Shown piece by piece: positions 1-64,000 of a stretch of 64,000 nucleotides of DNA. The position numbers and the translations under genes were made by a program. Positions within the stretch are counted from its first letter, which is position 1; each line of letters opens with the position of its first letter. The notes under the pieces were generated by a model. That model worked only from the letters and a program-made list of their open reading frames with translations, ran no database searches and was not told the DNA's origin. The stretch covers positions 62,001 to 126,000 of the forward strand of contig JAGYKR010000006.1 in NCBI GenBank assembly GCA_018401375.1, in the 5' to 3' direction. Source of the stretch: Ilumatobacteraceae bacterium. Lineage in GTDB: Bacteria; Actinomycetota; Acidimicrobiia; Acidimicrobiales; Ilumatobacteraceae.

Positions 1-1121
1 CTGCATTGGAGCCGGCCGTTGAACTGGTCGGTGGAACCGTGCTCGGAATACGGGATCACATGGTCCACATCACATCGGTCGGCGGGCACATCGCAGCCTG
101 AGGGATGCGTGCAACGCCGATCACGGACCTCAATCGCCCTGCGGAGCGCCCCTGTAAAGCGACGTTTGGAGGAAACCGAAATCACCCGAGAAGGACCATC
201 AAAAAGTACGGTCTCGAGATCCGCTGCACCGATCCACTCCTCTAGGTGAGCCGGCGGAAGCACAACTCCTTCGGCGAGTTCACACAGGTGTGTGAAGGAG
301 TCCTCACCGAGGAGCACGGTGAACAACGGTCGTGGTGGCTTACTCCCTGAGGCTGCACTTGCCGAGCGACGTGCCATTTCCACCATTGCCAGCGCTCGGC
401 GTTCGGCCGGGGTGTGCTGTGTCCCGGCCGCTTCATCATCGAGACGAATCCGATTCTCCAATCGGTTCAGTTCGCTCATCACAATGCTGCCGTGAATCGG
501 ATTCAACTCGCCGGAGATCACGACGTTCTGATGGAAAGTGGAAGAGACGTGCAGGAAAGATTCATGGGCAGGCGGTGTGGGAGTGTCCGCCTCGGCATCC
601 ACAAGCTGCACCCAGTACTTCACGGTCTTAACAGCATCCACGAAACTGAGCGCCCGACATTGAGTGAGCAGATCAACCTCCGCCGTTGGATGGAGGTTCC
701 GTCGCTTCGATGTCAACGCCGATCCCAGGAGATCGAGATGGTCGAGGGAGATCTCATGAGCCAACAAAGCTGCCTTCGTGGCGGGAAGCTTTCGGAGGCG
801 ACGGGCACGCCGCATTTCCGCTCGAGCGGATCGCACTGCGCAGCGGGTCTCACGGGCGAGGCGCACGGCAGGATTCCGTGAGCCATCTACGGCCCAGATA
901 CCGGAACGATCCCAATGATCAAGAGCATCGGCTGCAACAGCCCCGAGCCGATGGCGCTGGCTTTCAAGGCCGACGGCGAGTTGGTGCCATGCCGCAGAAC
1001 TGAGGCTCTCTGGATCAAGACCTGCCAGCAGATCCACCGCATCTGTCAGCGCTCCGAGCGCAAGCAGATGATCCGGTATGAGGTTTTGTGTGAGATCTGG
1101 TGAGGGTTCCGCCGTTCCCAT
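1..1121 (-). CDS. DUF222/HNH endonuclease family protein (C-terminus cut by window edge)
   Basis: Reading the minus strand from ATG at 1121 gives an uninterrupted frame of about 373 codons that runs off the left edge, so the C-terminus is missing. The first ~300 residues match the DUF222 (13E12 repeat) pattern of helical, Arg/Ala-rich sequence. The last ~40 residues form an HNH nuclease core: RRCTHPSGCDVPADRCDVDH followed by VIPYSEHG, then an Asn and a Cys (FNGRLQC), with CxxxxGC/C zinc-ligand spacing. Such proteins are multicopy in actinobacteria and are often linked to mobile DNA; their function is unknown beyond presumed DNA cleavage. The divergent DsbA-like gene follows. The family is certain from the HNH core. 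The activity is inferred. Confidence 0.88.
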   Translation of the reverse strand, partial: MGTAEPSPDLTQNLIPDHLLALGALTDAVDLLAGLDPESLSSAAWHQLAVGLESQRHRLGAVAADALDHWDRSGIWAVDGSRNPAVRLARETRCAVRSARAEMRRARRLRKLPATKAALLAHEISLDHLDLLGSALTSKRRNLHPTAEVDLLTQCRALSFVDAVKTVKYWVQLVDAEADTPTPPAHESFLHVSSTFHQNVVISGELNPIHGSIVMSELNRLENRIRLDDEAAGTQHTPAERRALAMVEMARRSASAASGSKPPRPLFTVLLGEDSFTHLCELAEGVVLPPAHLEEWIGAADLETVLFDGPSRVISVSSKRRFTGALRRAIEVRDRRCTHPSGCDVPADRCDVDHVIPYSEHGSTDQFNGRLQC

Positions 1122-1226
1122 GACCACAACTTATCGAACATGTGTTCGCACCACAACTCCGTCGCCAAAAAAGTCCGGAGAGATTCCGGCAGGAATGAAT
1201 CCAACACCCTCAGGGTTACATGCCCC

Positions 1227-1826
1227 GTGACTCGCTCCTTTGCTCTGACCTTTGATTATCGCTGCCCGTACGCTCGCATTGCCCATGATCATGTTGTGGA
1301 GGGCCTGCGTGGCGGGGCCGACTGGAAGGTCACCTTTGTGCCTTTCTCCCTTGGTCAGTCTCATGTGGAGCCGGGTGAGCCCAGCGTCTGGGAGAACCCC
1401 GATCAAGACTCCGGCATCATCGCACAGCAGTTGGCGATAGCGATTCGTGACGGCCAACCCGACAGGTTCGTTGAGGCCCATCACGCATTATTTGAGCACC
1501 GCCATTCCGCCGCCGGCAGCCTGCGCGACCGAGAGATTCTCTCCGAGGTGGTTGCTGAAGTCGGAGTGGATGTTGGGGCGGCATGGGCCGATGTGGATTC
1601 GGGCCGGCCACTCGAAGTGTTTAAGGCCGAGCACACGGGCTACGCAGCGAGTCACGAAGTGTGGGGAGTGCCCACCTTCGTCATGGGCGCGGCAGCCGTC
1701 TTCGTGCGGCTGCTTGATCCCGCTGGGGGAGATCGCCAACTTGCCATCTCCACGGTGGATCGAATCTTGGACGCAATGGAGTGGGAGAACCTCAATGAGT
1801 TCAAGCACACCAGTGTGCCGCGCTGA
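1227..1826 (+). CDS. DsbA-family thioredoxin-fold oxidoreductase/isomerase
   Basis: The product is about 199 aa if translation begins at GTG 1227 (VTRSFALTFDYRCPYARIAH). An upstream ATG at 1140 adds 29 residues that look non-homologous. The start of the fold carries FDYRCPYA, where a single Cys takes the place of a CxxC pair, and VWGVPTFV supplies the cis-Pro loop. This matches the DsbA/2-hydroxychromene-2-carboxylate isomerase/FrnE group. There is no signal peptide, so it is probably cytoplasmic. The region AHHALFEHRHSAAGSLRDRE corresponds to the helical insertion of the family. The single-Cys active site argues against a classical disulfide oxidase and suggests a GST-kappa/HCCA-like or mycothiol-linked role. 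Substrate unknown. Confidence 0.75.
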   Translation: MTRSFALTFDYRCPYARIAHDHVVEGLRGGADWKVTFVPFSLGQSHVEPGEPSVWENPDQDSGIIAQQLAIAIRDGQPDRFVEAHHALFEHRHSAAGSLRDREILSEVVAEVGVDVGAAWADVDSGRPLEVFKAEHTGYAASHEVWGVPTFVMGAAAVFVRLLDPAGGDRQLAISTVDRILDAMEWENLNEFKHTSVPR

Positions 1827-1853
1827 TACAACGCTCTGGTCAGAATGCGCTGA

Positions 1854-2102
1854 TCAGTTTTTGGTGGCTAACAGGCTGCGCACATCGAGCAGCAGGTTGG
1901 TCACTTCGCTGGAAGACACAAGCTCACGCTGGAACATCTGAGTGAGCGCACCATCGATGATCGCAATGGCCTCACTCACCACTTCCGTGCGAGAGGCTGC
2001 CACTCCTTCAAGGCTGAGCGGCTGGTCGGATAGCTGCTGTGTTGTCACCCCCCTTACCGTACCGATCTTCTCTGCGATGCGCGCGGACCTACGATGTGTC
2101 AT
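1854..2102 (-). CDS. Small conserved-looking hypothetical protein
   Basis: This is a short frame of 82 codons from ATG 2102, or 64 codons from GTG 2048. I cannot assign a family. The part after the GTG (VTTQQLSDQPLSLEGVAASR onward) is an even, low-complexity-free helix-rich sequence ending LLLDVRSLLATKN, whereas the part before it is basic and may be untranslated. It is transcribed away from the SDR gene at 2103, and the longer version would start flush against that gene, which favours the GTG start. It could be a small regulatory or complex-stabilising protein. Nothing in the sequence decides this. Confidence 0.45.
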   Translation of the reverse strand: MTHRRSARIAEKIGTVRGVTTQQLSDQPLSLEGVAASRTEVVSEAIAIIDGALTQMFQRELVSSSEVTNLLLDVRSLLATKN

Positions 2103-2890
2103 ATGAAACTCACAGGTAAAAACATCGTGGTCACAGGGGCAGCCGGCGGGATCGGAGCGGCGCTTGCGCGGCGCTTCCACGCAGGCGGTGCCAATGTGGT
2201 GCTATCGGATCGCGACGGTCTCGCAGTAGTCAAAGATCAGCTCCCTGGCTCGGTTGAGGTGATCGCTGACATCGGTACCGAGGCCGGCAACATTCACCTG
2301 ATCAAGTCCGCCCAAGAGGCGTTCGGGCCGATCGATCTCTTCTTTGCCAATGCCGGCGTTGGCCTCGGCGGGGATCCAATGGCCCCCGAGGAGCATTGGG
2401 AAACTTCCATGAACGTGAACTTCCACGCGCATCGATGGGCTGCTCGTCATCTGCTCCCCGATTGGCTCGAGCGCGGCGAGGGCTACTTCTGCTCAACCGC
2501 TTCAGCGGCAGGGCTGCTTTCGCGCAGATCGGTTCGGCCACCTACAGCGTGTCCAAACATGCTGCGGTGGCCTTCGCCGAATGGATGTCCATCACCTACG
2601 GGGACAAGGGATTGCGCGTCTCCTGCCTGTGTCCACAGGGTGTTAACACCAACATGTTGAATGCCTCCGATGGTCTCGGAAACGCTTCGGGTGGCGATGT
2701 CGTGCGCGCCTCGGGGGCGGTGCTTGAGCCCGCTGATGTAGCCGACATAGTGGCTGATGCGATCGAACGTGAGCAGTTCTTGATCCTGCCGCACCCTGAG
2801 GTAGCGGGCTACCTCGCGCTCAAGGCCACCGAGCCCGAGCGTTGGCTGGGCGGGATGCGCAAGCTGCAGCGCCGGGTCATGGGTGCGTGA
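2103..2890 (+). pseudogene. Short-chain dehydrogenase/reductase, frameshifted
   Basis: Two overlapping frames together make one complete SDR of about 260 aa. The first (from ATG 2103, MKLTGKNIVVTGAAGGIGAA) has the TGxxxGIG cofactor motif, the acidic Asp of an NAD(H)-preferring Rossmann fold (LSDRDG) and FANAGVG. It leaves homology at about 2520. The second frame picks up immediately with QIGSATYSVSKHAAVAFAEW, which holds the catalytic YxxxK, and runs to the stop at 2890. Removing two bases in the CGCG stretch at 2520-2525 would restore one frame. Every catalytic element is preserved, so this is either a recent mutation or an assembly error. The substrate is not evident. Confidence 0.8.
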
Positions 2891-3340
2891 TCAGTTCTCC
2901 GGAACATTAAGGATCTGACCGACCACCGCTCCACCGTCAATGATGAACTCATGACCGGTGGAGTAGGTGGCATCGGCCAACAAGAACAGCAGCATCGCTG
3001 ACACTTCTGCTGGCTCTCCCACCCGTGCGATCGGTTGGGCCGCAGCGACATCTTTCAGACCATCGATCATCGGAGTGCGGATCGGACCAGGATGGATCAA
3101 GTTCGCGCGGATTCCGAGCGGCCCGAGTTCTAAGGCTGCCGTCTTTGTGAGGCCGCGTAGACCCCACTTACTGGCCACGTAGGCACCGATATTCGCGTAG
3201 CCCTGCAGTCCGGCGGTAGAGGAGATATTGACGATGGACCCGGCGGAAGTCATCGGGGGCTCTGGGTCTCGATGAGTTCCGAGCTGACGATGCCGGCGTT
3301 ATCGACGAGCACACCATAGCCCCTGAGGAGTTCTTCATAG
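2891..3340 (-). pseudogene. Truncated SDR oxidoreductase remnant
   Basis: The frame from 3253 to 2891 encodes the C-terminal half of a classical SDR: GSIVNISSTAGLQGY, the catalytic YVASKWGLRG, HPGPIRTPM and the C-terminal STGHEFIIDGGA. Upstream, in a different frame (about 3316-3254), is VLVDNAGIVSSELIETQ, the NNAG region of the same family, ending in a stop. About 30-40 residues between the two segments are missing, and the N-terminal TGxxxGIG Rossmann segment is absent up to the nudC stop at 3408. This is more than a single indel, so it looks like a genuine pseudogene. It converges with the frameshifted SDR at 2890 with no gap. Confidence 0.75.
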
Positions 3341-3407
3341 CGGTGATTCCTTTCGGTCCACCGTCAGTGGCCGATTACCGGGGAATCGACCCTTGGGCCA
3401 ATAGTCC

Positions 3408-4220
3408 CTATTCGCGCAGCCACTCCTCAATCAGTTTGCGGGCGATGGAGATGCCCGGCGGGATCATCGGGATCGCATCTTTGGCAAACCATGCAGCATC
3501 GGCGATCTCGCTCGGGTCACAGACGATGTCACCCTCGAGGTAGTCGGCTCTAAACCCGATCATCAGACTGTGTGGAAACGGCCAAGGTTGAGAGCCCCGA
3601 TATGAGGGTGCGGCCACGATCAGGCCCACTTCTTCTTCCACCTCTCTGACCACTGCGGCTTCAAGGGATTCTCCAGGCTCCACGAAACCGGCCAGGCATG
3701 AGTACATCGGAACTTTCCATTGCACCCCTCGGGCGAGCAGGGCTTCTTGGCCATCTCCGGGTGCGCCTCGGGTGACGAGGGTGATCATCGCCGGAGCGAG
3801 GCGTGGGAACGCCATCAGCCCACAGCCCGGACAGCGCATGGCCCGCTCCCCTTGCAATGGCTCGGTAGTTTGCCCGCAGCGACCGCAGAACTGATGGGTG
3901 CGCGCCCATTCGATCAGTTGCACCGCCCGGCCGGCGGCCAACCACTCATGTTCACTTGCTCGACCGTGATAACTGTAGAGATCCACGGCGGCGCCATCGC
4001 TTGGATCGGATCCCCGGGCTACCCCCACGGCCCACCACGGGGAACCATCCACCATGCCAACGAAATGCGGAACGGTGTCCGCCATGACCGGTTCGTCAGC
4101 GATCCACACCTTGGAGTCCACCACGTGCACATAGCGCGCCGTGCTCGGCGCATCGGCGGGTGGAGTGGTCAACAGGTGGAACCGGGGGTTCAAGGGCATT
4201 GCTGTTTCGTAGCAGGCCAT
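3408..4220 (-). CDS. nudC: NAD+ diphosphatase / NADH pyrophosphatase (NudC)
   Basis: The 270-aa protein hydrolyses NAD(H) to NMN(H) and AMP and, in characterised homologues, removes NAD caps from RNA. The domains are a variable N-terminal part, a four-Cys zinc ribbon (FCGRCGQ ... RCPGCGLMAFPR), then the Nudix domain with the Nudix box GFVEPGESLEAAVVREVEEE. It carries the NudC-specific SQPWPFPHSLM motif downstream of the box, which distinguishes it from generic Nudix enzymes. An alternative start at Met8 (4199) would drop seven weakly conserved residues. It is divergent from the SulP gene, with 85 bp between the starts holding the repeated 14-bp motif. Confidence 0.95.
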   Translation of the reverse strand: MACYETAMPLNPRFHLLTTPPADAPSTARYVHVVDSKVWIADEPVMADTVPHFVGMVDGSPWWAVGVARGSDPSDGAAVDLYSYHGRASEHEWLAAGRAVQLIEWARTHQFCGRCGQTTEPLQGERAMRCPGCGLMAFPRLAPAMITLVTRGAPGDGQEALLARGVQWKVPMYSCLAGFVEPGESLEAAVVREVEEEVGLIVAAPSYRGSQPWPFPHSLMIGFRADYLEGDIVCDPSEIADAAWFAKDAIPMIPPGISIARKLIEEWLRE

Positions 4221-4257
4221 CGGCCGCAGGCTGATATCGGGAGAGACCTGCTAACGT

Positions 4258-4271
4258 ATTGTCCGTACATT
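4258..4271 (+). promoter_or_regulatory. Copy 1 of 14-bp motif ATTGTCCGTACATT upstream of sulP
   Basis: The motif lies 34 bp before the SulP start codon and is identical to a 14-mer 24 bp before the MBL-rhodanese start (6019-6032). Its core TGTCCGTACA is an imperfect inverted repeat (TGTnCGnACA), as expected for a dimeric repressor. It also contains TACATT, which could serve as a TAnnnT -10 box, so the motif may be an operator overlapping a promoter. The GntR gene at 7440 is the obvious candidate ligand. That link is inference. Confidence 0.5.
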
Positions 4272-4305
4272 AGCCGTCCCCGTCGAACCACATGTTTGGA
4301 TCCCG

Positions 4306-6018
4306 ATGCCCTCTGCGCTGAACCGATTTCTCCCCATCACCGCTTGGGGTCCCCGATATCAGCGATCCGACCTGCGCGGTGATGTCTCGGCGGGTCTGAC
4401 CATCGCTGCGATGCTCATTCCTCAGGCCATGGCCTACGCCTTACTGGCCGGGCTGCCCCCAATCATCGGCCTCTACGCTGCAACCATCCCCGTCATCGTT
4501 TACGCATTGCTCGGGAGTTCGGGACAACTCGCCGTTGGACCGGTGGCGATCGTGTCCCTGTTGACGGCCACGGCGCTCGCGCCACTGGCCGAACAGGGAA
4601 CGGCTCTTTACATCCAAGCGGCTGCGGTCTTGGCCGTGATGGTGGGGGTGCTGCACGTCATCCTCGGTTTGGCGCGCCTGGGATTCGTGGTGAATTTCCT
4701 CTCCCATTCTGTGCTGGTCGGGTTTACTGCCGCAGCTGCGATCATCATCGGCTTTTCCCAGGTCAAGCACCTGTTCGGGGTAGCGCTCCCCCGCACCGAT
4801 TCCTTCGGCGCGAACCTGGTCGAGCTGTCCCGGGCACTACCAGATGCGCACGGTCTCACCATGATCGTCGGCCTCGGATCATTTGTGCTGTTGATGGCTC
4901 TCAAGAAGTGGTTCCGGGCCATTCCTGGGGCCTTTGTCTTAGTGGTGGTGATCACCACCACATCAGCGGTGGTCGATCTCTCGGGTCGGGGTGTGGCGGT
5001 TGTGGGCTCGATTCCCGCAGGTCTCCTCCAGATCTCCCTTCCCGGCTTCGACGGCGGGTTGATCCGCTCGCTCGTGGCCACCGCAATCATCATCACCATG
5101 GTCGGCTTCATGGAATCGGTGGCCGTAGCCAAGGTCTATGCGCGCCGCAACCGATACGAGATCGTTCCTAATCAGGAGTTGATTGCGCTCGGTGGCGCAA
5201 ACATCGCCGCCGGGTTGACCGGCGGGTATCCGGTCACTGGTGGATTTTCACGTACCGCCGTTAACGCCAATGCCGGCGCCCGCACTCCGCTGGCCTCATT
5301 GATTTCGGCCGGTCTCGTACTCGCGACTCTGGCACTGTTCACGCCCTTATTTGAGCCACTCCCACAAGCGGCCTTGGGCGCAATCATCATCATGGCGGTG
5401 ATCAACCTCGTGGATGTGGCCGAGATGCGCCATATCGCCAAGGTGAAGCGCAGCGATCTGGTGACGCTCATCGTCTCGTTTGCGGCGACCTTAATCGCCG
5501 GTATCGAACTCGGGATCGCGATTGCCGTCGTGGCCTCAATGTTGGCAGTGTTTTGGCGGTTGTCCACACCGCATACCGCCGTGCTCGGCCGGTTGCCAGG
5601 CACGACGACCTATCGCAACTTGGCCCGCTTCCCTGAGGCCGAGACCATTGCGGGAATCCGTGCGATCCGCATCGACGCCGAGTTCAGTTTCGTCAACGCT
5701 GCCTTCGTCAAGAAACTGCTGCTCGCCCAGGCCGCTGAGGCCCGATCAAATAATCCCGGACCGCATCGATCAGCACTCATCCTCGATTGCTCGGGCATCA
5801 ATGATCTCGATATCACGAGCATTGCGATGTTGACCGAAGTGCTCGAAGAGCTCTCCGCCCACAACGTTGACCTGCACCTATCGGAGGTTCGTGGGCCGAT
5901 TCGCGATGTGTTGCACGATGCCCATCTTTGGGATCGCTTCACCGATCGGATCCATCACAGCACCGAAGATGCGGTGCTCGCAGCATCGGGGGTTGACGAT
6001 GCACCCCCACCTCGCTAG
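4306..6018 (+). CDS. SulP-family inorganic anion transporter with STAS domain
   Basis: This is a 570-aa inner-membrane transporter of the SLC26/SulP family, typically moving sulfate or bicarbonate. The N-terminal half holds the signature AGLTIAAMLIPQAMAYALLA and many hydrophobic spans. The second conserved block is GGYPVTGGFSRTAVNANAGA at about residues 305-325. The C-terminal ~130 residues form a cytoplasmic STAS domain (SALILDCSGINDLDITSIAM). Length is normal for the family. The next gene, an MBL-fold persulfide dioxygenase with rhodanese domains, starts 38 bp downstream and carries the same upstream motif, so a sulfur-anion (sulfate or sulfite) substrate is more likely here than bicarbonate. 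That choice is inferred from context. Confidence 0.92.
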   Translation: MPSALNRFLPITAWGPRYQRSDLRGDVSAGLTIAAMLIPQAMAYALLAGLPPIIGLYAATIPVIVYALLGSSGQLAVGPVAIVSLLTATALAPLAEQGTALYIQAAAVLAVMVGVLHVILGLARLGFVVNFLSHSVLVGFTAAAAIIIGFSQVKHLFGVALPRTDSFGANLVELSRALPDAHGLTMIVGLGSFVLLMALKKWFRAIPGAFVLVVVITTTSAVVDLSGRGVAVVGSIPAGLLQISLPGFDGGLIRSLVATAIIITMVGFMESVAVAKVYARRNRYEIVPNQELIALGGANIAAGLTGGYPVTGGFSRTAVNANAGARTPLASLISAGLVLATLALFTPLFEPLPQAALGAIIIMAVINLVDVAEMRHIAKVKRSDLVTLIVSFAATLIAGIELGIAIAVVASMLAVFWRLSTPHTAVLGRLPGTTTYRNLARFPEAETIAGIRAIRIDAEFSFVNAAFVKKLLLAQAAEARSNNPGPHRSALILDCSGINDLDITSIAMLTEVLEELSAHNVDLHLSEVRGPIRDVLHDAHLWDRFTDRIHHSTEDAVLAASGVDDAPPPR

Positions 6019-6032
6019 ATTGTCCGTACATT
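6019..6032 (+). promoter_or_regulatory. Copy 2 of 14-bp motif ATTGTCCGTACATT upstream of the MBL-rhodanese gene
   Basis: Identical to positions 4258-4271 and placed directly after the sulP stop codon (6016-6018), 24 bp before the next ATG. Its position in a 38-bp intergenic gap suggests an internal promoter/operator, so that the second gene can be expressed separately from sulP but under the same control. A GAGGAG ribosome-binding site follows at 6045-6050. Confidence 0.5.
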
Positions 6033-6056
6033 TGCTTTCGCCCTGAGGAGCCACCG

Positions 6057-7436
6057 ATGAAATTTGACCAGTACTACCTCGAATGCCTGTCCCACGCCTC
6101 GTACATGATCGGCGATGAGACCACCGGCCGAGCCGTGGTCGTGGACCCCCAGCGTGACATCAATCAGTACATCGCCGATGCCGAGGCCGCCGGGATGAAC
6201 ATCGAAATGATCATCGAAACCCACTTCCATGCGGATTTTCTGTCCGGACACCTCGAACTCGCCGAGGCCACAGGCGCAGAGATCTGCTACTCCTCCGTGG
6301 CCGAGCCCGAGTTCCCACATCGCAAGATGGCCGATGGCGAAAAGGTCAGCTTGGGTGAGATCACCCTCGAGTTCCGACACACCCCGGGCCACACCCCTGA
6401 ATCCATGAGCATCGTGGTCTGGGAAAAGCCCTCTGACACCGCCCCTTATGCAGTGCTCACTGGCGACACCTTGTTTGTTGGGGATGTGGGCCGTCCTGAC
6501 CTGTTGGCCTCAATTGGCTTCAGCCGTGACGAGCTCGCCGACATGCTCTATGACTCGATCAAAAACAAACTGATGACCCTGCCCGATGCCACGAGGATCT
6601 ACCCGGCCCACGGCGCCGGATCCGCCTGTGGCAAGAACCTGTCCACAGAGTTGTGGTCAACGATCGGCTCACAGCGTCTCACGAACTACGCCGTCAAGGC
6701 CGCCGATAAGGACACCTTCATTGCGCTCGTCACCGAGGGCCAGCCACCAGCGCCCGAATACTTCGTCTACAACGCAATCCTGAACCGCCAGAATCGCAAA
6801 CTCCTCGATGAGGAAGGCGTCCCACTCGAGATGTCGTTCGCCGAGGTCACCGCTGCAATTTCTGATGGCGCAGTGCTGATCGACGGCCGGGATTCTGAGG
6901 ACTTCGCCCGCGGCCACTTTAAGAGTGCGATCAACGTCGGCCTCGCCGGCCGCTACGCCGAGTTTGCCGGATCCATTATCAAGCCTGATGTGGACCTGAT
7001 CTTGATGGTGGACGATGGATTCGAACTCGAGGCCAAAACCCGTCTCGGCCGGATCGGCTTTGACCGGGTCATCGGCGTGCTCGCCCAGCCCCTCAAAGCG
7101 ATGCTGGATCACCAGGATCAGGTGCAGACCGCATCCCGCCTGACGGTGGTGGACTTTGCTGAGCGTCAGCGCGAAATCTCACATCTGCAGGTCGTGGATG
7201 TCCGCAACCCAGGCGAGGTGGCCGACGGAGCGATTCCCGATGCCATCGCCATCCCGGTGGGCCAGCTACCCGCCCGAGTGGCGGAACTGGACCCGAGCCG
7301 CCCGACCGTGGTCTACTGCGCCGGTGGATACCGCTCTTCTGTGGCCGCCAGCCTGCTCCGCCACCGCGGTTTTGCTGACGTCTCCGATGTCCGAGGCGGC
7401 TACAACGCCTGGATCGAAACTGTGCAGTCGGCCTGA
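6057..7436 (+). CDS. MBL-fold persulfide dioxygenase (ETHE1-like) fused to two rhodanese domains
   Basis: This 459-aa cytoplasmic enzyme probably oxidises glutathione/mycothiol persulfide to sulfite and handles sulfane sulfur. Residues 1-~240 are a metallo-beta-lactamase fold with the metal motif THFHADFLSGH, the second His in RHTPGHTPES, the Asp in TGDTLFVGDVGR, and PAHGAGSACG. Residues ~255-350 are a first rhodanese domain without a catalytic Cys (LILMVDDGFELEAK in its place). Residues ~365-459 are a second rhodanese with the active-site loop YCAGGYRSS. The fusion lets sulfane sulfur pass from rhodanese to dioxygenase. It lies between SulP and a GntR regulator, and a GAGGAG ribosome-binding site at 6045-6050 supports the start. 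Confidence 0.9.
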   Translation: MKFDQYYLECLSHASYMIGDETTGRAVVVDPQRDINQYIADAEAAGMNIEMIIETHFHADFLSGHLELAEATGAEICYSSVAEPEFPHRKMADGEKVSLGEITLEFRHTPGHTPESMSIVVWEKPSDTAPYAVLTGDTLFVGDVGRPDLLASIGFSRDELADMLYDSIKNKLMTLPDATRIYPAHGAGSACGKNLSTELWSTIGSQRLTNYAVKAADKDTFIALVTEGQPPAPEYFVYNAILNRQNRKLLDEEGVPLEMSFAEVTAAISDGAVLIDGRDSEDFARGHFKSAINVGLAGRYAEFAGSIIKPDVDLILMVDDGFELEAKTRLGRIGFDRVIGVLAQPLKAMLDHQDQVQTASRLTVVDFAERQREISHLQVVDVRNPGEVADGAIPDAIAIPVGQLPARVAELDPSRPTVVYCAGGYRSSVAASLLRHRGFADVSDVRGGYNAWIETVQSA

Positions 7437-7439
7437 ACC

Positions 7440-8234
7440 ATGACAATGACCGCCCCTGAATCATTTGCGGTCGGGGCTCAGGCCCTGGATCGAACGGCAA
7501 AGGGATCACTGTGGGTGCAGCTCGAGGCCGAACTACGGGGCCGGATCGAGCGCGGGGATTTCGATCACCGCTTCCCGACCGATCACGAGTTGATGGAGAT
7601 CTACGAGGTGAGCCGCCACACGGTGCGCCATGCGATCTCCTCCCTCGACACCCAGGGTCTCGTCACCCGGCGTCGTGGCGTGGGCTCGGAGGTGAACCGC
7701 AGCCGCTTCGAGCAGACGCTCGGGTCCCTCTACAGCTTGTTCCAGGTAGTGGAGGCCGCCGGTGTGGAGCAGCGCAGCGTGGTGTTAGCCCTCGAACTCA
7801 CCACTGACGCGGTAGCTGCTGGCCATCTCGAATGCAAACCTGACACACCGTTGGTGTACCTCGCTCGGGTGCGTCTGGCTGGGGATCAACCGCTAGCTCT
7901 GGATCGGATCTGGATGCCAGCCTCGCTCGCAGCCCCCCTATTGGAGGTGGATTTCTCCCACACCGCCCTTTACACCGAACTCGAGCGGGTCGCCGGCCAG
8001 CGGCCACGATCGGGGTGGGAGCGCATCACGCCTGCTGTGGTCCAAGGGTCCGATGCAGACCTCCTCGAGGTGGAACCCGGGTCAGCGGTATTTTCTCTTG
8101 AACGGCTCGGTGTGTGCCACCTCTGCCCGTTGGAGTGGCGGGTCACGTTGATCCGCGGTGACCGGTTCAGTTTTGTGTCCGATTGGAGTACCGGCCGCCA
8201 CAGCGACCTTCGATTTGAGACCACCGCTTACTGA
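7440..8234 (+). CDS. GntR-family (HutC/UTRA) transcriptional regulator
   Basis: This 264-aa protein has an N-terminal winged helix (residues ~20-90; RIERGDFDHRFPTDHELMEI then YEVSRHTVRHAISSL, the recognition helix region) and a C-terminal UTRA-like effector domain of the HutC subfamily (LVYLARVRLAGDQPLALDRI). The start codon is 3 bp after the stop of the MBL-rhodanese gene, so the two are almost certainly cotranscribed. It is a good candidate for the factor that reads the paired 14-bp motifs upstream of sulP and the dioxygenase gene, and so senses sulfur status. The C-terminal pair CHLC in LGVCHLCPLEW is unusual and could sense thiol/persulfide state. That last point is speculation. Confidence 0.88.
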   Translation: MTMTAPESFAVGAQALDRTAKGSLWVQLEAELRGRIERGDFDHRFPTDHELMEIYEVSRHTVRHAISSLDTQGLVTRRRGVGSEVNRSRFEQTLGSLYSLFQVVEAAGVEQRSVVLALELTTDAVAAGHLECKPDTPLVYLARVRLAGDQPLALDRIWMPASLAAPLLEVDFSHTALYTELERVAGQRPRSGWERITPAVVQGSDADLLEVEPGSAVFSLERLGVCHLCPLEWRVTLIRGDRFSFVSDWSTGRHSDLRFETTAY

Positions 8235-8264
8235 TCGAGCGGACAAAATCCCTAGTGTGGGGTC

Positions 8265-9455
8265 ATGTCTGATTCCTCACGCAATGTCGTCATCGTCGAA
8301 GCCCTTCGGACCCCGATCGGTCGTCGCAACGGCGGCCTGTCCACCCTGCATCCCGCCGAGGTGCTCTCCCGTGTCCAAACAGCGCTGATTGAGCGCGCCG
8401 GGATCGATCCGACCGAGGTCGGCCAAGTGGTCGGCGGCTGTGTCAGTCAGATTGGCGAGCAGAGCTTCAACGTCACCCGGACCGCGTGGCTCGCCGCCGG
8501 TCTACCCCTCACCACTGCAGCCACCACCGTGGACACCCAATGCGGCAGCAGCCAGCAGGCCACCAACCTCGCTGCTGCGTTGATCGGCTCGGGAGTCACG
8601 GATGTGGCTGTGGCCTGTGGCGTGGAGATCATGAGCCGGATTCCGATCGGCTCCAACTCCGCCAAGTCCCTCGGACTCGGCATTCCGATCCCCAAAACCT
8701 ATTTCGAGCAGTACGAGATGACCTCGCAGTTTGAGGGGGCCGAACGGATCGCCGAGAAGTGGGGCATTACCCGTGAGGACACCGACCGGTTCGGTTACGC
8801 CAGCCAAGAGCGTGCTGCACGGGCCTGGGCTGAGGGACGCTTCGACGGCCAGTGGATCCCGATCGAGGCTCCCGATGTGGACGCCGACGGCAACCCAACT
8901 GGCTCCTCCCATGTCGTGAACCGCGACGAAGGTCTGCGGGAGACCACCCTCGAGAAGTTGGCCACTTTGAAGCCTGTGGCCCGGGAAAATGGCGTGCATA
9001 CAGCCGGCAACTCCTCCCAGATTTCCGATGGGGCAGCAGCCCTTTTGATGATGACCGAGGACAAGGCGGCAGCCCTCGGCCTCAAGCCCCGAGCCCGCGT
9101 GGTGGACACCTGCTTAGTTGGCGTAGATCCGGTGTTGATGCTGACCGGTCCGATCGATGCCACCCGCGCCCTGCTGGCTCGGACCGGCTTGACCATCGAC
9201 CAGATCGACACCTTTGAGATCAACGAAGCTTTCGCATCCGTGGTTCTGGCCTGGGCGAAAGAGCTTGGCGCTGATCTCGAGCGCACCAACCCCAACGGTG
9301 GCGCAATCGCTCTCGGCCACCCGCTCGGCGGCACCGGCGCCTTCTTGATGACCAAGGCTCTCTACGAACTCGAGCGCACCGGCGGTCGTTACGGCCTGAT
9401 CTCGATGTGCTGCGGTGGCGGTTTGGGTACCGGCACGATCATCGAACGGATCTAG
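8265..9455 (+). CDS. Thiolase-family acetyl-CoA C-acyltransferase
   Basis: The 396-aa enzyme interconverts 3-ketoacyl-CoA and acetyl-CoA plus acyl-CoA. It shows the nucleophilic Cys in VDTQCGSSQQATNLA (~residue 90), EINEAFASV with the catalytic-site Asn/Glu, GGAIALGHPLGGTGA with the active-site His, and CCGGGLGTG with the second Cys near the C-terminus. Length is typical. The family is used in beta-oxidation and steroid side-chain degradation. With acyl-CoA synthetase, CoA-transferase and SCP2-like genes nearby, a lipid/steroid catabolic role is likely, though none of those genes is in the same operon. Its stop overlaps that of the convergent cupin gene by 4 bp. Confidence 0.93.
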   Translation: MSDSSRNVVIVEALRTPIGRRNGGLSTLHPAEVLSRVQTALIERAGIDPTEVGQVVGGCVSQIGEQSFNVTRTAWLAAGLPLTTAATTVDTQCGSSQQATNLAAALIGSGVTDVAVACGVEIMSRIPIGSNSAKSLGLGIPIPKTYFEQYEMTSQFEGAERIAEKWGITREDTDRFGYASQERAARAWAEGRFDGQWIPIEAPDVDADGNPTGSSHVVNRDEGLRETTLEKLATLKPVARENGVHTAGNSSQISDGAAALLMMTEDKAAALGLKPRARVVDTCLVGVDPVLMLTGPIDATRALLARTGLTIDQIDTFEINEAFASVVLAWAKELGADLERTNPNGGAIALGHPLGGTGAFLMTKALYELERTGGRYGLISMCCGGGLGTGTIIERI

Positions 9456-9877
9456 ACAATCTTGGGGGTCCAGTGTGGCGGTGCCAGTTCCCATCCCTCG
9501 GGGGTGAAGCCTGGCACCATCACACATGCCACCAGCGTCCACGATCCGAGAGGGATTGCGGTCTGCCAACTGCCGGCCGGGATCACCACCTGCAACAGTT
9601 CACCGGAGTCCAGCGCAGGCCCCAAGGTGCAGCGTTGAACCACGCCATCGGCATCCACGTAATCGAGGGCTAACGGGCCTCCGGCGTGGAACAGCCATAA
9701 CTCAGGAGCATCCACCCGGTGCCACTGGGAGCGCTCCCCCGCCCGCAACAAGTAGTAGATCGAGGATCCACTCGCCCGGTCCTGCGGGGTTAGCTCGCCG
9801 CGCCACGCCTCAGCAAAATGCCCGCCCTCAGCATGGGCGGACATCTGTAGTTGGGCAATGATCGAATCGGGAGTCAC
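9452..9877 (-). CDS. DUF985 / cupin_5 family protein
   Basis: A 141-aa single-domain cupin. The motifs fit the DUF985 family: N-terminal HAEGGHFAEAWRG, SSIYYLLRAGERSQWHRVDA with the metal-type His, ELWLFHAGGPL, and the distal VIPAGSWQTAIPLGSWTLVA with VMVPGFTPEGWEL. Members are predicted sugar-nucleotide-epimerase-like or small-molecule-binding cupins with no proven reaction. It sits alone on the minus strand between the thiolase and a divergent YdjC gene. No function should be inferred from position. Confidence 0.88.
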   Translation of the reverse strand: MTPDSIIAQLQMSAHAEGGHFAEAWRGELTPQDRASGSSIYYLLRAGERSQWHRVDAPELWLFHAGGPLALDYVDADGVVQRCTLGPALDSGELLQVVIPAGSWQTAIPLGSWTLVACVMVPGFTPEGWELAPPHWTPKIV

Positions 9878-9911
9878 GATCTGATCTTCTCACGCCGGTA
9901 ACGTCTGTGCC

Positions 9912-10760
9912 GTGGGCAACCTGGTTGAACGTCTCGGATACTCCCCGGACACTCGGGTCGTGATCATCTCCTGTGATGATCTCGGCTGCTGCCACGCCGC
10001 CAATGAGGGGGTGCTGTCCGCCCTACGTACCGGGGTGGCCACCTGTGCCTCGTTAATGGTGCCAGCGCCGTGGGCAATCCATGCAGCACGGGCAATCCAC
10101 GACGGCGCCGATCACAAGCCCTTAGACATTGGCGTGCACCTGACACTCAACGCCGAACACGATCTCTATCGATGGGGTCCGATCACTCAGGCCCCCTCGT
10201 TGCTCTCAGGGGAAACCGGGTTCCCTCGTAACCTCGACGATCTTTGGGAACATGCCGATCCTTCAGAGGTCCTTAGGGAACTGCGCGCCCAGATCGAACG
10301 AGCGATGGTGTGGGGTATCGATGTCACCCATCTCGCCCCGCACCTGACAGCGCTCACCCTGCGCCCAGAGTTCTTCGACATCTATCTGGAACTGGCCATC
10401 GAGTACCGGTTGCCGATTCGTCTGCCCTCCACGATCACCGCTGAGCAGGCCGGCTTTCCGTTCCGACAGCTCGCCGCCGACGAAGGCGTGATCTTCCCGG
10501 ATCACTTCGATCACGACTGGCGAGCAGGCTCACGTCAGCGGGTGTACACCTCCTTCGCGAATCTCGCCCCTGGGGTCACCGAGATCCACGTCCAACCTGC
10601 GATCGACACCCCCGAGGTACGGGCCTTATCCGCCCACGCTGCAGAGTGGATCGACGATTGGGACCTCGTGACATCAGATCAGCATCTACGGGACCTGATC
10701 GTTGACTCGGGGGCCGTGTTGATTGGTTATCGCGAGCTCAGATCGGTGATGCGAGGTTAA
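9912..10760 (+). CDS. ChbG/YdjC-type carbohydrate deacetylase
   Basis: This 282-aa protein starts at GTG. It carries the YdjC family metal site: ISCDDLG near residue 20, GVHLTLNAEH with its His, and a distal THLAPHLTAL containing two His. Family members deacetylate N-acetylated di- or oligosaccharides such as chitobiose. The downstream segment LPIRLPSTITAEQAGF matches the YdjC pattern where substrate-binding loops occur. No partner glycosidase or transporter is adjacent, so the sugar is unknown. The last 23 bp overlap the end of the convergent SCP2-like gene. Confidence 0.85.
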   Translation: MGNLVERLGYSPDTRVVIISCDDLGCCHAANEGVLSALRTGVATCASLMVPAPWAIHAARAIHDGADHKPLDIGVHLTLNAEHDLYRWGPITQAPSLLSGETGFPRNLDDLWEHADPSEVLRELRAQIERAMVWGIDVTHLAPHLTALTLRPEFFDIYLELAIEYRLPIRLPSTITAEQAGFPFRQLAADEGVIFPDHFDHDWRAGSRQRVYTSFANLAPGVTEIHVQPAIDTPEVRALSAHAAEWIDDWDLVTSDQHLRDLIVDSGAVLIGYRELRSVMRG

Positions 10761-10992
10761 GCAAAGCCTTTGTGGCCCGTCCATCGGCCACGACCTCGAG
10801 CACCGTTCCGATGTGGCCGGTAGCCGACAGTTTTCCCTGCATAAAGGCCACCGCCGCATCAAAACCCTCGGCCTGCACCACCGCCAGAGGCACAGTCAGT
10901 TCGGCTTTCGCCTCGGAGGCTTCCGGTCCCGACACCAGTTCGTGTTTCTTCGCCACCATGACCCGGTAGCGAACATGTTCCTCAGCGTTCAT
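10738..10992 (-). CDS. SCP2-like sterol-binding domain protein (small)
   Basis: The 84-aa product from ATG 10992 (MNAEEHVRYRVMVAKKHELV) contains FDAAVAFMQGKLSATGHIGT, the characteristic end of the SCP2/sterol-carrier domain where the lipid tunnel lies. The start overlaps the mca stop by 11 bp, so it is cotranscribed with mca and translationally coupled. At 84 aa it is shorter than usual SCP2 domains (~100-110 aa), and no N-terminal part is recoverable in frame beyond the mca gene. It may bind hydrophobic ligands. The link to mycothiol detoxification is contextual only. Confidence 0.7.
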   Translation of the reverse strand: MNAEEHVRYRVMVAKKHELVSGPEASEAKAELTVPLAVVQAEGFDAAVAFMQGKLSATGHIGTVLEVVADGRATKALLNLASPI

Positions 10993-11932
10993 CCGACGCA
11001 CCTCGGGCCCCAACGGAGATCCCGTCAAACAAATCCCGCTCCTCATCGCACCGCGGCAATGATCCAACCAGTGATCGGGCCAAAATCCAGTCCTCCCACG
11101 GATAGATCTCCGCCAGTTCGGCATCGGTCAGACCGAACCAGAACGCAGCAGACGGATCCACCTGGGTGGCATGGGCTCGCAACGCTCCGCTGCGTGCCCA
11201 CATGTACTCGCCCACATCGATCCGTGTGGTGACGCGGTGATCAAGGTCCGGTCGCTCAAACCACTTGTCATCAAATGGGGATTCCCCATGTTTGGCCATG
11301 AGAGCCTCGTGGATTTTGGTGATTCGGGCTTTTGTCCACGTGGAGTAGTACAACTTCAGTGGCTGATGCACGGGTCCGGCATCTGGGTACCAGGCCGGAT
11401 CCCCGGCCCGATCGAAAGCGAGGACCGAGATGTCGTGCACTCGCAGATGGTCCGGGTGCGGATAGCCCCGCTGATCGTCCCCGTAAGTGATGAGCACCTG
11501 AGGCCGCTCCGCCCGGATCACCCGTACGAGACGTTCAGTGGCCTCGTCGATATCAGCCATATGAAAGCAGTCAGGATGCTCGTTGGACGGATCATCTGCC
11601 ATTCCCGAATCCCGATACCCCAACATGACCACCGAATCGAAGCCAATGACCTCGGCCGAAGCCGCAAGCTCAGCGGGCCGCATCGAGGCGACAAGCGCCT
11701 TTTCCTGGGCGGTATCGAGACCGTGAAAGGGTTGTCCGGCTTCGCGCAGACCCGGATTCTGCAGGTCTCCTTCTTCTCCACCGGTGCAACACACAAGAAT
11801 GGTTCGTACCCCTTCCGCCTTATAACGCGCCAGCGTCGAAGCCCCTTTGGATGCCTCATCGTCGGGGTGGGCGTGCACCGTCACGATGCAGAGATCTCCG
11901 GGTGCTGACTGTTCGCCGAGGTGGTCCGACAC
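10982..11932 (-). CDS. mca: Mycothiol S-conjugate amidase (Mca)
   Basis: Zn-dependent LmbE-family amidase that cleaves mycothiol S-conjugates into mercapturic acids and GlcN-Ins, the actinobacterial detoxification route. A GTG start at 11932 gives ~316 aa (VSDHLGEQSAPGDLCIVTVH). A longer frame to 12133 overlaps the divergent lipoprotein gene and reads as non-homologous. Motifs are AHPDDEASKG (metal/catalytic Asp), VVCCTGGEEGDL-like TGGE (ILVCCTGGEEGDLQNP), MLGYRDSGM and GYPHPDHLRVHD (second metal motif). The conserved C-terminal ATQVDPSAAFWFGL separates Mca from MshB. This gene places the organism in the mycothiol-using actinobacteria. Confidence 0.9.
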   Translation of the reverse strand: MSDHLGEQSAPGDLCIVTVHAHPDDEASKGASTLARYKAEGVRTILVCCTGGEEGDLQNPGLREAGQPFHGLDTAQEKALVASMRPAELAASAEVIGFDSVVMLGYRDSGMADDPSNEHPDCFHMADIDEATERLVRVIRAERPQVLITYGDDQRGYPHPDHLRVHDISVLAFDRAGDPAWYPDAGPVHQPLKLYYSTWTKARITKIHEALMAKHGESPFDDKWFERPDLDHRVTTRIDVGEYMWARSGALRAHATQVDPSAAFWFGLTDAELAEIYPWEDWILARSLVGSLPRCDEERDLFDGISVGARGASDER

Positions 11933-11963
11933 GGCCCCCACGCTACCGGTACGCTGGAAAACG

Positions 11964-12617
11964 ATGGGGACACAGCGCGTTCTTGCGAGGATCACCGTGG
12001 CTGCAGTGCTGCTCGGACTTGGGGCCTGCGCAACAGGTGATGGCAAAACGTTGCAGCCACCAACTGCGCCGGCCCCTACCTCTTCTTCGCCACAGAGTTC
12101 AGCGCCTGGTGACCCGACTGATGATGTCGGCACAGCTGCTCCCGAGCTTCCCGGTGAGGAGCCTGGCGCCTTTCAGATTGCGGTGCCCTGGGTGGCCGGC
12201 GGCGAGATGGGTCTGCGCTTTGGATGTGCCGGCGATGGGGTATCGCCCTCGGTGGCGTGGGAGTCAGTTCCTGACGGCACCTCCGAGATCGCCGTGGTCA
12301 TCTCCGATCAGGCGGGCCGGGTCCATTGGATGTTGCTGGGAATTGGCCCAACGGTGATCGCGATTCCCGAGGCAGTTAGCGCCGAAGGCCTCAACCGCCA
12401 AGGCGCGGAAGTGATCTCGAATGATTTCGGGGTGGCGGACTGGACGCCGCCATGTCCGGCCCCCGGAACATCAGAGTTGTTCTTGGTGACGGTTCACGCG
12501 CTCAGCCAACAGATTGAAGGGACCGCCTTGATGGGTCCCGCAGAGATCGCCGATCTGTTGGGGTTCGTGTCGATTGCCATCGCTGAGGTCACGGGCGTCT
12601 ACTCCCGGCCGGCCTGA
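11964..12617 (+). CDS. PEBP-family (YbhB/YbcL-like) lipoprotein
   Basis: From ATG 11964 the 217-aa protein has a lipoprotein signal peptide with lipobox LGLGAC at about residue 20, then a Pro/Ser/Thr-rich linker (residues ~30-70), then a phosphatidylethanolamine-binding-protein fold: GDGVSPSVAWESVPDGTSEI, HWMLLGIGP in place of the usual HWVL(Y/W) and a YDGPCPP-like element degraded to WTPPCPAPG. Bacterial PEBPs are of unclear function, some being kinase or protease modulators. It is exported and anchored to the outer face of the membrane. The start is 31 bp from the divergent mca start, so they share a promoter region. Confidence 0.82.
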   Translation: MGTQRVLARITVAAVLLGLGACATGDGKTLQPPTAPAPTSSSPQSSAPGDPTDDVGTAAPELPGEEPGAFQIAVPWVAGGEMGLRFGCAGDGVSPSVAWESVPDGTSEIAVVISDQAGRVHWMLLGIGPTVIAIPEAVSAEGLNRQGAEVISNDFGVADWTPPCPAPGTSELFLVTVHALSQQIEGTALMGPAEIADLLGFVSIAIAEVTGVYSRPA

Positions 12618-12641
12618 TGGCCATGGCGGTACCCTTCGAAC

Positions 12642-12986
12642 ATGGCCGTCGATGAACAGCACCAGGTACTCGACGTCGAAGTAGACCGGGCGCTTGAGGT
12701 CCGTATCGTCTTTGGAGACGAGGTGGCCGCGACCTTCCCGGTTCTCGATCTGCGTCGGGCCTGCCCTTGCGCCGGGTGTCGAGGCCAGCGCGACGCCGGC
12801 CGGGAGGCCTACCTCGGGGCCGAGATCACGATCACCGACGCTGAGCTCCACGGCAACTGGGGACTCTCTTTGGTGTGGAGTGACGGTCATTCCACCGGGA
12901 TCTACGCCTGGTCGTACCTGCGTTCACTGTGGGATGAACCTGGGGGAGATCCAGGGTCCGAGCTCGAGGTGGACCCACTTGTCTGA
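12642..12986 (+). CDS. DUF971 (GBBH-like N-terminal) domain protein
   Basis: This 114-aa protein consists of one DUF971 domain with a Cys-rich zinc motif in DLRRACPCAGCRGQ and the C-terminal signature WSDGHSTGIYAWSYLRSLW. In eukaryotic gamma-butyrobetaine hydroxylases this fold is the N-terminal zinc-binding domain. Bacterial stand-alone versions are often found near Fe-S cluster carrier or Mrp genes. No Mrp gene is visible here, so its role is undefined. It lies 24 bp downstream of the PEBP gene and 18 bp upstream of the rhomboid gene, in the same direction. Confidence 0.88.
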   Translation: MAVDEQHQVLDVEVDRALEVRIVFGDEVAATFPVLDLRRACPCAGCRGQRDAGREAYLGAEITITDAELHGNWGLSLVWSDGHSTGIYAWSYLRSLWDEPGGDPGSELEVDPLV

Positions 12987-13004
12987 GCCAATACCCTAAA
13001 GATC

Positions 13005-13934
13005 GTGTCGTTGCCGCCTCCGCCTCCATCGGGCCTACCCGTTGTGGGGTCTGGTGGCGCCGAGACCGCTTGTTATCGGCATCGTGACCGGATCACCGGA
13101 CGGCGTTGCACCCGGTGCGGGCGGCCCGCATGTGGGGACTGTTTGACTCAGGCTGCAGTCGGTTCAAACTGTCCCGAATGTGTCAAAGCAGCTCAACCCG
13201 ATGCCCGAACGAGGGCCAAGTTCTGGAATGCACGCCAACCGGTGCTGGTCACCAAGGTATTGATGGCGCTGAACCTGCTGGTGTTTGCCTGGGTAACAGC
13301 GCTCGATCCCTCAAGTCTCGCCTCGCGCGGGATCACCAGAGGTCAGGCGTATCTCGGATTGTCCGCCGACATCATCAATCCCGGGGTGGTATTTCGTTTT
13401 GCCGACAGCGTGTACCTCGCCGGACCCGGCGAGTGGTACCGGGTCCTGTCCTCAGGGTTCGTGCATTTCGGAGTGATTCATATTGCCTTCAACATGTACC
13501 TGCTGTACATGCTCGGCCAGATCCTTGAGCCTGCCATCGGAAGGCTGCGGTTCATTTTGGTCTACTTCTCCGCGCTACTCGCAGGTTCGGCGGGCGCAAT
13601 GGTGCTTCAACCTGACGGTTTCCACGGTGGGGCCTCTGGAGCGGTGTTTGGATTAATGGGGGCGGCCTTCGTGGGGTATCGGGTCCGCGGGATTAACCCG
13701 TTCGCCACCGGCATCGGAACCCTGCTGGTTCTGAACCTTTTCATCACTTTTGCGATACCGGGGATTTCCATCGGCGGGCACCTCGGCGGGGTGATCGCCG
13801 GAGCGATCAGCGCGTTGGTGGTCATGGCGCCCTCCCACAAGGCCTACCCAAAGTGGATGACCTACGCCACCCCAGCGGTGGTCGGACTCGTGAGCGTGGC
13901 GATCACCGTGCTTGCGATCAACGCCCGAATCTGA
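13005..13934 (+). CDS. Rhomboid intramembrane serine protease with N-terminal zinc finger
   Basis: The 309-aa protein has an N-terminal B-box-like zinc finger (CYRHRDRITGRRCTRCG through CPECVK, residues ~25-60), then a rhomboid core of six or seven membrane segments. Catalytic features are HIAFNMYLLYMLG (conserved His/Asn oxyanion helix), GGASGAVFGLMGA with the nucleophilic Ser, and the distal GGHLGGVIAG His of the dyad. It cleaves membrane-protein substrates within or near the bilayer. The zinc-finger plus rhomboid arrangement is common in actinobacteria. It converges with the ABC transporter operon, leaving only 6 bp between stops. Confidence 0.93.
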   Translation: MSLPPPPPSGLPVVGSGGAETACYRHRDRITGRRCTRCGRPACGDCLTQAAVGSNCPECVKAAQPDARTRAKFWNARQPVLVTKVLMALNLLVFAWVTALDPSSLASRGITRGQAYLGLSADIINPGVVFRFADSVYLAGPGEWYRVLSSGFVHFGVIHIAFNMYLLYMLGQILEPAIGRLRFILVYFSALLAGSAGAMVLQPDGFHGGASGAVFGLMGAAFVGYRVRGINPFATGIGTLLVLNLFITFAIPGISIGGHLGGVIAGAISALVVMAPSHKAYPKWMTYATPAVVGLVSVAITVLAINARI

Positions 13935-13940
13935 GTGCTC

Positions 13941-15002
13941 TCACAGGGTCGCAGTGAGGTGGGCCAGTGATGCTCCCTGCAGCGGTTGCGTACCGCTGGA
14001 CTGAAGGTGACAGGCCACCGAGCCCCCTCCATCCACTGGAGTGGACTCAGGAACCACCTGCCGGCAGATCTCCATCGCGTAGGGGCATCTCGTGTGAAAC
14101 ACACATCCCGGGGGTGGGGATGACGGGTCGGGCATATCGCCGTGCAGCAATATCCGTGAACGAGAGCGCTGTAGCTCGGGGTCAGGGATCGGAACCGCAG
14201 AGAGCAGGGCCTCGGTATACGGATGCGCTGCCTGGGAGTACACCCGTTCCACGGGTCCCTCTTCCACGATCCTCCCGAGATACAGCACCACCACTCGATG
14301 GGAGATGTGCCGCACCACCCCGAGGTCGTGAGAGATGAACAGATACGAGAGTTTGTATTCCTCTCGAAGACGTTCGAGCAGCGTGATCACCTGATTTTGG
14401 GTGGAGACATCCAGCGCGCTGACCGCTTCATCGCAGATGATCAGCTTCGGGTTGACGGCTATGGCGCGCGCAATTGCGATGCGTTGGCGCTGGCCCCCGG
14501 AGAACTCGTACGGATAGCGGTCCACATGATGCCGAGCCAACCCCACCTGTTCAAGGAGTTCGATCACGCGGCCTTGTGCGGCGCGCCGTGAGATCCCGTC
14601 GTGGATCTTCAACGGTTCCGCCAGAGTGTCACCAACCGTCATGCTCGGATCCAAGGAGGAATATGGGTCCTGAAACACCATCTGCATCTGCCGGCGGGCT
14701 TTTCGTAACTCCGAGCGCGACATGTCGGTGACTGAATGTCCATCCAGGCTCACCGACCCCGAGGTTGGTTCGATCAGCCGCAGGATCGCACGCCCGGTGG
14801 TGGACTTTCCGGAACCGGACTCACCCACTAATCCGACGGTTTCACCGTCCCCGATCTGGAAACTGATCCCGTCCACGGCCCGCAGGGGCACCCGTGATAA
14901 CAGCCCTTTGCGAAGGGTGAACTCCACCTTCAGATCGCGGACATCCACCAGGGGCCGCGGCGAATTCTGGGACGCTAGGTCCTCCGTCTTGTGCTCCGTC
15001 AT
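13941..15002 (-). CDS. Dpp/Opp-type ABC transporter ATP-binding protein (second ATPase)
   Basis: One of two ATPases that power peptide/solute import. From ATG 15002 ([20 protein letters not shown]) the protein is 353 aa. A longer frame adds 13 residues upstream, but the 4-bp ATGA overlap with the preceding gene fixes the shorter start. Features are Walker [10 protein letters not shown], signature FSGGQRQRI, Walker B LIICDEAVSALD, the H-loop SHDLG, and the C-terminal oligopeptide-family extension with a Cys pair (HTRCPYAMEICRQ). In related ATPases this type of C-terminal region can bind an Fe-S cluster. It is the last gene of the operon 19513-13941. Confidence 0.92.
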   Translation of the reverse strand: MTEHKTEDLASQNSPRPLVDVRDLKVEFTLRKGLLSRVPLRAVDGISFQIGDGETVGLVGESGSGKSTTGRAILRLIEPTSGSVSLDGHSVTDMSRSELRKARRQMQMVFQDPYSSLDPSMTVGDTLAEPLKIHDGISRRAAQGRVIELLEQVGLARHHVDRYPYEFSGGQRQRIAIARAIAVNPKLIICDEAVSALDVSTQNQVITLLERLREEYKLSYLFISHDLGVVRHISHRVVVLYLGRIVEEGPVERVYSQAAHPYTEALLSAVPIPDPELQRSRSRILLHGDMPDPSSPPPGCVFHTRCPYAMEICRQVVPESTPVDGGGSVACHLQSSGTQPLQGASLAHLTATL

Positions 15003-16000
15003 TTCGACCCCCGGAGCTCGAGTTCGGCCACCTTGAGACATCTGCTCGCTCGTCCACCGTCAAGTTCGAGGAGCTGTGGTTCCCCTTGTGTGCAGACCTC
15101 CGAGGCATAGGAGCATCGGGGATGGAAACGACATCCAGTGGGCATCGCCCAAGGAGCCGGAGTCGTTCCAGGGATCGATGTCAACTCCTCATTGTGCCCA
15201 CCGATCTGAGGCATCGCCGAAAGCAGGCCCTCGCTATAAGGGTGCTGCGGCTTCCGGTAGAGACCGTAGATCTCCGACCGCTCAACGATCTGTCCGGCAT
15301 ACATCACCATCACCTCATCGCAGATGTCAGCCACCACCCCAAGATCGTGGGTAATGAACAAAATCGCCATTCCTAACTCGGCCTGCATCGCCTTCAGCAG
15401 ATCGAGAATCTGGGCTTGGATCGTCACGTCGAGTGCGGTCGTCGGCTCGTCGGCGATCAGCAGGCTTGGATCACAGGACAAGGCCATAGCAATCATGACC
15501 CTCTGCCGCATCCCACCGGAGAACTCGTGGGGATAACTGCTGACCCGTCGTGCAGCATTCGGGATACCCACAAGGTCGAGCATTTCCACGGCTCGTTGGT
15601 GAGCCTGCTTGCGCGAGACCTTTCGATGGCGCCGGACCGTCTCACGAATCTGATCCCCAACGGTGTACGCCGGGTTGAGACTGGACATCGGTTCTTGGAA
15701 GACCATCGACATCGCATTGCCTCGCAGCGATGAGAGATCGGACTCCGAGAGCCCAACGAGGTTGCGGCCCTCAAGTTCGATCGCCCCTTTCGTGATCCGC
15801 CCGGGCGGCGAAGGAATCAAACCCATGACTGCAAGGCTGGTCACACTCTTTCCCGAGCCGGACTCTCCCACGAGGCCGATCGTGCCCCCTTTGGGAACCT
15901 CAAAGCTGACCCCGTCCACAACGGTGGCCCAGCCTTGGTCGGTGGCAAACTGCACCTCAAGATCGGTGACCCGAAGGACCGGCTCAGCCGCACCGCTCAT
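14999..16000 (-). CDS. Dpp/Opp-type ABC transporter ATP-binding protein (first ATPase)
   Basis: A 333-aa ATPase paired with the downstream gene as a heterodimer. Walker A is GESGSGKSV, the signature is [11 protein letters not shown], Walker B is [12 protein letters not shown], and the switch His is in THDLG. The C-terminal extension has [12 protein letters not shown], characteristic of the oligopeptide/dipeptide/nickel subgroup. It overlaps both neighbours by 4 bp, indicating translational coupling through the operon. Confidence 0.93.
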
Positions 16001-16905
16001 CGGACCCTCCGAGTCTCACGCCCGAGTGAGTCCCTCAGTCCATCGCCGAAGATATTGAAGGCGAGCACCGTGAGGGCAATCATCAATCCGGGGACGATCA
16101 CCATCAGCGGCGCACGATCGAGGAAGCGGACCGAACGTCCGAGCATCGAGCCCCAACTTGCCTGGGGCGGCTGCACCCCGAGGCCGAGGAAGCTGAGACT
16201 GGCTTCGGCCAGCATTGCGAAACCCGCCACCAAGGACACTTGGACCAACAACGGTGACATGACATTAGGCAGTACATGGCGTCCGATGATCCGAGGTGTT
16301 GAGCACCCCACGCTACGACAGGCCTCGATGAACGTCTCTTCACGCACCGACATCACCGTGGACCGCATGAGCCGGAGGAATCGGGGGGCGTAGAGGATGC
16401 CGATTGCAATCATTGCATTGCGCAGGTTTGGCCCGAGCAGTCCAACGATCGCCACGGCAAGGATCAATGGTGGGTAACTCATGATTGCATCGGTGATCCG
16501 CATAATTACGGTGTCGATAATCCCACCGAAGTATCCGGCGATCGCTCCCGGCAACACCCCGATTCCAACGGAAATAATGACGGCCTGTGCGGCGGCCAAC
16601 ATGGAGATCCGGGTTGCAAAGATGAGCCGGCTGAAGATGTCTCGTCCAAGTTCGTCGGTTCCGAGCAGATGGGCACCAGACACAGGTTGCAACACCGCCC
16701 GCAAATTTTGAGCGGTTGGATCTTTGGGAGCAAGAAGCGGCGCCCCGAGCGCCACCAGCACCATCGCCACCAAGAAAAAGAAGGCGATCATCGCTGCGGG
16801 CTGCTGGCGGAATCTTCGTAAGAAACGAGCTAAGACACTGGCCGGAGGTGGCAGGTCCGCTTCGGTTTCCCCCGGGGTGAACAGCGTGGGGCTGACATCA
16901 GTCAT
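15997..16905 (-). CDS. Dpp/Opp-type ABC transporter permease (DppC-like)
   Basis: About 302 aa from ATG 16905, which overlaps the upstream permease stop by 4 bp. The longer frame to 16932 adds nine residues. The N-terminal helix (PAAMIAFFFLVAMVLVALGA) precedes an extracellular loop with LGTDELGRDIFSRLIFATRI, the OppC/DppC signature. The EAA cytoplasmic loop lies in EACRSVGCSTPRIIGRHVLP. Five or six membrane segments are visible. It forms the translocation channel with the upstream permease. Confidence 0.92.
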   Translation of the reverse strand: MTDVSPTLFTPGETEADLPPPASVLARFLRRFRQQPAAMIAFFFLVAMVLVALGAPLLAPKDPTAQNLRAVLQPVSGAHLLGTDELGRDIFSRLIFATRISMLAAAQAVIISVGIGVLPGAIAGYFGGIIDTVIMRITDAIMSYPPLILAVAIVGLLGPNLRNAMIAIGILYAPRFLRLMRSTVMSVREETFIEACRSVGCSTPRIIGRHVLPNVMSPLLVQVSLVAGFAMLAEASLSFLGLGVQPPQASWGSMLGRSVRFLDRAPLMVIVPGLMIALTVLAFNIFGDGLRDSLGRETRRVR

Positions 16906-17846
16906 TTCGGCCTCACTTTCGGATTGAACCACCCGTAGGAGAGATCCACGAGCAGATTGACCAACACAGCGATCAGCGATGCCGCAAATATGACCCCGAG
17001 AATCATCGGCACGTCACGGTCAAAAACTGCTTTGACGGCCAGACCACCGATACCGGGCAGAGCAAAAACCTGTTCAATGATCACAGCGCCGCCCAGCAGA
17101 CGCGTGACTTGCAAACCGAGCACGGTCACAACAGGAACCGCCGCGTTCTTCAAGGTGTGTTTGATCACGATGCTCGGTCCTCGCAGACCTTTGGCGCGAG
17201 CGGTCCGGATGAAGTCTTGTTGGACGACGTCAATCACGGCGGACCGCAACTGCCGAGTGATCTCTGCACATGCCGCAGCACCGAGAGCGATCGCTGGCAA
17301 AAAGATATGACGGGCCCACTCAAAGGGATTTTCGGTGAAACTCACGTACCCAATCGCGGGAAACCACGGGATCGCTATGGCAAACCCGAGCACCAACAGC
17401 AGCCCCAGCCAAAAGTTTGGCATTGCAATGCCCATGGTGGCGGTCACCGTGGTCAGGCGATCAATCCACGTGCCCTTTTTTAAAGCGGCCAAGATCCCGG
17501 CCGGTATGGCAATCAGCGTTGCTAGAAAAAGCGCCGCAAACGTTAAGGCAAGCGTCACCGGCAGGCGCTCGACGATCGCCCCTCCCACTGATCGATTGAC
17601 AAACAGTGAGGTTCCGAGGTCCCCTTGGATTGCCCCGGTGACCCATCTACCGTATTGCACGAGAAATGGATCGTTGAGACCGAGACGCTGCCGGGTTTCT
17701 TCAACGATTTCTGCTGTGGCGTTCTCTCCAGCGATTGCGATCGCTGGATCACCAGGGATCAACAGAATCATTCCGTAGGCCAGAAAGGTCACGAGGAAGA
17801 GGAGTGGGATGACGGCCAACAGCCGCCGGATCACCAGGTTGATCAT
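16902..17846 (-). CDS. Dpp/Opp-type ABC transporter permease (DppB-like)
   Basis: A 314-aa permease with an N-terminal membrane helix (LLAVIPLLFLVTFLAYGMIL), the DppB loop LLIPGDPAIAIAGENAT, the N-terminal signature RLGLNDPFLVQYGRWV and the coupling (EAA) loop at about residues 218-233 (FIRTARAKGLRGPSIV). Near the C-terminus is EQVFALPGIGGLAVKAVFDRD-type sequence, typical of the family. It is separated by 55 bp from the substrate-binding protein gene. The solute is not predictable from permease sequence. The group includes peptide, nickel and opine importers. Confidence 0.92.
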   Translation of the reverse strand: MINLVIRRLLAVIPLLFLVTFLAYGMILLIPGDPAIAIAGENATAEIVEETRQRLGLNDPFLVQYGRWVTGAIQGDLGTSLFVNRSVGGAIVERLPVTLALTFAALFLATLIAIPAGILAALKKGTWIDRLTTVTATMGIAMPNFWLGLLLVLGFAIAIPWFPAIGYVSFTENPFEWARHIFLPAIALGAAACAEITRQLRSAVIDVVQQDFIRTARAKGLRGPSIVIKHTLKNAAVPVVTVLGLQVTRLLGGAVIIEQVFALPGIGGLAVKAVFDRDVPMILGVIFAASLIAVLVNLLVDLSYGWFNPKVRPK

Positions 17847-17901
17847 GTCCCTACCCCTCTTCCTCGATGCCCATTACAAAAGTTCAGTTACCGATCGGAG
17901 A

Positions 17902-19513
17902 TCACTCCTTGGTCATTGAAACGCCGCGCAATTCCGGGCGTCCAGAGGCCCACAGATCGATGTTCTGGACTCGGTCGTTCCAAGCGACGACTTTGTCGGG
18001 GAAGTAGAGCACCACCACATCGAGTGCGTCTTCAACGATTGCTGCTGACAATTCCTGCAGCACTGCGGTGCGCTCTGCCGGATCAAAAGTGCTAATCGAC
18101 CGTTGGTAGAGCTCAGTCACTCGTTCCGTGGTCCGGTTGCCCGGGTTGTTGAATGCACCCTCTGTGAACAAAAGGCCGAGTGTGATTGAGGGGTCGGGAC
18201 GACCACCCCAAGCCAGCATCCACGATTCCGCAGTCCTTGAGCCATACACATTGTCAAGGAACGGGCCTGCACCGGCGATTGGATTAACCGAGACGGTCAA
18301 TCCGATTTCGCCGAGCATGGCTTGGATCGCCTCGGTGGTGGCGATGCGGCTCGGTCCTGTTGTGGTCTGCATCTCGAAAGAGAAGCCGTCCGGATAGCCA
18401 GCCTCGGTGAGTAGCTGCTTGGCCAGTTCTGGGTTGTACTCGTAGTAGTCCGGACCGTAGTCCGGGTTATTGGAGAAATACCCCTCCGGAGTTGGCTGCA
18501 CTGCCGGGCGAGCGAATCCGAAGAACACTCCCTCGGTGATCGCCTCGCGATCGATGGCATGGTTAATCGCCCTCATTACCCGAGGATCAGCGAACTCCGG
18601 CCGCAGAGCCGAGTTGAACTGCACCAGACCGAAGCTCACATCCGGCGCCACCTTGAAGTTCAGCCCAGCGCGCTCGATGTCGGGAATCTGAATGGTTTCT
18701 AGTTCCGCTGCATCAATCTGACCCGTCTGCATCGCGTTCAAACGGGTCTGAACGTCTACGAGCAGCACCATTTCGATGCCGGCCAACATGGTGTTTTCCA
18801 CGTCCCAGTAATCCTCGAAACGCTCGTAGATGACCCGGTCATCCACGATGTGCTCCACAACTCGGTATGCGCCTGCGCCCACCGGGAAGACGTCGAGATC
18901 CTCATTGTCGAAAGCGGCAGGCGAAATCATGGCTCCCGCTCTCGTGGACAACACGGCCGGCAGCGAGGCATTAGGGCTTGTCAGTTTCAAACGGACGGTG
19001 AGATCGTCAACGATCTCCACATCGGTGATCACCGCAAGGAGCGAGCGAACAGCAGATCCTTCTAGGGTTTGGCCACGCTCGATGTTGGCCTTCACAGCTT
19101 CCGCATTGAATACTTCGCCGTCATGGAAAACCACACCTGAGCGCAGATTCAGCAAAAGCACGGTTCCCTCCTCCTCAAATTCCCAGGATTCAGCGAGACC
19201 GGGCACTGTCTCTCCTGCTGAGTTCACATGGACCAAACGGTCGTAAGCAGGGAAGAGCCAGGGCTTGTCGTTGGAGCCATTCGCACGGTGCGGGTCAAAC
19301 CGCGACAAGGCGATGTAGTACGCGTATCGCAGCACGGCATCGCGATCGATTTCATCAGTGGGCAACGTGGTCTCCGTACCCACTGACGTACTCGGAGCTC
19401 CCCCCGGAGCAGTAGTTGCCGGGCTCTGCGCGTCGTCACCGCTGCCGCCGCCGCACTGCAGCGACGAGAAGCGATGCCGAAGCAACAAGAGCTAAAGCGC
19501 CTCGAAACTTCAT
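17902..19513 (-). CDS. ABC transporter substrate-binding lipoprotein (family 5), 1-nt frameshift in signal peptide
   Basis: Extracellular solute receptor (SBP_bac_5) of the operon below it, about 537 aa when corrected. ATG 19513 begins MKFRGALALVASASLLVAA, a lipoprotein signal peptide, but the frame goes wrong exactly before the lipobox Cys. Dropping one base near 19456 joins it to CGGGSGDDAQSPATT, producing a perfect LVAAC lipobox. Uncorrected, the open frame begins at 19488 and lacks the export signal. The mature part has GLAESWEFEEEGTVLLLNLR, VVFHDGEVFNAEAVKANIER and NPELAKQLLTEAGYPDGFSF, all typical. Anchored outside the membrane, it feeds the DppB/DppC-like channel. The single extra base is probably a sequencing error. 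Confidence 0.88.
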
Positions 19514-19716
19514 AGTTCCCCTTTGGTCTATATCCGGGTGAGCAAGTGAACCTTGGGATGCTTACTCCACAGGCCGCTTATGCGACCGGAAAACCTGCCC
19601 CAAGATTCCCTTGCAAAGCCATTCGACTCTCCCCAGACGATGACCATAGTGCAGGGGTCTCATTCAGAAGCAAGTCTGAAAATCTGAGTGTGACACCCCC
19701 TCGTCAAGATGGGGGC

Positions 19717-19932
19717 ATGACCGATTCACAGACCACCACCAACACCCCGGCCCAGTTGAGTCTCCTGCCCACACCAGAGGTTCCGGTGCAGTTCCGCCTT
19801 GATGCGGCCACCCGCCAGCGTGGCAGTCGCCATATCGCTGAGATCCGTCAGATGCTTGAAGAGCGGCGTCGTGCTCGTGAGGCCCAGCAACGTTCTCCCC
19901 GGCGTCCGCAACTGCCCGGTAGAGCAGCCTGA
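19717..19932 (+). CDS. Small hypothetical protein, Arg-rich C-terminus
   Basis: A 71-aa frame from ATG 19717 (MTDSQTTTNTPAQLSLLPTP). A GGGGG stretch precedes the start and can act as a ribosome-binding site. The visible pattern is QLSLLPTPEVPVQFRLDAAT followed by a basic helix IRQMLEERRRAREAQQ. I do not recognise a family with certainty. Basic C-termini of this kind occur in small actinobacterial proteins of unknown role. An upstream extension to 19546 in the same frame reads as noncoding. The 200 bp between this gene and the divergent substrate-binding protein gene holds the promoters of both. Confidence 0.5.
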   Translation: MTDSQTTTNTPAQLSLLPTPEVPVQFRLDAATRQRGSRHIAEIRQMLEERRRAREAQQRSPRRPQLPGRAA

Positions 19933-19952
19933 TGACTGTTGCGAGCGGTTCT

Positions 19953-20942
19953 TTAGGCGGTCGGAGCCAACGACCGTACGGCATCCCAATGGTTCAGATC
20001 GGGGTCAAAGGGCATGATCGCCAGCGAAGAGGTGGTCACGCCATGATCAAAATAAGACTGGATCCGAGCCTTACAAGCCTCCGGAGATCCGTGGACGATC
20101 AGATCGTCCACCACCTCATCGGGAATCGCCGCCAGAGCAGCCTTGCGATCACCCGCTTTCCATGCGTCCCACATCGGGGTGAGCTGCTCGCCGCGGCCCA
20201 GCCATTCGTGGAACTGCGCGTACACCGGCACATTCAAATATGCCGCAATCGCAAACTTGGCGGCGTTGCGTACCACTTCGGCATTCTCACTCGGACACAC
20301 GAAGATCCGAGCCACAATCTCACGTGGTTCTCCGCCGGCCGCATCATTGACCACCTGCGCCACCCGGCTCACATCTTCAGCAGAGAGCCAGTTAATGATC
20401 GCCCCGTCACCTTCACGCCCTGCGAGGCGGAGCATCCCTTCACGCAGCGCAGCAATCAAGATGGGTGGGGTCTGCTCCGGTCGGATGCCAAGCTTGAACC
20501 CCTGGATGTCGAAGGTGTCGTAGGTGGCGGTGACCTTCTCGCCGGTCAATGCATCTCTCAAAAACCGAACCACATCTCGGACCTTCTTGTAGGGCTCCAC
20601 AAAGGGAACACCATTCCACCGTTCCACGATCACATTGCTCGAGGATCCGATCCCAATCGCAAAGCGGCCAGGAGCTGCATCGGCCAGCGAGGCCACCGAC
20701 TGCGCAAAACACGCTGGCGCCCTCGTGTACGCCGGCACGATCGCTGTTCCAAGCCGCAATCGCGGCTCCCAGGCCGAGGCGAGAGCCAACGGAGTGAACG
20801 CATCGGCCCCATCGGCCTCCGCCGACCAGATGTCGGTGTATCCGAGATCGGCGAGTTCATTGAGTTTCTCCCGATGGCTATGCAGCGGGCCGGGCAAGGG
20901 AACGGTCATCCCGGGACGGATGGGAAGCGCAGAAGAGGTCAT
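19953..20942 (-). CDS. LLM-class (likely F420-dependent) flavin/deazaflavin oxidoreductase
   Basis: A 329-aa TIM-barrel protein of the luciferase-like monooxygenase superfamily. Features include the N-terminal ELADLGYTDIWSAEADGADA, LRLGTAIVPAYTRAPACFAQ and FAIGIGSSSNVIVERWNG with the family GSSS/GxGxS motif, and VVDDLIVHGSPEACKARIQS at the C-terminus. In actinobacteria this subgroup mostly uses coenzyme F420 rather than FMN, which is inferred here from phylum and motif. The gene is divergent from an acyl-CoA synthetase (86 bp between starts), and together with the CoA-transferase it suggests a catabolic module for a lipid- or steroid-like substrate. Substrate unknown. Confidence 0.88.
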   Translation of the reverse strand: MTSSALPIRPGMTVPLPGPLHSHREKLNELADLGYTDIWSAEADGADAFTPLALASAWEPRLRLGTAIVPAYTRAPACFAQSVASLADAAPGRFAIGIGSSSNVIVERWNGVPFVEPYKKVRDVVRFLRDALTGEKVTATYDTFDIQGFKLGIRPEQTPPILIAALREGMLRLAGREGDGAIINWLSAEDVSRVAQVVNDAAGGEPREIVARIFVCPSENAEVVRNAAKFAIAAYLNVPVYAQFHEWLGRGEQLTPMWDAWKAGDRKAALAAIPDEVVDDLIVHGSPEACKARIQSYFDHGVTTSSLAIMPFDPDLNHWDAVRSLAPTA

Positions 20943-21028
20943 GGCCTGAGACTAGGTTGCGGCCCCACCTGGCACGCGACTGTGGTCCACGTCACATCTG
21001 CGCACCCCGATCCAATAACGTGTCAGCC

Positions 21029-22564
21029 ATGAAGGTGCCCTTGACCGTCAACGATTTTTTGCGCCGAGCCGAAGAGCTCTATCCCGATCGTGTCGCGATC
21101 GTGGATGAGCCGGATCAGCCCGCTGCCCCGTGGGACACGATCACCTACGCCGATATGGCCCGCAGAGCCCGGGCGATGGCGGCAGGTCTCGATCGCCTCG
21201 GTATCGGCCACGGCGAACGAGTGGCCATGGTTTCGCATAACTCGGCCCGGCTACTCACTGCACTTTTTGGGGTGTCAGGCTCCGGCCGCATCCTCGTCCC
21301 CGTCAACTTTCGTCTCGTCGCCGAAGAAGTTCGCTACATCGTGGCCCACTCTGGGGCCCGGGTGCTGCTGATCGATCCCGAACTCGAAGAAGCCATGGCC
21401 GATGTGGACTGCGAACACCGCTTCATCATCGGTGCCGAATCTGATGCCGTTCTCATGGATTTCGACAACGAACCTGCGGCTTGGGACGCAGATGAAGACG
21501 CCACCGCCACGATCAACTACACCTCCGGGACAACTGCCCGACCCAAAGGGGTGCAACTCACTCACCGGAACGTGTGGCTCAACGCCTCAATCTTCGGTTG
21601 GCATCTCGGCATTAATGACCGCGACGTCTACCTCCACACCCTGCCTCAGTTCCATTGCAATGGCTGGGGCGTGCTCTATGCCGCCACCGGTATGGGGGCT
21701 GAGCACATCATCTTGCGCAAGGTGGACGGCGCCGAGATCTTGCGTCGCGTCGAGCAGTTTGGCGTCACCTTGATGTGCGCCGCGCCGGCAGTATTGAACA
21801 TGGTGCTCGATGCAGCAGCCACCTGGTCCGGGGAGATCCCTGGCCGAGATCGGGTGCGGATCGTCGTGGCCGGCGCTCCACCTCCCACCCGCACCATCGA
21901 ACGCTGCGAGACCGAACTCGGCTGGGAGTTCATCCAGATTTACGGCCTTACCGAAACGGCTCCCCTCATCACGATGAATCGCAGCCGTGCCGAATTCGAC
22001 CATCTCTCCCCCGCTGACCGGGCCGTGATGCTGAACCGAGCCGGTGGTGCGGTGGTGGGATGCCAGATGTCTGTTGATCCAGAAGGCGAACTGTTGGCTC
22101 GTGGCAACATGGTGATGGCCGGCTACTGGGATCAGCCAGAAGCCACCGCAGATGCCATTAAAGATGGCTGGTTCCACACCGGTGACGGTGGCTTCATCGA
22201 CGACACCAACTACATCACGATTTCTGATCGCAAAAAAGACGTCATCATCACCGGTGGCGAAAACGTCTCCTCAATTGAGGTGGAGGATGCGATCTTCCAA
22301 CATCCCGAGGTCGCCGAAGTTGCGGTGATCGGCATCCCCGACGAGAAGTGGGGTGAACTCGTCACCGCCCTCGTGGTGACCACTCCCGGCTCCACGTTGA
22401 CCCCCGATGAGGTCATCATCTGGTGTAAGACCAAACTTGCTGGCTACAAGTGTCCGAAGAAGGTGGAGTTCCGCACGGAACTCGCTCGCACGGCCACCGG
22501 CAAACTCCAAAAGTTCAAGCTCCGCGAATCCTTTTGGGCCGGCGCCACTAAACAGGTCAATTGA
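21029..22564 (+). CDS. AMP-dependent acyl-CoA synthetase/ligase
   Basis: This 511-aa ANL-superfamily enzyme activates a carboxylic acid to acyl-CoA through an acyl-adenylate. Motifs in order are the P-loop NYTSGTTARPKGVQLTHRN (~residue 170), LPQFHCNGWG, IYGLTETAPLITMN, the hinge WFHTGDGGFIDDTNYITISD, the KDVIITGGENVSS signature, and the adenylation Lys in ARTATGKLQKFKLRE near the C-terminus. Start ATG 21029 is preferred over GTG 20957, whose leader is promoter-like. It is followed 12 bp later by a CaiB-type CoA-transferase. The two probably feed an acid into CoA-dependent catabolism. Medium/long-chain or terpenoid acids are typical of this group. Confidence 0.92.
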   Translation: MKVPLTVNDFLRRAEELYPDRVAIVDEPDQPAAPWDTITYADMARRARAMAAGLDRLGIGHGERVAMVSHNSARLLTALFGVSGSGRILVPVNFRLVAEEVRYIVAHSGARVLLIDPELEEAMADVDCEHRFIIGAESDAVLMDFDNEPAAWDADEDATATINYTSGTTARPKGVQLTHRNVWLNASIFGWHLGINDRDVYLHTLPQFHCNGWGVLYAATGMGAEHIILRKVDGAEILRRVEQFGVTLMCAAPAVLNMVLDAAATWSGEIPGRDRVRIVVAGAPPPTRTIERCETELGWEFIQIYGLTETAPLITMNRSRAEFDHLSPADRAVMLNRAGGAVVGCQMSVDPEGELLARGNMVMAGYWDQPEATADAIKDGWFHTGDGGFIDDTNYITISDRKKDVIITGGENVSSIEVEDAIFQHPEVAEVAVIGIPDEKWGELVTALVVTTPGSTLTPDEVIIWCKTKLAGYKCPKKVEFRTELARTATGKLQKFKLRESFWAGATKQVN

Positions 22565-22576
22565 GAGGCAGCACAT

Positions 22577-23752
22577 ATGGGAGCACTAGACGGAGTGACC
22601 GTCATTGATTTCTCGGTCATGATCTCAGGCCCGCTCGCCGGGATGCTGCTCGCCGACCAGGGCGCAGATGTGATCAAGATTGAATCCCCCGGCCAAGGCG
22701 ATCTCATGCGTCACCTCGGATCCACCAAAGGCCAGATGTCGGGCATTTTTGCCAACAACAATCGCGGCAAACGCTCATTGGTCATAGATCTGAAATCCGA
22801 ACAAGGCCGAGAAGTCGTGCTCGAACTCATTGGTCGGGCCGATGTCCTCATCCAAAACTTCCGGCCAGGCGCAATGGAACGTCTCGGTCTCGGATACGAA
22901 GTGTTATCAGCCATCAACCCCGATCTGATCTACACCTCGATCTCCGGATACGGACCCGACGGCCCCAACAGCAACCACCGTGTCTATGACAACATCATTC
23001 AGGCGGCATCCGGGCTGGCCTCGGTGCAGGCCGATCCGGCCACCGGCACACCTGCCCTCTATCGCACCCTGATTTGCGATAAGACCACCGCCTACACCGC
23101 CGCTCAGGCAATCACCGCTGCCCTGTATGCGCGTGCTACCGGTGCGGCCCGAGGCCAACACATCACGCTCGCCATGTTGGATGCGGCGATCGCCTTTATG
23201 TGGCCTGACTCCGCCATGGATGCTGCGCTGCTTGACCCTGATGTCACCCGCACCCCGACGATCGGCGCGTTTTATGCTCCCACCCCCCTGTCAGATGGCT
23301 ATGTGACCACGAGCGCTGTCAGCGATTCAGAGTTCCGTGGTTTGTGTACCGCCTACGGGGCCCCGGAGATCGCCGATGACCCACGATTTTCCACCACAGC
23401 AGCGCGCAGCCGCAATGTCGCCGAGATGCGGCCGATCATGAAAGACCTGGCCTCCAAGATCACTGTGGAAGAGTTCCTCGCCGGATGTGAGGCTCATCAA
23501 GGCCCCGCAGCCAAGGTCATGACTCTTGACGAAGTCCCTTCGCACCCGCAGGTGATCCACAACGAGATCTTCGTGGAGCGAGATCATCCCGCGGCCGGAC
23601 GGATGCGTGAGCCACGACCAGCCGCACGCTTCAGTGCCACACCATCAGCGATGGGCGCCCCATCGGCGATGTCGGGCCAACATTCCGATGAGATTGTCGC
23701 CGAACTCGGCTTTGACCCGGCTGCGCTGCGGGCCAAGGGCATCATCGCCTGA
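22577..23752 (+). CDS. CaiB/BaiF family III CoA-transferase
   Basis: A 391-aa enzyme that moves CoA between acyl groups via an aspartyl-CoA intermediate. It opens with GVTVIDFSVMISGPLAGMLL, then GADVIKIESPGQGDLMRHLG and NRGKRSLVIDLKSEQGREVV, all hallmark blocks. IQNFRPGAMERLGLGYEVLS is the next conserved segment. The catalytic Asp is expected in the segment FRTLICDKTTAYTAAQ-like block (YRTLICDKTTAYTAAQAITA, the Asp of CDK). Length is normal (~390-400 aa). It is cotranscribed with the acyl-CoA synthetase. A GAGAGG ribosome-binding site precedes ATG 22577. Confidence 0.92.
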   Translation: MGALDGVTVIDFSVMISGPLAGMLLADQGADVIKIESPGQGDLMRHLGSTKGQMSGIFANNNRGKRSLVIDLKSEQGREVVLELIGRADVLIQNFRPGAMERLGLGYEVLSAINPDLIYTSISGYGPDGPNSNHRVYDNIIQAASGLASVQADPATGTPALYRTLICDKTTAYTAAQAITAALYARATGAARGQHITLAMLDAAIAFMWPDSAMDAALLDPDVTRTPTIGAFYAPTPLSDGYVTTSAVSDSEFRGLCTAYGAPEIADDPRFSTTAARSRNVAEMRPIMKDLASKITVEEFLAGCEAHQGPAAKVMTLDEVPSHPQVIHNEIFVERDHPAAGRMREPRPAARFSATPSAMGAPSAMSGQHSDEIVAELGFDPAALRAKGIIA

Positions 23753-23759
23753 AGCTGTC

Positions 23760-24647
23760 TCAGCCGTCGAGCACTGCCCGGGCCACCAGATCCATCCCAA
23801 ACCCGGTCAGGATCGCCAAATACAAAAGGCCCGTGGCTGCCATGACCGCCGAATATTGCCGTTCCTTTAACGCAGCCCTTGTCACGAACACCAAGATGAT
23901 CGTGGTCAACGTACAGGCCACCCAAAACCACCCGAGGGTCCCGCCCCATCCATCGTCCACGCTTCCGGCGAGCACAGAAATCATTCCGGTGGGCAACAAC
24001 ATCACGAGCAGTTCCGCCGGCCAGACGTAGCCGACCATCGTCACGAGTTCGTTGAGCAGTCTGCGAGGTAGCCCCGGCTGAACCAGGTACCAATGGCCGA
24101 GCAACATCGCATCGCTGATCACTCCGAGGAAGGCCGCTCCCACCAAAGTGCGGGCCAGGGCCACCGCAAGGCTGCCGCCGCCATCACCTCCGCCCGATGC
24201 ATCCACCGCAGCGATCGCAGCAAATACGAGGGCAACCGCACCGAAGGCCACCGGCACCAAATCGAGACCCGGCCAAAACTCCTTACCAATGGGAGCCGCA
24301 ACTGTCAGGTTTGTGGAGCGTTCAATACCTGTCATCTCTGCGACCCGGGCATTGCGGCGATCGAACTCGGCGCGTTGTCCCGCCACCCCGGCAGATTTGC
24401 GGGCGATCGAAATCCCGAGCACCACTGCGGTGGAGACAACACAGCCGATCATCGCCAGTTCGCGACCCCAGACCACCCCGAATCGGAACCCGAGTACCAC
24501 TGCAGCCGCGCCCATCACCAGATACGTTCCCCGCAGCAGCCAGCCATACCCGAGGCCCACCTCGCGCCGCCGGGTGGTGAACCAGCAAAACAAGAGCCCG
24601 CCCACCGCCCATTGGGCCAGCACCGTTGAAGCATCGAGACTGATCAC
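23760..24647 (-). CDS. Multi-pass membrane protein of unknown function
   Basis: From GTG 24647 the product is 295 aa (VISLDASTVLAQWAVGGLLF). An open frame reaching 24902 is antisense to the next lipoprotein gene and is not coding-like. About eight hydrophobic segments are visible, with a polar cytoplasmic stretch RKSAGVAGQRAEFDRRNARV after the third or fourth. A conserved-looking His/Asp pair appears in GVISDAMLLGHWYLVQPGLP. I do not recognise a family. The LGHWYLV motif resembles integral membrane proteins of unknown function found in actinobacteria. It converges with the CoA-transferase (7 bp between stops). Confidence 0.65.
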   Translation of the reverse strand: MISLDASTVLAQWAVGGLLFCWFTTRRREVGLGYGWLLRGTYLVMGAAAVVLGFRFGVVWGRELAMIGCVVSTAVVLGISIARKSAGVAGQRAEFDRRNARVAEMTGIERSTNLTVAAPIGKEFWPGLDLVPVAFGAVALVFAAIAAVDASGGGDGGGSLAVALARTLVGAAFLGVISDAMLLGHWYLVQPGLPRRLLNELVTMVGYVWPAELLVMLLPTGMISVLAGSVDDGWGGTLGWFWVACTLTTIILVFVTRAALKERQYSAVMAATGLLYLAILTGFGMDLVARAVLDG

Positions 24648-24681
24648 GGATCGACACGGTAACGCCCTACGCTGAGATCTC

Positions 24682-25330
24682 ATGGTGTCCGCAGCAGTTC
24701 GTCCCCGAGTTAGGGCCCACAGTCTGCGGCCTCGGCCTCGGGCCGCGGTGCGCACCGCATTGACCTGTTTGCTCTGCCTCATCCCGATGGGCCTTGCAGC
24801 CTGCGCCACCGGCCCGCGCCCCACATTGGCCGAAGGCAATAACCATTGACGAGCCGGTGGGTGACAGCGCAACCGATGCTGTTCTCGCCAACTTTGCAGC
24901 AATGGATGCCACCGCTTTCACCGCCGGCTACACGATCACCAATAACTCGGTCCAGTGATCAAAGAGGCCGTGGTCACCCACGACGGTTTCGAACGTCGGT
25001 CAATCACAATCGGCCAGGTGCGCTATCTGCTCACCACCGAAGGATCCTCCACCTGCCGTTTGCTCACCGGGGACTGTGCCGAAGGGGCCAATGACGCGGC
25101 GATCAGCGACCTTCAAGTCACCCATCAGTTCTACGCCCGCTCAGCGGCCGCCCGTTTACGCAACGACGCCAGCCGTCGCATCGGCCCGACCGAGGGTTAC
25201 ATGCGCAGATTTTGCCGGGCAGGAGGCCACCTGTGTGAGCGTTCCGGTTACCGGAGGCTCCAAGGTCTACTGCGTGACGTCCACCGGCGTGTTGGCCGCT
25301 TATCAAGGTCCGGACGTTGATCTGAACTAA
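24682..25330 (+). pseudogene. Exported lipoprotein gene with three frameshifts
   Basis: Three short frames in tandem make one coherent lipoprotein of about 215 aa. Frame 1, from ATG 24682, has a basic N-terminus and a lipoprotein signal ending LIPMGLAACATG, and stops at about 24850. Frame 2 continues TIDEPVGDSATDAVLANFAA to about 24958. Frame 3 continues VIKEAVVTHDGFERRSITIG to TEGY at about 25200. Frame 4 (FAGQEATCVSVPVTGGSKVY) runs to the stop TAA at 25330. The pattern of paired Cys (SSTCRLLTGDC; TCVSV; YCVTS) continues smoothly through the breaks. No family recognised. Indel errors explain it better than old decay, because each piece keeps coding character. Confidence 0.65.
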
Positions 25331-25363
25331 CCGAATACTCCGCCCAGGTCTCAGAGAACCTGT

Positions 25364-27125
25364 TCAGCCGCGCCGGCTGAGTTCGCTCGCCGTCACCGTT
25401 TCTGGTGTCAGCACCCGAACGCAACAAGGTGCTCCGGGCGGGGCTGCGAGAAGGTCTTCCCCTCGTACGCAGGGCACAGTTGGACCAGCCACGCGGCAAT
25501 CCCTTTGGCTCCGCCGTACACCCGGCCGCCTCACCGGGGAGATCGAAGCGGGTATGGACTCGCCCGGTCCGACGGTGGCTGGATCAAAGATCACCACATC
25601 GGCGGCCCAACCTTCTTCTTGAGCCGGCCCGATCTCGCAGGCCATTAGAAGTCGGGCCGGACGCTCGGTGAGGTGGTGCACCGCTTCTTCTTACGGGCAT
25701 CAACTCGTGCTCACGGACCGCTTTTGGCCAACAAGGTGGTGTGGAGAAACTGAACGAGTCAATCATGTCGAGGTGCGCTCCGGCATCGGAAGCTCCGGAC
25801 TACCGCACGATGATCGCACACCTCCACCCTCCGCTTCCAGGTCGCATCGTCTTGACCGCGATCCCGATTAGCGAACACGGTCTTGAGACCATCGGCGAGC
25901 GCCACATCTACGATCGTGTCCCAGGGGAGACTTTCTTCGAGTTCGGCGGCTACCCACCGACGATACGCCCGGTGTACGGCGCGCTCTCGGGGCTGAAGGT
26001 CTCCAAGAAGATGTAGCCTGCCCAGTTCCCGATGGAACGCATTGCGCCCTCGGTGGTTTGGGCCTTGTTATTCCATTCGGCCCGCATCACCGGATCGTTG
26101 AGCTCACGGATCTTCTGCTCGAGCGGCAGGGCCATGAGGGTGTCCCAACCGTTCAAGATGTCAAAGATGAACCCGCTCAAAAAGTTGGATCCGGAGTCGG
26201 AACGTGTCCGGCAAGGTGAGCGCGGTAGCACATGGCCACCACGGTCCGCAGCGATCTCAAAGCCGGCTAGCTGATGTTGGACGAGATCCCAGTTCTGCGA
26301 GTACACCTGCAACAGGTCCAGTTCAGTGGTCGATCTGCCGCTGCGGACATGTCGCCCATCGCTCTAAAGGGTCTCTTGGCCAAACTGACCAACCGCTGGA
26401 ATGAACTCAAGGGTGGTACCCGGGAACTCGCGCACCACTGAGCACAGTGCTACCAACTCATCTCGAGATGCGTGTCGGGAGGGCACCGGTACGCCGGTGT
26501 GATCGTTATGCGAGGTGGACCACGTGGAGGAAAAGCCCATGCCCCCGGCGGCGAGGCCGGCCCGTAGGAGGCGCTGCATTTCGGCGATCTCTTCGGTGGT
26601 GGCTTCACGAGAAGTTGCGTCCTCGTGCATGACAACACGACGTAACGCAGAGTGACCGATCAAGAAACCAGCGTTGGGCATCAAGGTGCCGTCGAGACGA
26701 TCGAAGTACTCCTCGGTGGTGCGCCAGTCCCAGGGCAGACCCTGTTGGAGCGATTCCAGAGGCATGCCTTCCACCCGGGCCAGCATCCGCATCAAATAGT
26801 CAGCATCTTTCGGGTCCACTGGCCCATCACCGGCAACAAGCGGCGCAATCGTGAACCCGCAGTTGCCTCCGATCACTGTGGTCACACCATGAAGTGGTGA
26901 GGGACTGAGAGTGGAATCCCAAAATGCCTGAGCGTCGTAGTGGGTGTGGATGTCAATGAACCCCGGGGACACCACGTGGCCGTTGGCGTCAATCTCTTCG
27001 ACACCGGCTTCAGTGACCTCACCGATCTTGGCGATGCGTCCACCAGCGATTGCCAGGTCAGCGATCCGACCGGGCCGACCAGTCCCGTCCACAATCAGGC
27101 CATTCCGGATCACTACGTCATACAT
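25364..27125 (-). pseudogene. N-acyl-D-amino-acid deacylase/D-aminoacylase-family amidohydrolase, multiply frameshifted
   Basis: The first 253 residues are intact (27125-26364): MYDVVIRNGLIVDGTGRPGR, the metal motif GFIDIHTHYDAQAFW, and GGNCGFTIAP, typical of amidohydrolase family 3. After QFGQETL the frame hits a stop, yet the homology goes on in other frames: DMSAAADRPLNW, LLQVYSQNWDLVQHQLAGFE, LMALPLEQKIRELNDPVMRA, MIDSFSFSTPPCW (normally SDAGAHLDMIDSFSFST), LTERPARLLMACEIGPAQEE, and ETVTASELSR at the end. At least six indels fall in 25364-26370. The gene order and residues are otherwise family-like, with a total length of ~585 codons. It follows the M24 peptidase gene and lies in the worst stretch of the window for frame integrity. 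Confidence 0.75.
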
Positions 27126-27178
27126 CTGATCTACCTCCGAGAGATGCGCTCCCCTAGCGCTACGAGCATTCTTACCTA

Positions 27179-28273
27179 TCAGAGCAGAGCGAGGTCGTGG
27201 TCAGCATTATTGGCCGACAGCGGTCCACGCTCGGTGGCGATCACGATGTCTTCCAGACGCATTCCCCATCGGCCGGGAATATAAATCCCCGGCTCAATGC
27301 TAAACGCATGGCCGTGCTCGAGGAGGGTGGTATTTCCGGACACGATGTAGGGGTCCTCGTGGGCTTCCATCCCGATCCCATGGCCCGTGCGATGCACGAA
27401 ATACTCCCCGTACCCCGCCGCCGAAATAATGTCACGGGCCGCGGCGTCCACTGACTCACATGTTGCTCCTAATTGGGCGGCGGCCACCGCCGCGGCCTGG
27501 GCCTCTTTCAGCACGGCATAGGCGGAGTGAATCTCAGGGTCCACGTCTCCGGTGGTCACACAACGAGTGATGTCGCTGCAATAACCAGCCATGGTCCCAC
27601 CAAAGTCACAGAGCACAATCTCGTTCGGGCCAATCACCCGTGGGCCGGGATGATGATGCGGGCTCGCCGCATTCTCACCTGCGGCCACAATCGCGAAGTT
27701 CACCACTTCATGGCCTTCAGCGAGAATCCGTGCCGACAGGTCAGCAGAAACCTCGGCCTCGGTCCGCCCGATCAAAGGAATCTGCCCCGATTGGAGCTGT
27801 GTGGCGATCCGATCAACAGCGGCCCCCGCCGCCTGCAAGGCAGCGATTTCAGCGGCATCTTTTTGCAAACGGAGCGATCCGACTACACCGTTGGCCCGCA
27901 CATAGGTGGCCCCCGGCAGGTGCGGCAATAACTCCACGAGGAACCGGGACCACATCTGATCCCCGACTGCAATCCGGCGCCGATCTCCGATCACCTTCGC
28001 AGCGAGCGCAACGGGATCTTCGGTCTCGGTCCATGGCAGCAAAGTGAAAACATCCGGCAGAGGATCCACCCGTGGTGCCTCTAAGGCAGGAATCAGCAGC
28101 GTGGCATGCTCACCACGGGGGATGACGAGCAAGGTGAGCCGCTCGAGGGGCATCGCCTCATATCCGGTCAAAAACGGCAGGTCACGTCCCACGGAAAGGA
28201 TCACCGCCTCCACATCGGCCACCGCCATCGCAGCACGGACACGGTCAACTCGGGAGCGATAGATCGAGGTCAC
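27179..28273 (-). CDS. M24-family metallopeptidase (Xaa-Pro aminopeptidase-like)
   Basis: A 364-aa pita-bread-fold peptidase. The N-terminal creatinase-like domain (residues 1-~130) is followed by the catalytic domain with all five metal ligands: Asp in VLCDFGGTMAG, Asp in CSDITRC, His in HRTGHGIGMEAHED, Glu in FSIEPGIYI, and Glu in MRLEDIVI. It removes N-terminal residues before proline or acts on related dipeptides. The ATG overlaps the lipB-lipA stop by 4 bp, so it is cotranscribed with the lipoylation genes, although there is no known functional link. The amidohydrolase that follows may be a partner in dipeptide/D-amino acid turnover. Confidence 0.9.
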   Translation of the reverse strand: MTSIYRSRVDRVRAAMAVADVEAVILSVGRDLPFLTGYEAMPLERLTLLVIPRGEHATLLIPALEAPRVDPLPDVFTLLPWTETEDPVALAAKVIGDRRRIAVGDQMWSRFLVELLPHLPGATYVRANGVVGSLRLQKDAAEIAALQAAGAAVDRIATQLQSGQIPLIGRTEAEVSADLSARILAEGHEVVNFAIVAAGENAASPHHHPGPRVIGPNEIVLCDFGGTMAGYCSDITRCVTTGDVDPEIHSAYAVLKEAQAAAVAAAQLGATCESVDAAARDIISAAGYGEYFVHRTGHGIGMEAHEDPYIVSGNTTLLEHGHAFSIEPGIYIPGRWGMRLEDIVIATERGPLSANNADHDLALL

Positions 28274-29958
28274 CCAATAAGTGTGCCACCCGTGCGCACC
28301 GGTTGCTGTACCGATACCGACACCTGGGCAGCGGCCCGACCGGCGTGATAGCTGCTGCGAGTCAACGGGCTCGCCTCGACATGATCAATTCCGAGCGACT
28401 CACCGATCTGCTTCCAACGGGTGAACTCATCGGGCTCCACCCAACGAGCCACGGGCACGTGATGGGAGGTAGGACGCAGATACTGCCCGAGGGTCACGAT
28501 CCGCACCCCGATCGCAGCGAGGTCAGCGAGACAGCCTTCAATCTCTGCGTCTGTTTCCCCGAGGCCGAGCATCAACGAGGACTTCGTGATCAATCCCGCA
28601 GCACCAGCTCGTGCGAGCAGTCCAAGGCTGCGCGCGTATCCGGCCGAGGGACGGACCGCACGCTGCAATCGGGCCACCGTCTCAATGTTGTGGTTGAGCA
28701 CATCGGGGCGCTCATGAAGCAGGATCGCAAGCGCATCGGCATCGCCGCGCACGTCGGAGATCAAGGTTTCTACTTTGGTCCCTGGGCACCGCTGCCTGAT
28801 CGCAATCACGCAGGCCGCCATATGTGTCATGCCCCCATCAGGTAAATCATCGCGGGCCACCATGGTCAGCACCGCATGGTCCAGCCCCATCTGGGCTACG
28901 GCTTCTGCAACACGGGCGGGTTCATCGGCAGCCGGGGCGAGTGGGTGCCGGGTGTCCACGAGGCAAAACCCACAAGCCCGGGTACAGCGATCGCCGAGCA
29001 CCATGAACGTAGCGGTGCCCTCGGACCAGCATTCAGAAAGATTCGGACATCCGGCGTCCTCGCAGACCGTGACCAAATCCAGTTCTCGCAGGGTGCGGCG
29101 CAGGGCGAGCACCTCGGGACCGTGAGACACTTTGGGTCGTAGCCAGTCTGGTTTGCGTTCGGAAATCTCAAGACCTTCGACAACTCCGGCTGCTGCGAGG
29201 CGTCCCCGCAGGCGCACCGGTTCACCGGGGCCTTCGCCACGGGAAAACGCACTCAAGTCATCGGGACGATGGCGCCATTGCACATCTTGGCGTTCGTGGC
29301 CAGCATCGCCTGACCAAGCCCGAGCGGCCACCTCCACGAGGGTGTCCACCACAACGCGCATCTCCACCTTGGGCGCATCGATCCGATCAAGCTCTTCGGC
29401 GATGGAGGTCACCGGACGATCTGCAATCCCGCAGGGGACGATATGAGAGCGCATGAACTCCATATCGGTGGCGAGGTTGAGGGCGAACCCGTGCATGCTG
29501 CGCCCGTTGGCCACCCTGACCCCGATCGCTGCAATCTTGCGGGGAGCGGGGCCTCCTGCATCCATCCACACACCCGGGTATTCCTTCAGACGGCCGGCGT
29601 TTGGGAGACCGAGAGCAGTCAGGGTGTCGATGATCACCTGCTCCACTCGACACACGTGGTCCACCGATCGGTAGCGACCGGGTAGATCCAAGATCGGATA
29701 GCCGACGAGTTGTCCGGGGCCGTGATAGGTGATGTCTCCACCGCGATCCACTGCGATCAGTTCGGCTCCTACTTGGGCTGGGTCGCAAAGGAGGTTCGTA
29801 GAGAGGTCAGCCGTCCGACCGTAGGTAAACACGTGAGGATGTTCGAGTAACAACAGGTGCTGTTGGCCACGATCGGCCACCAGACCTCGTTGCAGTGCAA
29901 GCGACTCCGCATACGGCACCGATCCGAGCCACCGGATCCGCAGCGGAGCACTCGTCAT
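28270..29958 (-). CDS. lipB-lipA: Octanoyltransferase-lipoyl synthase fusion (LipB-LipA)
   Basis: One open frame of 562 codons encodes two enzymes of lipoate synthesis. Residues 1-~220 are LipB, moving octanoyl from ACP to lipoyl domains: AVDRGGDITYHGPGQLVGYP, the catalytic Lys in PRKIAAIGVR, and the acyl-carrying Cys in IVPCGI. Residues ~245-562 are LipA, the radical-SAM sulfur-inserting enzyme: auxiliary-cluster motif VCEDAGCPNLSECW (Cx4Cx5C), radical-SAM CTRACGFC (Cx3Cx2C), and LMLGLGETDAEIEGCLADLA. Both domains keep every catalytic residue, with a short RLRGRLAAAGVVEG linker. The frame is free of frameshift signs. It overlaps the E2 gene stop by 4 bp, placing lipoylation beside the lipoyl-domain substrate. 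Confidence 0.93.
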   Translation of the reverse strand: MTSAPLRIRWLGSVPYAESLALQRGLVADRGQQHLLLLEHPHVFTYGRTADLSTNLLCDPAQVGAELIAVDRGGDITYHGPGQLVGYPILDLPGRYRSVDHVCRVEQVIIDTLTALGLPNAGRLKEYPGVWMDAGGPAPRKIAAIGVRVANGRSMHGFALNLATDMEFMRSHIVPCGIADRPVTSIAEELDRIDAPKVEMRVVVDTLVEVAARAWSGDAGHERQDVQWRHRPDDLSAFSRGEGPGEPVRLRGRLAAAGVVEGLEISERKPDWLRPKVSHGPEVLALRRTLRELDLVTVCEDAGCPNLSECWSEGTATFMVLGDRCTRACGFCLVDTRHPLAPAADEPARVAEAVAQMGLDHAVLTMVARDDLPDGGMTHMAACVIAIRQRCPGTKVETLISDVRGDADALAILLHERPDVLNHNIETVARLQRAVRPSAGYARSLGLLARAGAAGLITKSSLMLGLGETDAEIEGCLADLAAIGVRIVTLGQYLRPTSHHVPVARWVEPDEFTRWKQIGESLGIDHVEASPLTRSSYHAGRAAAQVSVSVQQPVRTGGTLIG

Positions 29959-31341
29959 AGCTCGCTCGACCAGTCGCGGGTTTCGAGGATCTCTTTGACC
30001 CGGCGTAAGAACCCCGCCGCGTAGGCCCCATCAATCGCCCGGTGGTCCCAACTCATTGCCAGATTTCCGACCGGATGAATCGCAATCGCTTCATCGCCTT
30101 CAGCAGAGGTAACCACCACTGGTTTGCGCACGATTGCATCGGTGGAGATGATCGCGACCTGAGGCTGATTGATGATCGCCATGGTGAGCACTGATCCGGC
30201 CGAGCCGTTATTAGAAATGGTGAACGTCCCACCTTGGATCTCGTCGGGGCTGAGGCGACGCCCACGGGCCCGATCAGCAAGGTCGTGGATTTCCGAAGCG
30301 ATCGCCCGGAGACGCTTGGTTTCAGCGGAACGGATCACGGGAGCCAAAAGACCCTCGTAGTCGAGGTCCACGGCGATCCCCAGATCGATGTAGTTGTGCA
30401 CGATCACTGATCGGCATCAACCGATGCGTTCAGATGAGGGAACTCGCGGAGGCCGTCGATAATCGCCGCGAGATAAACGGCAGGTAGGTGAGGCTGAAAC
30501 CTTCGGAACTTTCCATTCCGCCTTGGCTGCATCACGGACGCGGATCCACGTTCCTGCGCAATCCACCTCCACCACGCTGAGGGCGTGGGGGCTCGTAGCC
30601 TTCGAGGCCACCATGTGCTCACCCGTCAGGCGACGGATCTTGGACAACTTGATGCTCTGGATCACGTGACCCACTGGCCACGGGCGCCGGCGCCGGACGC
30701 GCCGGAGCAGGAGCGGCTTGGGGCGCTGGGGCAGGAGCAGTGCAGGCGCCGGAGCAGGGGCGCTGGCGCCGGCGTCGATGCGGCGCAGCACATCATCACG
30801 AGTGATCCGACCACCGGCCCCAGTCCCGGTGATGGATGCCGGGTCAAGACCGTTATCGCGGATCAGGCGGCGAACCACCGGAGACAACAGGCCCGGGGTG
30901 GAACTGAGGTCCGCATCAGAGGCCGCCGGTGTTGGGGAGGCGGCGGGTGCCGGCTGGGGCTGGCTCCGGGCGCCGGGGCTGGTTCGGTTCGGGCGCCGGG
31001 GCTGGTTCCGGGCTGGGGCTGGTTCGGGCGGGGCTGGGGCGGGCTCTGGGCTGGGGTCGGGGCGGCGGCCGGCGCTGGGGGCGGCAGCGGGGGCCCACGA
31101 ATCCAGAGACACTAGCGCCCGCAGCGATCACGGTGCCCACATCCACGGTGTCACCTTCTGCCACCCGGATCTCCAGCAGGGTGCCGGAGACCGGGGAGGG
31201 AACCTCGGTGTCCACCTTGTCGGTGGAGACCTCAAACAGTGCCTCATCAGCAGTGACGGTGTCACCTACCTGCTTGAAGAACTGGGTGATGGTGCCCTCG
31301 GTGACCGTTTCACCGAGTTGGGGAAGAATGACCTCAGCCAT
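29955..31341 (-). CDS. 2-oxoacid dehydrogenase E2 acyltransferase (lipoyl-PSBD-catalytic), frameshifted
   Basis: The E2 component carries acyl groups on a lipoyl arm. From ATG 31341 there is a lipoyl domain (MAEVILPQLGETVTEGTITQ; lipoyl Lys in EVSTDKVDTEVPS), an Ala/Pro-rich linker, a peripheral subunit-binding domain (LSPVVRRLIRDNGLDPASIT), then the catalytic domain (KLSKIRRLTGEHMVASKATS), ending SWDHRAIDGAYAAGFLRRV with the DHRxxDG catalytic His. The parts lie in three frames. Breaks are near 31080-31110 (in the repetitive linker), near 30470-30530, and at 30404-30410, where one missing G would restore DQVIVHNYIDLGIAVD. With lpd upstream and AceE at 43-46 kb, it is likely the PDH/2-oxoglutarate dehydrogenase E2. 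Indel errors are the simplest explanation. Confidence 0.82.
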
Positions 31342-31383
31342 GCGCAGGTGTGCCTTTCGTGCTTTCGATTGTGGGGGATGCGG

Positions 31384-32793
31384 TCATCCGTTGAAGTTGC
31401 GTCCGGTCAGGGACATCATCGTCTCACCGAACAATTCGGAAAGACTCGGATGAGGTTGTATGAACTCGGCCACCTCAGCCACAGTTGCCTCCCAGTTCAC
31501 GGCGAGATATCCGCCAGTCAACTGCTCGGTGACCCATGGGCCCACCATATGTACTCCGAGCACCTGCCCGGCGGATCCATCAGGGTTACGGCGGGCGATC
31601 ACTTTGACCAATCCTTCGGTCTCGCCAAGGATCTGTGCGCGTGAGTTGAACTTAAACGGATGCTTGCCGACCACAACATCAATCCCGGCGGCCGCCGCAG
31701 CATCTTCGCCGGGTCCGGCCCACGCCACCTCGGGGTGACAGTAAATCGCCCAGGGCACCCGGTCGTACATGATCGGCATCGGGTTCTCCCCGAGCAGATG
31801 CTTAATCACGAGCACCGCTTCGGCGTAACCGATGTGGGCGAGTTGTGGGGTGTTGATCAAGTCCCCGATCGCATACACGCCTGGTTCGGCGGTCTGGCAG
31901 TACTGATCGACCACCACGAAGCCGCGCTCATCAATCTGAACCGCAGTACCGGCTTGTACCAAGTTGTCTGACAGCGGGCGACGGCCTACCGAGACCACAA
32001 CCGCGTCCACCTCCACGGATTCTGCCTCACCGAAGCTGACAACTGTGCTGCCCGAACCGGTGGGTTGATGCCCGGTAACGCTGACCCCGGTGCGGATGTC
32101 GATCTTCTTTTTCTTAAAACTCTTCACCACTACGTTGGCTACATCGGCATCGAGGCCGGGCAAAATTTTGGGTAATCCTTCGAGGATCGTGACCGTGGAT
32201 CCAAGATCGGCGAAGGTGGAGGCAAACTCGCAACCGATTGCTCCGCCACCGATCACTGCGACTCGGGCTGGCACGTAATCGAGGTCCAGCACCTCATCAG
32301 AGGTCATGATCGGGCCGCCCCGTTCAAAGCCAGGGATCAGTCGTGGCACCGACCCGGTGGCCAAGATCACATGGGTCCCGGTAATGGAAGCACTCGATCC
32401 ATCGGCCATGGAGACGGTGACGCTCTTTCCCGTACCGAGGGCACCGACGCCGTTAAAGACTTCAACCTTGCGGGCCTTACACATTGCGCCGATTCCGCCG
32501 ACGAGGCCGGCGACGATTTTGTTCTTCCGAGCCTGTGTCACCGCGAAGTCCACCGTCGGCGCCGCAGTATTGATCCCGAACTGAGCCGAATGGTCCACAT
32601 GACGCTTGACGGCTGCAGTTTCCAAAAAGGCTTTAGCCGGTATGCACCCACGGTTTAAGCAGGTTCCGCCGAGGGCGTCCTTTTCTACTAGCGCCACATT
32701 CAGTCCCGCTGAGGCCGCATATAAGGCTGCGGAATACCCCCCGGGACCGCCGCCAATGATCACGAGGTCGAAACTGTCACTCACCGTGCCCAC
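31384..32793 (-). CDS. lpdA: Dihydrolipoamide dehydrogenase (E3)
   Basis: A 469-aa FAD/NAD-dependent disulfide reductase that reoxidises the lipoyl arm of E2. It has the N-terminal FAD fold (LVIIGGGPGGYSAALYAAS), the redox disulfide in GGTCLNRGCIPAKAFLE, a second Rossmann motif (VAVIGGGAIGCEFASTFADL), the FAD-binding YAIGD, and the C-terminal His-Glu base pair region IQPHPSLSELFGE. Position 32793 is used as the start. An internal GTG a few codons later is possible. It is the first gene of the E3-E2-lipBA-M24 group on the minus strand, with 42 bp before the E2 gene. Confidence 0.95.
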   Translation of the reverse strand: MGTVSDSFDLVIIGGGPGGYSAALYAASAGLNVALVEKDALGGTCLNRGCIPAKAFLETAAVKRHVDHSAQFGINTAAPTVDFAVTQARKNKIVAGLVGGIGAMCKARKVEVFNGVGALGTGKSVTVSMADGSSASITGTHVILATGSVPRLIPGFERGGPIMTSDEVLDLDYVPARVAVIGGGAIGCEFASTFADLGSTVTILEGLPKILPGLDADVANVVVKSFKKKKIDIRTGVSVTGHQPTGSGSTVVSFGEAESVEVDAVVVSVGRRPLSDNLVQAGTAVQIDERGFVVVDQYCQTAEPGVYAIGDLINTPQLAHIGYAEAVLVIKHLLGENPMPIMYDRVPWAIYCHPEVAWAGPGEDAAAAAGIDVVVGKHPFKFNSRAQILGETEGLVKVIARRNPDGSAGQVLGVHMVGPWVTEQLTGGYLAVNWEATVAEVAEFIQPHPSLSELFGETMMSLTGRNFNG

Positions 32794-32808
32794 GGTAGCG
32801 CCCTCGGG

Positions 32809-33222
32809 TCAGGGAGCCACAAGCACCCAGCGGGCCGATTGATCTCCGCGCTCGTAGAACAACTGGCGTGAGCCCTGAGAGCCGGTCACTGCGAACACGA
32901 GCGTGCAGGAGGAGGGCGAGATCCCGATCGGCCCGCAGTCAGACAGCAACGGTGCGGGTCGAGCGGCAGCGATCATGCGGAACCCTGCAGAGCCCTCGGG
33001 GTCTACTACCCCACCGATCACGAGGTTCACTTCGTGACCGTTGGCGATCTCACGGGAGGATTCGACGATGATGATCATGTCGCCCACGCGCACCGTTTCG
33101 CCGAGGGGGGATGGCTCAAGCACCTCGGCCCGATTCACAATCTGGATCAGCAGCACCCCACCGGCCAGCAAAATCGCCAGTCCACATATCACCGACATCA
33201 ACAGCAGGGTCCGAGTCTTCAT
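32809..33222 (-). CDS. Short membrane-anchored hypothetical protein
   Basis: From ATG 33222 the product is 137 aa: one N-terminal membrane helix (MKTRTLLLMSVICGLAILLA) and a short extracytoplasmic domain of beta-rich appearance (VGDMIIIVESSREIANGHEV; LVFAVTGSQGSRQLFYERGD) with two Cys (LSDCGPIGISPSSC) that could form a disulfide. I do not recognise the family. It is divergent from the selenocysteine-candidate thioredoxin-like lipoprotein. Both are extracytoplasmic, so they might be functionally linked (a thiol reductant and a disulfide-bearing protein), but this is speculative. Confidence 0.6.
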   Translation of the reverse strand: MKTRTLLLMSVICGLAILLAGGVLLIQIVNRAEVLEPSPLGETVRVGDMIIIVESSREIANGHEVNLVIGGVVDPEGSAGFRMIAAARPAPLLSDCGPIGISPSSCTLVFAVTGSQGSRQLFYERGDQSARWVLVAP

Positions 33223-33363
33223 TGCTGAGCAGGATACGCAAGGAGCCGGCCGATCAGGTCCCACATCGCACGGCAACGGAGCGCTTTGTGACTTATCTCC
33301 GGCACCGAGTATTCACGATGGGTAAGCACGTCAAATCACGGTCAAACCCGCTACGTTTCAATC

Positions 33364-33978
33364 GTGCCCAACGAGCAAGTCCTAGGTCTTAGGCCACGAG
33401 TTTCCCGGCTTGTGCTGGCGCTTGGTCTAACGGTCGGCTCCGGGCTTGCGGCCGCAGGATGCCTCACCACGACCGAACCTGATGCTCAAGGCGTGGCTTC
33501 GTCGATAACGCCCTCGACGAATGTTGTGCCCAGCGACTTAGGTGGTCTTTCGGCGACCGCCGAAGCGAGGCCGGTGAATCTGGTGGGAGGCGGACAACTC
33601 GATCTTGCGGCCTACATGGATAAGCCGCTCTTGTTGTGGTTTTGGGCGCCGTTTTGAGGCGTTTGCAATCGTGAAGCCGCTTCGGTCGAGGCGGCAAGCC
33701 AACGCTGGGGAGACCAGATCCACCTGATCGGGGTGGCCTGGTCAGGGACCTCTGCTAACTACGAGTCCTTTGTGGCTCGCCATGGCGTGACGTTCCCAAA
33801 TATTGACGACACCGCCGGTGCGATCTACGCCGATCTCGGGATTCCCGGCAACCCGGCATTCGGGGTGGTGCACACCGATCAAACCTATGAGATCGTGATG
33901 GGCGCAGTTCCCGATGACACGCTCGACATGATCATCGGTGCAATGGTCGAACGTGTCGCATCAACGAGCGCTGAATGA
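33364..33978 (+). CDS. Thioredoxin-like (TlpA/AhpC-TSA type) lipoprotein with in-frame UGA, candidate selenoprotein
   Basis: GTG 33364 starts a 204-residue frame with an actinobacterial signal peptide and lipobox-like AAAGC around residue 37. At residue 98 the codon TGA (33655-33657) sits where the first Cys of a thioredoxin CxxC should be: LLWFWAPF-UGA-GVCNREAAS, so the active site reads UGVC. The same frame then runs without a break through WGDQIHLIGVAWSGTSANYE, VTFPNIDDTAGAIYADLGIP (cis-Pro in GNPAF) and stops at TGA 33976. Downstream features are at full strength for a TlpA-like domain. A hairpin 18 nt after the TGA resembles a bacterial SECIS. It is predicted to be an exported, membrane-anchored thiol/selenol oxidoreductase. 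Alternatives are a nonsense mutation or base-call error, which do not explain the hairpin. Confidence 0.8.
33676..33695 (+). promoter_or_regulatory. Candidate bacterial SECIS hairpin (GGUC loop)
   Basis: GCCGCTTC (33676-33683) pairs fully with GAGGCGGC (33688-33695), counting one U-G wobble, leaving a four-base loop GGTC (33684-33687). In E. coli fdhF the SelB-binding SECIS presents a GGUC-type loop on a short stem a similar distance after the UGA. Here 26 nt lie between the UGA and the loop, within the bacterial range. The stem lies inside the open reading frame, as required, and is preserved while the surrounding codons still make sense. Confidence 0.7.
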
Positions 33979-34012
33979 GCAGTCATAGTCGCTAGCACCT
34001 AGCGTGGGCTCT

Positions 34013-34902
34013 ATGCGCATTGCAATCACCGGATCCACCGGCCTCATTGGCACGGCCCTCATCGCTCACTTGACGGCCCTCGGCCACACACCGGTACCGG
34101 TGGTGCGGCGGCCCGCCACCGGCAATGAAATCTCTTGGGATCCTGCTGCTGGGCGCCTTAATCCGGCTGATCTCAACGGGGTGGATGCTGTCGTGCATCT
34201 CGCCGGGGCAGGCATTGGCGACAAGCGCTGGACGCCCGCATACAAAAAGGTGTTACTTGAGAGCCGCACCCGCAGCACCAACCTGCTCTCCGAAGCGATC
34301 GCCGCCTCAGAAGAACGACCCAAGGTGCTGTTATCGGGCTCGGCCATTGGTATTTACGGAGCCCACGAATCACAGGCCTTCACCGAGGATTCACCATCTG
34401 GGACAGGTTTTCTCGCCGATATCTGCGTGGACTGGGAGACCAGCACCAAGATGGCCGAGGCCGCTGGGGTCAGAGTCGCTCATTTGCGTACCGGCATCGT
34501 GTTGTCCCCTGAGGGCGGTGCGCTGAAGAAGCAACTGCCGCTGTTTAAGCTCGGCCTTGGTGGGCGTTTCGGTAACGGCCGCCAATGGCAGTCGTGGATC
34601 TCGATCACCGATGAGGTGGCGGCGATCACTCACCTTTTGACCTCTGATCTGGAGGGCCCGGTAAACCTGACCGCGCCAAACCCGGTCACTAATGCCGAGT
34701 TCACTTCCACCTTAGCCAAGGTGCTCAAACGCCCGGCCTTGTTACCGATCCCGTCTTTGGACCCACATTGCTCGGCTCCGAACTGGCACACAACTTGTTA
34801 TTCACCGGCCAAAAGGTTGTTCCGGCCCGCCTCCAAACAGACGGCTTCACCTTCGCTCACTCCGATCTCGAATCGGCCCTTCGGGCCCTGTTGAACAAGT
34901 AG
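34013..34902 (+). CDS. TIGR01777-family NAD(P)-binding epimerase/SDR-like protein, 1-nt frameshift near C-terminus
   Basis: This extended-SDR protein (MRIAITGSTGLIGTALIAHL, start ATG 34013) belongs to the TIGR01777 group: VVHLAGAGIGDKRWTPAYKK, SAIGIYG with the catalytic Tyr, RTGIVLSPEGGALKKQLPLF. After PALLPIPS the frame switches: residues GSELAHNLLFTGQKVVPARL and SDLESALRALLNK lie one frame over and end at TAG 34900. One extra T in the TTT run at about 34755 restores a single frame of ~296 aa with PSFGPTLLGSEL. Uncorrected, the open frame stops at 34894. The indel at a homopolymer is probably a sequencing error. The function of the family is unproven. Confidence 0.85.
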
Positions 34903-34913
34903 TCCCACCTCAC

Positions 34914-36194
34914 ATGAGAGAACCTGTCCTGATCGTCGGTGCCGGACTTGCCGGATTGTGCTGCGCGCTAGATCTCACGGCCGCCGGGGTGCCGGTGCGC
35001 ATCATCGAGGCCTCCGATGCAGTGGGAGGCCGGGTTCGTACCGACGTGGTGGACGGCTTCTTAGTGGACCGCGGCTTTCAGGTACTCCTGACCGCCTACC
35101 CCGAACTCCGGCGACGTTGTGATCTCGACGCCCTCGAACTTCGACCCTTCGCGCCAGGAGCGATGGTCTGGCACGAAGGCTCCGGACACGTGGTGTCTGA
35201 CCCCTTGCGTGATCCCCGGCAGTTGTGGTCCACCATCACAGCTCCGATCGGCTCGATTTTTGATAAGGCGCGGATTGGTCTGCTGCGCCATCGGGTCCGC
35301 AGCCAGCATCCGGTGGAACTCCTTCGGGGTCCAGAGATGAGCACCGCTGACGCTCTGCGGGGTGCCGGATTTTCTGAAACCATCATTCAACGGTTCTTTC
35401 GGCCACTCGTCGGGGGCATCCAACTCGATCCTGATCTGAGCGCCTCGCGGAGAAGTTTCGACATGATCTTTCGGATGCTGGCTGATGGGGAAGCGGCCGT
35501 CCCGGCTGCGGGCATGGGTGCGCTACCCGCCCAGTTAGCCCGGGCCCTACCCGAGGGCAGCATTGAACTTTCGATCCCGGTCACATCGGTATCCCCCGGG
35601 CAAGTGACGGTGCCGGGACCTGCCGGCCGCACCCTCAAACTGAAGGCTCGCGCAGTGGTTGTGGCCACCGAAGGCCCCGTGGCTGCAGACCTTTTGTCCC
35701 TCCCCACTGTGGGCTCACGCAGTGTGGGTAGCGTCTGGTTTGCGGCGCCGTCCGCACCCAGTGATGACCGCTACATCATCTTGGACGGGTCTGGGCGCGG
35801 CCCAGCGTTAAACGTGGCGGTGATGAGTGCTGTCGCCCCCTCCTATGCGCCCGTTGGCCAACACCTGATTGCAGCAGCCACCCCGGGAGTGGTTTCAGCC
35901 ACCCTCGAACAGGATGTGCGTGCTCAGTTGCGCGGTTGGTGGGGTTCCCAAGTGGATCGTTGGGAGGTGGTGGCCAGCCATCGCATCGCCCACGGTCAGC
36001 CCCGACTCGGGCCACCACTGCATCCGGTCCAAAATCAGAAAGTGGCAGAGGGGCTCTTCGTCTGCGGAGACCATCGTGACACCGCCTCGATTCAAGGAGC
36101 GATGTATTCGGGGCGACGAGCCGCAGCTCAGGTCCTCACATCCCTCGGGGTCACTGGCCAGACAGCGTCGACATTAGAAAGTGAACCGTCATGA
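34914..36194 (+). CDS. FAD-dependent amine-oxidase/protoporphyrinogen-oxidase-like oxidoreductase
   Basis: A 426-aa flavoprotein with an N-terminal dinucleotide-binding motif (VLIVGAGLAGLCCALDLTAA), the RhlE-type VGGRVRTDVVDGFLVDRGFQ, and the C-terminal FAD-contact segment LFVCGDHRDTASIQGAMYSG. This combination is seen in amine oxidases, phytoene-desaturase-like proteins and protoporphyrinogen oxidase. The specific substrate cannot be told. It starts 11 bp after the TIGR01777 gene and overlaps the following SRPBCC gene by 4 bp, so the three probably form one operon, the context in which unknown SDR-like epimerases and oxidoreductases act in small-molecule metabolism. Confidence 0.85.
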   Translation: MREPVLIVGAGLAGLCCALDLTAAGVPVRIIEASDAVGGRVRTDVVDGFLVDRGFQVLLTAYPELRRRCDLDALELRPFAPGAMVWHEGSGHVVSDPLRDPRQLWSTITAPIGSIFDKARIGLLRHRVRSQHPVELLRGPEMSTADALRGAGFSETIIQRFFRPLVGGIQLDPDLSASRRSFDMIFRMLADGEAAVPAAGMGALPAQLARALPEGSIELSIPVTSVSPGQVTVPGPAGRTLKLKARAVVVATEGPVAADLLSLPTVGSRSVGSVWFAAPSAPSDDRYIILDGSGRGPALNVAVMSAVAPSYAPVGQHLIAAATPGVVSATLEQDVRAQLRGWWGSQVDRWEVVASHRIAHGQPRLGPPLHPVQNQKVAEGLFVCGDHRDTASIQGAMYSGRRAAAQVLTSLGVTGQTASTLESEPS

Positions 36195-36640
36195 CCAATG
36201 AGTTCTCTCATCCGAAGATCGTCTCTGAAACCCGGTTGATCCCCGCCACCTCACAACAGATCTACGACCTACTCGCTGATCCGGCCGGTCACGCAGTCAT
36301 TGATGGGTCCGGTTCGGTGAAGGGGCCGGTGGCCTCTGACAGCACCCGGCTAACCCTCGGCTCCAAGTTCGGGATGCAGATGAAGATCGGTCTGCCGTAC
36401 CGGATCACCAACGAGGTGGTGGAGTGCGAGGAGCCGACATTGATCGCATGGCGCCATATCGGCGGCCATATCTGGCGCTACCGGATGAAAGAGGTACCTG
36501 GCGGCACCGAGGTCACCGAGGAGTTTGATTGGCGCGGGGCCCGCTCAGCGCTGATGCTGCGTCTGATGCGAGCCCCAAGCCGTAATCGTCGTTCCATTCA
36601 GGCCACCCTGGAACGCATGGCCACGCACTTTACGGCCTAA
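36191..36640 (+). CDS. SRPBCC/polyketide-cyclase-like protein
   Basis: A 149-aa START/Bet-v1-fold protein: SETRLIPATSQQIYDLLADP, a pocket strand LTLGSKFGMQMKIG, VVECEEPTLIAWRH and the C-terminal helix RNRRSIQATLERM. SRPBCC domains bind small hydrophobic ligands or act as cyclases or aromatase-like enzymes. Here the N-terminal block and EVPGGTEVTEEFDW are enough for a confident family assignment. Translational coupling to the oxidoreductase suggests it binds or shapes that enzyme's product. Confidence 0.88.
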   Translation: MTNEFSHPKIVSETRLIPATSQQIYDLLADPAGHAVIDGSGSVKGPVASDSTRLTLGSKFGMQMKIGLPYRITNEVVECEEPTLIAWRHIGGHIWRYRMKEVPGGTEVTEEFDWRGARSALMLRLMRAPSRNRRSIQATLERMATHFTA

Positions 36641-36643
36641 TTT

Positions 36644-36847
36644 TCAGGCCTGTACGAGCTGCATTTCGAGTTCGATCTGCACTTTGTCGCCGAGCATCAC
36701 ACCACCGGTTTCGAGCGGGGCATTGAACTCCACACCGAAATCCTTACGGTTAATGGCTGTAGTAGCGGTGAACCCGGCTCGGGTGCCGCCCCACGGGTCC
36801 CCCGGTGGACGCCAAAGGATCGCAACCAGAACAACAGTTGTCCTCAC
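36644..36847 (-). pseudogene. YceI-family remnant (C-terminal fragment)
   Basis: A 67-codon open frame encodes only the end of a YceI polyisoprenoid-binding lipocalin: PPGDPWGGTRAGFTATTAIN, then RKDFGVEFNAPLETGGVMLG and VQIELEMQLVQA. A complete YceI is ~170-190 aa. About 110 N-terminal residues are missing and the MarR gene begins in the space they would have occupied. The first ten residues are not homologous. The likely history is a yceI-marR pair in which a deletion removed the 5' part of yceI and fused its tail to the regulator's promoter. Confidence 0.7.
36831..36841. promoter_or_regulatory. Palindrome ACAACAGTTGT, candidate MarR operator
   Basis: An 11-bp perfect-arm palindrome (5-bp arms ACAAC/GTTGT around one base) at the junction of the YceI remnant and the marR gene, ~50 bp before the proposed marR start. 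MarR repressors generally bind such inverted repeats near their own promoter. Only one copy is seen and the assignment is tentative. Confidence 0.35.
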
Positions 36848-36891
36848 AAATGTTGCGAGCTATCAGCTACATCGCTGACTATTCTGATCTG

Positions 36892-37365
36892 ATGCCTGAT
36901 GCTCAGCGCCCACCTCGATGGCTCTCCCCCACTCAGATGAAAGCCTGGAGAGCCTTCATCGAGACAGTTGGGGATCTGACCATGGCCCTTGAGCGAGACC
37001 TCCTCCCCACCGGGCTCACCGTTGGTGATTACCAGGTGCTGGTGTATCTGTCCGAGACTCCTGACCAGCAGATGCGCATGTCAGATCTCGCTGATCGCCT
37101 CCAACTCACCCCGAGCGGTTTGACCCGCCGGCTGGACGGTCTCGTTCACCACAAGTGGGTGGACCGGGTTCCTTCTGATCGGGACCGCCGGGTGACGATG
37201 GCTCAACTGACTCCTGCAGGTTTCGCAGCCCTCGAGGCCGCTGCTCCGGTCCACGTGGAAAGCGTGCAACGTCGCATCTTTGATCATCTCGGTACCGAAC
37301 AGGTCCGCCATCTCGGCACGGCATTCACAGCTATCGCCGCAGGACTCGAAAAGGCTTCCTCATGA
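36892..37365 (+). CDS. MarR-family transcriptional regulator
   Basis: A 157-aa winged-helix regulator from ATG 36892 (MPDAQRPPRWLSPTQMKAWR). A frame from 36805 is also open but its leader reads as promoter sequence. The winged helix contains MRMSDLADRLQLTPSGLTRR with the recognition helix, and the wing VDRVPSDRDRRVTMAQLTPA. Members respond to phenolic or oxidative signals, with the ligand unknown. The gene overlaps argJ by 4 bp, an unusual coupling of a regulator with an arginine-biosynthesis enzyme. Confidence 0.9.
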   Translation: MPDAQRPPRWLSPTQMKAWRAFIETVGDLTMALERDLLPTGLTVGDYQVLVYLSETPDQQMRMSDLADRLQLTPSGLTRRLDGLVHHKWVDRVPSDRDRRVTMAQLTPAGFAALEAAAPVHVESVQRRIFDHLGTEQVRHLGTAFTAIAAGLEKASS

Positions 37366-38546
37366 ACACGCCTCAGGTCGCGATCCCGGCAGGTTTCCAG
37401 GTTCATGTTTCAAACATCGGGGTCAAAGACACCACCGATGATTTCGTTGTCATCGCCGCCGGCCAGCCGGTCGCTGCCGATGGTGTCTTCACGCGGAGCC
37501 GGTTCGCCGGGCCGAGCGTGACGCTCAGTCGGAGCCATCTCATTGATCACCGCGCCCGGGGAATCGTGATCATCTCCAAGAATGCGAACGTGGCCACCGG
37601 ACCAGAGGGCATCGCCAACGCAGCTGAAATCTCCCGGTTAGTGGCTGCGCGTCTCGGCTGTGCGGCCTCCGATGTTGTGTTGGCCTCCACCGGTGTGATC
37701 GGCCGGCAGTACCCGATGGAACGAATCATCGCCGGCTGCGCCGAAGTCCCCGCCGATCTCGGCGCCCCCGGCACCGGTGGTACCGATGCTTTGGCCGCGG
37801 CGATTGGCATCATGACCACCGACACCGTCCCCAAAGTGTCACAAGCCGTGATCGGGACGGGACCAGCTCGGGTGGTCGGGATCGCCAAAGGGGTCGGGAT
37901 GATCGAACCCGATATGGCCACGCTGATCACGGTGCTCACCACCGATGCCGAACTCCCCGCAGATGAACTTTCCACCATCTTTCGTCGGGTGATGGACCGC
38001 AGTTTTAACTGCGTCAGCGTGGACTCCGACACCTCCACAAGCGACACCGCCGTCATCTTGGCTTCCGGTGCAGCCGGGCCCGTAGATCCGAGCGAGTTTG
38101 AGGCGGCCCTCGCCGAGGTTGCGATCGATCTCACCAAGCAGGTGGCCCGTGACGGTGAGGGCGCCGAAACGCTCATCGAGGTGCAGGTCACAGGGGCCCG
38201 CGATCACGATCAGGCCAAACGCGTGGCGAAGTCCATCGTCAACTCCCCGCTGGTCAAGACCGCCGTTCATGGGGCGGATCCAAACTGGGGACGGGTGGCG
38301 ATGGCGGTGGGCAAATGTGCCACCGACACCGACATTGATCAGGACCGGGTGATCATCTGCTTCGGCGACACCGAGGTGTATCCGCGTCAACTCGGTGAAT
38401 CAGATCTCGCTGCTTTGTCTCGCTATATGGCCGGAGACGAAGTGGTGATCGCAGTGAACTTGCAGATCGGATCCGGTGTATCCACCGTGTGGGGTTGTGA
38501 CCTCACCGATGGATACATCCGGATCAACGCTGATTACACGACCTGA
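37362..38546 (+). CDS. argJ: Bifunctional glutamate N-acetyltransferase/ornithine acetyltransferase (ArgJ)
   Basis: A 394-aa self-cleaving Ntn-fold enzyme that transfers acetyl from N-acetylornithine to glutamate, so running the acetyl cycle of arginine synthesis. The autocleavage site is in IAKGVGMIEPDMATLITVLT: the Ala-Thr bond with catalytic Thr at about residue 187. SFNCVSVDSDTSTSDTAVIL and the C-terminal ADPNWGRVAMAVGKC are diagnostic. Typical length. It is not next to argC, argB or argD, which are usually clustered with argJ in actinobacteria, and its start overlaps marR by 4 bp. It remains a confident ArgJ. Confidence 0.95.
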   Translation: MNTPQVAIPAGFQVHVSNIGVKDTTDDFVVIAAGQPVAADGVFTRSRFAGPSVTLSRSHLIDHRARGIVIISKNANVATGPEGIANAAEISRLVAARLGCAASDVVLASTGVIGRQYPMERIIAGCAEVPADLGAPGTGGTDALAAAIGIMTTDTVPKVSQAVIGTGPARVVGIAKGVGMIEPDMATLITVLTTDAELPADELSTIFRRVMDRSFNCVSVDSDTSTSDTAVILASGAAGPVDPSEFEAALAEVAIDLTKQVARDGEGAETLIEVQVTGARDHDQAKRVAKSIVNSPLVKTAVHGADPNWGRVAMAVGKCATDTDIDQDRVIICFGDTEVYPRQLGESDLAALSRYMAGDEVVIAVNLQIGSGVSTVWGCDLTDGYIRINADYTT

Positions 38547-38550
38547 ATCC

Positions 38551-38586
38551 GGTCATTCTTCGGGTCATTCTTCAGGTCATTTTGGT
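38551..38586. repeat. Tandem 12-bp repeat, three copies
   Basis: Units start at 38551, 38563 and 38575 with consensus GGTCATTCTTCG (the third diverged: GGTCATTTTGGT). It begins 5 bp after the argJ stop and runs into the last codons of the convergent SDR gene. Confidence 0.8.
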
Positions 38587-39353
38587 GGCATACGAATGCC
38601 ACCATCCACGCGGATGGTCTCGGCATTCATGTACGAGTTCGTGACGCACTCCATCACCATTGACGCCAACTCTTCGGGGTAGCCGAGGCGCTGCGGGAAC
38701 AGCACACCTTTTTGAAGGTTGGACTTGAATGTCTCCGAGTCATCGCCTTGACCGTAGATCGGGGTGTCGATCAGACCGGGGGCCACGGTGTTGATCCGGA
38801 TGCCCACCGCTGCGAGGTCACGAGCTACCGGCAGGGTCATGCCCACCACACCGCCCTTTGAAGCCGAGTAGGAAGCCTGACCGATCTGGCCGTCAAAGGC
38901 TGCCACGGATGCGATGTTGACGATTGCACCGCGCTCGCCGTTGGCCTGCGGCTCGGAACGACTGATGGCCGTACCGATGATGCGAATGCAATCGAAGGTA
39001 CCGATCAGGTTGATGTTAATGACCCGCTTAAACGCCTCGAGATTTGCGGCGGACTCATACTGACCGTCCTTACCGACGGTGCGCTGGGCCCAGCCGATAC
39101 CAGCGGAGTTCACGAGCACCCGGACCGGACCCATCGACACCGCCATCTCGGCGGCTGCGATGATGTCATCGGTATTGGTCACGTCCACCTTGCAAAAGGC
39201 GCCACCGATCTCGTTGGCCAGTGCGGTGCCTTTGTCCTCTTGGAGGTCGGCTACCACCACCTTGGCGCCCTTAGCGGCGAGAAGACGAGCAGCGGCCGCC
39301 CCGATTCCAGAGGCTCCACCAGTAACTATTGCGCTTGCACCATTGATGTCCAT
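38577..39353 (-). CDS. SDR-family 3-hydroxyacyl-CoA dehydrogenase-like oxidoreductase (HSD10/type II)
   Basis: A 258-aa classical SDR with MDINGASAIVTGGASGIGAA (TGxxxGIG), Asp-containing VVADLQED (NAD preference), VNSAGIGWAQRTVGKDG, IVNIASVAAFDGQIGQASYSAS-K with catalytic Tyr/Lys, and RINTVAPGLIDTPI. The extended loop GKDGQYESAANLEAFKRVIN is characteristic of 17-beta-HSD10/3-hydroxy-2-methylbutyryl-CoA dehydrogenases, which oxidise 3-hydroxyacyl-CoAs in branched-chain amino acid, fatty acid or steroid degradation. Intact and full length, unlike the two SDRs at 2-3 kb. Confidence 0.9.
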   Translation of the reverse strand: MDINGASAIVTGGASGIGAAAARLLAAKGAKVVVADLQEDKGTALANEIGGAFCKVDVTNTDDIIAAAEMAVSMGPVRVLVNSAGIGWAQRTVGKDGQYESAANLEAFKRVININLIGTFDCIRIIGTAISRSEPQANGERGAIVNIASVAAFDGQIGQASYSASKGGVVGMTLPVARDLAAVGIRINTVAPGLIDTPIYGQGDDSETFKSNLQKGVLFPQRLGYPEELASMVMECVTNSYMNAETIRVDGGIRMPPK

Positions 39354-39400
39354 GCCGAGACGATAGGTCGTCTGCGGACGAGGGATGCAATCGGCGCTGA

Positions 39401-42400
39401 TCAGGCGCGCAAGGCCGCCGAGATCGCCGCACGGGTGGTGCTAGAAACCACTGCGCTACCTCCGAACACCTGCACCCGCTCGATGCTGGAGCGTCCGGAG
39501 AGATACCCGGTGGTGGCTGCGGTCACCGCTTCGGTCTGCACGAGCAGGAGCACCCCACCTTGACGGGCCAGATACGGGGTAGCCGACAGCGCATCAGGGA
39601 AACGTTCCCCGTTGGCCGCACCCACGACACCGTTTGCCGGCGGGAAGGCCTCAGCGAGCGCGGTAGCAGTGGAGTAACGATTCTGGCCAACAAATGATCT
39701 GCTGGCAGCGGGAAAGGCGCGTGCTGCGGGCCCACCCACAGTCATCACCGCAATGCCCTGTCGCGCAGCGAGGTAGTCCGACACCACTTTGGGCACCACA
39801 TCATCAGCGGTTAACAGCACGGCACCACCTTGGCGGGCGGCCACCGTGCCCGCAGCGAGCGCATCAGCGAACCCGCGCCCGGTGGCCATAAAGATCACCG
39901 TTGGGGATCCGATCCCGAGTTCGGCCACCTTGACTGCAGTATCGAAGCGATCCTTCCCGGCAAAACGCACGGTGGTGAAGCCGAGGCCCATGATCGCTGT
40001 TTCAACGTCCGCAGACAACGCCACTTCGCCACCGACCAGATACACCGTGGAACCGGCCGGCAACAGGGAGGTCAATGTGGTTGCGACTCGCGCATCGAGG
40101 GCATCTGGAGCGGTCAGCAACAACGGCCCGTTGCGCACTGTGGCTAGTGGTCCCGCCGCCAATGCATCAGCAAAAGAACTCGCCGAGACCACCACCGCAG
40201 AGGTGGCCTGCGGGCGAGCCGGATCAAAGGTGCTCACCGGCGCATGGCTGGCTCGGGCGACTTCGATTGCAGTGGCCACCCGATCGGATCCGGCCAGAGA
40301 GGCGGGCACCCCATACAGACTCTGGACACCGCGATCCGGACCGATCAATGACAGTCGTATAAACCGGGCGAGTTCGGCACGTCCGGTCAGGCTCAGATGG
40401 ACGAGATCGCTTCCAAACCACCGCGTCTTCGTCGCCCCGCTGCTGTGGCCATGCCAGTCCAAAATATTCAGTTCGGACCACCGGGCACGGGCCTCCCGCA
40501 ATGCTGCGTTTGCCGTGTTAAAGCCGCGCCCTGAAGCTCGCTCGGACAAGTTCACCCAGAGCACCGAGCCCACCTGCCGGGCCCGTAATGCGGACATCAC
40601 CGCATCGATTTTGGTAGCGAACCCGGACGGGTCGTTGTAGCCGAGGTGCACCACCACGTGATCGGTACCCATTGGGACCGCAGTGGCCGCTGCCACCCCA
40701 TCGGTGATCCCATTTGTGACACCGGTGGTGCGACGACTCGACATGGCGTCATAGCGAGTCGGGGCGTACACGCCGTTGAGTAAAGAAGGGAGCGGGCCGG
40801 TCACAGCGTCGCCACTCCCAATGATGCTCTCAAAGATTGAGTCACCGATCACGGCGAGGCTCTGTCCGGTGATCGTGTCACGGGTAACAGCGGTGATCGT
40901 GAACCCGGGCGATGACAAACCGAAATCACCACGGAAATCCCAGCCGTTGCGGGTCACAGTGCTCGATCCGCCGATGCGAACCCGATTGGCCCAGATCCCC
41001 TCAAAGTTGGCCGAGATCCGATTGGGGTCCTCCTCGGTGGCTATCGAAGAGATGGACGATAAGCCATATCGACTGCGCAATGAGGCCGCTGAAATGAACC
41101 GAGTCCACACATGCAGTGGGTTAGCAGTCTGCGCGTCCCATGGATCATCCACAGCGGGAAAGGCCCCACCAGCGGTGCGCAGGCCGTTGGAGGCCGAGTA
41201 TTCGGTGGACACGATCTGGCCTGAGGGCCATCTGCGCACCTTGCCAGCGGTCTCTGATATCGCCTGATCGGTGTTGGGGTGTTCAATCACCGTGGCATCA
41301 AAGAACGGGCCGGGACGTTGGGCTGAGCCGCCGTAGGCCTGGCAGGCCGTGGTGTCACAGGTCTTCGCATAACTGCCACCGGCTACATATCGATTTTGGA
41401 TGAGCGCATAGGAACGGGCCGCAACCGCTTGGGCTCGAAGCGCATGCATGCCAGCGCCTCCACCCGAACTCCCCCAAGTAGCGGGGGTTTCCCTCGGCAC
41501 TACACCGCGCAGATAGTTCTCAAGACCGATGGTGTTAACGGTGCGCAACGCTCCGGCCGAGTCACGCAGAGCGGTGATCTGGCCGCGGTAATGGGTGACA
41601 GTGCCGTTGCGATTGCAGAGCCCGAGCACCTGATTGCCCGCTGCAGTGGTCTCGTCGGCGCCGATGGTGGCCAGATCCACTCCAAAGGTGATTGGGGCGG
41701 TGGTCTGACCGAGGGACTGCCAACCGGCGACTTGGTCGGCGGCCACCATCGCTGCGCTCGCCGCAGTGGCTTCTGCTGAGGTCCACACTCCCGTGGACGA
41801 AAGACCCGACGCGGTTTGGAAACTACCGACAGCTGCCGATGTCATCGGACCAAACAATCCGTCGATTGGGCCTGGTCCGTAGCCGAACACCGTCAAAAAG
41901 CGTTGAATCGCGGTGACTGCTGCGGTGTCGGGCGAACCCACGCTCAGCGGGCCGTTCGGCAGGGTCGGTAGCGTCGCAGCCGAGCACACCCGATTGGGCG
42001 ATGCAAACACCTCATAGGTGTTACCCGAAATGTGCTGGGCATACATCGAGGTGGCCTCGTGGAGACCCGATGGTCCGTTCCATTGGACCGGTGTGGCCTC
42101 GGAGATCACCCCGGTGGTGCCGAATCCATCCATGGACACCATCCGCACTGTCATCTGGCCCGGCTGTGCGGGCAGATGCTCCTCAGCGGTGACATCGCCC
42201 ATCACAGTGCCGCCGTAATAGGCGTCAAGAATTTCTTGCCAGGTCTGCCCGTCAAGGGATCGACCAAATGCACCCCATTGGCTCATTCCCCGGCCGTGGC
42301 CGTTACCGACACCTTCCACCCAGATCCCGAGGATCTCTGCCTCTGATCCAGCCGTGGTGATGCGATCCGCTGAGGTCACAGTTATCGAAGCAGCGACAGG

Positions 42401-42493
42401 CGCACCGGGCGCGACAGAAGCCAGGCCGGCGAGCGTGAGTGCACTCATGACTGCGCACAGCCGCGCAGACATAGGCGTGACGGGGGATTTCAC
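39401..42493 (-). CDS. Large exported wall protein: SpoIID/LytB, peptidoglycan-binding, SGNH hydrolase and triple CWB2 domains
   Basis: A 1030-aa secreted protein with a signal peptide (SARLCAVMSALTLAGLASVA). Order: a GHGRGMSQWGA SpoIID motif at ~residue 65, normally at the end of that domain; a PG_binding_1 domain (FLTVFGYGPGPIDGLFGPMT, ~195-245); the SpoIID/LytB core (IGLENYLRGVVPRETPATWG, ALRAQAVAARSYALI, ~310-450); an SGNH-hydrolase-like region (SLAVIGDSIFESIIGSGDAV; VVVHLGYNDPS; SDLVHLSLTGRAELARF, ~545-725); then three CWB2 repeats (~745-1030; SASSFADALAAGPLA; GRGFADALAAGTVAA; GERFPDALSATPYLA). SpoIID enzymes cut or modify peptidoglycan, CWB2 modules hold proteins to wall polymers, and SGNH domains often O-acetylate or deacetylate glycans. 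A one-protein wall-remodelling enzyme is the likely meaning. Confidence 0.88.
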   Translation of the reverse strand: MKSPVTPMSARLCAVMSALTLAGLASVAPGAPVAASITVTSADRITTAGSEAEILGIWVEGVGNGHGRGMSQWGAFGRSLDGQTWQEILDAYYGGTVMGDVTAEEHLPAQPGQMTVRMVSMDGFGTTGVISEATPVQWNGPSGLHEATSMYAQHISGNTYEVFASPNRVCSAATLPTLPNGPLSVGSPDTAAVTAIQRFLTVFGYGPGPIDGLFGPMTSAAVGSFQTASGLSSTGVWTSAEATAASAAMVAADQVAGWQSLGQTTAPITFGVDLATIGADETTAAGNQVLGLCNRNGTVTHYRGQITALRDSAGALRTVNTIGLENYLRGVVPRETPATWGSSGGGAGMHALRAQAVAARSYALIQNRYVAGGSYAKTCDTTACQAYGGSAQRPGPFFDATVIEHPNTDQAISETAGKVRRWPSGQIVSTEYSASNGLRTAGGAFPAVDDPWDAQTANPLHVWTRFISAASLRSRYGLSSISSIATEEDPNRISANFEGIWANRVRIGGSSTVTRNGWDFRGDFGLSSPGFTITAVTRDTITGQSLAVIGDSIFESIIGSGDAVTGPLPSLLNGVYAPTRYDAMSSRRTTGVTNGITDGVAAATAVPMGTDHVVVHLGYNDPSGFATKIDAVMSALRARQVGSVLWVNLSERASGRGFNTANAALREARARWSELNILDWHGHSSGATKTRWFGSDLVHLSLTGRAELARFIRLSLIGPDRGVQSLYGVPASLAGSDRVATAIEVARASHAPVSTFDPARPQATSAVVVSASSFADALAAGPLATVRNGPLLLTAPDALDARVATTLTSLLPAGSTVYLVGGEVALSADVETAIMGLGFTTVRFAGKDRFDTAVKVAELGIGSPTVIFMATGRGFADALAAGTVAARQGGAVLLTADDVVPKVVSDYLAARQGIAVMTVGGPAARAFPAASRSFVGQNRYSTATALAEAFPPANGVVGAANGERFPDALSATPYLARQGGVLLLVQTEAVTAATTGYLSGRSSIERVQVFGGSAVVSSTTRAAISAALRA

Positions 42494-42536
42494 CTACATC
42501 ACCCTAATGAGCCTTCACTGCTCACTGGTGTCACCC

Positions 42537-43001
42537 TTAACGTGAGCGGGCTGGGATTGCTGCCACTGCGAGCGCATCAACGAGATCGTTCATCGGGTCA
42601 CCGCTATGGCCTTTGACCCAACGAAAGCTGACCGGGCCTGACAAAGCGAGATCGATCAGTGGTCGCCACAGATCATCGTTGGCTACCGGTTGGCGTTTGG
42701 AGTTACGCCATCCGTTGCGTTGCCACCCGATGTACCACTTGTCCTTAAAACAGTTCACCACGTAGGTGGAATCGGACACGATCTCCACCGGGCCCTCGCG
42801 GGGGTCGATTACTCGTAGCGCTTCCAGCACCGCTTGAAGTTCCATGCGCTGATTCGTGGTGTTGGTCGCCCCGCCCGAACCGTTGGGTTCGCCGCCGGGG
42901 GCCATCGCCCACGCCCAGCCACCCGGGCCCGGATTCCCCGAACAGGCCCCATCGGTGTAAATGACCCTGATCTGGTCCGGTGAGGATGATTGTGGCTCCA
43001 T
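42537..43001 (-). CDS. rnhA: Ribonuclease HI
   Basis: A 154-aa RNase H from ATG 43001 (MEPQSSSPDQIRVIYTDGAC). Longer leaders extend into the aceE promoter and are not homologous. The catalytic carboxylates are visible: Asp in YTDGACSGNPG, Glu in NQRMELQAVLEAL, Asp in VSDSTYVVN, and Asp in DPMNDLVDALA. It degrades the RNA strand of RNA-DNA hybrids. Divergent from aceE, with 70 bp between starts. Confidence 0.94.
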   Translation of the reverse strand: MEPQSSSPDQIRVIYTDGACSGNPGPGGWAWAMAPGGEPNGSGGATNTTNQRMELQAVLEALRVIDPREGPVEIVSDSTYVVNCFKDKWYIGWQRNGWRNSKRQPVANDDLWRPLIDLALSGPVSFRWVKGHSGDPMNDLVDALAVAAIPARSR

Positions 43002-43071
43002 GTCCGCCAGCATGCCTGATTCACTGCGATGGAGCCACATACCCTTCGGTAACGCTGCGAGACTAGAGCCC

Positions 43072-45821
<2,750 letters not shown>

Positions 45822-45828
<7 letters not shown>

Positions 45829-45849
45829 TTCAACCGGGTCTAGTTCAAC
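45822..45849. repeat. Tandem direct repeat of GGTCTAGTTCAAC, 15-bp period
   Basis: Copies at 45822-45834 and 45837-45849. The first contains the aceE stop codon and the second the stop of the convergent DUF2142 gene, so the duplication lies exactly over the 16-bp junction between two convergent genes. Confidence 0.8.
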
Positions 45850-47464
45850 TGGTCGCGCTGCGGCGCCATAGTTGGACGCCGAGCGCGCCGGCTAACACGA
45901 GCACCCCGAGGCCGAGGTCACCGGGGGCCAGCGCGGAGCCGTAGCTATCCCAAGTCCACGGCTTTAACGATCCGTTGACCCCGACACCGAAGCGGCGGCC
46001 AGACGCCCAGAACGCGCCGTTCATCACATAGAGCGAGATCGCTCCGAGCACGCCCGCCATCGCGGTCAGGTTCAGCCCATGGAATCGTGCGGCGTGGGCT
46101 CCGGGAGCACCCGCCAGCAGCAGCGGAATCCCCATGAGAAGGCCCAGGTAGTAGCGACCCTGCCAATAGGTGCTCGTGACATTGCCGGAGTAGAGCTCCA
46201 GCACCCAGGAGGCTGCGATCGCAATGCCAAGGATCGCGCCGATGGTGACCAGTCGGCGGTATTCGCCAAACAGGATCGCCATCGTGACCAATCCGCCGAG
46301 TCCGAGCAGATACAGCATCACCATCGTGGTTGGTACCGGTGCGTCTAACCATCCGAGCACCCCGACCGCCTCGATCAGGTTTGCACCGGTTTGACCAAAG
46401 ATCCGGGAAGCCAAATGGGTGTCAGGGCCACCAGGCCGCACCAAAAACACGACGACCATTGCGGCCACTGATCCCACCGCAACGACACCTACTAGTCCGG
46501 AGCGAATCGCAACACGCGAGGCCGATTCCGCGGCACGATCCCAGGCCCAGCGCACGAGTTCATAGGCTGCGACCGCCACCGGAACTACGAGCCCGGTGAG
46601 AGAAATCCGGTTCCCACTTAGTGCTGCACCACCGAGCGCGAGCACCGTGGAGATGGCGATCAGGATTTGTGGGCCGCGAGCCAAGGCTGTGAACCAGTCC
46701 TTCAGACTGATCGAGCGGAAGGTGAGATAGATCATCAGGATCGCTGCGACCCAAATGATCCCGTCACGGCGCGGCAATATCGCAGCTGCCCATCCGGCTG
46801 CGAGCAGCCATGGCGCCCAGACATGTTGTCTGTTCCAGATCAGGCCCACCCATAGGGCGAGTGCTCCAGCTAGCGCGAGGCCCGACGGATTAACCACCGC
46901 AATCGAAAACCACACCATCGGGGTGATGGCCATCAATACTCCGGCGAGTTGCATCCGCGACCGCCGAGCAATCGTTAAGGCAGCGCCGATCAGCGCGATT
47001 GGAATGGCGGCGTCAAGAATCCGGGCTAAATAGATCGCTGAAGACCCCGATGTCACGAGGCTTGGGATCCCGGGCAAGATGTGGCCCCAGATCGGATACT
47101 CACGGGCGGTGGTCACAATCCCAATCCGTGTATCGGAGTCGATCAAACTCGGCGCACATGAGGCCGGGACATCTGGCTGCAGTTTGAAACAGTCCACATC
47201 GATCGCTAACCAAGCCGGGAGCCGATACTCAGGGACTGCGCCTTCTACGGGGGCGGTGGCTGTCACCTGACCGCGCACCACGGCTGCGGAGCGCACCAGA
47301 TGATGTTGTTCATCAGGGCCACCGGCCATTGGAGTCATCAGAATCCATGACAACATCACCAACGCGATGAGCGCAGTGAACCGGGTGAAGGTACGCCGAT
47401 CATCACGACTCGCAGATGCACTACTTGAAGCTGATGAAACGGTTTTTGACTCTGGTCTGGCCAC
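45845..47464 (-). CDS. DUF2142-family multi-pass membrane protein
   Basis: About 539 aa from GTG 47464. Open sequence upstream to 47704 overlaps the glycosyltransferase gene and is not homologous. Ten or more hydrophobic segments are visible (RFTALIALVMLSWILMTPMA; GLVGVVAVGSVAAMVVVFLV), and an early PxxGGPDEQHHLVRSAAVVR block is the DUF2142 signature. These proteins lie in polysaccharide clusters and resemble lipid-linked-sugar-dependent glycosyltransferases of the GT-C kind. Here the position beside two glycosyltransferases fits. The donor and acceptor are unknown. Confidence 0.82.
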   Translation of the reverse strand: MARPESKTVSSASSSASASRDDRRTFTRFTALIALVMLSWILMTPMAGGPDEQHHLVRSAAVVRGQVTATAPVEGAVPEYRLPAWLAIDVDCFKLQPDVPASCAPSLIDSDTRIGIVTTAREYPIWGHILPGIPSLVTSGSSAIYLARILDAAIPIALIGAALTIARRSRMQLAGVLMAITPMVWFSIAVVNPSGLALAGALALWVGLIWNRQHVWAPWLLAAGWAAAILPRRDGIIWVAAILMIYLTFRSISLKDWFTALARGPQILIAISTVLALGGAALSGNRISLTGLVVPVAVAAYELVRWAWDRAAESASRVAIRSGLVGVVAVGSVAAMVVVFLVRPGGPDTHLASRIFGQTGANLIEAVGVLGWLDAPVPTTMVMLYLLGLGGLVTMAILFGEYRRLVTIGAILGIAIAASWVLELYSGNVTSTYWQGRYYLGLLMGIPLLLAGAPGAHAARFHGLNLTAMAGVLGAISLYVMNGAFWASGRRFGVGVNGSLKPWTWDSYGSALAPGDLGLGVLVLAGALGVQLWRRSATS

Positions 47465-47474
47465 GGCCGAGATG

Positions 47475-48401
47475 TTACCGAGCGCGCCGTTGGCGCTTAG
47501 CCATCCACCGTGCTCGCAGCAGTTCGGGCCCGGCCGCGAGCCCCGTGGCGAGAGCGCGAGCGTGCAGAGCTCGCGGCGGATGGCGCAGTCGGCGAATCGA
47601 CAGCCAGAGCGCACCCCCGATCTGTTGGCCGGTGCCAAAACGCAGGGCGATCCACACGCGGTTGCGTTCTTGGAGGAACCTGACCAACGGGGCATGACCG
47701 ACACCTGAGGTGGTGGATCCTTGAGCGTGAATCACAGAACTCGAGGGGATCAACCAGTATCGCCAACCTTGCTCGGCTCCCCGCAGGGCCAGATCCACAT
47801 CCTCGTAATACAAGAAGTAGCGGGTGTCGAAGCCGCCGAGTGTCTCCCACATCTCGCGGCGCAGCATCACTGCTCCCCCAGAGAAAATCTCGATCTCGGT
47901 GGGTGCGGTCGGAGAGGTCTCTACCGGGTCCCCGTAGCCGATGTCGTTCCCGGCCCCATCAGAACCGAGGCGCACCCCGGCCGAGTTGATGCGCACCTGT
48001 TCCCCGGGACTGGTCTCCAGCAGCATCAGCGGAGCAACAGCACCACAGCGCATATCGCACTGAGCGTCGAGTCCGGCACTCAGTTCACTCCACCAGTTAG
48101 CGGTGACCACGAGATCGTCGTTGAGAACACACACCCGATCTGAACGGGTTGCACTCAGACCCAGGTTCACTGCTGCGCCATAGCCACGATTGATGGTGCT
48201 GATCATCTGGACCTCTGGCCACTTCTCACAGAGCCCTCCGAGCGGTGCCGGATCCGCTCCGTTGTGCACGAGAATGATCCGCACCCCCGGTGTGTGGTCG
48301 CGCACCGACTCGATACAGCGCGCTAACCGCTCCCGGCCATGCTCAGTGGCCGCGGCGTCATGGGTGACGATCACCACTTCGGGTGTGATCTCAGAACTCA
48401 T
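47475..48401 (-). CDS. Family 2 glycosyltransferase (rhamnosyltransferase-like)
   Basis: A 308-aa GT-A enzyme from ATG 48401, overlapping the upstream GT by 4 bp. It has an N-terminal strand VVIVTHDAAATEHGRERLAR, the nucleotide-sugar motif with Asp pairs LNDDLVV, AVNLGLSATRSDRVCVLNDD, GGFDTRYFLYYEDVDLALRG (the EDVDL GT2 motif), and a basic C-terminal helix RARWMAKRQRRAR that can associate with membrane. Similar proteins transfer rhamnose or other deoxysugars in wall polysaccharides. Confidence 0.9.
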   Translation of the reverse strand: MSSEITPEVVIVTHDAAATEHGRERLARCIESVRDHTPGVRIILVHNGADPAPLGGLCEKWPEVQMISTINRGYGAAVNLGLSATRSDRVCVLNDDLVVTANWWSELSAGLDAQCDMRCGAVAPLMLLETSPGEQVRINSAGVRLGSDGAGNDIGYGDPVETSPTAPTEIEIFSGGAVMLRREMWETLGGFDTRYFLYYEDVDLALRGAEQGWRYWLIPSSSVIHAQGSTTSGVGHAPLVRFLQERNRVWIALRFGTGQQIGGALWLSIRRLRHPPRALHARALATGLAAGPELLRARWMAKRQRRAR

Positions 48402-50008
48402 CTGCCCGTCACCCAATCAGCGAGCACCCAATCATCACGGTCGGGGGCCAGATGTGGGTGATAGTACGGGTCAGTCGCCAAGCGTTGTCCCCATCGGCGC
48501 CTGATGAACGCATCATCCTCGGTGGTGGCTTTATCCACTTCGGCGAGGACCCGGCTCACCGATTCAAAATGGTAGAGCTCACTGTGCGGTGTCCAGATCC
48601 GTCGATAGCCGGCGGCTGCAAGTTTCAAGTTGAAATCCACATCATTGAAGTTGGAGGGCAGATCGGTACAGAACCCACCCACCTCGGCGAACACCTCGGC
48701 TCGGGTCAATAGACAGGCTGCGGTCACCCCACCGCATTCGCGGGGCACCCGCAACATCATCCCTAATCCTTCGGTGTCGCCTGGCCATCCCCAATACGCG
48801 TGGCGTGGATTGTGGTTATACACCTGACCGCCGTGTTGGAGTCGGCCATCGGCAAACAACAACTTCGCGCCGACTGCACCCACGTCGGGATCGAGGGCGT
48901 ACGGGATCATCGGATCCAAAAACTCCTCGGTGATCACTTCCACATCGTCGTTGAGTAACAACAACAGTTCACCTGATGCATACAGGGCACCGAGGTTCAC
49001 TTTGGCGGAGAAGTTAAACGGCCCCTCAAACTCAACGATGTGAAACCGATGCGGCCCGGCGGCGCGTTGTGCTGCTGCGAGTACCGCCGGATGTGTTGCC
49101 TCATCAGCAACGATCACAAACTCGATCCGCCGGGAGGTGTGCGCTACCACTGACGCAATCGCGTCGATCAGATGGACGCGCTCCACCCCCCACACCACCG
49201 AGGATGATCCCCGAGTGGGGATGATGATGCTGGTCATCACATCGGGCACTACCCGGCGGATCCGATACACCCCCGGATCTGGCGTCACTTCCACGGTGGC
49301 CTCCCAGCCAAGGCGCGCACAGTGATCGGCGACTGCAGCCCGTCCGGCCTCAAACGCGTACTGCTTGGCATCGGCTTGGCCGGCAGCTACCGACTGCGCA
49401 CCCACTCGCCAGTGATAGAGCACCTCAGGGATATGGACCACCTGTCGGGCCTGTTCGGTGACGCGCAGAATCAGATCATGATCTTGGGATCCTTCGTACT
49501 CGCTACGGAATCCACCCACGGCGAGCATCAGTGCGCGGCGCATCACCGACAGATGCGAGCAATAGTTCTGGGCCCGTAAACGCTCTGGTGACCAGGCCGG
49601 TTTAGTGAAGGGCTGATAGGACCGGCCGTCGGGTGACCAGAGATCCTCATCGCTATAGCAGTAGTCCATCTCGGGGAACTTCTGCGCAGCGGCATTCACC
49701 TGGGCCAAAGCATCTGGCTCCAACAGATCATCATGATCCACGAGCGCGCAAAACTCGCCGGTAGCTAGGCCCAACGCATCATTAGATGCAGCGACGATCC
49801 CGCCGCATTCACCCCGATGCAGCACACGGACTCGTGGATCTTGTTGGGCGGCCTGATCACAGATCGCGGCGATCTCCGCCACCGAACCGTCGTTGACGAG
49901 AATCAGTTCCCAATCAGTGAACTCTTGGGCGGTAATGCTCGCAATCATTTCGCGCAACACCTGCGCAGACGGGTTATACACCGGGGTCAACACCGAGAAC
50001 TTGGTCAT
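48398..50008 (-). CDS. Tandem-domain family 2 glycosyltransferase
   Basis: A 536-aa protein with two GT2-like domains. The first (residues 1-~200) has FSVLTPVYNPSAQVLREMIA, NDGSVAEIAAI, ALVDHDDLLEPDALAQV (the DxD motif) and a helical end RHWRVGAQSVAAGQ-type segment (YHWRVGAQSVAAGQA). The second (~245-500) has MTSIIIPTRGSSSVVWGVER, LLLLLNDDVEVITEEFLDPM, GRLQHGGQVYNHN and FNDVDFNLKLAAAGYRRIWT. Tandem GT2 proteins synthesise repeating polysaccharides such as O-antigen or rhamnan. It overlaps the following GT by 4 bp and the upstream coiled-coil gene by 4 bp. Confidence 0.9.
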   Translation of the reverse strand: MTKFSVLTPVYNPSAQVLREMIASITAQEFTDWELILVNDGSVAEIAAICDQAAQQDPRVRVLHRGECGGIVAASNDALGLATGEFCALVDHDDLLEPDALAQVNAAAQKFPEMDYCYSDEDLWSPDGRSYQPFTKPAWSPERLRAQNYCSHLSVMRRALMLAVGGFRSEYEGSQDHDLILRVTEQARQVVHIPEVLYHWRVGAQSVAAGQADAKQYAFEAGRAAVADHCARLGWEATVEVTPDPGVYRIRRVVPDVMTSIIIPTRGSSSVVWGVERVHLIDAIASVVAHTSRRIEFVIVADEATHPAVLAAAQRAAGPHRFHIVEFEGPFNFSAKVNLGALYASGELLLLLNDDVEVITEEFLDPMIPYALDPDVGAVGAKLLFADGRLQHGGQVYNHNPRHAYWGWPGDTEGLGMMLRVPRECGGVTAACLLTRAEVFAEVGGFCTDLPSNFNDVDFNLKLAAAGYRRIWTPHSELYHFESVSRVLAEVDKATTEDDAFIRRRWGQRLATDPYYHPHLAPDRDDWVLADWVTGR

Positions 50009-50307
50009 GGCACCCGGGGCGCGGCTGGCGGCCGCGGGCGACGCGTTCCTCGGCGCAGCAGCCCACGGATCCGGGCCTTCAGCTCGCGTCGCAACCAGCG
50101 ATGGCTGCGTTGAAGCCGTGCGATCTCGGCCTCAAGTACCCGACACCGACCCTCTAATTCACCGAGTGCGGCCTGTGCCCCTTTGGCGGCATCCACTGCA
50201 CCGAGGAGATCGAGGCGTAACTGGGCGTAGTCGCGTTCCGAAGGCCCGAGTAACGCACGTAATCGTTCCACCTCAGCGCGCAGCTCCTCGTGTTCATGTT
50301 GCGACAT
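50005..50307 (-). CDS. Short coiled-coil protein preceding a glycosyltransferase
   Basis: From ATG 50307 a 100-aa protein begins MSQHEHEELRAEVERLRALL, shows heptad-like leucines to about residue 75 (ARLQRSHRWLRRELKARIRG), and ends in a basic tail (GLLRRGTRRPRPP). Open sequence upstream to 50463 is not convincing. The stop overlaps the start of the minus-strand glycosyltransferase by 4 bp. It mirrors the plus-strand coiled-coil gene at 50358, only 51 bp away across a shared divergent promoter. Likely an assembly or length-determining partner of the GTs. No family recognised. Confidence 0.7.
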   Translation of the reverse strand: MSQHEHEELRAEVERLRALLGPSERDYAQLRLDLLGAVDAAKGAQAALGELEGRCRVLEAEIARLQRSHRWLRRELKARIRGLLRRGTRRPRPPAAPRVP

Positions 50308-50357
50308 GCTTCGGACACTACCCGGGGTGTCTGCACCCGACTTGTACACTTGCGGCC

Positions 50358-50579
50358 GTGTCTGAATCACCGGCTGATCTCGCCGCCACACTGAAGGCCG
50401 AGAACGAGATCCTTCGCCAGCGAATCGAGGCGGCCAGCGCCCAGATCGAGGAGTTGCGCGCACAGGCTGTGGTGCGTCAGGGCGAGATCCGCGCTCTCGC
50501 CGCCCAACTGCCTGAGCGGGTCAGTCGGCGTGGGGTGATCACCGAGATGGCGCGCGGCCTGTTGCGCAAACGCCCATGA
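50358..50579 (+). CDS. Short coiled-coil protein preceding a glycosyltransferase (divergent mirror of 50005)
   Basis: GTG 50358 starts a 73-aa protein (VSESPADLAATLKAENEILR) with a coiled-coil core (EILRQRIEAASAQIEELRAQ, residues ~17-50), then a short basic C-terminus EMARGLLRKRP. The ORF overlaps the GT start at 50576 by 4 bp. Upstream open frame toward 49893 is antisense to the other GT and reads as noncoding. The two divergent genes share design: a small coil with a basic tail, each 4 bp overlapped by a GT. Possibly they dock on membrane and recruit the enzyme. Function not known. Confidence 0.7.
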   Translation: MSESPADLAATLKAENEILRQRIEAASAQIEELRAQAVVRQGEIRALAAQLPERVSRRGVITEMARGLLRKRP

Positions 50580-52477
50580 CGCGCCTCATGGTGCATGTCG
50601 CATCCCGCGGCAACGGGTTCATGACCGACATCGCTACCTGGATCACCGAAGCCACCTGTCAGGCCGGTTACGAGGCCACGCTCGTTGTGGACACCATGCC
50701 AAGGGCCGATGGCGATCTTCATGTTGTGGTGGCACCCCATGAGTTCTTCACCCTCACCGACGCTTCTCGGAGCGAGGTTGCAGCAGGTCTCGCCTCCAGC
50801 ATTCTGATTGGCACCGAGCAGCCCGGGACCACATGGTTTGAGATCGGTGCCGCACTGAGCGCGCGAGCGCTCGCAGTTGCTGACATCAATCTGACCGCCG
50901 TAGATGCTCTCAGGGCGCGCGGTATCGATGCCGTGCACCTGCCCCTCGGCGCTGTGGCGTCCATGATCGCTCCCGGTTCCAGCGGTCCGCGTGCAGATCG
51001 CGCCATCGATGTGATGTTTATGGGCGGCCTAGATGCCCGCCGTGGAGCGGCACTGGCCGAGTTGGCTCCGTATCTCGCGCCCCATCGCTCAGAGATTCGC
51101 TGCGTGATCTCGGATCGCCCGCTGCTGCCGGGAGATCCCGGGGTGGTGCTCGGGGCCGAGAAGTACGCCCGTTTGGCCAACACCCGCATCTTGTTGAACC
51201 TGCACCGTGATAACTCTGGGCGTGACAATGCTGGGCGTGATCACAGCGCGAGCTATCTCGAGTGGGTGCGCCTGATCGAGGCGATGGCCAACCGGGTGGT
51301 GGTGATCACCGAACCGGTGGATGATTACGGACCGCTGATCCCGGGCGCCCATCTGCTCGCCGCCCCCATCACCGAGATGGGCGAGTTACTCACCGACATG
51401 CTCGCCCAACCCGAGCAATGTGATGCGATCGCTGAGCAAGGATTCGCGCTCGTCACCGAGCAGATGGATCTGGCGGCAACGATGGGTGCGTTATGCGAAC
51501 GCTGGAGCGCGATATCGGTCTCTCGCTCATCATCGAGATTGTCCCAACGGCCCACCAGATTGCGCCCCCGACTCCCCCGGCTATCTGTGGGCCGCGGGGT
51601 GTTCCAGCCTTTTGAGGATCTCCGGATGCGTGCCAAAGCCAGCGCGCTTGGCGAACAAAAGTTTCTCCGCGCCCTTGACCGCACCGAGTCTGTTTTACGT
51701 CACGGAGATCCCGATCATTGCGAGATCACCCGCTCGCCGGCCATAACCCGCGAGCGCGCCGCCCCCAAAGTGTCGGTAGTCGTCACCTTGTACAACTACG
51801 CAGGCGTGGTCGCCGAGACGCTGCACAGCGTTGCCGCCAGTATCGATATCGATTATGAGGTGCTCGTCATCGATGACCATTCCCTCGACGATTCGGTGAA
51901 CGTGGCCCGCGAGGCCCTCGAAACCCATCCGGATCTGAACTGGACGTTGGTGGCTCGATCGAGCAATCGGGGTCTTGGGGCCGCCCGCAATCTCGGTGTG
52001 CAGATGGCTGCTGGTGAACATGTGATGATCATCGATGCCGATAATCACGTGTACCCACGGTGTCTGGGTGCACTGAGCGCCACCCTCGACGCGACACCCA
52101 CCGCTTCGGCTACCTGGTCCATTCTTGAGGACTTCGGTGCGCAGCGTGGGTTGCGCTCGGCGGTGGCTTGGGATCCACGCCGGCTGTGTGAGGCGAACTA
52201 TCTCGATGCCCAATCGATGTGGCGTCGTGACGCGTTGATCGCACTCGGTGGCTACCGCGATGACGATGATCTCGTGTACGGCTGGGAGGACTGGGATCTG
52301 TGGTTACGCCTCGCCCATTCGGGCGGCCATGCGGTGTTGCATCCTGAGATCCTCGGGCGCTACCGGGTGCACGAAGTCTCCATGATCGCACTCACCAACT
52401 TGGCCAGAACCCAATCCATCCGAGCCCTCCGCGACCGCTACCCCGATCTCCCCTGGCCGGCTCAGATCGCTCTCTGA
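50576..52477 (+). CDS. Two-domain glycosyltransferase (GT1/GT4-like N-terminus plus GT2)
   Basis: A 633-aa protein. The N-terminal ~300 residues resemble CgeB/GT-B type (MTRLMVHVASRGNGFMTDIA; AIDVMFMGGLDARRGAALAE; RILLNLHRDN; VRLIEAMANRVVVITEPVDD), where MANRVVVITE is the donor-site block. A linker with an Arg-rich segment follows. Residues ~395-633 are a GT2 domain: PKVSVVVTLYNYAGVVAETL, IDDHSLDDSVNVARE, MIIDADNHVYPRCLG (DxD), WEDWDLWLRLAHSGGH, and the ending RDRYPDLPWPAQIAL. This is probably a chain-extending enzyme of the surface polysaccharide. The last 27 bp (plus the 5 bp after the stop) are exactly the left direct repeat of the neighbouring ATPase unit. Confidence 0.88.
   Translation: MTRLMVHVASRGNGFMTDIATWITEATCQAGYEATLVVDTMPRADGDLHVVVAPHEFFTLTDASRSEVAAGLASSILIGTEQPGTTWFEIGAALSARALAVADINLTAVDALRARGIDAVHLPLGAVASMIAPGSSGPRADRAIDVMFMGGLDARRGAALAELAPYLAPHRSEIRCVISDRPLLPGDPGVVLGAEKYARLANTRILLNLHRDNSGRDNAGRDHSASYLEWVRLIEAMANRVVVITEPVDDYGPLIPGAHLLAAPITEMGELLTDMLAQPEQCDAIAEQGFALVTEQMDLAATMGALCERWSAISVSRSSSRLSQRPTRLRPRLPRLSVGRGVFQPFEDLRMRAKASALGEQKFLRALDRTESVLRHGDPDHCEITRSPAITRERAAPKVSVVVTLYNYAGVVAETLHSVAASIDIDYEVLVIDDHSLDDSVNVAREALETHPDLNWTLVARSSNRGLGAARNLGVQMAAGEHVMIIDADNHVYPRCLGALSATLDATPTASATWSILEDFGAQRGLRSAVAWDPRRLCEANYLDAQSMWRRDALIALGGYRDDDDLVYGWEDWDLWLRLAHSGGHAVLHPEILGRYRVHEVSMIALTNLARTQSIRALRDRYPDLPWPAQIAL
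51206..51250. repeat. Tandem 15-bp repeat, three copies, inside the glycosyltransferase
   Basis: Units start at 51206, 51221 and 51236 (CGTGATAACTCTGGG, CGTGACAATGCTGGG, diverged third). They encode three GRDxxx-type blocks (RDNSGRDNAGRDHS) in the linker/loop of the N-terminal domain without breaking the frame. Confidence 0.75.
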
Positions 52478-52482
52478 CCTCA
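52451..52482. repeat. Left 32-bp direct repeat
   Basis: Begins CCCTGGCCGGCTCAGATCGC and includes codons for the last eight residues of the glycosyltransferase (PWPAQIAL, with the stop) plus 5 bp. It is immediately followed by the inverted repeat ATTCG-agcgaa-CGAAT at 52482-52497. Confidence 0.85.
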
Positions 52483-52512
52483 TTCGAGCGAACGAATACC
52501 CACACGCCACCG

Positions 52513-53988
52513 CTATAGCAAGAGCAAGGCAACGAGCGGAGCCGGCACAGCCCACGTCGGGTGGTCAAGGTTGAGCAGCGACTTTGTGGCGAGGATGCCA
52601 CGCCCATACTTCCGCTCGACAACTTGGGCGTCGGACCGCCATCCAGAATCGACCCACTTGCATTCGATCGGAACAGTCTTTACTGCGCCCGCAGCAGTAG
52701 GGACGTCGACGGGTCCGAGGTCAACCTCGTTCCCACTGCCGGTCCGGACGTAGCCGACGGTGTCCCCGCCGACCCATCTACCCTCTTCGAGATCGTCGAT
52801 CCGGCGAGCCAAGGTGACGGCAATGGTGGCCTCAGTGAGGGCCGTCATGTCCGCCATCACCAGTCCGGAGCGCAGGCGGGAAGGTAGGTGGGCCAGTAGC
52901 GGGTCGGTGACGTAGATTTTCATCTGTGCGTTCTCGACTTTTGCTACGTCGTCGTGTCGGGGGCACCACAGCCCAGCGAAGGACGTCACCATGCGGTTCA
53001 GACGGGTGCCGGCCGCAACGCGACCGACGCTGAGATGCTCGGCTGTGTCCCTGACGCTAAGGGGACTTGCCATTCGGCGCACGACTTGGTCGAGGAGCAG
53101 CGATAGCGAGTGCTGCGGCCCGTCGGGATCCACATCGCGGTGCAACCAAGCTGCGATGTCCTGAATGAAGCCGTCGGAGACCGAACCTTGATGGACGTGC
53201 TCTGCGACAGCGCGCGGGAATCCTCCGCAGGTCAGGTAGTCCTGCCATGCGAGGTCGTAACCGTCGACCTCGAACGCCAACGATCGCAGTTCTTCCTTCA
53301 CAGTGGGATCTTGCAGATGGGCAGGATGGACGGTTTCGGGAAGTGGGAGGTCCCTACCTGTCGCCTTGACGAACTCACGGAACGTCATCGGGAACAGGTG
53401 CCGGACCCGGCGGAGTCCAACGGTCCCTGCCCGACCAGCAAGGAGATTGCCCTCCACATCCTCGCCGGGCACCCACCGACTACCAGTGACGACGACTGTG
53501 TCGTCGCCGAACCCATTACTAGCACTGTCGCGTGCTGCCTTAAGGACCGCTGTCCAACCCTTCACGGCACTCACCTCGTCGAGTAGCCAAACACGGGTCG
53601 GTTCCTCCCCTCCTCCGACGCGGGTGAGTTCCCTGCCGAGAGTGAGCGCACGCCGCAAGTCGCGAGCGGCCATGCCGTCGCACGGAAGGTGGATGATCTG
53701 GCGTGCGTCCACGTCGGTGCGCCCGCAGAGGTCGGCGGCCAGATCGAGGAGAGCGACGCTTTTGCCGACTCGACGAGGGCCGGTCAGCACGACGAGCGAA
53801 TCGCCGATGGGACCGCTGGCGAGGTCGCCTAAGACCGACGGACGATGGCCAAGGTCAAATCGTGACCGGTCCCGAAGGAGACGGTGGTTCTGGGCCCATG
53901 CGAGCTGGTCATCGCCGCGGGCTGCAGCCTTCCACCACGGATTTGCATCCGTAAAAATTCGCCGGATTTCATCATCACGCATGACCAT
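52513..53988 (-). CDS. AAA_14/DUF4143-type ATPase with PD-(D/E)XK-like C-terminus
   Basis: A ~491-aa protein from ATG 53988, with alternatives at 53982 or at 54042 (open but probably upstream). Order: N-terminal region; AAA_14 ATPase with Walker A GPRRVGKSVALLDL, Walker B VWLLDEVSAVKGW, sensor VTGSRW, and FPMTFREFVKATGR; then CGGFPRAVAEHVHQGSVSDG; a DUF4143-like winged-helix C-terminal part, and GNEVDLGPVDVPTAA/VPIECKWVDSG (PD-(D/E)XK-type acid-Lys). Such solitary ATPases are widespread, highly duplicated, and often linked to mobility or to immunity. This copy is the sole gene of a direct-repeat-bounded unit. Its function is unproven. Confidence 0.82.
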   Translation of the reverse strand: MVMRDDEIRRIFTDANPWWKAAARGDDQLAWAQNHRLLRDRSRFDLGHRPSVLGDLASGPIGDSLVVLTGPRRVGKSVALLDLAADLCGRTDVDARQIIHLPCDGMAARDLRRALTLGRELTRVGGGEEPTRVWLLDEVSAVKGWTAVLKAARDSASNGFGDDTVVVTGSRWVPGEDVEGNLLAGRAGTVGLRRVRHLFPMTFREFVKATGRDLPLPETVHPAHLQDPTVKEELRSLAFEVDGYDLAWQDYLTCGGFPRAVAEHVHQGSVSDGFIQDIAAWLHRDVDPDGPQHSLSLLLDQVVRRMASPLSVRDTAEHLSVGRVAAGTRLNRMVTSFAGLWCPRHDDVAKVENAQMKIYVTDPLLAHLPSRLRSGLVMADMTALTEATIAVTLARRIDDLEEGRWVGGDTVGYVRTGSGNEVDLGPVDVPTAAGAVKTVPIECKWVDSGWRSDAQVVERKYGRGILATKSLLNLDHPTWAVPAPLVALLLL

Positions 53989-54025
53989 GACTTTAGCTGT
54001 TGCCCGAACCAAATCATGGGGGGGT

Positions 54026-54047
54026 TTTGGTTGGATGATCAACCAAA
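54026..54047. repeat. Inverted repeat TTTGGTTG-GATGAT-CAACCAAA
   Basis: 8-bp perfect arms around a 6-bp spacer directly upstream of the ATPase gene, overlapping its longest possible start codon (54042). A seven-G run precedes it (54018-54024). It could be an operator for the ATPase promoter, or part of the unit's right end. Confidence 0.55.
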
Positions 54048-54071
54048 GGGGTGGGGGGTTTGGCGCGCTCC

Positions 54072-54089
54072 CCGGCCAGCCCTGGCCGG
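54072..54089. repeat. Palindrome CCGGCCAG-cc-CTGGCCGG spanning the right repeat boundary
   Basis: The unit's last 8 bp before the right direct repeat are the reverse complement of bases inside it, with two C's between, giving a perfect 8-bp-arm hairpin only at the right end (the left copy is not palindromic). This type of asymmetric terminal hairpin is seen at sites recognised as single strands or by site-specific recombinases. Confidence 0.55.
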
Positions 54090-54111
54090 CTCAGATCGCT
54101 CTCTGACCTCA
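54080..54111. repeat. Right 32-bp direct repeat
   Basis: Identical over 32 bp to 52451-52482, and differs at the base on either side (G54079 for C52450; G54112 for T52483), so the identity ends sharply. It is followed 8 bp later by the end of the subtilisin gene (stop at 54120). Confidence 0.85.
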
Positions 54112-54119
54112 GCCAAGTG

Positions 54120-56741
54120 TCAGAACGGGAACCTAAACGCCAGACGGCTTTCGACGGTGTAGGGCACGGCGGCGGGGCCACCGAGGATGGTGACGGTGGT
54201 GGAGCCGAGCGTCGATAGCGCTGTATCAATAGCGGTATCCCAGCCGGTGGGCGGCACGAGCAACATCGGACACCCAGATCGGCCGGCCACCGTGGCTCCC
54301 GCCAAAACGTCAGCGAACTGGGCGCCCGTGGCCACAAATAACCGGCCACTCGCACAGGGTGCGGCGAGCTTGGCGGCCGTTTCATAACGGGTAGTTCCGG
54401 CCACCCGACTGATTGTGCTACCCGGAACGGCGGCCGCGATCTGGTCAAACACCGCTCCGGTGACCGCTGCGGTTCCGCCCATCACGATCACTTGTGCTGG
54501 CTGGAGTCGTGCAAGTTCGGTGGCCACAGCAGTTGGCACCTGAGCGGCTGGTCCCGATCCAGGTACCAATAACACCGGCGCCCCGAATCCTCCCGCAGCA
54601 GATGCCGCAGCCAGCGCATCGGGTGCGCTCAGTCCGGTGGCCACGTACACCCGTGCGACCCCGGGGGTGAACAGATTCGCGGACACTGCAGCCGCGGTCT
54701 CATAACGGGTGTCGCCAAATCGGCGCGTCACCGTGGCCGAGGGCACCGCCTGTTGGACTGCGGTGGCCACACCCTCCGCAATGGCCCCGGTTCCGCCCAC
54801 GATCACCACACGAGATGGTGCGAGGCGCTGCAACTGATCACGGGTAGATGCCGGGAGTTCGGTGGCCCTGGTCAACAGTACGGGGCCACCTTCGGCCACC
54901 GCTGCGGGCGCGGCGGCGAGCGCGTCCGGGAAACGCTCCCCACTCGCGAGATACACCACCGGCACCGGGCCTGCGTATTCACGTTGGGCGATCTGACTGG
55001 AGGTCACATAGCGGTCGGCCCCTTGGATGCGGGTGGTGTTATAAAAGCCCACGCCAAACGGGGAGAAACTGGTGGTGAAACCACATACCTGTGAGGTGGA
55101 GGTCACGACCCGACTGGTGATGTCGGTTCTGCCACTCGATCCGGTAAAACGGATCAGGCGCAGATCGCTTGCGCTGCGGCCCACCGCGCTCAGGTCTGCC
55201 GGGCGATACGGCAAGCAGACTTCCACTCGGGCAAAGGCCACTCCACCCGACGTGATCTCATAATGCCCAGCTAACAACACCGCACCGGTCATCCCGGTGA
55301 CCGGTGCGGTGTCCACCCGGGAAATCGAGATCGTGCCCGCGGTGGTCACTCGTTCAAAACTCAGCCGGGCCGTACCTTCGGCCACGCTGCGGGTGATCAC
55401 AAATGGCTCAGATCCACTTGTCAGACCCACGTTCAATGATTCGGTCCCGGTCAAGTTCGGGTTCAGATAGGCCATCCGGTTTGGTGATCCGGCATCGAGA
55501 CCACCGAGCGCCCCGGAGGTTGACATCGTCTCCACGGAACTTCTGATGGACGCACCCGTGGCTGACGGGTTCAGCGCGATCAGCTGAGCGAGCACACCGG
55601 CCACATGAGGCGTGGCCATGGATGTGCCCGAAACGAGTTGGGACGCGCTCTCCGATCCGATCCAGGCCGAACGGATCGCTTCACCGGGAGCAAACAGGTC
55701 CACACACGCCCCGCGACGTGAGAAGGAGGCCATTTGGTCAGTTTGTGTGGAGGCCGCCACGGTCAGCACCTCAGGCATCTTGGCTGGCGACACCTGACAG
55801 GCGTCCACCACGCCCGTGTCGTCAATATTTCCGGCTGCTGCCACCACGATCAGACCGGCCTGCACCATGGCCGTGACATGTTGTTCGAGCAGAGTGCTCG
55901 CCGTCTGGCTCGCACCACCGATGCTGAGATTCACGACTGCGATCTGACCTTGGGCGGGTCCGCCCACGCCGTGTTGTTGGAGGATCCATTCCAGCCCTGC
56001 GGTCACGTTGGCACTCGAGGTTTGCTCACAATCTGCGTCGCTGGCATCAAAGACGCGAACCGGGACGATCACTGCCCCTTTGGCCACCCCATAAGTAGTC
56101 CCGGCGGCGGAGGCGGCCACATGGGTGCCGTGACCCTTACAGTCCTCGGTAGTGCCCCCGTAGGAGGAGAACCCGGGGAGCACCCGACCAGTCAGATCGC
56201 TATGGCCGGCATACACCCCGGAATCCACCACATAGATCCGCACGCCATTGGCAGTGACCGGATAACCAAACACGCCGTCCAGAGGCAGGTTGCGCTGGTC
56301 GATGCGGTCGAGACCCCACGACGGCGGAGAGTTCTGCTGCAAGGAGGCCGGCACCAACCATGACGGTTCAGCGTTGAGGTTTGGCTCCACTTGCATTGTG
56401 AGCGCCTGAGACCTCTCGATCCCAATGACATCTCGATGGGCGGCCAGCGCGCTGAGAACACCTGGGGGCGCAGTAATGACTGCCGCGTTCACAGCCACCG
56501 TGAAGACATGGCCGATCTCCACTCCCGCAAAACCGCTGATCACCTCGTTCGGATCGGCTCCCGCCACCAGCGTCATGATCGCCTCGAGCCGCTCAGTTGA
56601 CGTACCGCCAACGGTCTGGCCGGCATTGGCCCGGATTGAATTGGCCCGGATTGAATGGTCCGGGATTGAAAGGAACGAACTGAGACCGAGAACCGCTGCA
56701 AGCAGGGAGCCAAGGAAAAAGTGGGGCCTCGAGCGACTCAT
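54120..56741 (-). CDS. Exported subtilisin-family serine protease with triple CWB2 wall-binding domains
   Basis: An 873-aa S8 peptidase with a signal peptide (FFLGSLLAAVLGLSSFLS) and an inhibitor-like propeptide (residues ~40-120; LEAIMTLVAGADPNEVISGF). Catalytic triad: Asp in VYVVDSGVYAGHSDL-type segment (IYVVDSGVYAGHSD), His in DCKGHGTHVAASAAG, Ser in VSGTSMATPHVAGVLAQL; oxyanion Asn in VVAAAGNIDD. The fold (with many Cys) is proteinase K-like. The C-terminal ~290 residues carry three CWB2 repeats (ASGERFPDALAAAPAAVAEG; TGLSAPDALAAASAAGGFGA; TGAQFADVLAGATVAGRSGC). It is probably held at the cell surface by wall polysaccharide. The ATG overlaps the alpha/beta-hydrolase stop by 4 bp. Confidence 0.92.
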   Translation of the reverse strand: MSRSRPHFFLGSLLAAVLGLSSFLSIPDHSIRANSIRANAGQTVGGTSTERLEAIMTLVAGADPNEVISGFAGVEIGHVFTVAVNAAVITAPPGVLSALAAHRDVIGIERSQALTMQVEPNLNAEPSWLVPASLQQNSPPSWGLDRIDQRNLPLDGVFGYPVTANGVRIYVVDSGVYAGHSDLTGRVLPGFSSYGGTTEDCKGHGTHVAASAAGTTYGVAKGAVIVPVRVFDASDADCEQTSSANVTAGLEWILQQHGVGGPAQGQIAVVNLSIGGASQTASTLLEQHVTAMVQAGLIVVAAAGNIDDTGVVDACQVSPAKMPEVLTVAASTQTDQMASFSRRGACVDLFAPGEAIRSAWIGSESASQLVSGTSMATPHVAGVLAQLIALNPSATGASIRSSVETMSTSGALGGLDAGSPNRMAYLNPNLTGTESLNVGLTSGSEPFVITRSVAEGTARLSFERVTTAGTISISRVDTAPVTGMTGAVLLAGHYEITSGGVAFARVEVCLPYRPADLSAVGRSASDLRLIRFTGSSGRTDITSRVVTSTSQVCGFTTSFSPFGVGFYNTTRIQGADRYVTSSQIAQREYAGPVPVVYLASGERFPDALAAAPAAVAEGGPVLLTRATELPASTRDQLQRLAPSRVVIVGGTGAIAEGVATAVQQAVPSATVTRRFGDTRYETAAAVSANLFTPGVARVYVATGLSAPDALAAASAAGGFGAPVLLVPGSGPAAQVPTAVATELARLQPAQVIVMGGTAAVTGAVFDQIAAAVPGSTISRVAGTTRYETAAKLAAPCASGRLFVATGAQFADVLAGATVAGRSGCPMLLVPPTGWDTAIDTALSTLGSTTVTILGGPAAVPYTVESRLAFRFPF
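56628..56672. repeat. Tandem 15-bp repeat, three copies, at the end of the protease signal peptide
   Basis: Units begin at 56628, 56643 and 56658 (GGCCCGGATTGAATT consensus, the third diverged). In the minus-strand protein they encode SIRANSIRAN just after the predicted signal peptide. Confidence 0.75.
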
Positions 56742-57565
56742 GAGTGAAGCGTGAAACTACCTGACGGATCCGGATCTGTGGAGATCCCGAGGTCCTGATC
56801 ACCTTCAGAACGCACCCGGTCTAGCCATCCCATCAAGATCGCCACCGCCCGCGGGTCATGGCGCAACCGATGACCTGCCCCTGGCAGCAAACACATTTCG
56901 GCCGATCCATGGGCTTGGGCGAGCTGACGCGAATCGCTGACCGGCACGCTTTCATCCTCTTCCCCGTGCATCACAAGCAGGGGGCGCGGAGCAAACCGCC
57001 GGGCAGCCACCGCTGGGCGGAAACGACGAAAAGCCCGGGACCAGTCATCCACGGAAACGGGAAAACCGGGGGTGCGAATCGCGCCGATATCGCGGGCGTG
57101 TTCAGCGAATCGACGGGGATGATCCGCCCAATCGTCAAAATCGGCCCGCGGGCTCAGCAGAGCAGCTGCGCTCACCCGAGGGTCATCGGCAGCCACACAG
57201 ATGCCGAGCGACCCACCGGTGTTGGTGCCAACGAGCACGACCTCGCTCACCCCAGTGGAGGAGACCAAAAAGTCGATTGCACTGCGTAGATCGTCCACCC
57301 AGCCTTGGAGGGAGAAATCCCCGGTGCTCGTGCCACAACCCCGAAAGGTGAACGTCATCGCCGCATAGCCGAGGCTGTGGGCGATCCGATCGATTAGTTC
57401 GGGGAATGTGCCCGCAGATCGGCGCGCATCGAGCGGCCCGATCGGAAAGCCGTGGCATAACACGAGCCCTGTGGTGACCTCAGTGGTCCCGGCCGGGATC
57501 GCTAAATGACAGGCGAGGGTCTCTTTCGCACTGGTGAAACTCTGGTTCACGAGATCCATCCTCAA
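56738..57565 (-). CDS. Alpha/beta-hydrolase-fold protein with altered nucleophile
   Basis: A 275-aa protein with the alpha/beta-hydrolase start GLVLCHGFPIGPLDARRSAG (His-Gly oxyanion), FTFRGCGTSTGDFS, and the acid and His of the triad (MHGEEDESVPVSDSRQL; PGAGHRLRHDPRAV). The nucleophile elbow, normally GxSxG, reads VLVGTNTGGSLG, with Asn in place of Ser. So a normal serine-hydrolase mechanism is not possible as written. Either it is non-catalytic, uses another residue, or the codon is misread (AAC vs AGC). The start overlaps none of its neighbours upstream. Downstream, the stop is coupled by 4 bp to the protease. Confidence 0.85.
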   Translation of the reverse strand: MRMDLVNQSFTSAKETLACHLAIPAGTTEVTTGLVLCHGFPIGPLDARRSAGTFPELIDRIAHSLGYAAMTFTFRGCGTSTGDFSLQGWVDDLRSAIDFLVSSTGVSEVVLVGTNTGGSLGICVAADDPRVSAAALLSPRADFDDWADHPRRFAEHARDIGAIRTPGFPVSVDDWSRAFRRFRPAVAARRFAPRPLLVMHGEEDESVPVSDSRQLAQAHGSAEMCLLPGAGHRLRHDPRAVAILMGWLDRVRSEGDQDLGISTDPDPSGSFTLHS

Positions 57566-57600
57566 CGGTTGGCGAACCCCATGGACGCTAGCGTGATCAC

Positions 57601-58596
57601 GTGGATCGTGACCGGACTGTTCTTGTGACCGGAGGCGCCGGGTATATCGGGTCCCATACCGTGCGGGCCCTCCATGAGGCCGGTGTCCCCGTCGTGGTGG
57701 TGGACTCTTTGGAACTCGGCCGAGCCGATGCGGTGGGTCCGGTGGATCTTGTGGTGGGTGATATCGCCGATGGCGCTGTGATCCGCCAGGTCTGTGAGGA
57801 CTATCAGGTGGGCGCAGTCGTGCATTTTGCGGCGTATAAGAATGTCGGCGAATCCATGACCGATCCCGGCAAGTATCTGCGAAATAATCTCACCGGCACC
57901 ATCAACCTGCTCGAGGCCCTCACCGCCGCCGGAGTGGACGAGATCGTGTTCTCCTCCTCGTGTTCGGTGTATGGCACACCGGCGATCGTGCCGGTGGATG
58001 AGACAGCAGCGATCGCCCCGGAGAGCGTGTACGCCCAAACCAAAGCGACTATGGAAACCCTGCTCGATTGGTATTGCCGCACCAAAGGGGTGCGGTCGGT
58101 GTCGCTGCGCTATTTCAATGCGGCCGGGGCCAGCGCCGACGCGGTGATCGGCGAGGACTGGACCTACTCAATGAACCTCGTGCCCGTCGCGATCAGGTCT
58201 CTGTTGATTGGCGAGCCCGCCGAGTTAACAGTGTTTGGCGACGATTACCCGACCCCCGACGGCACCTGTGTGCGCGATTACATCCACGTGGACGATCTCG
58301 CTGCGGCGCATCTGAGGGCGCTGAGTTATCTCGCAGCCGGCGGCGTGACCACCGCCGTCAATGTTGGTACCGGCACCGGATCTTCGGTCCGTGAGGTACT
58401 CGCCGCGATTGAGGCGGTGGCAGGCCGGCCGGTACCCCATCGCATTGGCCCGCGCCGCGAGGGTGATCCGGTATCCACCTTTGCTGATCCACGTCGAGCC
58501 CGGGAACTTCTTGGCTGGGAAGCGACCCGCGATCTCGCCGAGGTCGTCGGGTCGGCCTATCGCTGGCATCTGGCCCAGGTGAATGAGCCAGAGTGA
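57601..58596 (+). CDS. galE: UDP-glucose 4-epimerase (GalE)
   Basis: A 331-aa extended SDR from GTG 57601 (VDRDRTVLVTGGAGYIGSHT). It interconverts UDP-glucose and UDP-galactose. Motifs: GGAGYIGSHTVRALHEAGVP, SCSVYGTPAIVPVDETAAIA, catalytic Tyr/Lys in SVYAQTKATMETLLDWY, LRYFNAAGASADAVIGEDW, and RDYIHVDDLAAAHLRALSYL. Family identity is strong and length is typical. It supplies an activated sugar for the downstream polysaccharide genes, with which it is cotranscribed (the sugar-transferase gene follows). Confidence 0.95.
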   Translation: MDRDRTVLVTGGAGYIGSHTVRALHEAGVPVVVVDSLELGRADAVGPVDLVVGDIADGAVIRQVCEDYQVGAVVHFAAYKNVGESMTDPGKYLRNNLTGTINLLEALTAAGVDEIVFSSSCSVYGTPAIVPVDETAAIAPESVYAQTKATMETLLDWYCRTKGVRSVSLRYFNAAGASADAVIGEDWTYSMNLVPVAIRSLLIGEPAELTVFGDDYPTPDGTCVRDYIHVDDLAAAHLRALSYLAAGGVTTAVNVGTGTGSSVREVLAAIEAVAGRPVPHRIGPRREGDPVSTFADPRRARELLGWEATRDLAEVVGSAYRWHLAQVNEPE

Positions 58597-58626
58597 GCGA
58601 GCCAGAATGAACGAGCCAGAATCAGA
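58585..58626. repeat. Tandem 14-bp repeat, three copies, at the galE stop
   Basis: Units start at 58585, 58599 and 58613 (GAGCCAGAATGAAC consensus). They span the galE stop codon (58594-58596) and the start of the next gene, so two alternative ATGs for the sugar transferase (58583 and 58607) flank them. A 14-bp period changes frame with copy number and could affect coupling of the two genes. Confidence 0.75.
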
Positions 58627-60007
58627 GATCCGGGGAGAACCGTTACCGGCCCCGGTGGAACGCGCCATCACCCGCGCCCATCGGCCGTTGAACTGGCTGT
58701 GGAGTCGCGGCTTCCGGTTCTTATTCATCATCGATGCGCTCGCGCTGTTTGGCGCGATGGTGGTGATCAATCTCGCCCGGTTCGGCACCACCTGGCCCAC
58801 ATATCCGCTCAGCCATTACATGGTGGGCTTTTCGATTGCGACCGTGATCCATCTCGCCGTTGGGTACCTGACCGGACTGTATGAGCGTGACACCCGCCTC
58901 GGTGAAGGATCCTGGCTGCCGCGGGTCAGCGTGGCGATGGGGATCGGGGTGGCGATCCAAGGTCTGACCTTCGTGCTGACGGATCGCTATTTGATGCCCC
59001 GTCTCAATCTGTTGGTACTCGCAGTGGTTGGCACGGTGGTCTTGGCCGGATCCCGGGTGCTCAGTCGCCGCCTTGCGAACATGCGCCGCGGTCCGTCACG
59101 GGTGCTGCTCGTTGGATCTGATCGAGAGATCGCATTGGCCCGAGGACATTTTGATCTCGGTGGACCCGATGTCAACGATGCGGTCGTGGTCGGTTCCGTG
59201 CCTGACACTGCCGATCTGATCGCACAGGTGGAAGCTCTCGACGTCACCGAGGTGCTGCTGTTAGAGCCGGCGGCCTTTGAGACAGCGTTTCCTGAGCCGT
59301 TAACCTCGCTCGAGGCCCGTGGGGTCGGGGTGCACCAGCGTGTGGGCGCCCATGAGACCTTGCTCGGACTCCGCTCGGTCCGCCAGATCGCCGGCCTACC
59401 GTTCACCCGGTTACGGACCCATGCTCTCGCGGCTCATCAGTTGCGTCTCAAGCGCATCTTTGACCTGGTGCTCGTGATCACCACAGCGGTGATCTGGCTG
59501 CCGGTGATCGGTCTGCTCGCTGTGTATGTCCGGATTCGGGCCGGTGCGCCGGTGCTGTATCGCCAAGAACGCGTTGGCCATCGCGGCCACGGATTTATGG
59601 TGGCCAAGTTTCGCACCATGGTTCGCGACGCTGAGGCCGTGGGTGGGGCTCAACTCGCTGATCGCAATGACCCCCGGGTGGTGCCCGGTATGAAATGGAT
59701 GCGCGCCACTCGTGCCGATGAACTCCCCCAGTTATGGAATGTGCTGCGCGGCGAGATGTCGGTGGTGGGGCCGCGACCCGAACGGCCCGAACTGATCGCC
59801 GAGTTTGAGCGGCGAGTACCCGGTTATGACCGCCGCCATCAGATGCCTCCCGGTGTCACCGGACTCGCCCAGGTGCACGGACGTTATGACACTGACCCGG
59901 TCTACAAACTCGGTTATGACTTGCAGTACATCGTGAACTGGTCACTTGTTGGTGATCTCCAACTCGTGGTCCGCACGATCTGGGTGGTGCTGACTCGCCG
60001 TGTCTGA
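58607..60007 (+). CDS. Polyprenyl glycosylphosphotransferase (undecaprenyl-phosphate sugar-1-phosphate transferase)
   Basis: A ~466-aa priming enzyme that loads the first sugar-phosphate on undecaprenyl phosphate. An N-terminal membrane region of about four helices (FLFIIDALALFGAMVVINLA; AVVGTVVLAGSRVLSRRLAN) is followed by a CoA-binding-like segment and the C-terminal bacterial sugar transferase domain: LKRIFDLVLVITTAVIWLPV, YRQERVGHRGHGFMVAKFRT, MRATRADELPQLWNVLRGEM, SVVGPRPERPEL, and PPGVTGLAQVHGR. Start ATG 58607 avoids most overlap with galE. ATG 58583 is also possible. It starts the capsule/exopolysaccharide repeat unit. Confidence 0.93.
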   Translation: MNEPESEIRGEPLPAPVERAITRAHRPLNWLWSRGFRFLFIIDALALFGAMVVINLARFGTTWPTYPLSHYMVGFSIATVIHLAVGYLTGLYERDTRLGEGSWLPRVSVAMGIGVAIQGLTFVLTDRYLMPRLNLLVLAVVGTVVLAGSRVLSRRLANMRRGPSRVLLVGSDREIALARGHFDLGGPDVNDAVVVGSVPDTADLIAQVEALDVTEVLLLEPAAFETAFPEPLTSLEARGVGVHQRVGAHETLLGLRSVRQIAGLPFTRLRTHALAAHQLRLKRIFDLVLVITTAVIWLPVIGLLAVYVRIRAGAPVLYRQERVGHRGHGFMVAKFRTMVRDAEAVGGAQLADRNDPRVVPGMKWMRATRADELPQLWNVLRGEMSVVGPRPERPELIAEFERRVPGYDRRHQMPPGVTGLAQVHGRYDTDPVYKLGYDLQYIVNWSLVGDLQLVVRTIWVVLTRRV

Positions 60008-61016
60008 GACCACACAAGATTTTCACTCTCTGCCATCGGTTTCGGTGATCATGCCGATCCGCAACGAGGCCGCCCACCTCACTGATTCGGTGGCGGCGGT
60101 GCTCGCCCAGGAATATGACGGGCCGCTCGAGATCTGTCTCGCGATCGCCCCGAGCACCGATGACACTGCCGCCGTGGCAGCGCGCCTCGCTGCAGCGGAC
60201 TCCCGGATTGTGCTCGTAGAGAATCCGGCCGGGATCACCCCCACCGGACTAAACGCAGGAATTTCTGCGACCACCGGTGAGGTGGTGGTGCGAGTGGACG
60301 GCCATTGTTCTCTCAGCCCCGGCTATATCGCAATCGCCGTGGAGGTACTCGCAGCCACCGGTGCCGCCAATGTGGGCGGACGCCAAATGGCCGTTGGCGA
60401 GGATGTGTTCTCGAGGGCGGTGGCGGTCGCGATGACATCCACGTTTGGGACCGGAGGCGGAAGGCTGCACCTCGGAGGCACCCCCGGTCCCACCGACACG
60501 GTGTATCTCGGCGTGTTTCGCCGCGACGCGCTGATCGAGGTCGGCGGGTTTGCTGCTGATCTCGTGCGGAATCAGGACTACGAACTGAACATCCGCCTAC
60601 GGGCGAGCGGCCATCAGGTGTGGTTTGATCCGCGCCTTACGGTGCGTTACACCCCGCGGAGCACCTGGTCCGGGCTCGCCCGGCAATACTTTGAATACGG
60701 CTGGTGGAAATGGGTGGTGGCACGCCGTCACCCTGGATCGTTAAAGGTCCGCCAGATCATCCCGGCCGTGGTCACCGCTCTCGTGATCGCCGGGACGATT
60801 GCCGGCATCACCGGTCCGGTGCGCCGCATCGCGGTGCTCGCTCCGCTCGGATATCTGATTGCGGTGGTGGCTGGCGCCGTGACCGCTCGCGCCGCATTCG
60901 CTGAGCGGTGCCGGTTACTGCTCGTATTCCCGACTATGCACCTCGCTTGGGGTGCAGGATTTTGGAAATCGGCCCTCACGCGGACACATAGGGCACACCG
61001 GAGTAACGCGAAATGA
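60000..61016 (+). CDS. Family 2 glycosyltransferase (ExoA-like, membrane-anchored)
   Basis: A 338-aa GT2: SVSVIMPIRNEAAHLTDSVA, the nucleotide-sugar region (LAAADSRIVLVENPAGITPT), VVVRVDGHCSLSPGYIAIAV (DxH-like metal motif), QDYELNIRLRASGHQVWFDP, and WSGLARQYFEYGWWKWVVAR (Q/RxxRW-like processive motif). Two or three membrane helices close the protein (RQIIPAVVTALVIAGTIAGI). Family similarity is to succinoglycan ExoA and similar chain-elongation enzymes. It overlaps the previous gene by 8 bp and the next by 4 bp. Confidence 0.9.
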   Translation: MSETTQDFHSLPSVSVIMPIRNEAAHLTDSVAAVLAQEYDGPLEICLAIAPSTDDTAAVAARLAAADSRIVLVENPAGITPTGLNAGISATTGEVVVRVDGHCSLSPGYIAIAVEVLAATGAANVGGRQMAVGEDVFSRAVAVAMTSTFGTGGGRLHLGGTPGPTDTVYLGVFRRDALIEVGGFAADLVRNQDYELNIRLRASGHQVWFDPRLTVRYTPRSTWSGLARQYFEYGWWKWVVARRHPGSLKVRQIIPAVVTALVIAGTIAGITGPVRRIAVLAPLGYLIAVVAGAVTARAAFAERCRLLLVFPTMHLAWGAGFWKSALTRTHRAHRSNAK

Positions 61017-62485
61017 TCGTTGAGACCGTTCGTGACGGTGTGGGCCGAGCGATCGGCCTCATCACCCGCACAGTGCTCGGCTCGCCGATCCTGCGCTCAG
61101 CGATCCGCATCATTCCCACCCCGATCAGGCGCCAGATCCCCCGGTGGGGACGCCGTCTGCGTCGAATGGAACTTGAATCGGGCCCCTATCCGGGACAACC
61201 CCGGGGAATCGCCCCCAGCGATCTTGCTTCTTTAGCCATCCCCTACGGGTACGAGATCGGCGAACGTTCCGGGATCGGAATCTTCGATGTGGATCGCAAA
61301 CGCCCGACACGCATCCCCCGCAAGGTCAACGGTGTGGAGGTGCGCTATTTTCCTTCAGGGGTCCATTTGAACGATCCCAAAAATGTGGGGTGTGATCCAG
61401 CGCGAGATGCAGACCGATTTTTCCGCATGGTGCAACGGGTTCAGGTCATCGATGGGTCGGCCTGCACCTGGCCTGATGCTGAAACCCGGATCCGCATGTT
61501 GCGCGCCGCTGCCGCCTCAGGGACCCCGGTCGTGCTGGACCCAAACACCCCTGTCGATGAGGCGATGCCTTCTGCCTTGTGGGCCGCGATGAGCACCCAC
61601 AGCACAGCAGAGCTCATCGCTGACGCCGAACTGCGCGACCTCATTGCGTGGCGCCAATGGCGAGCAGCACGTCCCGATGTGGCACCGGTCCCGGTCACGA
61701 TTGTGATCGCGACCCGCCGGCCAGAGATGGTGGCGCGGTGGGCACCCCAGATCGCAGCCCAAACCCATCGCCCGCTCTCGGTGTCGGTGGCACTCCACGG
61801 CGACCAGTTCGGACCCGAGAGTGAGGCGCAGATCACCGCGCTCCTTAGAGATCATGAGGGAGATCATGAGGGAGATCATGAGGGTGATCACGAGTTAGTC
61901 GAGATTGCGGTGCACATCACCCGTTGTGGCTCAGATTTAGTGCTCGGAGAAGTCCTCAACGCGGCCACTGCGGTCGCAACAGGAGATCTGATCGTGAAAT
62001 GGGACGACGACGATCTGTACTCACGTGAACATGTAGCCGATCTGGTGCGGACATGGGATACCACGGGAGCGATGCTCGTGGGTAAGGCCTGCGATTACGT
62101 GTACCTCAAAGGTTCCGATCTCACGGTGCGGCGCATTCAGGCTGCCCGTGAAGCGATGTCACGCACCATGGCCGGCGGCACCTTATGCATCGCCCGGGCT
62201 GATCTCGATCGGCTCGGTGGGTGGGACCGGGTCCCTTCGGGGGTGGATGTGGGCTTAATCGCCAAGGTCCAAGATGCAGGCGGTCTGGCCTACCGGGCGA
62301 TGGGTTTCGGATACATGATGATCCGTGAGCCTTCCGGGCAGGGCCACACCTGGGATGTGCAGGACCAACATTTCCTGACCGAGAACACCCCTCACAGGAC
62401 GGGCCTGCGGATCGATTGGGCTCAGATTGATGCTCCGGACGCTGCGGTTTCTACAGTGATCGATTCACCTGCGCACCCCGAGTGA
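61013..62485 (+). CDS. GT2-like glycosyltransferase with long N-terminal extension
   Basis: A 490-aa protein. The N-terminal ~220 residues show an amphipathic/basic start (RQIPRWGRRLRRMELESGPY), then a domain resembling the preceding part of LPS-modifying GTs. The C-terminal half is GT2: PVTIVIATRRPEMVARWAPQ, VSVALHGDQFGPESE, DLIVKWDDDDLYSREHVADL (DxD-type metal site), SRTMAGGTLCIARADLDRLG, and a PSGQGHTW loop. The N-terminal module has no family I can assign. The tandem DHEG repeats (residues ~280-295) sit in the middle. The 3' end overlaps the convergent GT gene by 21 bp. Confidence 0.85.
   Translation: MIVETVRDGVGRAIGLITRTVLGSPILRSAIRIIPTPIRRQIPRWGRRLRRMELESGPYPGQPRGIAPSDLASLAIPYGYEIGERSGIGIFDVDRKRPTRIPRKVNGVEVRYFPSGVHLNDPKNVGCDPARDADRFFRMVQRVQVIDGSACTWPDAETRIRMLRAAAASGTPVVLDPNTPVDEAMPSALWAAMSTHSTAELIADAELRDLIAWRQWRAARPDVAPVPVTIVIATRRPEMVARWAPQIAAQTHRPLSVSVALHGDQFGPESEAQITALLRDHEGDHEGDHEGDHELVEIAVHITRCGSDLVLGEVLNAATAVATGDLIVKWDDDDLYSREHVADLVRTWDTTGAMLVGKACDYVYLKGSDLTVRRIQAAREAMSRTMAGGTLCIARADLDRLGGWDRVPSGVDVGLIAKVQDAGGLAYRAMGFGYMMIREPSGQGHTWDVQDQHFLTENTPHRTGLRIDWAQIDAPDAAVSTVIDSPAHPE
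61850..61897. repeat. Tandem 12-bp repeat, four copies, encoding DHEG repeats
   Basis: Units start at 61850, 61862, 61874 and 61886 (GATCATGAGGGA, the last diverged). They encode DHEGDHEGDHEGDHEL between the donor- and acceptor-binding portions of the glycosyltransferase. Multiples of 12 preserve the frame. Confidence 0.85.
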
Positions 62486-64000
62486 CCGCATCCGACGCAG
62501 ATGTGCGTCAAACCCAAACCGTTCACGCACGAGCCGTTCCCCTCGCTGCACCATCTCCTCGTACAACGCGGCGTCGGCCATTAACTCGTTGACCCGGTTG
62601 AGGGCCTGATCGGGGGTGCAGGCGATCACCGCATCACCAAACACTCCAGCGAACCGGGAGTCGGTCACCACCGGCACCCCAACCGCCATCGCCTCGAGCA
62701 ATGTCCGACCGAAGGCTTCAATCATGTCGGGATGGGGGAATGAGACAAACACATCCAGTTCGCTCAGCCACTGTGCGGGTGGGACCTCATCGAACTCCCA
62801 GATCCTCCAGTTCGCCGGAAGCGAACCGAGTCGTTCAGCGGCCACCGCTGCCCCGCCGAGGATTCGCACCTCCACATTCGGATCAGCCGGATAGACCTCT
62901 GTAATACCTTGTGCGGTGCTCGGCCATTTCCACTGTGAATCGCGTCCGTGACGCCCGATCCGCACGGGCCGGTCACCGCTTCCGGCGGGCCGCTCCTCGC
63001 GCCGCCAACGAGCCTGATCGATGATCTCCACCCAGTCATGTTCACCAAGTCGGACCTGCGCAATCTCCGACCCATGATGCGCGATCAACACCTCTCGGAC
63101 CGCCGGGCCAGCGGGCATCCACAACGGTGCTCTGCCGAACACCCGGCGGACCTCTGCGTCCACTTGCTCAATTTCGTATACCAGCCGGCGATCTGATCCC
63201 GAGTACGAGGTCATCGGCGTCTGGTTCGCGACCATCACAATCTCACCGTGCACCGTGATGTCCGGGAACAGGTCGGGGATCTCCCGTGCAGTCGGCGGGT
63301 ACTTAATCACCAAGAGATCGGTGGTGACTCGCTCGCCTGCGGTGATCAGTCGCGTCGAGGCTGAATGCACAGCGAGGAACTTCGGGTTCACGCCCTCGTC
63401 TGCGAACCGTGGATTGCGGTTGTGAATCAGGCCGGTGGTCAGACCATGGGACTCGTTCGCTTGGATCTCGGTGAGATTGGACGCCGTGGTGCCACCCGGA
63501 AGGCCGAGATCCGACATCAACACAACGTCGAGGTGATGGGTTGCGTCCCCGCGTCGTCGCACGAGCGGAGGAGCCGGAAACGGTGACCGATCATCACTGC
63601 GATGAAGTGGTAGATCCGCAGAGAACTCGGGATCTGAATGCCAGCGCCGATACGCATCCCCGTAGACCCGCCGCACCCCGGTGGAATGGCGATGCGATCC
63701 AAGTCCAGTCACCGAAGCCTGCGTCAATGAGGCCGAAGTGCGCAATGTCACCGCCAACGGGGCTTGTTGATGGATGTGGACCACCGCTGCTCGCCCAAAA
63801 TGCGCCCGCAGCCGTCCGAGCATCTCTGAGTCCCCCTCCACCACCACATCGTCCCAGGGCCCCACTGCATCGAGCGCGCTGCGGCGCAGCATCAGCGAGG
63901 AGTAGTTCATTCCGCACACATCGCTGTGGCGGGTGCCGCGCCGGAGGAGATACAGATCTTGGGTGCTGCGGACCATTGAGGTCAGGTTCGCGATGACCTC
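62465..64000 (-). CDS. Multi-domain glycosyltransferase (GT2 plus GT4), N-terminus beyond window
   Basis: The frame is open across the right edge, so the true N-terminus is missing (ATG 63976 is internal; EVIANLTS precedes it in frame). The first visible part is the tail of a GT2 domain (MLRRSALDAVGPWDDVVVEG; SEMLGRLRAHFGRAAVVHIH). From about 63600 to the stop runs a GT4-like GT-B domain: DVVLMSDLGLPGGTTASNLT, VEVRILGGAAVAAERLGSLP, SELDVFVSFPHPDMIEAFGR, TLLEAMAVGVPVVTDSRFAG. A C-terminal helix ends RRMRSLGVRR. GT2-GT4 fusion proteins assemble alternating linkages in wall polysaccharide. It converges with the previous GT with a 21-bp overlap. Confidence 0.85.
   Translation of the reverse strand, partial: EVIANLTSMVRSTQDLYLLRRGTRHSDVCGMNYSSLMLRRSALDAVGPWDDVVVEGDSEMLGRLRAHFGRAAVVHIHQQAPLAVTLRTSASLTQASVTGLGSHRHSTGVRRVYGDAYRRWHSDPEFSADLPLHRSDDRSPFPAPPLVRRRGDATHHLDVVLMSDLGLPGGTTASNLTEIQANESHGLTTGLIHNRNPRFADEGVNPKFLAVHSASTRLITAGERVTTDLLVIKYPPTAREIPDLFPDITVHGEIVMVANQTPMTSYSGSDRRLVYEIEQVDAEVRRVFGRAPLWMPAGPAVREVLIAHHGSEIAQVRLGEHDWVEIIDQARWRREERPAGSGDRPVRIGRHGRDSQWKWPSTAQGITEVYPADPNVEVRILGGAAVAAERLGSLPANWRIWEFDEVPPAQWLSELDVFVSFPHPDMIEAFGRTLLEAMAVGVPVVTDSRFAGVFGDAVIACTPDQALNRVNELMADAALYEEMVQRGERLVRERFGFDAHLRRMRSLGVRR

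Follow-up and report, generated by a model that had tools for sequence, protein, structure and literature searches.

Comparative evidence for a selenocysteine form of a DsbF/DsbE-like lipoprotein in the Ilumatobacteraceae

The window, by which we mean the whole stretch of 64,000 nucleotides analysed here, carries on its plus strand (33364..33978) a gene whose translation, profile matches and fold point to a DsbF/DsbE-like lipoprotein of 204 residues, very probably with selenocysteine (Sec) at residue 98. The first-pass annotation had described a frame that starts at GTG 33364, crosses a TGA and runs on into a complete thioredoxin-like domain. Translation and Pfam matches bear this out. With TGA read as U, 33364-33978 gives 205 positions, where U occurs only at residue 98 and at the terminal stop (TGA, 33976-33978), and neither TAA nor TAG is present. 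With Cys placed at the TGA, Pfam matches are obtained to AhpC-TSA (1.3e-9), Redoxin (3.1e-8) and Thioredoxin (1.5e-6), and all three span the TGA. The active-site motif reads WFWAPF-U-GVC. As had likewise been claimed, the translation places the TGA (33655..33657, plus strand) at the first Cys of WAPFCxxC, while the second Cys is retained as the resolving Cys of a UGVC motif (TGC, 33664..33666, plus strand), which is invariant (C49) in our homologue alignment A1. The N-terminus RPRVSRLVLALGLTVGSGLAAAGC, residues 1-33 (LTVGSGLAAAGC-33), looks like a lipoprotein signal peptide (33364..33462, plus strand) with the lipobox AAGC, the codon of Cys33 occupying 33460-33462. In the open-frame scan of the window, many TGA codons separate two open stretches, as adjacent genes would give; the TGA at 33655 is the only one that, judged by eye, splits a recognised single domain. 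A standard annotation would truncate the gene at the UGA or give two short ORFs.

The region 33541..33975 (plus strand), which contains the TlpA/DsbE-like thioredoxin domain, was modelled by AlphaFold with 32 Cys homologues, the Sec position being modelled as Cys. The model (pLDDT 90.8, pTM 0.87) has a thioredoxin fold in which the Sec position opens a long helix. By profile, the closest PDB matches are DsbF (3ios, 3.8e-41) and DsbE (1lu4, 1.7e-38), and the same two entries are closest by fold according to Foldseek (TM about 0.83, with an identity of 26-29% in the structural alignment). Both are proteins of M. tuberculosis, DsbF (Rv1677) and DsbE/MPT53 (Rv2878c), with which the window protein shares the thioredoxin domain and, as its sequence suggests, the extracytoplasmic setting. 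It differs from them in that the first active-site Cys is predicted to be selenocysteine. Relatedness to the DsbF/DsbE (MPT53) group is thus found in thioredoxin fold, sequence and structure; since UGVC replaces the CxxC of that group, we treat the protein as a Sec-containing relative of the group, not as a plain member. ResA/TlpA and CcmG have the same fold (TM about 0.8 for ResA). The best NCBIfam model is in fact ResA (NF002854), but its score of 37.3 bits, where 170 are required, does not place the protein in this family; in a further difference from ResA/CcmG, the immediate neighbours that were examined include no recognisable cytochrome c maturation gene.

Homologues were searched in 61 related genomes, including the window's own, with the TGA of the query read as Cys. 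A match was obtained in 55 of these, and the 30 best loci, the window's own among them, were retrieved. A lipobox-like motif comparable to that of the window is present in 28 of the 30. The homologous codon is TGA in 28 loci (the window and 27 others) and Cys in two (L047 and L051), so that the in-frame UGA falls on a position where homologues have a redox Cys; the tree described below holds 21 Cys rows. Invariant positions of alignment A1 are W-F-W, P, U/C, the resolving C, E, and a Pro at the cis-Pro position. The alignment of homologues proposed in the first-pass annotation therefore shows TGA at a single position, or Cys in its place, and provides the expected Cys/Sec pairs. Stop codons scattered elsewhere in the gene, which had been named as a sign against selenocysteine, do not occur: among the homologues read, the domain is interrupted elsewhere only in the divergent UxxC homologue L172 (G015:C79:12000-14200), where a TAG soon after the active site probably marks a decayed copy. 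Although third positions are GC-rich, 25 of the 28 Sec loci have T immediately before the UGA, a context that may make termination less likely.

With respect to its distribution, the TGA gene is present in 24 of the 36 other genomes of the window's family that were searched, which contradicts the earlier assumption of an unusual type for this lineage. Among 247 genomes drawn class-wide, matches with E<=1e-22 were obtained only in the window's own family; G047, which belongs to another family of the same order, had matched at 1.1e-35 in the first homologue search. A contig scan with alignment A1, whose pattern held a Cys codon, matched mainly or only Cys homologues, mostly from Streptomyces, Nocardiopsis, Jiangella and Mycobacteriaceae, and was used as the Cys set, not to name Sec carriers.

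The gene order around the locus is partly shared. In about 17 homologue loci, a dihydrolipoamide dehydrogenase gene lies just upstream on the opposite strand according to the neighbour clusters, and in 11 loci an epimerase-like gene follows downstream; the window shows this same order, with dihydrolipoamide dehydrogenase upstream and the epimerase-like gene downstream. Compared to its relatives, the epimerase gene (34004-34920, plus strand) shifts frame near 34800 in its C-terminal part, likely by an indel. A 2-oxoacid dehydrogenase E2 (29955-31341, minus strand) is spread over at least three ORFs with the lipoyl, E3-binding and catalytic parts via apparent frameshifts, apparently due to assembly indels or a damaged gene. 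Next to it, a single ORF (28270-29958, minus strand) holds the catalytic domain of a LipB/LplA lipoyl ligase, with a lipoyl synthase (radical SAM) domain after it, and is an apparent LipB-LipA fusion.

Downstream of the UGA, the window contains a predicted bSECIS hairpin, GCCGCUUC-GGUC-GAGGCGGC (33676..33695, plus strand), to which covariation, synonymous-site conservation and folding all point. It has a perfect 8-bp stem, and its GGUC loop (33684-33687) starts 26 nt after the UGA with GG in front. This is in good agreement with the published bSECIS model, which demands a distance of 16-37 nt from the UGA and GG as the first two loop positions (PMC13188914). The hairpin is common to the 28 TGA loci (columns 22-41 of the alignment, where column 1 is the T of UGA), with GCC-n-CCUC-GGUC-GAGG-n-GGC as the majority form. 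Standard pairs occur in 94.9% of the hairpin cells, both partners are changed in 10 cells, and compensatory change is seen at three pairs. None of 500 shuffles attained the observed pairing or covariation score, and sliding the partner strand abolishes pairing. The synonymous codons are frozen at the hairpin, i.e., Ser TCG in 27 of 27 (P 2e-14), Val GTC in 28 of 28 (7e-11) and Ala GCA in 18 of 24 cases (1e-10), with little such freezing outside the hairpin codons. Of the Cys homologues read, neither L047, L051 and L158 nor the Cys member of the tandem pair in L176 has the GGUC hairpin sequence. A point against Sec decoding is that the hairpin, tested on the window sequence by itself, does not reach significance (z -1.74), and a stem just as long arises in 12.5% of synonymous recodings of the window (P 0.125). 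As these single-sequence statistics are weak, the support for the hairpin is comparative, and we put no weight on the single-sequence figures.

The tree groups 27 Sec rows and a single Cys row nested among them in one clade (support 100/99). The nested row is a tandem copy in G015, sister to the Sec copy of the same genome (99/82). Both copies lie at L176 (G015:C154:59500-62800), and the Cys copy, inside the Sec clade and without hairpin, may be read from its sequence as a Sec-to-Cys change with hairpin loss. The pair offers a natural comparison of what Sec adds, and of bSECIS loss after reversion to Cys. A second, divergent UxxC clade, in which all members have TGA, was observed in SelA-positive relatives (L159, L161, L162, L165, L166, L167, L170 and L171); its motif is mostly WAPH-U-xxC...VEQF. 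At L173 (G052:C1:39600-41900), each of the two strands carries a TlpA-like frame; Cys occurs in one of them (WCAPC), a possible Sec in the other (TWUPAC).

The TGA gene co-occurs with SelA in the related genomes. SelA scores above cut-off in 42 of the 60 other genomes. SelA is present in every one of the 27 other carriers of the TGA gene, and the gene is missing from all 18 SelA-negative genomes (P 1.1e-6). If six genomes that have other TGA homologues are counted as well, the comparison stands at 33 against 0 (P 5e-9); both P values overstate independence because the genomes share ancestry. Six SelA-negative genomes belong to the window's family, and these have no TGA homologue.

The window's genome is a bin of 2.23 Mb in 47 contigs and 90.3% complete. 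A search for selA, selB, selC and selD, as proposed in the first-pass annotation, succeeded for one half and failed for the other. A tRNA-Sec (C43:25756-25847, 66.8 bits, anticodon TCA) and SelD (C46:42330-43238, 318 bits) were found; SelA was not found in this assembly, nor was SelB, for which all matches to TIGR00475 are below cut-off. Judged by their length and sequence, the three best of these matches resemble IF-2, LepA and TypA and were rejected as SelB. The absence of SelA and SelB from the assembly is evidence against Sec decoding here. In relatives, selA-selB often adjoins a gene for an NfeD-like protease, with ArsA-like, asd and lysC farther out on the same side and, in several cases, NUDIX-Mrp on the opposite side. 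In the window's genome, Mrp-NUDIX lies on contig C9, which is unbroken there, and is followed by a CoA transferase, with selA absent at that spot; the block with selA must therefore have been rearranged, and this continuation into other genes also speaks against Sec decoding. Taken at face value, the selA-selB operon would truly be lost, and TGA would now be an ordinary stop in a recently orphaned gene that yields a truncated, useless peptide; genomes with an orphan SelD are documented (PMC5029168). However, lysC and asd were not found in this genome either, where only weak matches occurred (the lysC match looks like UMP kinase, the asd match is probably ArgC), and the NfeD-like gene was not found in a search that had no positive control alongside. 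That two housekeeping genes and the NfeD-like neighbour are missing along with selA and selB is what a gap in a 90%-complete bin predicts, and such a gap is the likely cause. Moreover, tRNA-Sec and SelD are intact, and the window gene keeps its open frame and its perfect 8-bp hairpin. We thus consider a true loss of the operon highly improbable.

A further point against Sec decoding is that two nearby genes, the E2 acyltransferase and the epimerase, look frameshifted, so that the consensus may contain indel errors. A true codon TGC or TGT, which would make the protein an ordinary Cys DsbF, would need a substitution at exactly 33655-33657, though. As 27 other genomes share this TGA, which there comes with a covarying hairpin that the Cys homologues are without, such an error is very unlikely, to a point where we hardly reckon with it. 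Equally far-fetched is the reading that this organism uses UGA for one of the standard amino acids, without any selenium. The frame is open through the TGA, as such a reassignment would require, but in the window TGA closes 30 of the 36 open stretches that reach 300 codons or more, and it also closes the gene itself. TGA as the main stop codon contradicts an alternative genetic code, and a tRNA-Sec with anticodon TCA is present. A pseudogene was rejected, since the frame is conserved in relatives. The original suggestion of a selenoprotein is thereby strongly supported by the conserved UGA, the covarying hairpin, tRNA-Sec, SelD and the co-occurrence with SelA in relatives. Judged from this comparative evidence, Sec is very probably incorporated, and with high confidence we consider UGA 33655 to be decoded as selenocysteine in a real selenoprotein, a probable thiol:disulfide oxidoreductase of the DsbF/DsbE (MPT53) group.

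Thioredoxin-fold selenoproteins with UxxC are known, as had been stated at the outset for marine metagenomes, where Trx-like 1 (COG0526) was found in the GOS data (PMC2398784). A 2026 review of the prokaryotic selenoproteome lists further UxxC entries, including a Prx-like thiol:disulfide oxidoreductase (PF00578), a thiol-disulfide isomerase-like protein (cd02966) and Redoxin (PF08534) (PMC13188914). Likened by their descriptions, not by sequences, Trx-like 1 and these other entries likewise have a thioredoxin fold in which Sec replaces the first Cys of CxxC. According to a term search, actinobacteria are not mentioned in the main text of the review (PMC13188914) or the GOS paper (PMC2398784). 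No NCBIfam selenoprotein model matched the window protein, and no title or abstract on such a family was found for Ilumatobacter selenoproteins or Acidimicrobiia selenocysteine in a literature search that leaves subscription journals mostly outside its coverage. The Sec form of a DsbF/DsbE lipoprotein, predicted to be exported, adds a well-supported selenoprotein family to the actinobacterial class Acidimicrobiia.

From a mechanistic point of view, the bSECIS hairpin just 3' of UGA 33655 would bring SelB and Sec-tRNA-Sec to the ribosome, so that the UGA is read as Sec. The protein would then presumably be exported, lipidated at Cys33 and anchored on the outer face of the membrane. Its fold and its DsbE/DsbF relatives suggest that Sec98 acts as the attacking nucleophile, that Cys101 resolves the selenenyl-sulfide, and that disulfides would be exchanged with extracytoplasmic proteins. 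For DsbF and DsbE of M. tuberculosis, oxidative folding of hirudin was reported, and DsbD or Rv2877c was proposed as their membrane partner (PMC3853704). The window protein may be an oxidant like DsbE/DsbF or a reductant fed by CcdA; only by analogy with its closest relatives is the oxidant favoured. A more far-reaching idea, which we hold to be rather doubtful, is that selenium serves part of the extracytoplasmic disulfide chemistry in this lineage of Acidimicrobiia, where exported Dsb-like lipoproteins with UxxC, from several families, would be the main oxidants or reductants of disulfides. If true, the family of the window protein and one or more others in relatives would fill the role of the Cys forms of DsbE/DsbF elsewhere in actinobacteria. 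On contig C9 of the window's own genome (L154, G000:C9:12316-13876), a gene for a CcdA-like membrane protein (12316-13206) adjoins a CxxC TlpA-like gene, and this pair is a candidate redox partner system.
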